From: Saccoglossus kowalevskii
Taxonomy: Eukaryota; Hemichordata; Enteropneusta; Harrimaniidae
NCBI RefSeq assembly: GCF_000003605.2
Contig: NW_003141318.1
Coordinates: forward strand, 97,646-156,881
Length of the DNA stretch: 59,236 nt
Direction of reading: 5' to 3'
The position numbers were made by a program, and so were the translations under genes. Position 1 is the stretch's first letter. Every line of letters begins with the position of its first letter. Positions 1 through 59,236 of this stretch are shown here, piece by piece. The notes under the pieces are model-generated. The model was not told where the DNA came from, made no database searches, and saw only the letters and a list, made by a program, of their open reading frames with translations.

Positions 1-175
1 TAGTCTAGTACTTCTTTTTTTGTTAAAGCTGTCTAAAAACATTCTCGTCTCTCTCTGTCATTTTCTGGTAACAGTACCTAAAATAGAATATGTAACAGTT
101 TCATTGAGATTTGTCAAGCAAATTTGAATAGGAAAAGGTGTTGTATTATAATGTTTGGCAACCTTGACAGTTACC

Positions 176-245
176 GAATCAACAGTGGGCAATGAGATTC
201 AAACCTACCCCTCGCTCGAAAGCAAAACGTGCTAACCATTGTACT
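176..245 (-). repeat. tRNA-derived SINE relic
   Basis: Read on the minus strand, this stretch carries an A-box-like element (TGGTTAGCACG) followed about 25 bases later by a B-box-like element (GGTTTGAATCTC), the internal pol III promoter layout of a tRNA or tRNA-derived SINE. No complete cloverleaf can be drawn, so a functional tRNA gene is unlikely. The same box pair recurs at four other places in the window. Confidence 0.5.
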
Positions 246-562
246 AATAACTTATGTATTTTATTTTTTCCGTATATTTCCATATATTATATTTAAAATT
301 ATATGGGTGGAAAATTTGTTGAGAAAAAAAACGCAAACCAATCACCAAGAATAAAAAATGCACGCGAGGTGTAGCTGGAACAAACTTTGACACATTCAAG
401 AAAAATAAAAAATATATAAATAAGACAACGTGAAAAAAAAATAATTGCAATGGCCATACCCCGTGATTTCAAATGTTTGCTCCAAATATTTTGCCATATA
501 AACTGTTGCTAAAATGCAAGTCGATATGAAGTATTGACAACATCCACTTACAGTGTCTTAGA

Positions 563-1036
563 GTGATTGGTCCTGGCAACGTTTGGGGGATCGTGACGTA
601 GCTCCGCCTGGGAGAATATACGCAATTTTATTTTATGTGTCAGAAAAAACGTATGTGTGCGAAAGTCGAAAATTGATGTCCGATCTAAAAAAATTACCTC
701 TTCCCCCAAATTACTAGTAATTCATGTTGGCTTGGTGATGTCCGTTGTTCCATGCTTTTGTCTGATCCTTAATTGTTTTAAAGGGCTCTACTCAAATTGA
801 CAAAGGACTCAAGTTGTTTAGCAATTACCCGATACAGGCTAGTGTAAAGTGGGCGTAAGACTTGCATACAGTATAGTCTCTTGTTTTATTTTGTTATTAA
901 ACAAAATATGGTAGTGTATAAATTGAGAAAACGGTAACCCAACTTTCGCGGTAACACGGCTCTCATCATTTACACGCTACCACTACCAAAGAAGGAGCTA
1001 CGACACAATCCCAGAAACGTTGCCTGAACCAATCAC
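563..1036. mobile_element. Foldback/MITE-like element with ~46-bp inverted ends
   Basis: The left arm (563-610, beginning GTGATTGGTCCTGGCAACG) is matched, with several mismatches, by the reverse complement of 991-1036. About 380 bp without coding potential lie between the arms. Part of the arm (GACGTAGCTCCGCC) recurs near 6385, so the end sequence belongs to a dispersed family. It looks like a non-autonomous DNA transposon; the superfamily is not assigned because no clear target-site duplication could be fixed. Confidence 0.5.
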
Positions 1037-1108
1037 AAACAAAAGAACAGACAATGAATATTCGGATTAACATCTCTGTTTCCCTCACGCTGACCAACGT
1101 TCCCCCAC

Positions 1109-1141
1109 ACCATGGAGGTATAAATGTTATACCTCCATGGT
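1109..1141. repeat. Perfect 14-bp inverted repeat (hairpin)
   Basis: ACCATGGAGGTATA is followed by a 5-base loop and then its exact reverse complement. There is no T-run or gene end beside it that would suggest a particular role. It may be the remains of a foldback element. Confidence 0.75.
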
Positions 1142-1456
1142 TTAGCGTTGTTCACTGTTATGTGTTTCGAGTGTGTGTGGTGATATAGATCTTACTCTGA
1201 AAATAACGCAGCGTATGATGGTAAATGGTATAGAAATGAAACTCTGTGATCAAACGATCCCTAGAAATGACGATGACGGCAAATTCGACCAATTTTGTTG
1301 CATGTGTCTCAGTGAGAATTGATTTCACTTTCTTGGTATGGACTTTGTGGCTATTCTTATCAAAATGCCATTTGTGCCGGAACCGATCGGCCAACATTCA
1401 CGAGTATGAGTTCACAAGCCGGCCCCCAGAAACACGCACACGACCCGAATGGAAAG

Positions 1457-1669
1457 TACTGTAAAATACTTTTTTTTTCGCTTGGAATTAAATTTTGCTA
1501 TTTTCGCTAAAGGAATGATTCAGTGAAAATAAAATCCAGCGAATATACTTTTTTTCCTATAGTTTACATTCAACTCGTCAAAAATCAGTGAAAATAAAAT
1601 CCACACAAAACGCCCAAAAAGTCGCTTCGGCGAAAATTAATTCAAGCTAAAATAAAGTATTTCACAGTA
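1457..1669. mobile_element. 213-bp MITE with long imperfect terminal inverted repeats
   Basis: The two ends, read inward from TACTGTRAAATACTTT, match as inverted repeats over roughly 40 bp. The interior is AT-rich with repeated GTGAAAATAAAATCCA motifs. The last ~50 bases of the window (59185-59236) carry the same interior sequence as 1500-1548, so a second member of this family begins at the right edge. The TA at both outer ends could be a target-site dinucleotide of a Tc1/mariner-like element; that assignment is tentative. Confidence 0.65.
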
Positions 1670-2066
1670 TTTTAACATTCGCCAAAATATTCACAGATCG
1701 TATTGTTCGCATTCATTCAGGCTTGCGAATGATATTGCAATTAATCAACGTATAATCTATTGTGCAATTTCCTGTCTTGTGTTCGAATTCCCAAGTATAT
1801 AGTGAGACAAATGAAGACGTCACGTTAATATCAAAGCGATGTTACACTTCAGTCAGGAATTTTTTTTTAATTTAGAAATTAGTAACAACCGTTTCCAAAT
1901 TGTACCCCTGTACACCGCCATTACTAGGCAATATAGGAGACGTTTTAGATCGACTCAAGATGCTTGCGATTCAACAGTTCCGGTAATTCCGGTAAGTACT
2001 GGCGGCCGCGATCGCTACTCACAGGTGATCCAAAATAAGACCGGAAAATGCCCCGCGCACATTATT

Positions 2067-2285
2067 CTCCACGTATACGTAAATATACAGACTTCGTAAA
2101 ACAACATAATAAATGTAAAATACGTACGCAACGTTGCGTGTCACCCAAGGCGGGCATGGGTGAAAGAAGCCATACAAATACGCGCATATGTACGTATATT
2201 CCACGATTTGTATACGTAATCATATCTGCGTATACTGAACGTATACCGTGAATATACACAAAATGTATATTTGCGTATACAATCA
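2067..2285. repeat. GTATAC-rich inverted-repeat cluster
   Basis: The segment is crowded with GTATAC and TACGTA palindromes. Its left end (GTATACGTAAATATACA) is nearly the reverse complement of its right end, which suggests another small foldback element. Short open frames in both strands here are products of the repeats and resemble no protein. Confidence 0.35.
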
Positions 2286-2299
2286 ACGACTTTGCCCAG

Positions 2300-5200
2300 T
2301 GGTATGCACATTTGTATGCGGAAACACAGGTTTTATTTTCAAGTATAATTACAGTAATATCTTCATTCCATGTAACACCACATTAAAAAATTATGTAATA
2401 TTCTATAAACAAGCATAATTAGATATTTGAGATCGATTGGCAGAAAGCATATTACTCCGACATCTTTCCGTGTTTGAGCAGTATGATTTCATACATATTG
2501 CAATGAAAGTTGGCAGACGTACACCACAGATAACACCGTTGTCAGAGTCGTCCTATCGGATTCCAAGCACGTGTTGTTATGATCAAGATAATTTTGGTAA
2601 TGATGTTTGGTGATTGGTTTAACCATGCTGTTGCCTCATGCAGGAGCCACAACATTTCACTTATGATATGTTTTGAAAATTTTAAATTCGAAGTAACATC
2701 AATTTGAATGTTCTATGGGCATCGCATTAATTAAAGCAGATGAATTTCAAATTGTACCAAAATGTTTCTAAATTGGTCAAAGCAAATAATACAAACCATT
2801 TTCGGTTTAAAACTGAATGTCTACAACAATAAATTTTGAACATTAATTACTACATAGGCTGAGGGGTATTCTTGTAGGTGTACCGCCCAATTAAAGCATT
2901 GTTGGAGATTTGAGGAAATTACCTTTTGCAACCACTTTAAGTGCAGCCCAGATTGATATGACATGAATTTAGTGTTACATTATTGAGAGTTATAAATGTC
3001 GATATTTACTTATTTTGCTTTCTACGTGCTTTGTTAATGTTGTAACATGCTGAGTTAATTTGACAGGTTACCAATGTATATTTAGTTTGGCATTGTCGTT
3101 GCAGTAGGATAGTCTGTGTGAGGCTACAATGTGTAAGGTACAATTACCTACACAAAAGGAGGAGTTGAAACTTCATGGCTAATTGGTCTATATTTTGGTG
3201 ACGGAGCGCTGTAAAAGACGCTGGTATTCGTACTGGATCACAAAAGGCATATTCCGATAGAGTTAGAACTAATTTTCTTTGATTCAACATAAATTGTGAC
3301 ATTCCTAGAAATATAAAAGAAAAGGGCCTAATGGCTATATAGGAAACAACATGAGTGTCTGTGGTGCATCTCAGAAGAATGTTAATAGAAATTGCCTCAC
3401 ATCGATTATCATTTTTTTTTAATATAGTCTATCGTAAAACAAAAAAACTATTGTGGCGATTCGGTAACGTAAAATTCAATAAAATCCCACAATGCTAAAC
3501 CTTCGATCGCAGTTGCAAAGCTATAGTGAACTGCTTGATGAATGTCGGGTAATATAGAAACAATTTTACGTATGCAAATAATATAACAGAAATAACAATA
3601 CACTGTCAATAATAAATAGCTATTTATAAAATAAAAACAATGACAGGCAAAACAAATTGTAACATATACTCGATCTAGAATTTTAATTGAGATCAATATT
3701 GAATTCAATCATAAAAGCACTATATTATTTCCCTGTCGAAATGTTGCCACAACATTTTGTACATAATTTCATATTGGACACGATTTCTTATTGACTGTTC
3801 ATTTATTGAAACGATGTTGGAAAACTTGTGCAGGTTTATTTCGTGAAAGGTATCTACCCTTCTTTCTCACATCTCTGCTTGGCAAAATCGATTTATCTGG
3901 CGCCAACACCTGGCTTACAACCTACTTGGAGGAAGTATAAATGCCAGGAAACTTTGATTCGAACGAAAAACATATAGATCCAATAAAATTTGTTTACAAA
4001 CTGAAATAACAATTTTAATTTTATTTATGTATTTATTCATTTAGGTTATGTGTTGTTGTGAAAGCAATCCAATGTCAAACAATTGAGTAAATGTTAACTG
4101 ACCGCATTTGAGTTATAGATGAGTGTGATCGGTTAAATTATTTTCAATCGATATTTGAAATTTATAAACATTTACAAATACTTTATATAACAACTCGCGT
4201 ATTCATATAAAACTCGCGTCCGACATCTGTTATATGCCCCCTATAAACAACATGTAGGGAGTCTCCTTACCATCTTGAACTTACATCAATGTTAGTGTCC
4301 ATAATAATAATAATAATCAATCTAAAATGAGGAAAATGTGCATTTTTCACAATAAATACAATTTATTATTTGTAACTTTTGTGGAATTTTTTTAAATATT
4401 AAATATTCTTAAACCAAACAACAATTTGATGACCTCTGTCACCCCTTCTTTAAATACAAAAACAAGATAACAGACTCCATGTGAACTACCTATAATGGCA
4501 ATTACATTGTGTAGTCTTTTTCCTTACAGAAAATCTTTACTATTCCACTGCTCGCTTTACGACTATAAGAAACATGTAAAGTGAACATAATCACAAAAAT
4601 GATAACTTACCTCCTATTAGCAGATGACAGCGGATATAACCAAGAAAAAACAATTCAAAACAACTTGTAGACGATATAGACTGTGCAGATGTTTGTTTAC
4701 CATACGTTATACAATATGAAATTTGTTTTGAAGCATATTTTTATTGAGTGCAATTCGCTTAACTTTTTTATTTTCTCACATAAAATTGGTGATAAACCGG
4801 ATTGAATAATTTCCGGAATGATAGGCCACTTTGTTTGACAGGCAATCTTACATGTTGATAGGAGTGACAATTTATAATAACACGTTGATGGCGCAGGTTC
4901 TTTTTTATAGGCATAGACTATCTTTAATCGCTAAAATAATCACGACAAATTACTACGCGTGACTTCGTACGTATTACATTTTGTGGATATTCTGAAACGC
5001 CTAGAACAAGGCCTCTATTAATAAATATATGTCGACTATACAACCTACACAACGACTTAATTCATTGTGTGGGTGGACACGACTACAACACTTGGAGGTA
5101 TCGGTAACTTCAAATAAAATTAATAGACATCTGACAAATTCATTAAGTTATTTTCCACTTTTTAAAGGTATCCTTGAAGCCAGTAATGCCCATATGAATA

Positions 5201-8200
5201 TCTTTTTTTTTATTTTTTTATTTTGTTCTAAATTTACGTTTACTGCACAAAAAGAACAACTAAAACCCAGACATGATATCTCCATACATATTTCAGTAAT
5301 ATTAATATTGCTACACTCGTTCTCTGAAGTGAAAATTGTAAGACGAAGAATGAATTTAATCAATACTAATTATGACCATGATTATTTGATAGCTCTTAAA
5401 CATTAATTATTAAACTATGAATACTAAACAATACAGTAACATAATTATAAATTGTATGAACATTGTCGTGTTTATTAAGCTTTTATAAATAATTCACTCA
5501 ACAATTCAAATAATTCACGACAATATCCACGCTATAACTCACTTCTAAGTACTAAAATATAAGAAAAACACATAGAAATACTGATTAAAGATTCATTAGA
5601 TGGAAAATGTTTCTAGCGTGTCAAATATCCAAACAACATACTATCCTATACTGTCCCATGCAAATAAAGCGGTCATATAACTGAACGGTGTCATGAACAC
5701 GAGAGTATATTAAAGCTCGTCGATACAGTAGAGTCAGAGAACTGGCATGGACACAGATATATTTTTTTCTGTTTATCTCGTTTGATAATTTTCACAAAAT
5801 ATCTTCCTGCATTACGAGGACTGGATTTAGTCGCATATGTGTGTGCCCATCGGGGGTACAGTTAGTGTCGGCGCTTCATGAGAACAAGGTACCTCATTTA
5901 CACTTGCCATCTGACTGTGTGATCAGCTCAATAATTGAAATATTATGTGGGTACGCGCGCCTATGGTAACCCCCGGAGGTAGCGGTAATTTCAAAAGAAA
6001 TTATATACCATCCATAACTTATTATCTATAATTTTTTTCTGTATTTAACATGTATTATTGTATTAATTCCTACTCTCGGGCGGACATCCGGGCATTTTCA
6101 CCGCATGGCAACCATCACGGTGAAAACAAAGGCCGAAAACTCTCATAAAACGGTACTTTGGGATGGTTGTTGAGACTCCCCTGAACAGTGTGACAAAATT
6201 ACCCCTGCGTGTGTAACGCATATAAATTTGATTGTTCAGGATTACTTCAAAGTTGAGTTCCTGTTGTTTTCTCAAATCTTCACCAGCTCTTCACTCGGCG
6301 CTCTGCGTTCCTCAGCAGCGCGCAGAGCCCATAGAAATACGTGGTACAGTTGTGCGCGTCTTAGCAACGTGGAACGTCTTGTGACGTAGCTCCGCCCCGA
6401 GGATAGGTTATAGAATGACAAGCGACATACATAGTCTCTCTAAGGTTATTTTTATTTTTAGTATCAATACTAGTGTGAATTTTGTTAGAGAACTCGACAT
6501 ATAATCAATGAATTTTTCGAACAATAAAATAAAGTCCCATGTAGTTTCATTGTTCCAATAACGCCCATTCCAAATTAGTATTCTCTACTTTCTCAAATAT
6601 ATACGTTGACTAAAACATTCTGATATTCTGATTGGTGGAAACAGTGCAGCCATGATATAAAACCTTTATTATAGTTAGCAAACTCACTAACTCACACAGT
6701 AAAGGAAGTACTTAATACCAGCTGTGTTTCATATGAGTCTATCACTAAAAAAAAATACTAATTCCAGAAATATTGATATTGAATCACGTGTTCAATGAAG
6801 GGGGGGACATACAATGGCCAATAATGCATTTAATCAATATGTATTATATATGACATAATTAATTGATTGTTTTTAAATATTTAATATGATATCTTGAATA
6901 ACTATATTAAAATATTTATAACCTTTTATGGGAAGCCTATATTGTGTTTCTGAATATCGGGGCCGCAGTTCAAAACTATTGACTCATTTCTATACATTTA
7001 ACTGAGCGTGTATAATAAAAAATATCAAATATAAACACAAGGTTTGTTAGAAAGAGGCATTTTTTCGCGAGCCATATATCTTGTTAATACTGGTTATACT
7101 GGTATATTATAACAGTCTATCAGTACGATGAATACATTACCGTGGTTGAATACACAATACTATGTTTTAATTTATGTAAGCCAAATAAAAGTTAACAGAG
7201 TTTATTTTGTGCAGAGAACGATTCACGCAACACAACATAGCCAGACATTGGGGCAAAGGTTATCAGATCTGACTGTACATGATGGTAAACTCGACAATAA
7301 TGGTTCAGGATTATAAACAGTGAATACATACAAAGAAATAATTGTAATTGGAAACTCATAGTTGATCTCATCTTTTGGGAGTGGGGCATATTCATGCCTC
7401 GTTGCGGAGGGGAAGATGTGTCGTGATTATGTAATTTGATTTAGAAATATGAATCGTTATAGTGCATTTATGCCCAAACGGTGAAATCAATTGTATTCAA
7501 TATCTACTAAATGATTTTTATCCGGAAGGTTATGCACACAAGTTGTGAATATGATCTCAATTCTGAAGAGACTCCAAACAACAATATTATATCACACGAA
7601 AACGGCACTGTATATATATATATAACTAACTAAATACAGTACATCAAAGCACTATGCATAAAGTTATTAAAATGCTTTGTACTATTTCCAAACCAAAATT
7701 GTAACTTAATTATGATGATTTTATTTATTTAAAAAATGCTCAACCAAATGCTTAGTTATACATATTGCCTCTTTCATGTATGGACAAATATATTACTTTG
7801 AATATGTTGAAACCTGGAATAACAGAGAACCGCCAAATATCCTGTTGGGATACGTCATGTACGATCATAAACTTATGTAGGCTATAGTTTAACAATGACA
7901 TTGTCCCCCAAAACGGACTCAATCTGCATATTTATCTGTATTAACAATGATAGAATATTTATTTAAAGTCATTCCATCATCCTATAAATATTTATAAGAT
8001 CCAATGATAGTTGAATCTAACAAGTCAATCAACTAATACAGTGCGCAAAGACGTTATTTGAAAATACACAATAGAATGCGGAGTGTATAAAAGCAAATAG
8101 ACGATTTTTTTCTGAAATAAACATGGAACGGCAACTGATTGACAGGTCTACAAATTAGTAATCATCCAAATAATTGTCCAACCTAAAATGTATTGTGTGC

Positions 8201-8380
8201 TGACGTTTTCTTATATTTATAATATGAGTTTAACTGGTTAGAAGGCTTGAGATTGTCGCACGTGCATGCCCGTTATTTTTGCAACCTGAGGAATTCTGAT
8301 CGGAATCCGTAATTCCGGTCGGAATTCGGTCAGAGTAGGGAATACTTGGCAGAAAATGTAGTGTTGTCAACCAAGATCCA
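2300..8380. other. Gene-poor AT-rich interval
   Basis: No exon could be supported in these 6 kb. An open frame at 5029-5406 (+, 125 codons) overlaps a repeated motif (GGAGGTATCGGTAACTTCAAA near 5094, again near 5975) and looks accidental. Simple repeats include an ATA run near 4301 and a short TA run near 7612. A dispersed repeat sits at 6072-6150 and is listed separately. Confidence 0.6.
6072..6150 (+). repeat. Dispersed ~80-bp repeat, copy 1
   Basis: The sequence beginning CTCGGGCGGACATCCGGGCA recurs, diverged, at 25203-25275 in the same orientation and at 32430-32511 in the opposite one. The three copies align over most of their length but share no open frame, so this is an interspersed non-coding repeat of unknown class. 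Confidence 0.7.
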
Positions 8381-8389
8381 TTATAATAT

Positions 8390-9030
8390 TCCAAAGAATT
8401 TGACATGGCAGCTAGAAACGTCTCTTTCAACACAACATGACATCGCGTTATCCCATGTGGACTGTGCGGGTGCAGGTGTACAAAACTATGAAAACGCCAA
8501 CAAAAATTAAATTAAAACCCGTCAACTTTTATTAATTTACTATACCATTCTTCTGACCCATCATTGTAGTTTGGAAATACCCGAAACAACTTCGGTAAAT
8601 ACGGCACTACCAATATAAACAGATTTACAATTTAGACATCACGTTTGGCTTCTATGTTGTTTATATACTTTATGAAACACTGACAAATAGCGTTCTAGCG
8701 TGATTACAATTAGATTTAAAAGAATATGCTAACAAGGACAAGACAGTATATCCGGATTTTCCCAATTTACAACACAACTCACTTAATACAGGCACAACAT
8801 TACGCGGACTAGTTTTCCTAATCAGAAACACAACTAAAGTAAATATGTCAACTTCTGATTGATTTAGACTAAACCTGTACGTATTTAGAAATTATCCTTC
8901 AGATATACATGACATACCATGAAAGTATCCACAATTACCCATAGTGATATTCATAATTAGCGTTCAGTCTTCCGGGAGAGGTCTATCTGTATTGATGCTT
9001 GCAACGATGATGGGTGACGTTTTTCGGATA
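8390..9030 (-). pseudogene. Decayed GPCR copy, inverted relative to the intact gene
   Basis: The reverse complement aligns by eye with the intact receptor at 11910-13046, from its start region (GCAAGCATCAATACA) through TM1 (ATTATGAATATCAC), TM2, the TM3 end (CTAGAACGCTATTTG, coding LERYL), TM4-TM5 and into the third intracellular loop (ATGGGATAACG). Several small deletions and in-frame stops interrupt it, for example after TSD in the TM2 region. Nothing matching TM6-TM7 was found to its left, so the 3' part is lost. It lies on the opposite strand and about 2.9 kb from the intact gene, so it arose by inverted duplication or by tandem duplication and inversion. Divergence is substantial, suggesting an old event. 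Confidence 0.85.
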
Positions 9031-9520
9031 TTCAATCCAATAGCCTTAGACCCATATACGTATATCGACTACTCCAGCCAGACAGAGTAAACTAGATGAA
9101 TCGGTAACTTTCGATATTCGTGTTTGAGATTACGTCACAATAAAGATATATACTGAAGTTCAAGGTTTTGGTTCTTGAAAGCTAATGAAATGCATGTGTT
9201 ATTCAATAACGTTGTACTCACTCAAGTACAGTAAATGTTGTAAGGAAGTATAATCCAATTGATCAGAAAACAGTAATGTTTTCATTGTTACAGTGCAGTG
9301 AATGACACTCAGTCTGAAAGACAACAATAACAAGTTCTAACACTCAGAAATTACAACTAGATTTTCTCAATATTCATATCAACACCTCAGTCACAGCACA
9401 TTAATAAATTATAGTATGACCTTGACCTGCCTGCTGTGGTTGATGTTGTGGGCTCAAAGTCATTACTTGGCTGACTTGCCATGAGGAGGAAGTCTGATTT
9501 TGCAATAGCAGTTTACAAAA

Positions 9521-9765
9521 TATGATATATATTTATCCAGCATCAAATCTCACTCACCTTGTGTGTCCAACAAACATTTTCAACGATATGTATTTATCCG
9601 GGGTCGTGTCCTACTCAATTCGTATGTTCAATTGGTATTTTACATTAACATATTTAGTCAGCCTCAAATCCTACTACCCGTGTGCTCAATTGACGTACTT
9701 AAAGAGATATGTATTTATCCAGTGTCGTATTCTATTCATCTATAACTTATTTCATGTGTGTATTG
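9521..9765. repeat. Minisatellite, about four ~60-bp units
   Basis: Units of about 58-64 bp begin with GATATRTATTTATCC and continue with a segment ending TGTGTTCAATTG-like; four diverged copies can be followed. The same unit appears reverse-complemented at 10428-10690. Short open frames across it are repeat artefacts. Confidence 0.75.
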
Positions 9766-9779
9766 AGGTCATCTGAAGG

Positions 9780-10425
9780 GTCGAAACAATGTTGTTATGG
9801 GGAGAACTTGAAATTGAAATCTCCCAGGAGAACAAGTATAATGAGCATGTTCAACCGTTCAACCGGCGTGTTGTAACGACGGGTGCGTCGATTACGTCAT
9901 GTGTTTGATTCAAACGCTATACTGCATAAATGAAGGAGCACGTTCCTTGCGGGGAGGTTTCTTGAAATATGTGCATTATATTAACATTTTGGGTAATAAT
10001 AATTTGCATTAGTACTTGTTTTCCGGTTTTGAGCAGTTGATCATACACCTGCAATATTTATCAACAACGGTCACAGTCGTGTAATCTTAATTGAGTTAGA
10101 TATCCCAAACAGTTAATTCAGTTTTGAAGCAGGATTAGATCATATGTCTTCTTGAGCTAGATATAGGACTTTGCGTCAGCCAATCATATGGCTAGATTCA
10201 GACTAAATATTTTATAATCAATGTAAAACTGACTAATATATGACAAAACATGCCGATTGGATGTGGAGCTTTGTAAAAAATCTATATTTTTTATCAACAG
10301 TACATATGAAACAGTTAACAGGGGGTACAGACCGTCAGTCGTATCTCAATAGATACTCAGAACTGGGGCACTACATTGAAGGTGCGTGGTTAGTCTGCTG
10401 TTGTTCTTCTTAACACGCTATTATT
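9780..10425. other. Spacer between the inverted minisatellites
   Basis: There is no recognisable gene, RNA or element in this AT-rich stretch. Its only notable property is its position between two arrays of the same unit in opposite orientation. Confidence 0.6.
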
Positions 10426-10427
10426 CC

Positions 10428-10690
10428 TGCGCATTGGACACACAAGGTAAGTAAAATGTAACGCTGACTAGCTGACTAAATACGTATCATTTAAGATCTG
10501 CATTGAACACGCCAAGCGAGTAAGATGCAATGCTGACCAACTGTGTATAAATTAAAATGTCCATAAATGCACGAGATGGATAGGATAAGGTGGTGACCAA
10601 AAACCTATTTTAGAATGTACATTGAATACACAAAGTGTGCAGAATGCGACGCTGGTTCAACATTTATCATAAAGAACGTGGATGAATAAG
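10428..10690. repeat. Minisatellite, same unit in reverse orientation
   Basis: About four ~62-bp units begin ATTGRACACACAAGGTAAGT or a close variant and contain GCTGAC. The reverse complement matches the 9521-9765 array. Together the arrays could form a large hairpin with a ~660-base loop. Confidence 0.7.
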
Positions 10691-10999
10691 ATGTGACATG
10701 GAGACTTGTACATACTTGCGTTAGTCTTCAAGCTAATAGTTAAAATTGAAAACGGAAATATATAGATAATGTTCGTTGCCGTTACGTTATTTCTGTTAGT
10801 TAGTAGAGAAAACCCACGGCTGATTTATTTTGTTAACATTTTCAGGTATACAGGCTTTTCCAAAATTTGCGGTTTTCACGCTTCTGTTTCGTGCTTCTTT
10901 TTTTTCGACTATGTGTGGAATATAGTTTCCGAGTTCATGCGATTTACAAAACCGACTAATATTCCCGTAGCGGAAAGTGAAGCTCACAGGGTTGCTATG

Positions 11000-11909
11000 T
11001 TATAATCATTATACATCTCATCACTAAGCAATATATCGACCCTAAATATTTCAAACAATTCTCAACTTTGGAAATGCTATCACATACTATTTCTAACATA
11101 TACTACTAATCACTGTGCCAAAAGAATATTGTTTTTTTCTTTCGCACCACGGATGAAATCAACCAAAAATTAGCAACAAATTAAAGCAGAATTGAAAGCC
11201 ATAGTGACCATTTACTATCACAAATGCATCTTCAAAAACGGACTTTAGAAAGGTTTACTGAGATGAGGTTTATTAAGTTTAGCACTTTTAAACAATACAG
11301 TTCTCATACAAGAATAAAACGCAGGATATTATATATTTAGAACTGTTTCTTTACTGTTTATCAAGAATGATGCCCGCTAGATAACAAATATTTGAAATTC
11401 AATTAGATGGATTTGAAGTCATTCGCATTATCTTATACCATTATTAGAATTTATGTCTCGTTAGATAATAAACACATTCTGCTACAAATGCTCAATCCGG
11501 GTAAATTATAAAGCAATTACAAATACATATATTGAATTTGTTGTATTGTTTCCTTCCAGTGCATTCTCCGCGGCGTAACAAGACATCAACAGACATTGAA
11601 ACACCGTTATTGGTTCAACTATTAGCCTATTAATTGTGAAGTTGAGTGAACAACAACGTTATTATGTTACAGATGCAAGTCGATCTGCTTATAAGGATTA
11701 AATCCATGTAAAATCGTTAAACATCGAAATTTAACATACAGTGAACACAAAAACATCATTATTGATAGTTTTATCAAGTACTTTCTCAAGAAGTGACTTA
11801 CGTAAATAAGTATCTCAAATATTGACAGTCACCGATTCGTTTATTCTACTCTGTATAACTGGGGCAGTCGATATAGGCATCTACTCTATTGACCTGAATT
11901 TCCATCAAC
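11000..11909. other. 5' flank of the GPCR gene
   Basis: No exon or repeat of note was seen. The receptor needs no upstream coding exon because its first ATG precedes a complete N-terminus. A 5' UTR intron cannot be excluded, and no confident TATA box was identified. Confidence 0.4.
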
Positions 11910-13046
11910 ATGGCAAGCATCAATACAACGGAAACAGTGAATGTAGGATCCTGGATTTTGTCATCTGACAGATTTCTCACTGAAGACCAAACGCTGATTA
12001 TGAATATCACAATGGGAATTCTGGGAATTGTTGGTAATTTTATTGTATGTTTTGTATTTCTGAGGGTAAAGTCCCAATTACGTACACTCACTAACATGTT
12101 TATTCTAAACCAATCAGTACTTGACCTGTTTACTTCAGTTGTCTTTCTGATTAGAAAAACTGGTCCGCGTATTGTTGTGCCTGTCGGGGTATTGGGTGAG
12201 TTATATTGCAAACTGTGGAAGTCTGGATATACTACCTGGTCGTTGTTAATGGCGTCTTCTTTGAATCTAATCGTACTTACACTAGAACGCTATTTGGCAG
12301 TGGTTCATCCCATCAAACATAGAAACAACATAACCAAACGAAAGGTCCAAATTGTTATTCCGTTCATATGGGTAGTTCCGGCCTTACTGGAATTGTTTTG
12401 GGCATTTGCAAACTATAATGACGGCTTTGGAAACTGCCGAATTGAGTGGTACAGTAAATTCGTAGCTAAGTTTTCGGGTGTTATTTTCTTTCTTTTGGAG
12501 TTACCAATACCTCTGGGTGTTATCATAGTCGTGTACACCCGTATAATATTTCAACTATTGAGCAGGTCGCACAATCAAGAGACACGGGATAATGAGGTAT
12601 CTTGTTCTGTCAAAAGAGACAATAAATGCCTCCCAGAGGCACAAAATTGCAGTGAGGCAAATTTACGTGTTTCTCTTACTACAGGGGGTAATTCTGTAAA
12701 TGTGACCAGGAAAGATAAGGCAAAACAGAAGCAAGATTCCTCTTTCGATCGTTCACGCAGGAATGTCACTAAAACAATGTTCATTGTCTCTGTCGTGTAC
12801 GTAATTTGCTGGACACCCCAGTCATTTTGGTTTTTTCTTTTCAATGTCACGGAGACCGTTCCACTATACTCCCGTTTCCATGACATCGCCGTGCTATTGG
12901 CATTTCTAAATATGTGTGTAAATCCCGTAATATATGCATTCCAATATCGCCAGTTTAGAATTGCTATTATGAAAGCGTTCAATTGTCCTATTAATAAGAT
13001 TGCCGACTCATCCCATGAATCGAGATTTGCCAATACAGTCACCTGA
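11910..13046 (+). CDS. Rhodopsin-class (class A) G protein-coupled receptor, neuropeptide-receptor-like, single exon
   Basis: An intact 378-residue seven-helix receptor. Visible landmarks are N-glycosylation sequons in the short N-terminus, N43 in TM1 (GNFIV), D72 in TM2 (LDLF), the disulfide pair C100 and C176, ERY at 126-128 at the end of TM3 in place of DRY, CWTP at 300-303 in TM6, and NPVIY at 338-342 in TM7 followed by FQYRQFR (helix 8). The third intracellular loop (about 215-285) is long, basic and rich in Ser/Thr, typical of phosphorylation and G-protein contact. The family responds to extracellular peptides or amines at the plasma membrane. The overall look (LERYLAVVHPIKHR, NMCVNPVIYAFQYRQFR) recalls the large orphan galanin/allatostatin-like groups of invertebrate deuterostomes, but the ligand cannot be named. 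A poly(A) signal AATAAA lies about 200 bases downstream (near 13254). Decayed paralogues flank it on both sides. Confidence 0.93.
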   Translation: MASINTTETVNVGSWILSSDRFLTEDQTLIMNITMGILGIVGNFIVCFVFLRVKSQLRTLTNMFILNQSVLDLFTSVVFLIRKTGPRIVVPVGVLGELYCKLWKSGYTTWSLLMASSLNLIVLTLERYLAVVHPIKHRNNITKRKVQIVIPFIWVVPALLELFWAFANYNDGFGNCRIEWYSKFVAKFSGVIFFLLELPIPLGVIIVVYTRIIFQLLSRSHNQETRDNEVSCSVKRDNKCLPEAQNCSEANLRVSLTTGGNSVNVTRKDKAKQKQDSSFDRSRRNVTKTMFIVSVVYVICWTPQSFWFFLFNVTETVPLYSRFHDIAVLLAFLNMCVNPVIYAFQYRQFRIAIMKAFNCPINKIADSSHESRFANTVT

Positions 13047-13724
13047 ACAGTCCTTATAGTGAGTTAGTTGTGATATGTTTATAAATAATGTTATTATTAT
13101 TAATAATAACCGGTTTTTACAAGATATTACATCTATTTTGGATCGTATATATTATTTGTGTATTGTGTTAGACTCTGTTGTTTAATTGTTTCAACATACT
13201 GTTGTATGTTATTAGACTTACAATAATAAATATTGACGTTAACTCATTGACCAATAAATAGCTGTACAATAGTTCTACTCTTTCATGCATTGCATCGATA
13301 ATTACGATAATTTTTTATAGACTTGGATTTATTGTTGACGTCTTTGATGTTTGTGCTACAGGCGTTTGATATGAATTCAGTAACATACAAATCGTTAATG
13401 TAAGTGTGTTTTTGTATTTTATAAATTGAATGTTGTTAGCGTCAATTGCACTCACAATATATATATATAATATTTTCACTAGGCACGAGAAAATTTTCTT
13501 TTTTTTCTGATGAATATTTCGTATTTGTATGTGTCTTTCATATATTGTATTGGATACGCTAAGTTTTGTTTTAATATAATTTTATTCATGTTTTATTATT
13601 TAATGTTAAAAATATTCGAATAAATATGCTACATATATTTATTATAATATTCATAGTTTATTAAGCGAGTGATTTAATGTCAATGTCTCTAGAGTTCGTA
13701 TGGAGATACGCATATATAACACAT

Positions 13725-14080
13725 GCTTGAGTTTGTGCATTTGCTAAATACAATGATGGTGTTTGAAAATGCCAAATTGTATTGATATTACTGATACCTT
13801 TGAGGGGCAACCTACAAATTGGAGTAGACGCAGTCATCTACATGCAGGAAGTAATTCTGTGAATATGAAACGGACAGATAAGGCAAAATGAATTTTCATT
13901 TCCATTTGGAAATCCATTAAGAAGTCGGAAATGAAAAGTCGAATTCACCCTTGTTATGTGTGTTGCCGCTGTCGTCTACACCATTTACTGCATTTAAGAA
14001 CTTTACAATATACTCTCGTTCCCATGACATTGTTAATAACATGGGGATAGCTTTGATTTGGAAAATGTTTTTTGAACCGT
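13725..14080 (+). pseudogene. Decayed GPCR copy, same strand, 3' of the intact gene
   Basis: Three short blocks in the right order match the intact receptor: a TM4/ECL2 piece (TTTGCTAAATACAATGATGG, coding FAKYNDG), a third-loop piece (GGAAGTAATTCTGTGAATATG then GATAAGGCAAAA), and a TM6-ECL3 piece ending CCATGACATTGTTAATA. Between them large parts are missing and the frame is broken. It is the relic of a tandem duplicate that began about 0.7 kb after the intact gene. It is not translatable as a receptor. Confidence 0.8.
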
Positions 14081-14089
14081 TTAATATGA

Positions 14090-15515
14090 CGCACGCCGAC
14101 GCACACTACTATAATGGGAATTAAAAAATAAAATCACCAGTGAGAGGCCATAATAGAGAAATCTAGTCTCTCAAGATGGCGACGAATTTGACCTGATTTT
14201 GCAAAGAGCCAAGGTTAGTTATATTGTACTGTGATTCCTTGACTTTCCTTTAACGTAACTTGTTGGCGCCCTCTGGAGACCTTGACGCAACCGAGCGGCC
14301 ATCTTTTTTCACTTGCATGTAATTTACAACGTCGGTGTATAAGGTATAGTATATGCTATGCGTTCAGTGTCCCCATTTCGGCGATGGCCTTCACAAACTA
14401 ATAATAATCAAAGGAGATTTGTATTAAATAATAACAATGGAGAAACAAAGATCGATAGTTACAGCACCTGTTTGTTGCAAATACTTCGTCTAAAGAGAGG
14501 ACCTCACAAAGTTATAAACATCTGTTCAAAACGTAGATTCTGCGCGGTCACATGAAAAACAAATGGTTCATCGTCGTTTATTTCTTCATGTGTTTCCATC
14601 TCGAGAGCATTCGTTATACTGTTTTACCTCTGTTATACACGGTGTTTGTTACTTTACGCGACCGTTTTTCCAGCATAATATGCTAATATTATTGTTCTAC
14701 TCATGGTTGCTGGGTGGCGTAGTTCGGTCTTAACAAAGCGTCAGTTTTTCTCGTATTTCTCATGGATATACTTGATACATTTTTTCTGGTACATTGTTTC
14801 TAATGTTGTTCATTTCACATTAATCATCCAGTCCTATTCGATATTCACACTTCTTGGAGTTTTCTAGAGTCTTCATCTTATCAACGGCGTGTCATCTGTA
14901 AATCTGTCTTCAATCGTCCCCCCCCCCCTTACCAGGGATGTGTTTCGCGGTTAAAGCTTTGCAAAGTTACCAATTAAATACAATAAGTAAACAATCTGTT
15001 TATCTAATTCCTGAAATATACATTTATAATCTCCACCTAAATATGCAAGCTGTTGATTCTGAACAATTGTGCAACGGCGTATGAACCGAATGTGTGAGCG
15101 TGAAGCCGCTATTATAACATAATGATGAAATATGACCACGATATCAAACATAGTTCTATAAAGTTGCAATAATTTAGTACTTTTGATATGTCACGTGAAA
15201 GTTTTCAGTGAATTGCCTTTGATAAGTCCTTAATTGTTAAGACATTAAGGTTTCTAACATTTTTACTATAAGTTAGGTTCGAAGAATACTATGATTTCCG
15301 TCCAAACAGATCAGCTAAACCCAAATATCCCGATCCTAACTCTATTTCATATATACACATAGCTCCATTGCATGCTTGTGCCAAAACGTTTTTGTTACTG
15401 TCAAATGCCAATTAAACAGCAAGAAAACAGAATATCAAAATGGCTACATATTATGTTTGTAATGTGAACTACGCTTGGCTATGAGATTTTAATGTACATT
15501 ATATCGGTGCCTCAC
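14090..15515. other. Intergenic interval between GPCR relic and NXPE-like gene
   Basis: No coding exon could be supported. Near 14174 there is AAGATGGCGACGAATTTG followed by CCAAG/GTTAGT, which could be a short first exon with a donor site, but the frame closes after five codons. A C-run lies near 14919. The segment 14358-14555 is open but unremarkable. Confidence 0.4.
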
Positions 15516-15519
15516 ATTA

Positions 15520-18500
15520 CTAATTAACTAAGTGGGGGCAAATATAGGAAAACATCAAATATAATTCTTGGAATAATACTTGACTAGCCATATGAACTGT
15601 ATTTGTGTAAGGGGCAGAAAGTGCCATATCCCATACATCGAGAAAGATCACACCACTTCCCCAGAATACACGACGAACCATTCTGTTCATGTTATAAAAA
15701 ATCCAATTACTGCTGTGGATTGATTGCTCCAAGTAAACGTTGTCCCGGGCATGTGCTAGTTTAATCACTACTTTGGATTTGGGACATCTTTTCATCAATC
15801 TATCAATTGCTAACTTGGCGCGGTAGATTCGTTGTAAATAAGACCGAGTAGACCACACTCCATAGTGAAAACAGAAGTTGAGGACAACTACTGGAGTCTT
15901 CGCGCGACATTTATCGATTGTTATATTGTCTAACAAGTCACTTTCAAGTACCAGATTCCAGAAATAAGTAGTTGGACCACCAAAACGTGGCACAACCATA
16001 TTATTAACAAACTTCTTATGAAAACGTTGGTTCATTATAGTGCCAAATTGCCAAACTGTAGAATCTCCGCTCACTACAAACTCTGTATCCGACAGACACT
16101 CGTCAACTTCTTGTACTGACCACTGCTTGCTACGACACACCAGGGGAACAAATGTAATGTTATCATCCCAGTAACCATCTGATAAAGGAACGGGTAGATC
16201 AGGACCACACAGAGGTATGTCTAATTGTGGCGGTTTAGCATCTGAAAAATTAACAATAGCAGAACTGTCAAGCATGAAATTCAAATAGATGCGATACATC
16301 ATGCGATCCATGTGGACATATATGCTCACAGAAATACCAATACAACTTGTATACTTTCACAGGGTGAATATATATTACTAGTATAAACTCGGTGATCCTA
16401 GCATCAATCTAATATTGTTTGCGGAAACAATGTGTATTCTTATTATACATCCCTGCCTATATTCTACTCAGGCTTGTATCAAGTTGAAATAGTTTCCTTT
16501 AGTGATGACACAGGCGTCTTGTTTCATTTAAAAGGACTGGACGATGGATTCAGAATAGATATACAGCACAAGAAAATTGAACATAACTATACTATGGCCA
16601 CAATTATTTGAAGAAAAAAGAGCAGATTCAAAAATATTTATAATGATTTTAATATTTAATCAATGATAAATATTTGAATTAGAGTATGAACACATAAATC
16701 TAAACCATGTACTAACCTAATATATTTATTGATAATGGCATGCCGTGAATAATTCCGTTAGTGTATTTCCTGCAAAATGTAATGTATTATTACTGTATTT
16801 CAGTATATGTATCGTTCTACAATTAAACTGTACAAAATAACACAGTGCCGCACATAATAACATCCCATATTATAGGGTACTGTACCTGCTGAATAGGTAT
16901 TGATAACCTTCAGATGCACCTCTGATAATGTCATCTAGGCGTTTACCTGATGCGTGCATATTATATACTTGATCACATTTGTGACTTTTTGGTTTATCGC
17001 AGATGATTTTAGTGTCCCCCATGGAGTTGGCATTGCTGTATTCACATTTGTTTGTCCACACTCCTTCGGTGTTAAGAAAACACTCGATCGTTTCATTTTT
17101 AGCATTTTTAGCAGTATCTTTGTAAATCATCTTTGTATGCAAGAGATCATGGACCAGTTGAACATCTTTTAGATAATTGATAGCTTCTCTGGTATGAGTT
17201 AGTGCAATAGTGATATCAGCCTTTCCGGTCCATGCTGCATATAAATATACAGAGTATGTCCCATTTCCATAGTCGACTGTACGACCCGCTGTGCTCTTCT
17301 GCATATTAATATTTGACATAACGGATGAAAAATAATCACCACCTTTGTTTCTCTTACGGTCATTTTCGTCAAATGTCTCAACAACTAGATGGATGAAGCT
17401 CCCTTTCTGGATTGCTTTCTTGTCATAGACAGTCACTCTGCAAACATACATGAATATGAGATTATGAGGGTAATACAATGTTTCATTCAAAACTTGAGTG
17501 GATGAATAATGACACAAAGATAAATGGGATTCGAACCATGATAACGTAAGTACTCTCCTCAGGTCTCCACCACATTAGAGTCTCGATGGTGTGCGAAAGG
17601 AGAAGTGATGTAAACATTATGCATTCATGGTGCGTACATTTATTGGTAAGTCATGTATTGTCGAAGCAGCCTATATAAATAATTTCGCAAAGGAATAATA
17701 TTAATAAGTTAATATATGGACATGCATACAAATCATGATGTGACTGGTGATGGAAAATTAAACTCCTGTAACCAGACATGACTTTATGTGTCGACTTTAA
17801 ATGTAATCTACATGTATGGCAATGTTTGTTTTACTCATGGATAGGTAAAGGTATCTACAACCTATCTACCAGATTTAGGCTGGTGATGTCCAGACTGCGC
17901 ATGGCACGTAAATGACATTTTTACCAATATTTACAGGAGGGGGTCAAAACGAGCGGTTATATAAAGCAAGACATAGGTCTCATATGTTTACAAATGTGCA
18001 CATTTGCACATGTGCACAATTTATCTTTGTCACTATGACACAAGTAATTAAACAGTACTACATGTCTTACAACATTCACAACTCTGTACCTATGTCACAT
18101 TGCGGTACTATCCCACCCACCTATCAGCCTGTGACTTGTTTCGCGAATCAGCAATAAATCACAACTTAAAACATTTTTTTTTCGTTATTTTGTATACTTC
18201 ATTTAAGTACGGAAAAGTATATGGTCGGCATTACCGCTCGGCCGATGTATACTAAACTGTCTATTTTGTCATGCGCCTTGCCCATTATATATGGGATGTA
18301 TGTATCCCCTAATGCCTTGACATTGGTTAAGTTGTTTTCAAAGTCATTTAAAATGTATGAAAATGTGTAATATAAAAATATCCATGAGTTCATGAAACTA
18401 AGGGTGTTTAACTGAGATTCAAGAGACAAATAGTAATTTTCTGAAAATGCAAGTTACAAATCTAGTGATAATTGTAGGCATGGTAACGTGTTGATGGTCT

Positions 18501-21500
18501 TATAAACTAAAATCACTGAGCGTGATATGCAGCACGGTTATGTGAGGGTAAGTGTCATCGTTCGCATATATTCGGTTTTCTAAAGTATACTGGGCTACAG
18601 TTAAAGTCCGAGTCAAAACTATCTTCCTATGACGTATTTCCTTGATAATAATTTGTTTCTGTTTATTGGACAATTAGAATATTTCTCTATGAAGCGAGTC
18701 GTATTCAACTTTCTTTATTCCAAGTAACAATTGAATGATTTATAAACCAAGCTGGAATAAATTTGATATTGTTGGATAAGAGTTTCACAATAAATTGTAC
18801 ATGCAAACAAACAAACAGATAAATATTACAACATAAAATAGAATTCGAAATCACGATCACGGCAATCGATGCTGGACTTCAGGTAAACGTACTATCTACC
18901 ACGCCACACAAATATTTGTTTATTTCTTTAATATAAAAAAACTACTTCCATCGCTAATTATAAGATACAAAATTAAATTAACGCTGATGTACGTGCATGA
19001 CAGTATTACATTTGCCACTGCAAGTATTCCGGGATTCAGCAACACAAATATCATTGCGCCCTCATGTTAGTAGTACGCATCAAGAAGATGACATTCGTTT
19101 ATTTTTTTCAGATTAGACAAAATGTAGAATCCGATAAAAAGAATATTAGCAAAAACATTGCATTTATTATTACTATTTCTCACAGTGTAAACATTTCGGA
19201 ATTTATACTTTCCGTGTTATTATGCTTTTCATATTCCAGGTTTTCTATGCTACGGGAAAACGGCCGTATTCATATAAAGCATATTATACGAACATCTTCA
19301 GTTAGAAATTACCACACATTAAGAACATGACAAGCTTTGTTCTTTTTTCAAGAATATGATTTTATTGGTTCTATTCGAGAGTGTTTGCGTCATATTACAA
19401 CTATTTACACATTGTTATCACACATACCTTGTCTTTTCTGTTGATGTCATTCCAAGGGAACCTTCTCCAGCATCGAAAGGTGTCCTTTGTTTTGTCGTTG
19501 TTCTACTGCGATGGGAATTAGACCATTCTAATTCATCAACAATTGCTACCCATTCCATTCCATATCTGTTATATTTGTTGTATGGATACATGTCATTGTT
19601 CGTATGTGTATTACTTTCTGTCTTAGGCACGGAAGATGGTATTGCTTTTTGTGGGCATATTTCACTGCAGACGACTGTTGTGTTCACTGTCTTTATTTGG
19701 TCGTGGCTTAGTGGTTTGGCGGCCAAGTGTTTTGATTTTTCTCTCTTTGCCTCTTGTGCACATTCTTCGCTACAGTCATACTGTATAACTGGTTCTCTCC
19801 TGGCTGGTGCAGGCACTGCATACTGTTTGAATGGACGGTGTTTCTCGTGTATCAAAGGATTCTAAGAATATAATAGAAATACACATGTTACATTCCTGTG
19901 CATGAAATTGTAAATTGTAGCACTTATGCTCAATGAAATAATCACCTCATAAGATGATTAGATATTTCATCGTATTGAAAAAAATCAAGTGAATATTTAA
20001 AATTAAATCCGACCTCACCCATCGAGGTTATATGAACTAACTATATTAACGTATTCATTAGAAATACAAAATCTGATGTTGATATAACGTTTATATCATT
20101 GATCTGTTGTAAGCGTGTAATTATGTATATATTTAAAATAAATATTAAACATAGTGACAACGTTATACTTATATTATAAACATGGCGTAACATTTACTTG
20201 AGCAATTTAGACAGACCAAATAGCCTATTAAATCCTAAAGACAAAGAAGGAAAAATAATAGCAATAGATTGCGCATTAATCAATTTACAATGTTCAAAAT
20301 CAAGTGTAAAATGTCACCTGACCGTCACTAATATCGATATGCTATAAAGTGTATACAGTCGATCAAATTACTTTCTTAATTTATAATGTCAATTAGTGTG
20401 AAAGGATTATTAGCTCATTATCAGATTGTGGCCAAGGTCCATGTGATAACAGTGCGGCTATCAGCCGTCGATTGTACACAAATATAATATCAATATCTTG
20501 CAACAAAGAGACACAAATCGAGACAGATTAATGTGTCTAGTCGACTATGCAATAATTTCGTGCCGTGCTTGATCCAAATTAAACTGGCAAAGTCTGGACT
20601 TTCACACTTTCACACACGGTATAGTAACACACCGGTAGAGTAATACACTGGTATAGTAACACACCTGTTTAGTAATACACCGGTATAGTAACACACCGGT
20701 ATAGTAAGACTTCGGTATAGTAATACACCGGTATAGTAAGACCCCGGTATAGTAACACACCGGTATAGTAACACACAGGTATAGTAATACACTGGTATAA
20801 TAACACCCCAGTATAGTAACACACCGGTATAGTAACACACCGGTATAGTAAGACACCGGTATAGTAACACACAGGTATATTAACACACTGGTATAGTAAG
20901 ACATCAGTATAGTAACACACCGGTATAGTAAGACATCGGTATAGTAATACACCGGTATAGTAACACCCCAGTATAGTAACACACCAGTATAGTAACACAC
21001 TGGTATAGTAACACACACTGGTATAGTAACACACTGGTATAGTAATACACCGGTATAGTAATACACCAGTATAGTAATACACCAGTATAGTAATACACCG
21101 GTATAGTAATACACTGGTATAATAACACCCCAGTATAGTAACACACCGGTATAGTAACACACTGGTATAGTAAGACACCGGTATAGTAATACACCGGTAT
21201 AGTAATACACCGGTATAGTAACACACAGGTATATTAACACACCGGTATAGTAATACACCGGTATAGTAACACACCGGTATAGTAAGACATCGGTATAGTA
21301 ATACACCGGTATAGTAACACCCCGGTATAGTAACATACCAGTATAGTAACACACTGGTATAGTAAGACACCAGTATAGTAACACACCGGTATAGTAATAC
21401 ACCAGTATAGTAATACACCAGTATAGTAATACACCGGTATAGTAATACACCTGTATAGTAACACAACGGTAGAGTAACACACCAGTATAGTAACACACTG

Positions 21501-24500
21501 GTATAGTAACACACACCGGTATATTAACAAACTGGTATAGTAATACACACCAGTATAGTAATACACCGGTATAATAATACACCGGTATAGTAACACACCG
21601 GTATAATAACACACTGGTATAGTAACACACACCGGTATAGTAACACACTGGTATAGTAACACACTGGTATAGTATCACACCAGTATAGTAATATACTGGT
21701 ATAGTAACACACCGATATAGTAACACACAGGTATAGTAATACACTGGTATAATAACACCCCAGTATAGTAACACACCGGTATAGTAACACACTGGTATAG
21801 TAACACACACCGTATAGTAATACAAATTTTCGACCCAACAGAAGTAGACATGCAGTTTTAGTGACCGAAGTATTTAACTATTATCTGACAACATGCAACG
21901 CTCATAATTCAAAGTTTCTGAAAAAATGACATTTGATGTGCGAGGAAAACAAATTTACTTACACCATAGAAACATTTAGAAGTTCCATACTTTTCTCTAA
22001 GTTCACTATTTTCCTCTTAAAGTCAGTCAGTGCTCAAATTCGTTATGACCAACTAATTGTTTGAATTTAATACCAAAGTTACATCACAAATGTTTTATTA
22101 ATTTAGCTGTCAATCATGCTTTTGATTACTCTACCAACTTGGTAACAGTACAAAACTACTGACCTGATTTTTTTGTTTTCACTGGTTCGTGCGCTAATTA
22201 TACAGTGGCTTCACTGTAAAGGGGTTAACATGAGACTGTATTCCAAACTCTCACAGATGAGGGGGCATTAAATCACATGGAGAATTTTATTTTGTTAAAC
22301 TAGTATAGTGCAATGCTATTTTACGCTAACATTACATTGGTTTATTTTGTAACTTTGATGATGCTGTCCGGTGCGGATTATGGAGTGGGCACAGGCATTC
22401 TATGTGAAAAGAGTAATACGTGACCCGTTCAATTAAACAAGATTGTGCCTCATTGGATACCCAGCCCCAGATTCAAACCAATCCGAGATCAGGTTGTTTG
22501 TTGACAAGATTGTTTGACCTATCAAATCTGCTTTGTATATATGCATCGACTCAACTACCCCTTCAAACCCACGTATATTCGGAAATCTGCTTGCTTGATT
22601 CTAACTGTATTAGAGAGAGCGCAAAACATGTCACATCTGACGAAAAAATAAAGCGTATTTGTTACATGCGAACGGGGGGGGGGGTATTACAATAAAGGAA
22701 ACACTACTGCTAAAACCACGTGACAGAATAGTTTCCGGCATCGTTGAAATAACCCATATATGGATTTATATTGCTATTCAGTGTGTTGAAACAATAATGA
22801 TCATAGTGATATGTGTATTATATAATTATTACATATTATTCTTGTTAAAATAAGTATGTGACTGTCCACAAACATACGAGATCATTTAATTATTTTTATT
22901 TATTGCAATGGTATTTTGACGCAGATAAAACCAATTGAACGGCAAATAAACAACGGTTTATTTTTTCGTACAATGAGAAAAAAAGGCTTTATGAGAATGC
23001 TGTAAAACAAAACCATCTCACTTGTCTTTTCATGTCTACTGTTTCGTGTAATCAATTAAATTGTTTGAAAGGATTTACATTTACGCTTCAACTAATCACA
23101 TTTATATTCTGCAACAGATAACATATACTAAACAGTTTTTTATTAGTTTTGTATTTAACGCCTGTTAATAAGATTAATCATAAACAGCTTGTTTGTTGAC
23201 ATTTTTTTTCAAATTTGCCTTGTATATTTGCATCGACTCAACTACAACTTTAAACCCTCCTTATATTCCGAAAAATGCTTGCTTGATTCTAGCTGCATTG
23301 GAGAGAGAACTCAACATGTCATATTTGACGAAACGTACAATACGGATAGTTTCCGGCTTCGTTGTAATAACCCAATATGTAAATATATAGTGCTAACGGA
23401 TTCGGACATGTTGTTTGGGTTAAACTGTGGCTAGCGTTGACACCAATATAAATGAAGGACCTGTCAGTGTGTTGAAAAAATTATGATCATAATGGTGTTT
23501 TAATATGTTACTAGTATTATTTAATTATTCTTGTTAAAATAAATGTGTGACTTTTCAAACATATTCGAGGTTATTTATTGTTTGCAGGTAAACGAAAGGG
23601 TAGTTTGACGCATATAAAACCAATGAACAGCAGAGAACGATTATTTCATATTATTTCGCATAGTGAGAAAAAAAAAACTTAGGAGATTGCTGTAAAACAC
23701 AGCCACGTCACTGATATACTCATATCTACTGTTTTGGGTAATCAGTTAAATTATTGTGTGAACGGATTTTATATTTACGCTTTAACGCACATTCAAATTT
23801 ATTCTGTGCGACAGAAAACAGATTAAACTGTTATATATATACAGTTTATATTATTTTTGCGCCAGTCGTGCGAGATGGTCATACGATTCGAAAGTAATAC
23901 GAAACTCTGGCGTTAAACATCGTTCATAGCCCATGCATCAGTAAATGACCTCCTACCCTCCAGTGAGATTTTCAAGACAGTGTTTCTTTGGGAGGATATT
24001 ATATATTGAGTGTATAATAAAAAAAAATATTAGTACGGGAACTCAGAGCATATATAATATCATGACGTTACACACTGCCGACATCGTATTTTGTTATTGC
24101 ATCTGAATATGGATAAATATGATTGGTTAGTATTCGTAGGTATTTGTGAGATTTATGTGATAATGAATTGTATTTCGTGAATGGATATCTAATGACGTCA
24201 GAATAAACCAAAGAGAGTTTTTAAATCATTTTCTGGCTTTTATTATTGACTTATACATGTAGATATTACCTCATTTTATATGAATACGTATGCAAAAATC
24301 TCTGAAAACTTATTTTGATAATGGGTATGTGTCATAAATAGAATGCCGTCTTTTTTTGTTTTCATTATATTGAATTTACTATATCTGTGAGCGAGAGGCT
24401 GGTAACGTACATGTGAAATCATCCATAAACAACAAATGAGACAATCTTTAGAGGTTATTAATTGAATTTCAAATTGAGGTATTAAGTTATCAACGTTGAG

Positions 24501-25796
24501 CAGACACTCAAAGCGATACATTCCCATAATCAGTACCATTTTGCTTTGTGTATATTCTGATAAAATTGTTTAGTAGCGTAATACTTAAACGTTGTATTTT
24601 TTGATATCATAATATAAGATTATTAAACTGTATAGTATCTTATTACCATGGAACCCAAACTTCATAATAATTCAAGAATGTGTTTAAGTGTTTATTTTGC
24701 AACCGTAAAACAGTGTTTTCCTTTTTTGATACCCACTAATCAACGTCAATTCATTTTCGACTTCTGCAAATGATGAATTTTTATTTATATGAACTCATTC
24801 AAATTTGAATGTGAACCCGTAACCCAAGTGATGTTTCAATCTTTTTTATATTGTTATATTTCCAGAATGAAATTACACTTTACATTTCATGTATTAATTT
24901 GTTATGAGGATCCTTCAATGTAAAAGAAATACTTTCAAAATAGTTTTAAACATCGGCACATTCACTGAAAAAAAAGCTCGCATAATTTGTAGCCTATATA
25001 TGGAAAAACATGTCGTAAAACATGCCGTAAAACATGCCAAAGCCAGGTTCGAGATGGTGAAAAAAGGTATTACGAATATCATATTCACAAATATATATGA
25101 ATGACGTGACATCAATGTGTAATGCAAGTATTAAAAACTACATTATTATACATCTGTTACCGTATCGCCATACGTTACGGCGTGCCGTGATTTTGTGATA
25201 ATCTCGGGGGACATCCGGGGATCGCCTGGCAAACATCAGGGATGAAAACAAAAGTCGGAAACTTTATAGCGAGGACGTTTGATTTTTGGATATTTACATT
25301 TTTACTCGCTGAGATATTGGTAATATATAACAGTTAGATCTGAAAGATGTATAATAACAAGGTTGTCTCGGGGATAACGGAAAGTAAGTAGTCAAACAGT
25401 ACATAGTACAATCGATCTCCGCTAGACTTCGGGCGTAACAGCTTTAGTCATATTGTTTAGATTGGTGTTGACACAAATATAGATAGAAGACTTGTGGTCA
25501 TAATAATATTTTAATGTGTTAGTTTAATTATTCTTCTTAAAAAAATATGTGACTGTCCACAAATATTAAAGGTTATTTTTCTGTCCTGTTCGTGGCGATG
25601 CATATACTGTTTTCCGGCAACGTTAAATCTTTATGGAATCCGCAAGGAATACATGATTTTATCACATGTGAGCTGTTATAATTATCTGTATACTCACCAA
25701 ATTAGCGAGCACAAAACCAAGAATGAACCCAAACGCGAAAGCAACAGGTAATCGTAGCTTGCTACCTTCATTGTTTTTCCATAAATTAAAATCCAT
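15520..25796 (-). CDS. NXPE-family type II membrane glycoprotein, four coding exons
   Basis: Reconstructed by joining exons at 25698-25796, 19428-19861, 16886-17437 and 15520-16264 (all minus), giving 609 residues; the phases agree at every junction (0, 2, 2). Exon 1 encodes a short cytosolic N-terminus and one hydrophobic signal anchor (about residues 16-33). Exon 2 encodes a low-complexity luminal stem with paired cysteines. Exon 3 encodes the Ig-like/neurexophilin-related domain (GGDYFSSVM, then YGNGTYSVYLYAAWTG). Exon 4 encodes the C-terminal PC-esterase-like domain with GDSTVWQF (Ser430) and a late His (H586). The donors (TTG/GTGAGT, AAG/GTATGT, CAG/GTACAG) are good. The exon 4 acceptor at 16265 is the least certain; another AG at about 16244 would break phase. 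The family is secretory-pathway; human members have no settled enzymatic role, though related folds act as sugar O-acetyl transferases or esterases. Trp433 replaces the Arg usual after GDSxx. It is slightly longer than typical members (about 550 residues). Confidence 0.85.
16270..16885 (-). other. Intron 3 of the NXPE-like gene
   Basis: This AT-rich intron of about 620 bp lies between the donor CAG/GTACAG at 16885 and the acceptor near 16265. No nested element was seen. Confidence 0.6.
17525..17600 (-). repeat. tRNA-like SINE relic in an NXPE intron
   Basis: On the minus strand GTGGTGGAGACCTGAGG is followed by GGTTCGAATCCC, a near-perfect B box. The A-box side is weak and no acceptor stem closes, so a SINE fragment is more likely than a tRNA gene. 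It lies about 90 bases upstream of exon 3 of the NXPE-like gene. Confidence 0.5.
17600..19427 (-). other. Intron 2 of the NXPE-like gene (main part)
   Basis: The intron holds two tRNA-like relics, a 14-bp perfect palindrome (AAATGTGCACATTT, 17992-18005) and otherwise AT-rich sequence. Open frames at 17912-18157 and 19064-19330 have no recognisable similarity. Confidence 0.55.
18848..18908 (-). repeat. tRNA-like SINE relic
   Basis: Minus-strand TGGTAGATAGTACG (A-box-like) and GATTTCGAATTC (B-box-like) are spaced about 35 bases apart. It is decayed and has no acceptor stem. Confidence 0.45.
20617..21828. repeat. Satellite array of a 16-bp unit (about 75 copies)
   Basis: The unit reads AGTAACACACCGGTAT on the plus strand with frequent variants (CCAGTAT, CTGGTAT, AATACACC, AGACACC). 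Three units equal 48 bases, so the array is read as a 16-residue periodic peptide, and all three minus-strand frames stay open because the unit has no stop in them. This explains the long apparent open frames (up to 407 codons), which have no credible start and should not be called genes. It lies in intron 1 of the NXPE-like gene. Sporadic 18- and 20-base spacings shift the phase. Confidence 0.97.
21840..22490 (-). other. Intron 1 of the NXPE-like gene, unique stretch
   Basis: AT-rich sequence with no recognisable gene or element lies between the satellite and the tandem duplication. Confidence 0.5.
22495..23870. repeat. Tandem duplication of a ~690-bp unit
   Basis: The two units (22495-23187 and 23189-23870) match along their length: TTGTTTGTTGACA at the start, GCATCGACTCAACTAC, GCTTGCTTGATTCTA, then TTCTTGTTAAAATAA and the GAGAAAAAAA block. 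Diverged fragments of the unit recur at about 25440-25570 and 27325-27365, next to the first NXPE exon and its duplicate. The unit encodes nothing recognisable. Confidence 0.85.
23880..25690 (-). other. Intron 1 of the NXPE-like gene, 5' part
   Basis: AT-rich sequence containing copy 2 of the dispersed ~80-bp repeat (25203-25275) and a fragment of the ~690-bp unit (25440-25570). No exon was seen. A 24904-25104 open frame is Lys-rich and unremarkable. Confidence 0.5.
25203..25275 (+). repeat. Dispersed ~80-bp repeat, copy 2
   Basis: A diverged copy of the 6072-6150 repeat, recognisable by GGGGACATCCGGGG, CCTGGCAAACATCA and GATGAAAACAAAAGTCGGAAA. Confidence 0.6.
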
Positions 25797-25809
25797 ATCT
25801 GCCAGTTTG

Positions 25810-27180
25810 AATAATAAAAAGACAGTTAATATTTAACTATATTGATAGTAGTTATGATAATAAAATGGTATCTACAAAATATACTTGCCTTGAAATTGTT
25901 GTTGTTTTATTGCTCTCGTGTCTGATATACACCACGCAATTATGTGTACAAAGAGATGTTACAGTAGATGATACGATACACAATAGACCTACACTGCTAT
26001 CGTTCATGTATTAATCTATTATGCTGAGTTTATTCGTCATCCCTTCAGTTGCTGTTTATATCACGTATCTGTCAATAGGACCTTACCATTAATGATAAAA
26101 GGGGAGATTGAAGTATGAATCCGCAGGTTTTTCCCACAGTTTTTGTAGTTATTTTGAAGTGACTTGTGAGTGACGCGAATAACTCCGCCCGGTTTTATTC
26201 GATTTAATAACAAATCGTGAATGTGTACAACGATTATTCAAAAAAAATTATTTACAAAATCGACACTATCCGTAGTCTCATTATTAAATATCAATACGAT
26301 ATAACAAGTAGCAAGTGTTACTTTAGTGTAGTATGATAAAAACATGAATTAATTTACCCATATTCACACATATGTTGTGCAGCGCAGATATGCTGCCAAC
26401 TAATATTCTGAAGATGTTTAGAAAAAGATATTAGTATTGGTGGTGTCGAAGGCGCCAAACAATGAATAAAACTTACCACAAATTATTGTATATTTAAAAG
26501 AACTAATTAACAACTTATATAGAAATAGGGAGACTAAAAGAAAGGAAGAATGGTCGTTTATTTTATTAATTTATAATGCTCGATTCAATGCAAGTTGTAG
26601 TAAATGTTTATCGTAAATTTTTTTCTCGACAAAAATAACACAAGTGTTGACGACTGATCATTTCGTAATACCACTACTATTACCTTTTCCAAAAATGCAT
26701 AATTGTCTTCCATACATTGTTTGTTCGTTTGTTTGTTTGTTTGTCATAACTCCACACATGAATGATTGAATAAATAAATACAATGTTGGATCTAATAATA
26801 CACTCTGATCTCACATTCAATCACTGGGCTGTGATATATTATATATAACATTTTAGCTAGTTATATTAAATCTTATTTGAGTGATGAGGATATAGATACA
26901 TTTCTGATTTCATCACTTTATTGTATGCTGACGATACGATTGTACTTCCAGAGTCTGAAAGTGAGTTTCAATTAGCGTTCAAACCTGCATGTTTTGTATT
27001 GTAAGAAATGGCATTTGCCTGTAAATGCAAAAAAAAGACTAAGATAATAATATTATCACTTTACAGCGACAGTTTTCAATAACTAGATGGGACGGCCTTT
27101 TTGCGGTTATAATTTTTTAGGCGAAATGATTATTAGATTTGGCAAGTGAAACATACAAAACCGAATCAATGAAGCAATTT
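25810..27180. other. Upstream region of the NXPE-like gene
   Basis: The promoter of the NXPE-like gene should lie here, but no clear TATA element or initiator was identified. A TTTG microsatellite sits near 26717-26742. No other gene was seen. Confidence 0.4.
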
Positions 27181-27200
27181 CAATGGAATTAATAACTGGA

Positions 27201-27327
27201 CTGGACTATATATATATATATATAATATCACTCGGACTATCTGGACTATATATATATAATATCACTCGGACTATCTGGACTATATATATATAATATCACT
27301 CGGACTATCTGGACTATATATATTTCT
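27201..27327. repeat. Minisatellite, 34-bp unit, about 3.5 copies
   Basis: Units start CTGGACTATATATATA and end CACTCGGACTAT, at 27201, 27241, 27275 and 27309. The first has a longer TA run. The near-perfect identity of the units indicates recent expansion. Confidence 0.9.
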
Positions 27328-27495
27328 TGTTAAAGAAGGATGCGACTGTCTTTATAAATATTCGAGGCTGTTCTGTTTTAATTTGGAGATTTCACCCATG
27401 GTTCGTGACCATGCATATACTGTTTTCTGGCACCGTTATATCTTTATGGAATCCGCAAGTAATACATGACTGCATCACATATGAGCTGTTATAAT

Positions 27496-27560
27496 TACCT
27501 TACTCACCAAATTAGCGAGCACAAAACCAAGATCGAGCCCAGGCGCGAAAACAGGTAATC
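27496..27560 (-). pseudogene. Broken duplicate of NXPE-like exon 1
   Basis: The minus strand repeats the 3' half of exon 1 and its donor: CGATTACCTGTT, then GGTTTTGTGCTCGCTAATTT/G and GTGAGT. One codon is lacking and four are changed relative to the exon at 25698-25796. A stop lies in frame two codons before the shared part, and no ATG replaces the missing start. The flanking ~150 bases on the intron side are also duplicated (GGAATCCGCAAG, GAGCTGTTATAATTA). It could still act as a donor for a non-coding first exon, but nothing shows that it does. Confidence 0.85.
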
Positions 27561-27599
27561 GAATTTACTGGACTAACAATTTGATTGTGTAATTTAAAC

Positions 27600-28838
27600 A
27601 ACAGTACTTCATAATCAGGTCTGTGAGTGGGATATTTTGTTTTGTAATAAAATAAAGGAGAGCAAATTCTTCGATCTGTAAGTAAGAGATATACTTAGTT
27701 TATTCGTCAGCCATGTTAACTGTTGGTATGGCGTAGGTACAAGTACGTCCGTTGAGTTTTGTGAATAAAAGTGACCTCTTTGCAAATTCTGAATCAGTTT
27801 CCACTGTAGGTAAACTATTAAGACCATGCGCACGATCGTTTTTTTGAGGGAAACATATTTTTCGACAGTTTTTATTTTTAGTTTCACATATAATCACCAT
27901 TAGTACATGTATAAAAAGATACTTGCTTACTCAGTGTAATTTACATTAGATTATTTAATTATATTTAATCTACAGGCAATGACTAATTGCTACAATTATG
28001 GGTATATCAATATCAATTTTAATCACATTTGTTTTCAAAACCTTAATTTAATATAGTTAAAATATGGTTGGATTGAAATGCATCTCTGTATAGGGTTGCC
28101 ATTGAATTGGATTTTCATTAAAATGGGTAAGTTTGGTAAGGTTAAATTAAATTGAATGTAAACTGTACCATACCTTATCCCTTTACTAAGCCTATGCTTT
28201 GCATACTTGAGTTAAATTCGATTATATATTAATATACGTATTGAAAAATAGTGAAGGACATCACTTGCTGGTCATGTGCGTGTGCTTTTGGGTGTATGAA
28301 ATCAAATTTGTGACAACTTTTATTAAATAACACACGCCCACCTGAGCCTGAACATGAAGTTCGGTGTCGGGGTTTTACATTGACAGGGCAAGGTTTAGAC
28401 AAACAATTTTCGGCGAATTGCTTTACATAAATACTGTAACGGAAGTATTGTTTAATTGTCCTTCCTTGACCAGTTCTTTTTGTGACCTGTGACCAGACAC
28501 AAGTCTAGGAGTGACATACTTTCACCCAGAAGTCCCTAACTGGTTTAAAGAACCCACCATTATAACACCAGCAGAAATAAAAATGCAATAATTAGTATTC
28601 GGAATTAGAACTAAGGGGTTCACAGAATTAAAAACAAAAATAATTTGCACATAGAAAAAATCACGGAGAGATTAATATAAACAAAACCTGCATGAAATTG
28701 TTTCTCTGGTGTCACACACAATTGAATAACAAAAAGGGAGCGAAATTATCGGGGGTAACACAAAAGTAAGTGAAAGAGAAACAATTTGAAAAAAATTTGT
28801 TTTCATTGTGGCTTCATCATCCCTAACTTTCGTCGGTT
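27600..28838. other. Intergenic interval before the LINE fragments
   Basis: No gene was seen. The part at about 28440-28810 resembles 35640-36010, the 3' flank of the tryptophanase gene, with common blocks such as TTGAATAA-AAAA-AGCGAA and AAGTAAGTGAAAGA. This suggests an old duplication of that flank. Confidence 0.45.
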
Positions 28839-31410
28839 TTGAATGAATTGTTTTCAAAGCTAGGTGACAATAATTTTATTAATTATGTAGGTCAGTTTGA
28901 TTTTGTTTGTTTTGTAGAGACTTGGGTGTCACGTGACAATGATATATCGATAGCAGGTTTTGGAGCATTGCATGTAACAAGGCAAAAATTTTCACAATTG
29001 GGTAGGCAATCAGATGGTATCTCGTTCTTTTACAAACGTCCAACTAATTTGCGCATCCAAAAACTTACAAGTACATCAGATAACATTCTTTGGGTGATAA
29101 TTGCACCAAGCTGTTGTTGTAATTGTCCAAAAATGTTATTGTATACAGATCACCTATTAAGTCATCTGTTTATGCAAATGAATGTGTTTTTAGATATTTT
29201 AGAAGATGAGATCGCAATGCATACTGACACGTACCCAAAGTCCATGCTAATGATAGCCGATGATTTTAATGGAAGAACGGGTGACCAATTAGATTACATT
29301 ATGAATGATGACGTAATGTACTTGCTTGTTTCGGATGAGTATGTGGCAGATTCCGCATTGCCAAAACGACGCCCGTTTGACACTGAGGTTAATACTTATG
29401 GTAGGGAATTCTTGGAATTTAGTAAAAGTACTGGTGTTAGGATTATTAATGGGAGATTATTTCATGATAATGATAGTGGATTTTATACATGTATAACACA
29501 TAGCGATGCGAGTGTAGTTGATTATGTCATGGTAAAGGAAGACGACTTCCATTTGTTTGATATTTCAGTGTGGTTAAACGCTCAGAATTGGAGCACTTGT
29601 TACTTAATTATACGCTCAGAGGAGCATGCATCGTTGGTTCACAAAGAGGACAAAATTGGAATAACAATACAAACGTTTTGCACTTACCGACTCCATATGT
29701 TTGGAATTCAAAATTTGCAGATCGTTATAAAACTAACTTTATTAATGATGAGATTAAGACGCGTATTGCTGAATTACATAATGCAATTGATACTGGACTT
29801 GTTGATGAGGCCAATGACGTCTTAATTGACATTATTAAAAGCTGTGATTATGGCATGTTAAAACAATGGAGTACACAACATTTTACTTAGGAAGTAGAGA
29901 AAAATGGATGGTTTGACAACGAATTTCTGAATAGGAAAAAACAGGTTAACACAATTTTAATCCGAAATAATAGAAGTGAGGAAAGGTTAGTAAAACTTCG
30001 CAAGGCTAAAAAGCAATATAAAAATATTATTTCATTAAAGAAGGAGGAATATCATCCTTAGATGTGTGAGGAAGTTAAATCTGCAGCAAGGGAAAGAAAT
30101 TCAAATGGATTTTGGTCTTTTTTTAAAACCAGCGTGCATAGCCCATCTGAGAATATATCTTCTACGGAGTGGTACGAGTACTTTAAATCGCTTTGTAACC
30201 CAATAAGTATGGTAGCAGACCACGGACTGGCAATGATGAGTTTTATGAATTAATTAAAGAATTTGTAGATAATGTCGATATGGGAAATACACAAGAATGT
30301 ACTGACTATGTAATATTATACACGCCCATTACTTTAGATGAGATTAAAACTAGTGTTATCAAAATGTCCAATGGTAAGGCTTCTGGTCTGGATGGTATCA
30401 CTGTTGAATTTTTAAAGAACGCACTAGTCTTTATATTTGAATATATACGTCGACTATTTAATATCATTCTGGAAAGTGGTAATTTCCCTAAATCATGGAC
30501 GGGATGTATGATTTTCCCGATTCATAAAAAGGGTGCTGGAATCCATCCTAATAATTATAGAAGTATTACCTTGCTTTGTGTCCTTGGTAAAGTATTTACC
30601 CAGATTATATGTGTAAGATTGCAAACATGGTTTGATATTTATAGTAAAACAGTAGAAGAACAAGCAAGCTTTAGAAAAGGATATAAAACTGTAGATAATA
30701 TTTTTATTCTAAGCACAACAATTAACAAGTATGTGCATGTGTCGATTTCGACAAATTAAATCATTATGTTTTGTTTTATGAATTAGCAAAAACTAGATTG
30801 TGGGGTAAGTTATTTAAATTATTGTATTCACTACATCGCAATATAACAGCTTGTGTTAAAACGTCACATGCATCTGATGCTTTCAACTGTAGTTCCGGAC
30901 TTCAACAAGGCTCGGTTATCTCTCCACTGTTTTAAAACCGTTTTTGGGTGCGAGAGTTATTTACTTAATTTTGATAGATCACATTTGTTAAATGTGCTTT
31001 GTAAGTTTAGAATATCAGCACAAATTTTACATATTGAGAAAGGCAGGGGACAAAACGTTTCTAGAAATGAACGCTATTGTAATTTTAGTCGTGATATCGT
31101 TGAAGACAGGTTTCATTTCCTGTTATGCTGTCCACTTTATTCTGACATATGGAAAACATACTTACCAGCTTATTATTATACTTACCCAGATCAAATTATG
31201 TTTACTAACTTAATGAAAACAAATAACAAACATTTACAAAGAAACATAGCATGCTATTTAATACAGGCATATAAAATACGAGATAGTATTTAAAAAATGT
31301 GTTTTTCTTTTCTTCTGTAACCTTTACTAGCACTTCTTGTACTTATTATTTTTGTAACATTCTTTGTAAATAAGGCCGGAGGCCAAAGTACTGAATAAAT
31401 TATTTATATA
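28839..31410 (+). mobile_element. LINE copy A: non-LTR retrotransposon, 5'-truncated, with an internal deletion
   Basis: The first open segment (28839-29825) is an apurinic-like endonuclease: FDFVCFVETWV, then IADDFNGRTGD and SVVDYVMV. After a frameshift near 29570 a linker follows, then the N-terminal part of reverse transcriptase at 30280-30759 (MSNGKASGLDGITVEFLK, HKKGAGIHPNNYRSITLL, EEQASFRKGYKTVDNIF). Near 30930 the reading jumps from QGSVISPLF straight to the C-terminal zinc-knuckle-like tail (CNFSRDIVEDRFHFLLCCPL, 30853-31293), so about 1 kb with the catalytic YADD box is deleted. Several stops and frameshifts interrupt it. No ORF1 was seen. The 3' UTR ends in a family-like tail (GGCCGGAGGCC) with AATAAA. 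The clade is not resolved. Dead copy. Confidence 0.9.
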
Positions 31411-32600
31411 TTATAAAACATAAAAAAACTAATGTCACTCAAACATTTCCGTTTCCGTATTTCAATACTATTTCTGGCTTGAACGGGTTCGATTTTCCGC
31501 GTCTAACGACCACAGAACACAAAGGCACTAGTAAGTTTATACAATTAGGCATTTGTAGTGTAATCTAATGCCTCAATAACTTTGAAAGTACAGCACTTTC
31601 CTAGCGTACATCATGCATGTTTAAATTAATTTAATTAACCAAAATTTTTTTGTTAGATTTACGTGGAACGTGTTATTAAACTGATTAAAGTAACAGGGTG
31701 AATTAAGGTAGAAGTCTACTCATGATTTCAAATACTTAGAATTAATTCATTTTACAATAAATCATACTTCCGGGCAATATGGACTTTAAAATGGTTTAAT
31801 TTTCGAGAATATGATGGTTGTATTTTAGAGGATAGTGGTGATTTTGGAACTCATATAACGATTTTACCACAGGTTCATATTGTAGGCTGGTGACATAGGC
31901 TAACAAAATGATATACTAGTATTGTAAATGGTGGAGGGCTTTTTGTTGACCTCAATTATTTTAAAAAAATTGGGTTTAAAAGGGGCAAAAATGTAATTTG
32001 TCGTTAACATTGTGCTCTATGGAACTGTTCTAAAAATAGCATTATTTGAAAAATATAATAAGTAACGCGTATCAAACTGCTCGGAGTTCGTTCTTAGCTG
32101 ACACAGCGCTACCTGTGACGATACAACAGATGATAGACGTCTTTCCCGGAAGTCCCAGATACGACGTTTCGCATGCGCGCGCATACCATTTAGGGGTGCA
32201 ACATAAACTTGCACGTGTGATATTGTGCTTCTGGATATACCAATCGACGTCACAAAAATAAAATTCCCTTTTTTCGTCTGTCAGCAAACTGACATGTTTG
32301 TATTTTAGGTCATGACAAAGCAGGAAAGCCGGTGCAAATAGCTAAATTCGAGGAAATAGCACAAAATCAACTTTGAAGTAGTCCTATACACCAAATTTAT
32401 ATATGTTGAACATGCAGTACCATTTGCTGGGAGTTTTTCGGCCTTTGTTTTCACCGTGATGGTTGCCAGGTGGTGAAAATGCCCAGAAGTCCGCCCGAGA
32501 ATACTGAGCAAAATAGTAAACAGCGCCCTCACAAGTTATTTTTTTTTAATCTAACAGATACAGTGTTTGTTTTGCTAATTATTACTTTTAATTATTATGT
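31411..32600. other. Interval between LINE copies
   Basis: Contains copy 3 of the dispersed ~80-bp repeat (inverted, 32430-32511). No host exon was recognised. Confidence 0.5.
32430..32511 (-). repeat. Dispersed ~80-bp repeat, copy 3 (inverted)
   Basis: The reverse complement matches 6072-6150 closely, including TGGCAACCATCACGGTGAAA and ACAAAGGCCGAAAA. Confidence 0.75.
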
Positions 32601-32639
32601 ATTAGTTTGTTAATTGTATTATAATTATAAATGTAATAA

Positions 32640-34880
32640 CACGTGTTGCACGGACAATTGGGTTAGTGTTGTTGATTACATAATCTTAGGTAGCTTGTTT
32701 CATTTTGTTCGTGACTTCTTTGTTGATACTATTGATGAGTCAGATCACTTTCCTATACAATTTACGTTACAGTTTTCTGCGGTCAATACTGTGATAGGTG
32801 TAACAACCATTTTTGCAGACAACTTAGAAGTTTGGGAGAAATGGAAACCAGATTTGTGTTTGGAGTTAATAAATAAATTTCACGATGAAATCGGCCAACA
32901 CTTACTAACGTTTCAACAAGCTATTCAGCAGGTTGACACACTGAAAGCCGTCGACATTCTAACAGGTATATTATTTAGAGCTGGGGCTTGAATGAAGGTC
33001 TCAGGGAAAACAAATTAAAAAAAATAAAATGGAAAATGCAAATAGTGCATTGCGGTGGGACAAAGAATGTGAAGTTTTGAGAACAAGGAAATTTGAGCTT
33101 TTAAATTAATTCCGCAAAATGATGATGCACTTAGAAATTATATTGGAATTAGAAAAGGAAGAGATTGTAAGTTTAAACAACGTAATACGTTGTTACATTG
33201 CACGCAGGGTAATTTTTAGGGGGTGGTTACAAAAATTAAGGGCGGGAAACGGTCTGTTTTCCCAGAGAGTAATATCAGTTCATTAGATTGGTTTAACTCT
33301 TTTAAAGAATTGCTTAATGTATCACCAGAAAATATTGACGTAACTTTTGAAAGCAACATTATTGACAAATTACAAGAACACGACTCTCATTGTGAGTTAT
33401 GTAAATATAATGTACCTTGAGCAGTCAACAGTGACATCACATTGCAAGAGGTCACAAATAGTATCAAAAGCACAAGGATTGGGGAAGCACGTGACGGAAT
33501 TGTAAATGAAATGCTTAAGCATTGTGGTGACAGCGTGCATCAAAGTCTGTGTCATTTATTTAATTTAATTTCGGAGGCAAAAATACCCACTCAGCTGGGG
33601 AAAGGGAATTACTTTCCCGTTACACAAAAAGAGAGATTTTAACAACGTCTCTAATTATCGTGGTATTTCGTTGTTGTCGTCAGTGAGTAAAATGTTTACT
33701 AAAATTATAAATGACCGTCTAGTAAAGTGGGCTGTAGGAGATGTCATTATCGTTAAGACACAAGCAGCCTTTCGTAAAGAGCACATCACTTTTGACAATA
33801 CGTTTTCACTACAGTGTTTAGCTCAGAAATATCTGTCACGAAGTGGGGGCGCAAGTATTGTGTCTTTATTGACTTTTCGAAAGCTTTCGATCGTGTTAAT
33901 GGATTGCATGGCATAGTTCTGACAACCCTGCGGACAATGTACAGCGAAATTAAATCTTGTGTTCTGTGTAGTGGGCGACTTACAGAATATTTTGGCTGCC
34001 ATATAGGTACAAGACAAGACTGTATGCTAAGCCCTTTCTTATTTAGTTTAATTGTTATTGAACTTGCTTTCTTTATGGATAAGCGTTATAGTGGAGGTAT
34101 AAGCGTCACACATGATTTCACAAATATGGATATTTTACTGTATGCTGACGATTTTGTCGATGTATCGGATATGCCTATTCTACTGCAGAGAAAGTTAAAT
34201 CAGCTAGGCCAATTTTGCGATCATTGGGGCATGACGGTAAATCTAGATGAAACTAAAATTGTAGTGTTCCGCAACGGTGGAATGTTGAGATCTTATGAAA
34301 AATGATCATACAAAGGCATTCCAGTTAAGACAGTAAAACAATACAACTATCTGGGTTTATTATTTTCATCAAAATTATCCCGGACGCCGGCAAGGGATAA
34401 CCTTACAGTCAAGGGGAAAAGAGCGTTATATCAAATACAGGTTTTCACTAAGAATCTTGGTGGTCTTCCCATAACTGAAGCTTTTAAGGTATTTGATGCT
34501 TCAGTTGTCCCAGTAATTTGTTATGGGCTGAAATATGGGGTTATGAGTACTCCATAATTGTGGAGAGGGTGCAATTTATTTTTTTGTAGATTTTTATTAG
34601 GGATTAACTCTAATGTAAATACTGAAATGATTTTAGGCGAATGCGGGAGATTACCCATTTTCTGTACTTACATGAAACGTTGCATTTCATACTGGTTAAA
34701 GCTTTTAAAAATGGATATGCACCGGTATCTTAGGGCCTGTTATAAAATGGTTAAAAGGCTGGACTCAGCGGGAAGGGTTACGTGGGCAACAAAAATCAAA
34801 GAGTTACTGTATCGATACGGTTTTCGAATTTTATGGATTGAACAACAAGTTGGAGAAAGCAAAAATTTCTTAGGTTTATT
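32640..34880 (+). mobile_element. LINE copy B: same family, retains the polymerase core
   Basis: It starts inside the end of the endonuclease (DYIILGSLFHFVRD, then ESDHFPIQF with the conserved SDH), so it is 5'-truncated. A linker follows, then reverse transcriptase in broken frames: KMFTKIINDRLVKWA and AAFRKEHITFDNTFSLQ at 33671-33916, then CVFIDFSKAFDRVNG, DCMLSPFLFSLIVIELAFF and LLYADDFVDVSD (the catalytic YADD) at 33814-34305. The post-polymerase segment is at 34558-34890 (SYWLKLLKM). Multiple frameshifts and stops are present. The C-terminal zinc-knuckle tail that copy A keeps is not found. Same family as copy A but clearly diverged from it. Confidence 0.9.
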
Positions 34881-34910
34881 CTCAGACTAGTAATGTATTA
34901 CTAGTCTGAG
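34881..34910. repeat. Perfect 14-bp inverted repeat with 2-base loop
   Basis: CTCAGACTAGTAAT, two bases, then the exact reverse complement. It lies at the 3' limit of LINE copy B and would form a very tight hairpin. The coding-like text of the LINE runs directly into it, so it may mark the truncation point. Confidence 0.85.
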
Positions 34911-34914
34911 GTTT

Positions 34915-36110
34915 ATTTCACGAAAGGTTATGCAATTGTTATCATCAAGAATGGTCGGCAGCGATTGGTCATTTAGGTAGATTGTGTGTAGGTTCTGCTG
35001 GCACGCAGATGCTGTTTTGATCAAGTCTGTGTGATATTTGTGTTTTAATGCGATAAATGAAATTCGTTAACCTGGCAATAAAACTTGTTTTCAGTGCTGA
35101 ATATACGGAGGTGACGACAGAAAGAACTTAAGAAAGAAGAGCAAGGCCCATGTTCAAAATTAACTGAGCCATTAGTTATTCTATCCTTCTTACGAATGGT
35201 TACGAGTATACTGACTATACAATAGTTCGAATGTCGGGATCGAACGTATTCAATACGGGTATGTAACTTTATTGCGTTTACAACGGTCACCGAGTGTCTA
35301 GAAAAGTATCTGGGGATGTTGCAAAGTCCCTCGGTGATTACATACCGGGTGCGGGAGTTAGGTGTATGTAAATATCTTGAACTCGCTGCAATTGTACGTA
35401 CTTCTAAATTGAGATGCCCAATTATGTGTTTGATAGTGTCTATATAAAATACACCTACTTCAATGTTGTTTAGTTTTCATGTGCCCCCAGAAAATTACAT
35501 AACTAGTGGTTACCATACTTTGCAGATTATATAGAGATAAGCGTAAGTTCTATTCCAAACAAAGTTATGAACTGCATACTTGTTCTCAGTGAAGACGTTG
35601 AAGACTCAATGTGTAAAGATTCCATGTAATAGTGCTGATTTCGTGCAATGTCACGACTATTGTGATCCTGACTGTATCAAAAACATCATCATTCTTTTAT
35701 TGAATAAAAGAGACAAGCGACATTTATTGTATTGAGTGATTAATTCACTATAGAGCTATATTTGTCCACACAATTCTAAGAGTGATATCACTGAAAAGAT
35801 TCCTACTTGATTGAAAGAAAGACACGCTGCACGTCATATATAATATCAGCAGAAGTGAAAACGTTAATTAAATACAAATATTAGGGAAAATATATCACAT
35901 ACAGTTGAATAATAAAAATACAGCGAATTTATCAAAAATAGCACAAAACTAAGTGAAAGAAAAAATATGCTGCATAGTTAGTTCACAATGATATGTTTTC
36001 CAGGGACATCACAAAAATAGGATGACCTTCAAACAATTCAAGAATAAAGAAAGGTGGTTTGAAAATGTCAACTTATATCGCACAAATCAATTTGTTTTCT
36101 TGTGCCTTCA
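34915..36110. other. 3' flank of the tryptophanase gene
   Basis: AT-rich, with no other gene. The 3' UTR of the tryptophanase (minus strand) must lie in its right part; a confident poly(A) signal was not fixed. Confidence 0.4.
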
Positions 36111-36112
36111 TT

Positions 36113-37692
36113 TCAATAACCGTTTTGCTTAATATCGTCGGATTTGTTCCTCCTATTCTCACTCGAGATCTTTTCCAGTTTCACGGTAAAATGGCGCAGA
36201 CGCGTCGATTCCCACGATATTCTAAGGCCGGTATAATTCTCAGCATGGTCTTTCACGTATTTGTGAACATCTGCAACGTACCTCATATGGGAGCGGTTAT
36301 ACACCCGCCGTGGTATGCACAGACGGACAAGCTCCAGACCGACTGCTTTTTCACTGCCATTCGGCTGCTTCCCTTGCAGTAATGAGCCTATCTCAAAAGC
36401 ACGTATCCCACCTTCCAGAAAAAGCGCACCACAAAGAGCCACCCCAGGATACCCCAAGGATGGTATGTGTGGAAGTACAGAGGTGGCGTCGACGTAGACA
36501 GCATGACCTCCAGTCGGGTGTACAATACGAATACCAGCTTCGATGAGAAGTTCGCCTAAATAAGCAACCTGTCCGATGCGATACTCGAGGTATTCTTCAT
36601 CGAGGGCTTCCATGAGACCAACAGCGATAGTCTCCATTTCACGACCGGATAAACCCCCATACGTTGGAAATCCTTCTTTCAATATCAAATCCTGTCGGCA
36701 TTCTCTGGCGAGATGGGAGTCGCGTAGAGCCAGGTAACCACCAATATTTGCAAGGCCATCTTTCTTTGCGGACATGGTGCACCCGGCTCCATAGGAAAAC
36801 ATTTCCCTTGCGATTTCAACTATAGTTTTGTCCCGGTATTCATCTTCATATTTTTGTATGAAGTAGGAATTCTCGGCATATCTGCACGCATCAAAGTAGA
36901 GAGGAACGTTGTACCGCTTACAGATGGCTGAAGTGTCTCGTATGTTAGCCATACTAACTGGTTGGCCTCCTCCTATATTATTGGTCACCGTCATTATAAC
37001 AAAACATACCCGACAACTGTTAGTCACTAGTAACTCTGCAAGCTTAGAGATGTCAATGTTACCCTTGAACTTGGCGTCCGTGAATATCGTTTCTTTTGTA
37101 AATGATGGTATATTCATGACAATGCCGCCGTTGTTTTGAACATGGGCCCCTGTCGTGTCAAAGAATCCGTTGCTGATAGCGATATCACCTTGCTTTACGA
37201 CGTTGCAGAAGAGAATGTTTTCGGCAGCCCTTCCTTGATGTGTGGGCATTACCTCATCATAGCCAGTGATATATTTTACGGTCTTCTCAAGTCGATAGTA
37301 ACTTGGCGATCCAGCGTAGCTCTCCTCGCCTGATAAAAATTAAATAAAAGATTATAACTTGCAATCTCACATGCGGTACGTGTAATCGTATAAAGTAGTG
37401 AATGGCATGTGGTATATGATTGTATTTTGTCAAAATTTCAGGCAAACGCATATAGCTGACATGTACATTTTTTCTTACCTCTCATTAGTGCTGACCACTG
37501 TTCTGTACTCATTGCCGATGTACCCGAATCAGTCAGTAAATCAATCATGACGTCATCTGCCTTTATATAAAACATGTTATTGTGAGCCTCTCTCAGGATC
37601 TTTTCTCTTTCTTGGCGCGTTGTGGTTTTTATCTTTTCCACCGTTTTCACGCGGTAAGGTTCGAACTTTGAGAAATGGGACCCGTTGGCCAT
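36113..37692 (-). CDS. Tryptophanase (L-tryptophan indole-lyase), two exons
   Basis: Exons 37479-37692 and 36113-37329 (minus) join through a 149-bp GT-AG intron (AGAG/GTAAGA ... TTTTATCAG/GC) into 476 residues, close to the ~471 of E. coli TnaA. The start is the ATG at 37692 (MANGSHF). The enzyme uses pyridoxal phosphate to split tryptophan into indole, pyruvate and ammonia. Visible landmarks are DLLTDSGTSAMS, GSPSYYRLE, PTHQGRAAEN, GGQPVSMAN, CTMSAKKDG (PLP lysine K261) and EGFPTYGGL. The residues that separate tryptophanase from tyrosine phenol-lyase are all of the tryptophanase type: D129 in FFDTT (Thr in TPL), I385 in FEIGS (Arg in TPL) and H451 in LRHFT (Phe in TPL). A 17-residue polar tail follows the bacterial end point. 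There is no signal peptide, so it is probably cytosolic. No stop or frame break occurs and the coding part is visibly less AT-rich than its surroundings, so it appears functional. A bacterial-type enzyme in an animal locus implies horizontal transfer followed by intron gain. Confidence 0.95.
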
Positions 37693-37779
37693 CGTGTGTG
37701 TGGCGAGTAGGAAGGACACTTTGTGAATGAGTAACCATCTGCCGGCCGAACGGCGTCAGACCCCACTGTGATTAGCACT

Positions 37780-37862
37780 GGCACCAGCGACAAATCAGCC
37801 TATAGAGCATTTTACCACGAAGTGGAGGTTTAAAATCACCAGTGTACTTTTATTCAATGTAT
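37780..37862 (-). promoter_or_regulatory. Probable tryptophanase core promoter, duplicated elsewhere
   Basis: The minus strand reads ATACATTGAATAAAAGTACA, with an AATAAAAG TATA-like element about 155 bases before the ATG, then CCACTTCGTGGTAAAATG and GGCTGATTTGTCGC. The same series, with few changes, is found at 40443-40538 in the opposite orientation. The TATA-like reading and the transcription start are inferred. Confidence 0.45.
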
Positions 37863-37869
37863 TGTCGCG

Positions 37870-39480
37870 ACACCTGTCTATCAGAAGAGGCGTTTTCATT
37901 CATGTGACGTGTCAATTTTGATCACGTGATTTACCTTATACAAAGACATGATACATTTTACCTAGAGATACCTTTTTAAACCTACTTTTCATACCATCCT
38001 ACGTCTACAGTTTTAAACTTTTACTCATTTATTGATAATCATTCATTTTACAGTATGATAACTATGCAGACTCCATGTGACCAGGCATTGCTGGTAATAG
38101 CACAGCATTTGTGCAAAGTTTAAGTTCTCGGGTTACCCTATCAGAAGTTTAGGAATTAATGTGAAGGCACGGGGTTGCCGTAATAAATGTTGTTGCAGCT
38201 TTTAACACACTTTTTTTTAATAACCTGAATGTTGACCAATTTATAATTCAATATGGCCACTTTAGCCCGCTTATCGTATTTGAAAATCACAAAGTCGTCA
38301 TTTCCACATCTTTGGTACACCGTCTTGTTTGCTCTGTCATTTATTTGATTTCTCGAAAAGGCCTTGCTGCTGTTATCTACAGAGCAACTCAGGACGACAA
38401 TTTTCTGAATTGTTGACACCCGTTATCGGTTAAATGCTAAATACCTGAATGATAACGTATTTGTGCGAAAGTTTTACCAAATTTTCTGTTTTTCATTCAT
38501 TTAGTGAATTCTTTGTAGATTGTTTTACAATGTCGCCTGACACATTGAGACAACAGTTTGATATTACTTTCAGTTTCTTTGTTACACACTTGTTTTAGAT
38601 ACTACCAAACATTGCCAGAGTGTGTTTCCGTAACGGTGTATGCGTTTTGCGGATAATGGAGTGCAAGTTTTATTTTGCCTAAATTAATATTTGGAATTGG
38701 GAGTTTATCATGATTTTTTCAAACATGGAGTTGGTTGTTATATAATAACTGGTTCACTAAGTTGTTTGTTTGAGCGAAGAGTTCATAAAGTTACGGCAAC
38801 GGCAGCTGTCATCGATCGTGTTCCGTTAATAATTTGTTGATATTTATTAAATTTTTGTTAAAATTTATCCTTCGTCGCCCCTTTATCTGGTCATTACGTA
38901 CACATACACAGTAACGGTAATGGAAGAGTTAATGTAGATATGTAATGTTTTGTTTGCAAGCATGGCCAAGCTGATTTTATCTCTTAGTTTGAGATAAGTG
39001 TCGAGGCGTAGAATATAACGGGATAAATGTGGCTAATAATACAGAGTTTATAATGCATCGCGTGGGAGATGTTAGTGAAAGCCGGTATAGTATATGCTTC
39101 ATTATTTACACTTATAACAAATAGTCAAAGCAAATCGTATTTGTGTGTTATATTATATTTGCCTGGATATAAGATAACGCCACACACACCTTAATTATTA
39201 AGGAAGCAGTCAGAGGACAAGGACATCGTCATTGTCTCGAATTGGCATAATTCAGCCTTCAGTTCATTATGTACTTATTCAACTTCCTCTATTGACAGCA
39301 TCAACAATGCCGACTTGCAGTGGTTGCCTACTATTAACAGATATAACAAAAATTCCGTGACTCATTCATTTCATGACCCCTCTCTTCCTCACAAGTGAGA
39401 CCCCTTTGAGTTACGTCAATAAGAGAGTGTTTGTAAAGTATAACGTGGTCGCACCCATAATATAATTAACAACTCAGAAT
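37870..39480. other. Intergenic interval upstream of tryptophanase
   Basis: No exon recognised. Open frame 38156-38419 (minus, 87 codons) has no family resemblance and unremarkable flanks. Confidence 0.4.
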
Positions 39481-39496
39481 ACGCATAACATAGAAT

Positions 39497-39600
39497 CGCT
39501 GGTAGCATAGGGATTGTTGCGCCGGGCCCATCTCCAGTATAATAGTCCTTGAGTTGAAATCCTACCTGTCGCTGAACACCAAATAGGGCTTGATCTAACC
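39497..39600 (+). repeat. tRNA-derived SINE
   Basis: CGCTGGTAGCATAGGGATTG (A-box side) and GAGTTGAAATCCTACC (B-box side) lie about 45 bases apart, followed by a non-tRNA tail (ACCAAATAGGGCTTGATC). It resembles the other four relics but is better preserved. Confidence 0.55.
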
Positions 39601-39671
39601 TTTGCGAGTGTGCCCTTAGGAGGGGTTAGTGACCATTCACTTGATACTGCTGTTTGATTCTACACGTTGAT

Positions 39672-39760
39672 TAATGGGGGAAGGTCGATTCGTCCCAAAT
39701 CACATTCGTACCACAAGTTAATTCGTTCCAAAGTCGATTCGTTCCACAAGATTCTGATTT
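39672..39760. repeat. Short degenerate tandem repeat
   Basis: The motif TCGATTCGTTCCACAA and variants recur about four times (GTCGATTCGTCCC, CACATTCGTACCACAA, AATTCGTTCCAAA, GTCGATTCGTTCCACAA). Confidence 0.6.
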
Positions 39761-40442
39761 ATAAGGAACTCAAAATATTGTTCTTGAAACTTACACAAAA
39801 TATTCGTTTGATAAAACAGTGAAAGTGTCTAACGTGCGTTTTCGGTAATTGTCTTACTACTTACACTAACAATCGCCGCACCTGCGTATTGGATGTGTGT
39901 GTTTTTTTTATTTTTCAGCCAACGAAATACTAAACACTAGTTGTGTGCTTGAAGCGAAATTGTTACTGTACAATATCATAGTCCAATTGGGTTTAAAAAC
40001 GCCAAACAACAACAACATAACAAATTACACATTCTCGCAAGCAAGTAATTACCCACCCTAGCCAATATCTACACAGACATTATGTAAGTGTCAGGGAATG
40101 ATTGAAACAGTAAACGGGAGGGGGGTGTGAACCGGTGATTTTTATTCGGAATCGTGACATTGAGAAAACGAAGCCTACTAGACAGAGTATTGAGTACAAT
40201 GGTTGCCCATGGGCGTTGGCCAAACCCAGAGAGCAAACAAGTGGACTAGGTCCGGTGTATATGCCCGAGTCTGTCTAATTCTATCTCTAAGATTATCTCT
40301 GAGTCTATATCTCTGACGGTATCTGAGTCTGCCCTGTCTTTTTATAAGTTAAATCACGTGATCCAAATTGATACATCACATGACTCAAAACACCTTTTAT
40401 GACAGGGCAGTGATTTAATACATCCGCATAAGTTTCCCGAAA

Positions 40443-40541
40443 ATACATTGAATAAAAGTACATCGAATAACAATAAAAAAGTGATTTTAGCACCTCCACA
40501 TCGTGGTGAAATGCTTTACAGGCTGATTTGTCGCAGGTGAT
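40443..40541 (+). promoter_or_regulatory. Inverted copy of the tryptophanase promoter
   Basis: ATACATTGAATAAAAGTACA, CCACATCGTGGTGAAATG and GGCTGATTTGTCGC align with 37780-37862 read on the minus strand. The pair points in divergent directions, away from each other's gene side. If it is a live promoter it would transcribe rightward toward 40.8 kb; no confident gene follows. Confidence 0.5.
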
Positions 40542-40801
40542 AATGTTTTACGAATTATATTATTACACGTGGTGCCACACACTGTCAGCTGCCCTTCTAC
40601 CACATACTTGCTAAAAGCGACACGGATATTGTTTTAGAAACCACGCTTGTTGATAGCAATGTGAAGATACGCTTGATATTGTTTCAGTACAAGCGTCACC
40701 CGTGGGAATTCCGTACAAGCGATATGACATGTAAGTTTCACTTAGTTGGTAACCATTGAAACTTATCGCCACATTTCCTTGAATTTAAACTTTATACAAA
40801 G

Positions 40802-40876
40802 ATGAAGTTTTTGATACGATGTCTCTGCTTATCTGCGTTTTCCTCGGTGAATGTTGGTTTAGCAGCAGGGAGATGA
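40802..40876 (+). CDS. Possible signal-peptide exon or tiny ORF
   Basis: ATG opens 24 codons reading MKFLIRCLCLSAFSS then VNVGLAAGR and a stop. The first 15 residues look like a signal peptide and are followed by a GTGAAT that could be a splice donor in phase 0. It lies about 260 bases downstream of the copied promoter, which is the main reason to list it. No downstream exon was identified and chance is quite possible. Confidence 0.2.
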   Translation: MKFLIRCLCLSAFSSVNVGLAAGR

Positions 40877-40879
40877 AAT

Positions 40880-42450
40880 GAGCTTCGCCCCTTCATTTCA
40901 TTCGACCTTACGGTTGACTCGACAACAGAGCTGTTCATTTCAACGACATTAATTGCCTACCACCACCACCAATGTCATTTTGATGTACAACTTGCTATTT
41001 GTAAAAGAAACATGATAATAATTTAGAATCATAAATTCATACTAAATACCAGCTATTTTTGCATTTAAGTTGGCACCTGCAATAACAAGAGTTTAAACCT
41101 CCATATCCTGACATGGTCAGTGATAGGTATCCTGATTGGCACCCTCGCCGACGGATTACTTTGCGTCTGAGTGAATCAGTCGGTGAGGGCGCAATGACTA
41201 TTCCCACAATAATTTTGTACAAAAATTGTATTTTATACACACGTTGTATACTAGTACACCGCATGACACGCTATGCTCAGACTTCATGTTGAACACGACG
41301 TAGTACGAGGAACGTGGCACGAGGAATATTTCCATAGCCGATAAAAAAAATACTGGCGTAAACAATGTTAGGATCACCATATTATTATTTTTTTAATGTT
41401 GAACATAAATAATGTACTAATTTAAAACCATTATTGTATATATTTGTATTCAGTATTAACAAAGCTTTCTTTATATCTCAAATAAAAACATATAATGAGA
41501 AAATTGTAAATTGTGACTGACAGTTACTTATATTGTCTTTTATTATTATTTTTTTGTAAAAACTATTTTTCTTGTTTATCTAGTCACATGACTTCACGAC
41601 GTCACAATTCCATGGTCAATCGCATGATTTAATTTTTAACAACGGTTGATAAAGGAGCAGTCTGCGCGACGTCATATTAACCACACAAAAATCTGACTGA
41701 ATTAGAACCAATCTCAAATTTTCGTTAAATTATGTGTAAACTAACTAATAAGAAATGATACCCCCGATTAATTTTAGAAATATATAGGCGTGCATCCATT
41801 TATGATACATATATTTATTATTAATCTTATATAGCTGTCTGTTTTCCTTGGACTGTATCTGGATTACGCTTCATTAAGTTGAAGTCCTTCCCCAAAAACC
41901 TTTAAATTCATTGCACATACATGTGGATTGATTTGCTTATTTTTCACTTATACGCGTACGATAACGCAACGCATGTGCAGTGGTTTTGTGTAAGTAAAAC
42001 AAACAATTTCACCTTGGAATAGGATTTACATGATTTATTTACAACTGTTTTGTAACACACACACAATGACGGAAATTTACATACAGATCGTATCTCAGTC
42101 AAACTCATCTCCGACTTGACATTAAACTTGGTATGCACACAAATCATTTTCTCCTGTATGTCGATTGCAGTACATAAACCACTCGTGTTCCAGTTCAGTG
42201 TTTGTTGATTTATATACTCCGTACTCGTCACGTGATCACGGTAACTACGTATACATTTGTTAAAATATAACAAGTAGAATAACGTGAATAATCTGGAACT
42301 TTTTAAAAACTGTTAACAGTATAATAAATAACGCTCAGGCTACAATACGTATAGTGCAGGTTGAATACCGTCCACATTTTTTAACATTTTACTGTATTTT
42401 TCTATAATATCGGACCGAGTGGACATTGTTCATTGGCAGGTCTTAAAGCG
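40880..42450. other. Intergenic interval
   Basis: No gene supported. An inverted repeat with a ~40-bp interior spans about 41138-41195 (CACCCTCGCCGACGGATTAC against the reverse of TCAGTCGGTGAGGGCGCA), another small foldback. Confidence 0.4.
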
Positions 42451-42457
42451 GGAGGGT

Positions 42458-42592
42458 CGTCACCTGCGCATGCGCGAGTATTGAGTCTCAAGCGACGATA
42501 ACAACACACGCTAAAAACGCAAAGGCTCATCGGTAGACGCTTGTTTGTAAACAATGACACGCTATGGCCATCTGACGCATGCGCAGGTGACG
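42458..42592 (+). mobile_element. 135-bp MITE, copy 1
   Basis: The ends are perfect 17-bp inverted repeats, CGTCACCTGCGCATGCG. The interior has no coding capacity. A second member of exactly the same length lies at 44453-44587 in reverse orientation. No target-site duplication longer than one base is evident, so the superfamily is left open. Confidence 0.85.
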
Positions 42593-43020
42593 AAAAGTTG
42601 ACTTCAAAGGGAGTATACAAGTATAATGTTGACGCTAGTCATTAACGGTCAGTACATATTCTGTATTGTAAGATTAGCATTGTAGTAATATTTTCGTTTG
42701 ATTATGGAAAATTGATTATCGAATCTGAATAGAGTCACGATTACGTCGAGCTGTGCATGTGAATGAAATATCCATGTCCCGAATCAATTGGTACAGTTTG
42801 CGATCTGAGAAACACTGAGGAATGATACTCAGAAACGAGAAATCAACTCATTTGTAGGCAGGCAAGTGTAAACAACATTAAATATCATATAGTCTTGGCA
42901 TTTATACATATATTGATATAATCATTATTGTGACAGAATCCATGTCTTGTCCCACGTTATTTCTAAAAATAACTAGACTTAGAAATCAATTGTTATGTTC
43001 GTGACTAGTAGCTTGCGTAC

Positions 43021-43335
43021 CTGGAGCACATTCTGCGCATGTGCATGAGTGCTCCCTCTCACTAAACACTCCTGTAAAAAAACGAATATCATTATTAAAT
43101 TACGTTTAATCAATAAAATCTAAATATTATAAAATTCAAAACCATAATTGATTATTACCTTAAGGCCAGTAACTCATCTTCCCGTAAAATGGGTGTCTTC
43201 TCCACGACTTCTGAGTTCGAGGGGTCGGTTCGTTGATGTTCCTCATCAGTGCCCTCATCCCGGTGAGGGCGCTCAGCACCTTTCCTCTTGTTAACACTTT
43301 TTTGCATATCTTGTTTAGCTCTGGCTCTTCTGAGA
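43021..43335 (-). CDS. Candidate 3' exons of an unassigned gene
   Basis: On the minus strand the segment 43335 to 43159 is bounded by an acceptor (CTAATTGCAG/T) and a donor (TTAAG/GTAATA), and one frame is open throughout: hydrophilic, beginning LRRARAKQDMQKS and ending ILREDELLALR, 58 codons rich in Arg, Glu, Asp and Ser. The next segment, 43071-43021, has a strong acceptor (TTTTTTTACAG/G) and a donor (CTCCAG/GTACGC); joined in phase it adds two residues and stops. The product is not recognised and upstream exons were not found. Low-complexity charged text of this kind can arise by chance. Confidence 0.3.
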
Positions 43336-44452
43336 CTGCAATTAGAATGGTATAAGAATGTGGTGAGTCTCCAAATTACTGTGACTGCGGGGCAGTTAAA
43401 AAGGCATGGACGTCACGTCTCGCTGTGTTTGATTTGCGACGTATTTCAGACCACTAGAGGGCGTATGCAGTGAGTGCGAAACGCACGAAGTGATTGTTTG
43501 TTTGTCTGAACCGACACATCTAGAAAAAATAAAATTTCAAGTTATTTTGCATGTCACTACCATAAATATATTATATGAATACCTGACACATCAGTACGTC
43601 TTTACACATAGAAATCATATGGTCTATGGTTTACTCGTGTACATAAGCTCACGCCTGATACACCAGGACACAAACACAAACAAACTCATGGTTTAACACT
43701 TGGCCACCCAAAACTGATATTTGTAATTTTGTCCCCATCCATCCAATAAGTAAATGCCTCAAATTACTCCGTATTGTTAGATTGTTATTACTTTATGACA
43801 CCACACTAAAATTTGACGACCAAGTTGAAAAAGACCGACAGTCAACCAATTTGTCACCTTAATTTATACAAATATTAACAATCTATGTTTAACACACACC
43901 AGACAAAAGACAAAACATTCGAGATACATTTCTCACGGATGAACTATGACCTAAATACTTAATTATCTCATATGATAAGTGAAAGTATATGTACAAAATG
44001 TAATATCGATTTCAACGATTTATCCTTGTGTCTGAATTTGAAAACATGAAGATGTAATCCTCTTTAGACTGGCCTAGCTGTGGTGATTTTTTCAGTTAAA
44101 TTAGAATAATAATAAAAAATGTGCGGTGAACGCGAAACCACCATTTCGTGATTTCGCGGTTACTGAGGGACATGCGTTAACACCCATATAGCTGTGGCTT
44201 GATATTCGTAATGTAATGTAATGTTATAACTGATTTGTTGTCTTTCAAATACTGGTTGTATAGTATCCATTTACATAACTGCTATGTAAATATGGTAGAA
44301 ATGTGTTCATCTATTCGTGAGGGTAAATATTAGCATACACACTTTTACAAGATTTACATACAAATTATTATATCACCTCTATTTTTGCAACATTTTGGTG
44401 GTGTTGTTAGGTTTGTTTTGCAAAATCGTATAATTTGAAGCGGGGTGGGGGT

Positions 44453-44587
44453 CGTAACCCGCACATGCGTCAGGTGATCATAGCGTGTCATTTTTTTTTA
44501 CAAACAAGCGTCTACCCATGAGCTTTTGCGTTCTTAGTGTGTGTTATCATCGCTTGTGACTCAATTCCCGCGCGTGCGCAGGTGACG
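44453..44587 (-). mobile_element. 135-bp MITE, copy 2 (inverted)
   Basis: The reverse complement aligns with 42458-42592 end to end: same length, with CGTCACCTGCGCACGCG at the right end and diverged at the left end. Interior blocks ACACACTAAGAACGCAAAAG and AGACGCTTGTTTGTAAA are shared. Confidence 0.85.
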
Positions 44588-44589
44588 AG

Positions 44590-45174
44590 CTTCTCGCTTT
44601 GATTTTACAATGAAAAACCTCCATTCTGCCACCTCACGTCAACATCAGCTGCAGCGTTATGACTGATATTAAACAATCGTAGCAGTTTATTTTGACTAGT
44701 CAGCAGACGACACCTGGTCACTTACGTTTCTAGTCAGACGAAAAAGATTTCAATGGATTGAGTTGTCATGTTATCGATTGTTCATTCTGCGTAACAGCAA
44801 CAAAACATACCACCACGTGTTCTCTAGACGGAGTGGCCTGGATGTCTGATTTTATGTGTGATCATGGATTATTTTCCCGCACGTGCCCTGTAAGCGTCTC
44901 TAGGTAGCTGACCATTTTTTTAGGTTGAAATGAACAGATTGATTTTAGAGCCAACGTATCCCACATAAAATTACATACATCACTATCTATGTAAAAATCC
45001 TTTAAAAAAACGGGTGGCTCAGGTCTCCTTCTCCGGGTGACGGGCAAAATCCCGGGGAGAAAAATTCCCGAGAACAACTTGAAACTCGGCAAGACAAAAT
45101 ACGGGGGGGGGTATCACTCGCCATATACACTGTTAGGCGATTAGACAATCAAATGAGTGACATATACAGCGTGC

Positions 45175-45216
<42 letters not shown>

Positions 45217-46540
45217 CTACTAAGCCACACACACATACACCATCAATCAATCTCTGACTTATTATTCACCAACCGCGTGATTTGAAAGACAGACAAAAAG
45301 CAGTTAGAAGTATTACAAAATATTAACCTAATATTAACAAAATGTAAATATATATATATATATCCCTGGGATTTTGTTCAACATTCGTCCTTTCCAGCCA
45401 CTATTTTTCTAACATAAAAGCCGGTAGTCCGACCGCATTGTGTTCGACATATGGGTTCTATACATCGCCTATAACATACATAGTTTGTATATTTACATAA
45501 AATGTGAACACATGCTGCAACCTACCCTAGAACAGTAAACAAATACCTGAAATTATTGAAGTCGATACAAGAGATCGCCAACATTGTGTGGCATGTATGA
45601 CGTTGACCAAACTTATCGGAGTTATATAAATGACAATATTATTTTTCTAATATTTGCTTTAATCTGTCGTGTTCTGCGCAGTTACATTGAACGACGAGTT
45701 GTATAGAATGAACGAAACCCCCATAACTGATTCAATGCCCAAAAGCGCGTTAAATTTTGCCAAACGGTACATAAAGGATCTTTTAAAATCATGGGGTTGG
45801 CTGGAAGAGTAACACCTGGCATGATTTTTTTTCGTAATATCTAAGCTTGCAATTTCTCCCAAGAAATCTACCAGCCAGCCATCTTTGAGTTCAAATGGCC
45901 CTGGTCACGGTTGTCTATGAAATGCAAAACAAGTAACCATAATCATCACAATCACAATGTTTTCGAGGTTTCTCTAAATAAACTTACAAACTGACAGTAT
46001 GTCCGGTTTGTATCACTTAAGTATATAAAACTCAAAATTGGTGTTCATAGCTAATAATACACGTATATTATATGCCACCTTTCCTCAATTGTGGCGATAT
46101 ATTGTGGGGAGACTACTTAGGTACCTGATCGGTCTCAGCCATGTGCTTTGGGCTATGTGACATTCCCTTGGGGAATTGTAACTCTAACTTTAAATAAGAG
46201 TTAACCGAACTCAAAGTTACGGACAACATAGTTTTTTTTTTTAAAGTTCAAATTTAGTAACTCGAATTTTAATTATCAGTTAACTGAACTTTAAATTACG
46301 GGACAAATACAACGTTAAACAAAAATAAAAATATATGTTGCCCGTAACTCGAACTTAGTCGAACATCCAGTTACAATTTGGGCGTGATTTCGCAAAAGTG
46401 GGCGTGTTTCTAAAATATTCTAGTAAGCGTGATCATTTTTGTAACTCGATGTCCGTAACTCGAACGATTCAGCATCATTCTATTGTTGACACAGTCTACA
46501 ATGGATTTTACTTTGATACGTAAATGTGGTTTCTTTTCAT
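44590..46540. other. Interval with microsatellite and unassigned open frames
   Basis: A pure AT microsatellite spans 45179-45215 and a second short TA run lies near 45348. Two minus-strand open frames (44862-45092 and about 45659-45900) look faintly protein-like, the latter beginning GPFELKDGWLVDFLGEI, but neither has good splice sites or a known family. 46150-46460 repeats the motif GTAACTCGAACTT in both orientations. Confidence 0.4.
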
Positions 46541-47844
46541 GAAAATTTATGATTTTCTTTTTTATCCATCTTTTATCGCTGGAATGAATGTCGCCTACGT
46601 GCTCATTAATATTAAGACATCCCTTTCATGGAAGTATACCTTAACAGCGTTTTGAAATATATATAGTATATATGAGAAAAATAATAATGCATATTTAGAA
46701 GTACGCGTTCGCCCCTACACACGATTTGACCGAGTAAACACCTATATACAAACATACATCCATACAAATTCGATTCATTAGGTATTACATATGTTACCGC
46801 TACACTGCGTGTAACAACTTGCACACAACAATCGTTACTATGGAGTTTGAATATCTCGTACATAATTAAATACATTGGCGGCTATCCCATGGTGACGCAA
46901 CGTGACATATATCGAATTTAATTGAATTTGGATCAACTATGATGATATGTGTTATTTATTCTTTAAAAAAAACAGATGTGTACGTCAACTGAAATTATAA
47001 TAATTGCAAATATATCTAACCTCCAGCTGCACTCGTTCCTATTCATAGACAATTTAGACAATACTTAATTTAAATCCCGCTGTCAAATGTAATTATTTTA
47101 TGAAGACATTTAATAAATGAACCGTCTGGCATTCTAAAGAAGACAGTTGCAGTATAGTCGTATATGTTCAAGCTAGGATTTCAATATGCCCTGTTAGCAT
47201 ATACCGTCATGATATGGGTTATTTGCGATGAAATTATCATCGTTAAGAGTCTTCCTGGATATGCATGATGTACTACCGGTAGTATGTCTATTTTGAAGTC
47301 TGAATACTCAATTTGATACAAAATAACACGGAGACATAAATAAACATTACGATGAAAGATACAGGTTACATGGATGTATTCTATTGGTATAGTGAACAGC
47401 TGTAGCACCGTGCTGTATTACTGTGTTAATCACAATGCTCCGTGACACCTTCTGACTTTCAGCAATGTCTGACTGACAGACACTGCAGAATCATACTGAC
47501 GTGTATCGCGTCTCCTGACGAGGTCAGATACTATTTATTCATTATATTATTTGAGGGGATATTTTCAGGCATTTAGCAGTGACTCCTGTCAACACTTCTG
47601 CGTCACATTCTTAGGCCTAATGGGAGTAAAACTACTATGTCTCTATTTTCAAATGAGATATGCTTATGATAAAAGTCCAAAAACGTAGGTATTTCGCAAT
47701 GTGTGAATGTAGTACACGTGGAATATAAAGTAATTTTTCTCAAACTATAATAAACACTGTAATTTGGCAACTTATAAATATTCATGATCTAACAGGACCA
47801 ATCATATATACCAAATAAACAAAAAAACGGTACCTTGATCTAGA

Positions 47845-47912
47845 TAGGCAGAGTTGAGAGTGCCTGTCAGGTTGACCGTTTAGTTAACCTTGATTTCGAA
47901 TCCTGTCTTTTC
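47845..47912 (+). repeat. tRNA-like SINE relic
   Basis: GCAGAGTTGAGAGTGCC and, after about 30 bases, GATTTCGAATCCTGTC (B-box-like). No tRNA fold closes. Confidence 0.45.
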
Positions 47913-48219
47913 GGGGTCTTCTTAGCACATTAACTGTCATATATATGATGTCATATCGTCTACAGTAGGGCATTAAGTGTATATAACGCCCTGCAACGGA
48001 GCATTCTGATTGGTCAACAAACCGCTGAGTGAGTTTTAATTGTAGTATGTAATAAGAAATAAAGCTTTTAAGAGAAACTGAGACATCTATTTTACAAGTT
48101 GACAGTTAGGAACATTGGTATTGTATCTTTGTGAACATACAACTATTAACAGACCTGTTGCTCATTAACGTTGAAACTAGTTGCGAGCGATTTCGCGTTG
48201 TTTGAATATGTTACGTATA

Positions 48220-48430
48220 CAGTAGCTGTACATATTAAAGTGTCTCCACAACATTAACGTATTGATTGAAATACAGTTATTATATTCCGCCGTGCAAAAC
48301 AAAATTAAATTTAAAAAAACAGCTGTCGTACGTTGATACCATTTATTATAAATATATACGAGACTGTGGTGTAGAACTGAAATATGCTCACCTCCTATGA
48401 AACAATACGGCATACAGGCACATTATGGTG
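48220..48430 (-). other. Near-identical block of the duplication, unit 1
   Basis: This block matches 50805-51015 with about one mismatch in the first ~195 bases. On the minus strand it contains ATGTGCCTGTATGCC and a good donor context (CATAGGAG/GTGAGC), so it could be a small exon plus the start of an intron, encoding MCLYAVLFHR before the donor. An unspliced minus frame of about 65 codons is preserved only because the DNA is. Confidence 0.4.
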
Positions 48431-49196
48431 ATAACCCAACGGTCACAGTGAAGTCACAGAGTGTTGAGTGTGTTAATTAATAGTTCAGATAGTACGTGCA
48501 GCAACGCAGGATATATTCAATATGTAGATATTATGGCGGGCACGTGATAGTATTCTTCTTGTTAAACCTGGAGTAATGCGGAGATCAAAAAGGACTCTCT
48601 CGGCTACAGCCACCATGACATTAGGGTACACATGATCCAAGCTTCATTGGGTAATGTAATAGTGTAATAAATTGCACATATGGAATTGACTATTATCATC
48701 ATAGGGGCCGAAGGTCATATTCCAATCTATTTCGCGTTTGTATGGAATGTTCTTTTCTATGCCGCCCGTCAAACGTTTCTGAAATAGTGTGTTGTGTATC
48801 GTGCATACGCGTGGGTTTCATTAAATTGTTTATTTATCCGGAAAAGTGTTTTATTTAGGTCCGATCAGGGTCCGATTGACCCCCCCCCCCCCGGTGTAGT
48901 GTGGTGTTTTTGTTTATGAAAGTCGAACAGTCGTTCGTAGCAAGTTGATACTTACAAACAATTTTTAATGCGACTGAAATTGTGGAAGGTTTTATGGAAT
49001 ATAAACACATACGAACCATTTGAAATGTTATGAAACGACTACATGGGATTGGGGAACATTCTGGGTTGTCATGGAAAACGTGGACAGGAGAGATTTTGCG
49101 ATACAGCCTTTTACAAAATGTTTGTTTTATTCGGTACAATACAAATATTGACCCCAGTCTTGGTCGAACTTGGCTAATCGAGTTCTATTTCTATAT

Positions 49197-49326
49197 TATA
49201 CCTTAATCCTACCTTGATATGCTGCAAAAATAGCAATGAAACAAATTCCTTGTACATTTCTGAGTTTTGCCGTATGATGGCGCTATACAGAGAATATACC
49301 GGTAGATAGTGAATCCTGTCATCTGA
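49197..49326 (-). CDS. Possible exon of an unassigned gene
   Basis: The minus strand reads CATCTATTTCAG/AT as acceptor, an open frame including DRIHYLPVYSLYSAIIRQNS and ending LLFLQHIK, and then the donor ATCAAG/GTAGGA. A decayed duplicate at about 52800-52860 keeps the donor (ATCAAG/GTAGGG) but not the frame. No family is recognised. The conserved donor is suggestive but the duplicate shows no coding constraint. Confidence 0.25.
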
Positions 49327-52268
49327 AATAGATGTAAATTTTTTAGTCAGTAACTTTCTTGGCAATTAATTTGTTCTAAGACACGAGGTCGTGTGGTATG
49401 TTTATTGTTATATACACACACCAGAGTTTTACTTGGTCAGCAGTCTTTAACGTAATAAAAGTGATCTCTTCATTAGTATAATTTTTGTTTTCACCTCATC
49501 CAAGTCTTATCGGCGGAATTGTCATCTGGATTATCATTAATATTATGAAATCTCTTTTATTGAATTATACCACACAGCGAATTGAAATATATTCTAAAGC
49601 GGAAATTTTATAATATACATTCACGCGTAATCACCTATACACAAACATACATTCACACAAATGGAAAATTCGATCCATTATAATATTACGTATGTTGCAG
49701 CTACATTGCGTGTAACAACTTGCACAGAACAATCATGTCTATGTAGTTACTATGGAGTGTGAGATTCTCGCACATAATTACATACATTGGCGGCTACGTG
49801 ATATGATACTATCGAATTTAATTCAATTTTGTTCGTCGATGATAATATGTGTTATTTATTATCCAAAACCAGACGTGTACCACAGCTATTCATGGACAAT
49901 TTAGACAATACTTAATTTAAATCCCGCTGTCGAATGTAGTTATTTTATGAAGACATTTAATAAAGACGCCGTCTGGTATTCTAGATACTAGTAAGACAGT
50001 TGCAGTATAGTCGTTTATATTCAAGCTAGGATTTCAATATGCCCTGTTAGTATATACCGCCATGATATGGGTTATTTGCGATGAAATTATCATCGTTAGA
50101 AGTCTTTCTGGATATGCATGATGTACTACCGGTAGTATGTCTATTTTGAAGTTTGAATACTCAATGTGATACAAAATAACACGGAGACATAAATAAACAT
50201 TATAAAGAAAGATGCAGGCTACATGGATATATTTTATTGGTATAGTGGACAATTAATAATACCATTTAGATGTGTTTATATGTTAAAGAAAAAACAAACA
50301 GCTGTACGCCATGCTGTATCGCTGTGTCAACAATTTGTGTGTGTTGATTATAATGACAGTCGATCTCTGACGTTCAGCAATGTCTGACCTACAGACATTG
50401 TCACATCTTACTGACGTGTGACATACGAACGCCCAAATCCCCCTGTACACACACACACACACACTGCTTCACTAAAGTTGGTTATACCATGGGTGATATG
50501 CAAGTAGGTGTCGTTAACAACAATTAAATATTACTACTATTTCCATAGTTTCCCGGACGTAGTTTATATTGGTCGGAAAACTGCACTTGCGTATGCCGTA
50601 ATACCAGCAACTCAATAAAGTTATTTTTTTATTTAAAGTTTATTATAGATGAAATACGGCTTTTAGAGTTACTATGCCATCCGTTGAATATATTAACAGT
50701 TAGGAAAATTAAGAATTGTATCTTTGTGAACTATAACTATTAACTTTCCCCATCGTCGTCAAAACTACTTGCGTGCGATGATTACACGTTGCTTATGTTA
50801 CATTTACAGTAGCTGTACATATTAAAGTGTCTCCACAACATTAACGTATTGATTGAAATACAGTTATTATATTCCGCCGTGCAAAACAAAATTAAATTTA
50901 AAAAAACAGCTGTCGTACGTTGATACCATTTATTATAAATATATACGAGACTGTGGTGTAAAACTGAAATATGCTCACCTCCTATGAAACAATACGGCAT
51001 ACAGGCACATTATGGCGATAACCCTACGGTCACAGTGGAGTCACAGAGTTTTGAGTTTGTTAATTAAGACTCAGGCTGGTACGTGTAACAATGCAGGATA
51101 ATTCACTATGTGGATATTACGGCTAGTAGGTGATAATATATTTTGTCCAAAACGAATACGACTAAACGGGGGTCTCTGCTACAGCCACATTCTCCCTGGA
51201 TTCTGGACTCTCATTCAATATTCTCAGAAAAGCAGTCAGTTTCGAAGTGTCTAATCAAGAGTTGCCCAGATCGACAGGTAATCGTTACATGTCAACTAGT
51301 CTAACAGCTGACGTATTGAAATACGCCCTCATACATCGCATTTCAGATGAAAACGTGGTGAAACAAAACTAAACTTATTGTTTACGTTTACATAGAGTAA
51401 ATTACATATGTAACTACATTTGAACGATACGAACGCTGATAGGCTAATTGATGGTATGGGACTATTACGGTTCTCGTGCACCCAAATATACATGGAACAA
51501 TGTAACAAATTACATATATGGAATTTGTGGAGTGAGATTAGTGCCAAAGACCCAACACATAATATAAAAATATTAAAATAATGTAAAAGTGACCTAATAA
51601 TAAAACAAGGTGAAATGGTCAAATAATGACATAATAAAATGTAAATAATGTACAAATGAAAAAAATAATAATCCAACAATAATCGAAAAAGTTTTAATAA
51701 TGAAATAAAAATATAAATATGACAAAAGAGCGTCATAATAATGAAAACACATTATTACTGTGATGGGTTATGAGGTATCCCTCCTTATTTTGGGTTTGTG
51801 TATTCTCTTCATTGTGCCAATTCTAAAAAAATGTAAACGGGAAAGCATATTATATATTAATAAAAAATACACCTATTTCAACACAATACATGGCTTTTTG
51901 TGTATGTTCGTGGCGTGACCCAGTGATCTAGCATATAGTGTCACACAGAGAAAAGATATTGTCAGTTCCCATATAATGATGCTTTCTATCATTTGTCCTT
52001 TTTATTGTATAAGTTTACTCTGATCTTTAAGTTTTTATTTTCTGAATTATCTTTCCAATTTGGGTACAATTGAAACCAAATACTTTCGATTTTAATATCA
52101 AACCATGTGTGCAGTCACATTTCATCCCACGTCCAGGACGTGAATACATTTGTCTTCATTTCATAGCAAAATATGCTAATGATTATAAAACAGGATTGTA
52201 TGACTGCGACAATAATTAATAATAATATATAATTTATACACGTATTATGTTTTTAAAATGTCATTTAC

Positions 52269-52714
52269 TGTGGACGCTTGAATGAAAGGAACACCTAATT
52301 ACCAACATCTTCAGCAAACTTGCTAACGAATCGCCTGTGTTGATATCTGGAGATCGTTATATCAATTTGAAACACTTTGGGCCACTTCATTCTTAAAAGG
52401 AGACAATGGTATTTACTGAGAAGGCGCACTCTCAAGTCGTTACTTTATGTGAAATGTAAGTTCGTATTGTTTCTTGTTTTGCGCTATTTTAAATGTAATA
52501 AATTATAAAGTACAACTACAACAACGACAACAATTATTATGGAAAATTCATATACCGATCATGCCCCTCTTTAAAAGTATCTTGGCTTCCTATTGAAAAT
52601 GGGATGGCCTAATCTGATAACCATCATGTCTGTTCTTGAATCAACACAGGCGATTCGTTAGCAAGTTTGCTGACGATGTTGGTAATTAGGTATCTTTTCA
52701 TTCACGCGTCCACA
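52269..52714. mobile_element. 446-bp foldback element with 75-bp inverted ends
   Basis: The left arm 52269-52343 (TGTGGACGCTTGAATGAAA ... GCCTGTGTTGAT) and the right arm 52640-52714 are inverted copies of exactly equal length with only a few mismatches. The ~300-bp interior is non-coding. The high arm identity suggests a fairly recent insertion into unit 2 of the tandem duplication. Confidence 0.9.
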
Positions 52715-52879
52715 ATAACAGTCACCACCAGTTTGTTTATTTAGGAACATCAAGGCAATATATGCAGGTTTTAAAATGACAGTATCTCATAATATACCTT
52801 GCCCCTACCTTGATATGCCGCAGAAATAAAACAAATACCTTGTGCATTCAAATGTTTTGCCGTATGAGGCGCAATTTGC

Positions 52880-54440
52880 ACAGACACGCACATTTCTCAG
52901 GAATCGACTGCTTAGCTAAAACAGCATAACGGACATTCAGTGTTATTTCTCCACTGGTGATGTATATAAAAACACAGGTGGACATGTGTTTAATGCGCAT
53001 TATACTTATTATAAATAGTAATTTAGCAACAGGGGTAAAATGTGTTAAACATTGATGTTTTGTTTATATATTATTACCACAATACCTTCCATGCATACAG
53101 CTGCAGTGATGACTTGAATGTTAATTCGCAGTCCAAAAGGTGGACTGGTCCAGTCTATTGCCGCTAAGTTTTTCAGTACGTGTCCTGTAGCATTTCAAAC
53201 AATTACCATTGAAGGCAGCATAAAGAAACTTGAATATTGAAGAGCAAGTCAAGGCGAAGCTCAGATTGAAAATCGCGTCTATACCATGGTTCATGGTTAC
53301 TAGGAGAATAGAGTTAGGAAACTCTATTGTTAGATATGCTAATTATCCATTGACTTCACTTTGATGACTGTCCAACCACCATGAAGACGTCGCTTATATT
53401 GCTATATTAGTTCGCATTCCATGTGTGTCCACTAAATTGAAGAAAGAGGGCTCATTAAGCCGAAAGATAGACATGAAAATATCCCCGACCTGTTGTGTGA
53501 TATTCGAGGTTTCGTTGTTCTCGAAAATAAAATGAAAATACCGATAGTTTATTTTGTTGACAGATTTGATGTCTGTGAATCGAAACTGACCATGGCATTT
53601 TGTACCCAAAAAATTTTACCTGCGAATATTCTCAAATGTTAGGGACTGGACAGAAAATACAGGGGGTAAGCCGGTGTTTTTTTTGAAAGTCACGTACATA
53701 AAGTTTGCTGACCTCGAGTTCCCCCTTGAATGGTGCATTGTAACCATCCCCCATATAAGTGTAAAGACAGTACATGATGTATTAAAAATATATATATACA
53801 CATACTAATTAATGTTCTACTACACAGCTTAGAACTTTTCTACTTCAATCAGTTAGCTCAGCTCTCATTGAGAAGAGAGCAATTTTAATGGTCTAACGAG
53901 TTCTAGTAATAATTGCAAAAGTATCGAGAAGCCTTTTATCCAGCCGAGCTTGTTGGAAAACTTGCCCACCAAACAGTATGTTAATGAGAAAAAAAAGAAT
54001 CATATTCATCAAATTATCTTCAGTGTATTTCTGTTTTGAATCAGTGTAATGTTGAATGAAATATGATACATGATTCAAAACTAACTTAAACAATAATTTA
54101 ACTTATAAAAATGTATCCTCCATATGCCTGCAAAGATGTACTGTAACCCTCCCTTCAACACTTGCACGAAAATCAGTGACCCCCCCCCCCAAAAAAAACG
54201 ATCTACCCCCCTTGTACTATCTGTCAAGGGGCTCAGTATTCGTCACTAAGTTATTGTGTGGGTATTTTAATGTGGAACTGCGATTATCATAACTAGTTTC
54301 AATCGTAACTTTAGAAAATAGTGCTTTTTTCTGAGGTTAGCGACGTCAGACATTTTGTCCGCCTTTGTCTAAATTGTTGTAATAGTTCGGGAAAATTGCT
54401 GAGAAATTGGATGGAATTATATTTTAGTACATCGCATTGT
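52880..54440. other. Intergenic interval
   Basis: Two adjacent minus-strand open frames (53394-53609 and 53616-53801) meet near a CGCAG/GTAAAA junction. The first contains protein-like text (NNETSNITQQVGD) but no family is recognised. C-runs followed by A-runs lie at 54181 and 54604. Confidence 0.3.
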
Positions 54441-54505
54441 TAAATTAGTTTTTACATTTTTTATAATGCACGTTGTTTTTGAAAATTGTTATCGTTTCAG
54501 TAGAA

Positions 54506-54558
54506 CGATCCACAGTCACTCTATTAGGACTAGTCACTAGAGTGACTGTGGACGATCG
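54506..54558. repeat. Inverted repeat (14-bp stem)
   Basis: CCACAGTCACTCTA at 54510-54523 and TAGAGTGACTGTGG at 54538-54551 pair perfectly around a 14-base loop, and CGATC motifs extend the match imperfectly on both sides. Confidence 0.75.
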
Positions 54559-54659
54559 TAAGTTTGCGTCTATGATATCCAACATGGCGACAAATTTTGT
54601 TTCCCCCCCCCCCCAAAAAAAAACGAAACGGGATAACACAGATAAATAAAAATTAAACT

Positions 54660-55000
54660 GCAATCAGAGAAATGGGTTTTATACGCACAATATTTACAAC
54701 ATGTTTGCCGAAAATAACAATATTTTAATTAGTAAATGGTTCGTTTCGCTAATTACAAATAATCAGAAATCTGTAATCAGCGAAACAAGGGTCTTACACG
54801 TACAATATTCACAATTGTAGGACGAAACTTGACCAGTATATTTACATTTCAGTTGTGTATATAACTACATAAAACATTTGCCGAAAACAACGGGATCTTA
54901 ATTAGTAAACGGTTCGTTTCGGTAAGTACAGATAATCAAAAATCTGTAATCAGCGAAACAAGGGTCTTACACGTACCGTGAATATTTACAACTGTCAGAA
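54660..55000. repeat. Tandem duplication, ~173-bp period, two copies
   Basis: AGTAAATGGTTCGTTTCG at 54731 and its near copy at 54904, CTGTAATCAGCGAAACAAGG, and the interval between them repeat in order. Confidence 0.8.
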
Positions 55001-55009
55001 GAAACGTAA

Positions 55010-56590
55010 CCAGAACTTGTAGCTCCGCGATAAGTGGCTTTCGCGGTAAGTAGGTTTTGTATCGGGTGGCTTTCGCCGGGACCATGGCTTTGTCGCAGTA
55101 ACTGGTCCTTTCACCGTTGTTAAGAATTAAAGTTTTATGTTTCTTTTACAACTAGTGCTATTCTGGGAATATCATCCCTCGAAGCTGTTAATTTGCTTTA
55201 TGATTTGTGCAGTTTGCTCTGGCAAGAGTTCCAAAATAAGACCCATGCTCTGATAATGCCCCTAGTTTCTGAGACCAATAAACATTTGACTATTTAAAAT
55301 GGGCTTTGCATCATGTATTTTTTTATACTGCTTAGTGACATACTGTAATTAATGATCTTATTTAATATTGTTTATTGAAATTAATAATCCCCATAAAAAA
55401 TTTCCAATATAGATAAATTATAGTACGAAACAAATGTATAACTCATTCTCAACAATGAAATAAAGAAATGTATATATATTTAAATTATTACTAATGTATT
55501 ACAATACAATTGATTAAAATTGAAAGAAATTGTAATATAAAATACACTGTCTGTGTTATTTACGAAAATATTTGTTCACAATTTTTTAAACTGGTTTGGC
55601 AATTCCCACCACCAATTAGATATGTGTACACATTTTAATACATAAAAGTACACTAACAAAAATGAAATATTAATTATTTCATAATTTATTATATGTCCTG
55701 TACAAAAGAAATCAATATTTTTTCTTGCTAGAATGATACATTTTCCCTATCTGTACTTCATTGGGAATCCTAATAAATGCGATTTAAAATTCACAACTGG
55801 CAATTTAGCAATATTAGGGATTGTCAACGTATCCATGTTGGCTGCAGGATTTTGTAAAAAAGAATATTGTATTCATTGACATTTATTTTGTAGTTACATT
55901 TTATGTATACCATAGTATCTTTTCTTACTGATTTGACTACATTGTGTACTTGACATTTTCCAGCATAATTATCGGATTATTTCGTTGGAATACTGTGTGA
56001 TGGCGCTATCTTCAGGGCCTAACTGGTTCACACTCCCATATTGACCATGTCCCGGACAGTTTACTAGTACTTATATAATTGTTAGTGTCTGACTGTTATA
56101 TACAACCCAGAACACATCAGAAAAAGCTAAAAGTCAGTTGCCCGTGCCAGGAGAGCCACGCCAACAATGTGTCAGCCGTCTCCGTCCACAGCAGCCATAT
56201 AAATTTACGTTGCATAGAAATGAACACTAAGTGCAGCTATCCCAGCCGCCAATCGAATGGTATTTCCATCTATTTGCTTAGTGGTCTGAAAGTGAATGTT
56301 GTCAATTTCGAGAGTGTGTTTTACGTACAGTGACGTGAACAATCAACAACGCGTTGAACAGGAAGTCCATCTTGGGCTAGTGCCATTTTTAGAGAATACA
56401 GAAGATATTTCAGTAAGGAATTGTTAGGCATATCAAAATCCTTTGTTGGAACAGAACATGTTATATATTCACCAAAAACAACGTTGCAATGTTTCTAGGC
56501 ATACAACGAATTGGAAACAAAAGAAATTGTCTGATCCAAACGACCTGCATCCTTTAAATTCGAATTTTATTGCCTTTGTCCTTCGAGCAA
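55010..56590. other. Intergenic interval
   Basis: Mostly AT-rich. Open frame 56079-56333 (+, 84 codons) has several Cys and His but no recognisable family, and its flanks show no splice signals of note. Confidence 0.35.
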
Positions 56591-56597
56591 AAAAAGG

Positions 56598-56930
56598 TTG
56601 AAGCCAAAAATAGGATATGATAGGTTTGGGAACCAAAATTTGGGAAGTGAATCACTCCGGCGAAGAAAAATCAGTGATACCTGTAATAACCACAGTTTCT
56701 GTGTAATAACCAAGGGGCGAGGGACTATTTACCTCCGAGATAGCTATGGTAATTGCGACCCAATTGATATTTGCAAGAATCCGGGAAACACCATGACCAC
56801 TGAAGACCAAAATGACACAAACCATTGTGAATTTTTATGGAGGACATGGATTCATTCTTATTACAGAATGCTGAAACGAATATGTAAATTTATGCAAATT
56901 ACGATCTCTGCAACATCAGCAGTATGTTAA
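56598..56930 (+). CDS. Unassigned open frame, hypothetical
   Basis: 110 codons opening MKPKIGYDRFGNQNLG and including TKGRGTIYLRDSYGNCDP. The composition is more protein-like than most open frames here, with six Cys. No domain is recognised, there is no signal peptide and no paralogue in the window. It may be a relic exon or chance. Confidence 0.2.
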   Translation: MKPKIGYDRFGNQNLGSESLRRRKISDTCNNHSFCVITKGRGTIYLRDSYGNCDPIDICKNPGNTMTTEDQNDTNHCEFLWRTWIHSYYRMLKRICKFMQITISATSAVC

Positions 56931-57369
56931 TTGCCCTTTGTTTTGAATGTTTACCAAGACAGGCATTCAAACAAAAGAACTGTTCTTCTAGTACTGGTAA
57001 CTGTGATTCAACAAATGGGTCAATACAAAGAAATTGACTAAATATTTACATCAAGATTTGATAAATCTATTATAAATCTCCTTTATTTAAAGGTTAAAAA
57101 TAACATACGAAAAAACCCACAGTACAGCCTTGATAAATAACTTGGAAGTTGATAATCTTTATGTTAGCTACATTGTTAACATGATAATATCAAGAACAAT
57201 GTGACTGCTTACCAATCCACATGACATAATCACCTGCATGAAATCCAATAAGCAATATGTTTGAACATATTTTTAAATTGTTTTTTCTTCTCGTTTGTTT
57301 GCAGCTAATATTTTGTTTTGTATAACCATTTTTATCTTTTCTTTTCTGGAGATATTATGAGTTAATACA

Positions 57370-57737
57370 ATAGGTGATTTTCCGTACAATTGCGAGATCT
57401 CGCGAGATGCATGAAAGACGCGCGTCGAACGTCTGCCGCAAAAATCAAATGATTTGGTTTTGAACTCGAATTTCTTTATTTCGTAGCTCACACCAATTGG
57501 CCGATCTTCGACAGAGGAATATTGCTTCCGAATACCCTTACTTAATTGAAATTGTCTATCATCAAATCTGGACAGCACATTGTTAAGCATGGAAATGCCC
57601 CCAAAATACTTTCGCGTTTGTCGAATCCCACGCGATGTTTGACGCCACTACGACGCTATGACCTTTGTTTGTCCTGTTTTTACGTTCGATTTCACGCATA
57701 ACGCGTGATTCTCGCAGTGTACGGAAAATGGTCTATT
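57370..57737. mobile_element. ~365-bp MITE with inverted ends
   Basis: The left end (AATAGGTGATTTTCCGTACA then TTGCGAGA) and the reverse complement of the right end (AATAGACCATTTTCCGTACA then CTGCGAGA) match over about 30 bp with few changes. The interior is GC-richer than its surroundings, with CGCG-rich stretches. The minus open frame 57273-57590 runs out of the element into flanking DNA and is therefore not a gene. Confidence 0.8.
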
Positions 57738-57829
57738 ATGCATAACATATCAAAAGATTCATTTTGATGACTTGAACTTTTACCCTACATGTACAAGTCT
57801 TGTACAAACAACATTTGTTATCCTGCATC

Positions 57830-57998
57830 TTAGATTTTGACTGATTCTGGCACTTTAAACATTTTCCCATGACCGGGTATAATAAAATCAGCGATGTCAA
57901 GCACTTTCTGTCGATTTTTTTCTTGAGTTCTGGATTTTCACTGACTTCCTGCCAAATCAGAGCATCATTTATGTCCTCTTCTTTTTCAAATAAATCAC
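57830..57998 (-). pseudogene. Last exon of an MBLAC1-like gene, frame broken
   Basis: On the minus strand an acceptor (TTTTTGCAG/GT) is followed by DLFEKEEDINDALIWQEVSE then NPEL, and, in another frame, QEKNRQKVLDIADFIIPGHG and KMFKVPESVKI-stop. Together these are the C-terminus of metallo-beta-lactamase domain-containing protein 1, a cytosolic or nuclear MBL-fold hydrolase reported to act in histone pre-mRNA processing; the GHG carries a family-conserved metal-ligand histidine. One base is missing at the junction (CTCAAG where CTGCAAG would keep frame), so as given the exon ends in a wrong reading. This is either a pseudogene or a sequence error next to a run of seven A. The upstream exons must lie beyond the window or be absent; none was seen in 58010-59236. 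Confidence 0.7.
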
Positions 57999-58009
57999 CT
58001 GCAAAAATT

Positions 58010-59236
58010 GAAACATCATGTTAGGCGAGTAGTTTTCAAAATACAGTACATGTATAGCTAATAAAACCACAAAATCTGGAAATATTGATAATGGTATATT
58101 CTTCACGTTTTGGACAAAAACTTTTGCAAAAATAACTATATGCTTTACTACATGTATATGTTACAACAACATTCTGAAATGTACATAGGTCCTTTTTACA
58201 AGTGGATCCTATTTATTGTGTAAAAAATACTTAAAAATATCATTTGGCTATACATGTATTAATTAACTTTGTGAGCAACCAGCATATCTGTTTCAATGGT
58301 AGCTGTCATATTGTTGCATTGGCAGAGATGGAAATGATCTTCCACATATCATGATCTACTATTTATCAATATCCAGGTTTCAACATTTGACAAAAATAGA
58401 TACACATCTCCAATAATAGAAAAGCACATCACAAAAAAGGAATATTGTATTCACCATATTAGAAGCGCATCTCCAATACACATACACATGTATTTATTGC
58501 ATGCAAAGTCACTGAAATATGCTTTATTTTGACTACAGCCTTGCCATTCAAATTTAAAAAAATGTGCTTAAATGCAGGCATTTAAATATAAATGCAAACA
58601 CTGAGCAGAGTGGTTCCAAGTGGCTTTGGTATAACATTATAAATTTTAATGAAATCGTGACCATCTATACTGTACAAGTTGTATGGTCCTATTTGGAACA
58701 GTGCCAAAGATATTACAGTTATGAATATTATTGAGGTCACATAGTTATATATAGTTATCTGATATGTTAGTCATATCTTCTGTCTGATGCCTTCAATAGA
58801 GAACCAATTGCATATCCCTGACTGTAACAATGCCTGAGATGTTACAATTACGGTATGCATATCAATGAGGTCACATGATCATGTATGACAATCTGATATG
58901 TTAATTATATCTCTCTTCTAATGACTTCTTTACATTGTAGCACTGGCTGCATGGCACTATCTGCAACAGTTCTTGATATATTATGCTATGCATATCAATG
59001 AGATCACATGACCCCATTTTTTTTACAAAGTCTGTAATTAATATGCATGGATTTCAAATCTGGAATAATCAGAGCAATGTATTAAAATTTGATGAGTGGC
59101 ACTCCAAACATCTGTGGAGCATTCATAAATTGGGTAATTTATGCAATTTAGGTAATTAGTAAGCATAAAATTAAAAAATTGGCAATTTTCACTTTAGGAA
59201 TGGTTCAGTGAAAATAAAATCCAGTGAATATACTTT
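58010..59236. other. Right-edge interval with repeats
   Basis: Two or three diverged copies of a motif around CATATCAATGAGGTCACATGA (near 58735, 58855 and 58990, period about 125-130 bp) form a degenerate tandem repeat. The last ~50 bases match the interior of the 1457-1669 MITE. No exon was seen. Confidence 0.6.

Follow-up and report, generated by a model that had tools for sequence, protein, structure and literature searches.

The acorn worm Saccoglossus kowalevskii carries an intact tryptophanase gene that is split by an intron, retains its catalytic and specificity residues and shows bacterial-type ancestry among the sequences compared. The gene is probably functional, and the history we favor is that an ancestor of the worm acquired it from a bacterium and that it has gained its intron since. 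The enzyme is predicted to cleave tryptophan and free indole, most likely converting L-tryptophan to indole, pyruvate and ammonia. We infer that the gene is expressed and its product active, and likewise where in the cell it acts and how the worm uses it. The worm would then be an animal able, in principle, to produce indole, which is usually treated as a bacterial signal, and such a host capacity bears on telling animal from microbial indole.

The presence of this gene in S. kowalevskii is already known. Table 1 of Boya et al. 2021 (PMC8537960) lists tnaA in S. kowalevskii, eight anthozoans, two octopuses, Limulus, Priapulus, Folsomia and Drosophila. The same paper counts S. kowalevskii among the 'higher eukaryotes' with tnaA and gives its indole production as n/a. 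The novelty that a preliminary description of this DNA had claimed was therefore overstated. Because we found only one copy in the genome, our gene is very probably the one listed there. The results section of that paper offers neither an intron nor an active-site analysis of this gene and no test for indole, and the word 'intron' is absent from its text. To that listing the present analysis adds the gene's exon structure with support for its splicing, its specificity residues, its copy number, and its clade and genomic context.

The gene occupies positions 37692-36113 on the minus strand of the window, by which we mean the whole stretch of 59,236 nt analyzed, and consists of two exons and one intron (Table 1). 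The window is gap-free, with an N count of 0. Once spliced, the gene comprises 477 codons including a sole, terminal stop, giving a 476-residue protein with no internal stops. In an unspliced reading, the frame of exon 1 hits a stop inside the intron. The intron ends read GTAAG...TTTTTATCAG (GT...CAG), and the RGEESYAG block around the intron site is ungapped in the three relatives first aligned. We scored 89 GT-AG choices, with introns of 40 to 599 nt, that left a single open frame between the gene's ATG and its stop. The 149-nt intron had the top score against each of three references, the bacterial loci L085 and L007 and PDB 1ax4. The next two choices used donors at +12 and +18 nt, added 4 or 6 residues and scored 14 to 16 points lower. 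These data confirm that the intactness of the gene and its match to the family are far beyond chance. The full-length, uninterrupted gene of the preliminary description stands with its coordinates, to which the strand is added here, as does its 149-bp GT-AG intron of matching phase.

Table 1. Positions of features in the 59,236-nt window (first ten rows) and on four viral contigs
Feature	Positions	Strand	Remarks
Exon 1	37479..37692	-	214 nt; ATG start, residues 1-71 and base 1 of codon 72
Intron	37330..37478	-	149 nt, GT-AG, phase 1; splits Gly72 in the R-G-E-E-S-Y-A-G block
Exon 2	36113..37329	-	1217 nt including TGA; remainder of codon 72 to residue 476; holds all catalytic positions checked
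Lys261 codon	36761..36763	-	PLP-binding lysine by homology, second K of SAKKD; K in 96/96 aligned rows
Asp129 codon	37157..37159	-	Thr in PDB tyrosine phenol-lyases
Ile385 codon	36389..36391	-	Arg in PDB tyrosine phenol-lyases
His451 codon	36191..36193	-	Phe in PDB tyrosine phenol-lyases
Rhodopsin-type GPCR (animal gene)	11898..13046	+	One open frame; Pfam 7tm_1 9.9e-41
NXPE C-terminal and neurexophilin-like exons (animal gene)	15520..17574	-	NXPE4_C 1.3e-32, Neurexophilin 2.5e-14
Reverse transcriptase fragment	33796..34305	+	LINE-type by eye; Pfam RVT_1 2.1e-14
Tryptophanase frame, viral contig L001	275-1627		
Tryptophanase frame, viral contig L002	2992-4344		
Tryptophanase frame, viral contig L003	3001-4329		
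Tryptophanase frame, viral contig L004	2992-4344		

A bacterial contaminant or a mis-assembled bacterial contig would suit the relatives we found, which are bacterial, archaeal or viral. However, a GT-AG intron sits in a conserved block of the gene, and the GPCR, the NXPE gene and the reverse transcriptase share its gap-free window. Close bacterial matches were also missing among those listed. Relatives occurred in 47 of 387 sampled Verrucomicrobiota genomes, 139 of 395 sampled Bacteroidota genomes and 145 of 398 sampled Bacillota genomes, with best identities among the matches listed of 54%, 56% and 53%, respectively. A scan of genome contigs, covering two N-terminal patterns only, gave 22 loci with a best identity of 55%, and the relatives in 82 plasmid records and 3 phage records were all below 60% identity. 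In addition, trpB was not found in the assembly. We therefore reject contamination, to which we give next to no credence, in agreement with the preliminary description, which had called it very unlikely. By its anatomy and its neighbors, the gene is intron-bearing and lies on an animal scaffold.

The assembly that holds the gene comprises 572 Mb in 4830 contigs. A search of the genome with the worm protein as query, in which the best candidates were scored, recovered a single copy. A search with PF01212, again scoring the best candidates, returned, besides the tryptophanase gene, an exon from a different contig (L006). We rejected that exon as a second copy, as it resembles threonine aldolase by eye.

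The worm protein matches PF01212 (Beta_elim_lyase) with 231.6 bits (1.6e-68; gathering score 27 bits) and the tryptophanase subfamily model NF009709 with 633 bits over residues 10-460 (cut-off 285). It scores below the cut-offs of the narrower models, with 486.3 bits for the TnaA equivalog TIGR02617 (cut-off 825.8), 528.5 for the TnaA equivalog NF053783 (cut-off 750) and 486.6 for the TPL equivalog TIGR02618 (cut-off 720.7). The protein is thus not a member of the narrow TnaA equivalog groups. In the alignment, the PLP lysine and the catalytic Tyr, Arg, Asn, Asp and Arg are all kept. Six of its 7 departures fall at residues that the five PDB rows share, whether tryptophanase or phenol-lyase. 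The structure modeled from exon 2 (404 whole codons) reached a pTM of 0.86, and its fold is that of bacterial TnaA (EC 4.1.99.1), represented by Proteus vulgaris 1ax4 (44% identity over the model) and E. coli 2c44 (42%). Unlike bacterial TnaA, the worm gene has an intron, and its protein continues beyond about residue 460 in a C-terminal tail.

The same fold is common to tyrosine phenol-lyase (EC 4.1.99.2; Citrobacter freundii, and Erwinia herbicola 1c7g), which shares the checked catalytic positions with the worm protein. Tryptophanase and phenol-lyase structures tie in Z against the exon 2 model, and the TIGR02617 and TIGR02618 scores are nearly equal. Both enzymes also cleave S-substituted cysteines. 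The worm might therefore possess a phenol-lyase that frees phenol, or a beta-lyase that cleaves cysteine-type substrates. The specificity residues speak otherwise. Asp129, Ile385 and His451, present as the preliminary description had noted, match the D/I/H of all three aligned PDB tryptophanases, 1ax4 included, where both aligned PDB phenol-lyases have T/R/F. We take these positions to be the ones that set tryptophanase specificity against that of phenol-lyase. The position of the protein in the tree, described below, also argues against a phenol-lyase, and joining it to the 7 phenol-lyase rows was rejected by the AU test (p 0.018; group named post hoc). Phenol would suit the enteropneust bromophenols reported by King 2018 (PMC6315191). 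Residues and tree together disfavor phenol-lyase identity, and we regard this pair of readings as unlikely; they favor the tryptophanase identity that had been proposed from the sequence.

The searches yielded 124 loci, from which L025 was dropped because it gave a short match only. A further 33 were set aside from the remaining 123. Seven duplicated a kept row or lay within one, L003 almost repeated L002, 13 belonged to a side group with 37-40% identity to the worm protein, and 12 from the Bacillota search were omitted to limit tree size. The careful tree held 52 of the 96 aligned rows, with the worm protein as the sole eukaryotic row. In this tree, the worm protein lies inside a 30-row clade of bacterial tryptophanases with support of 98/99. 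Members of this clade come from Bacteroidota, Verrucomicrobiota, KSB1, Bdellovibrionota and other bacteria. The phenol-lyase clade (100/100) and the Proteus TnaA clade are both separate from it. This nesting among bacteria, in a tree with both TnaA and TPL, is one part of what the preliminary description had proposed to look for, the other part being a small number of animal relatives.

The closest listed sequences to the worm protein are L085 (56% identity), L007 (55%) and L011 (49%). Such members of the 30-row clade are single open frames without introns, and none is a close sister. The worm protein sits on a long branch (1.34 changes per column), and the tree places it in the clade without a definite sister. 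We compared further placements by AU tests, with groups chosen after inspection of the tree. Joining the worm protein to 1ax4, L137, L142 and L064 gave p 0.002, placing it outside the 1ax4 clade. Joining it to L089, L062, L007 and L056, of which three came from the Verrucomicrobiota search and one from the Bacteroidota search, was not rejected (p 0.126). Because no other eukaryotic sequence was compared, the tree speaks for bacterial-type ancestry and not for the manner or date of transfer.

The side group comes from the Verrucomicrobiota search (L066-L084; 37-40% identical to the worm protein). Its six aligned rows (L066-L071) combine the T/R/F triad with Leu at the Arg221 position and Arg at Lys260. 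These residues suggest that they perhaps act on another substrate.

The gene could also be an old eukaryotic one that descended vertically and disappeared from most animals, a reading that overlaps with that of a working tryptophanase. Carriers in cnidarians, molluscs, arthropods, a priapulid, fungi and protists are consistent with such descent, although they are patchy in the table of Boya et al. 2021 (PMC8537960). Vertical descent is also at odds with the nesting of the worm protein among bacteria, in a tree without other eukaryotic rows. We consider it rather unlikely, but weightier than the alternatives above.

Several observations count against a functional tryptophanase of bacterial origin: the long branch, the best listed identity of 56%, the six departures at shared residues and the scores below the equivalog cut-offs. 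Alternatively, the gene may be a relic, unused or silenced not long ago, whose frame has stayed open by chance. The long terminal branch would suit such a relic. However, an exon of 404 codons without an internal stop, with all checked catalytic positions kept after 1.34 changes per column, makes a relic very improbable. A functional gene of bacterial origin is the reading we retain, and the interpretation of the preliminary description is plausible, partly supported and better backed now than at the outset. The protein lacks an obvious signal peptide and ends NGY on inspection, which suggests that it may be cytosolic.

What might an acorn worm do with indole? Tryptophan dioxygenase exons are present on two contigs of the genome (12 matches, 11 above the cut-off), so the ordinary animal kynurenine route is present as well, a point against the reading we favor. 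A model search for the tryptophan synthase beta chain (trpB) gave no match in the worm genome and a match in 14 of 14 control genomes. Recycling of indole through this enzyme is therefore not expected, and the compound is probably a precursor or an end product. As a precursor, it would most likely feed the indole-type chemicals that enteropneusts accumulate. Where the bromo- and chloroindoles of enteropneusts come from is not known according to King 2018 (PMC6315191), which adds that both halogenase genes and halogenase activity have been documented for bacteria isolated from a Ptychodera. We found no match to flavin tryptophan halogenase (PF04820) at E 0.001 in the worm genome; 5 of 14 control genomes match. 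The missing match counts against a complete animal route to haloindoles. In the literature searched, we found no report of haloindoles or other halogenated compounds of S. kowalevskii itself. Bromopyrroles are reported from S. kowalevskii.

Given the missing PF04820 match and the points taken from King 2018 (PMC6315191), a split pathway in acorn worms, with indole from the host and halogenation by peroxidases or bacteria, is a fair hypothesis. A marine parallel exists in the muricid mollusc Dicathais orbita, in which a tryptophanase from the transcriptome has been proposed to feed halogenated indole pigments (PMC6562550). A broader proposal is that acorn worms make their own indole by a bacterially derived gene, whose product, encoded by the animal, catalyzes the first step of their halogenated indole chemistry; this proposal is tentative, and we lean against it. 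If it were true, the defense chemistry of acorn worms would be a trait of the host and not of its symbionts. An intact host tryptophanase is a concrete host gene for testing the origin of enteropneust indole, and it makes host versus microbial origin of acorn worm chemistry directly testable.

Other sequences of the assembly bear on its identity. Some 2.5 kb upstream of a neurophysin exon lies a reading frame for CFISDCARGGKR, with the vasotocin-type peptide CFISDCARG; the S. kowalevskii vasotocin-type peptide is CFISDCARG-NH2 (PMC7181382). The strand of the mitochondrial contig (17,037 bp) that carries COX1 (Pfam) also carries an ND6-like frame; the remaining frames, identified by eye, are on the opposite strand, and the anticodon of the contig's tRNA-Lys is UUU. 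The S. kowalevskii mitochondrion has an inverted COX1 and a UUU anticodon, where Balanoglossus has CUU, and the codon AGG is absent from its genes (PMC3121625). We counted one AGG in 12 mitochondrial frames, read from stop to stop and thus overrunning the true gene ends. The peptide and the mitochondrial gene order appear to fit S. kowalevskii, a hemichordate, or a very close relative.

Elsewhere in the window, frames beside the reverse transcriptase (28827-34890) look LINE-type by eye and have no Pfam match. A 16-nt tandem repeat of 75 copies spans 20611-21824 and is open in several frames of the minus strand. Two frames on another contig (L037:5268-5873 and 8542-9216) resemble the NXPE/neurexophilin exons of the window by eye, which suggests a local array.

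Tryptophanase genes also occur in viral and plasmid records. Four viral contigs (7-97 kb; 32-34% GC in the examined parts) carry an open tryptophanase frame (Table 1). On L004, the frame immediately after it codes for an aspartate decarboxylase (panD; Pfam 4.5e-37), and dihydroorotate dehydrogenase and an adenine methyltransferase lie in the neighborhood; the tryptophanase-panD region is a possible phage-borne metabolic cassette. By tblastn, tryptophanase-like frames are present in the Campylobacter phages A11a (MG065691) and A18a (MG065686), at 43% identity, and in the phage record MT836576, at 47%. On a plasmid of Streptomyces sp. NBC_00470 (L140), the tryptophanase gene adjoins a tryptophan dimethylallyltransferase gene.
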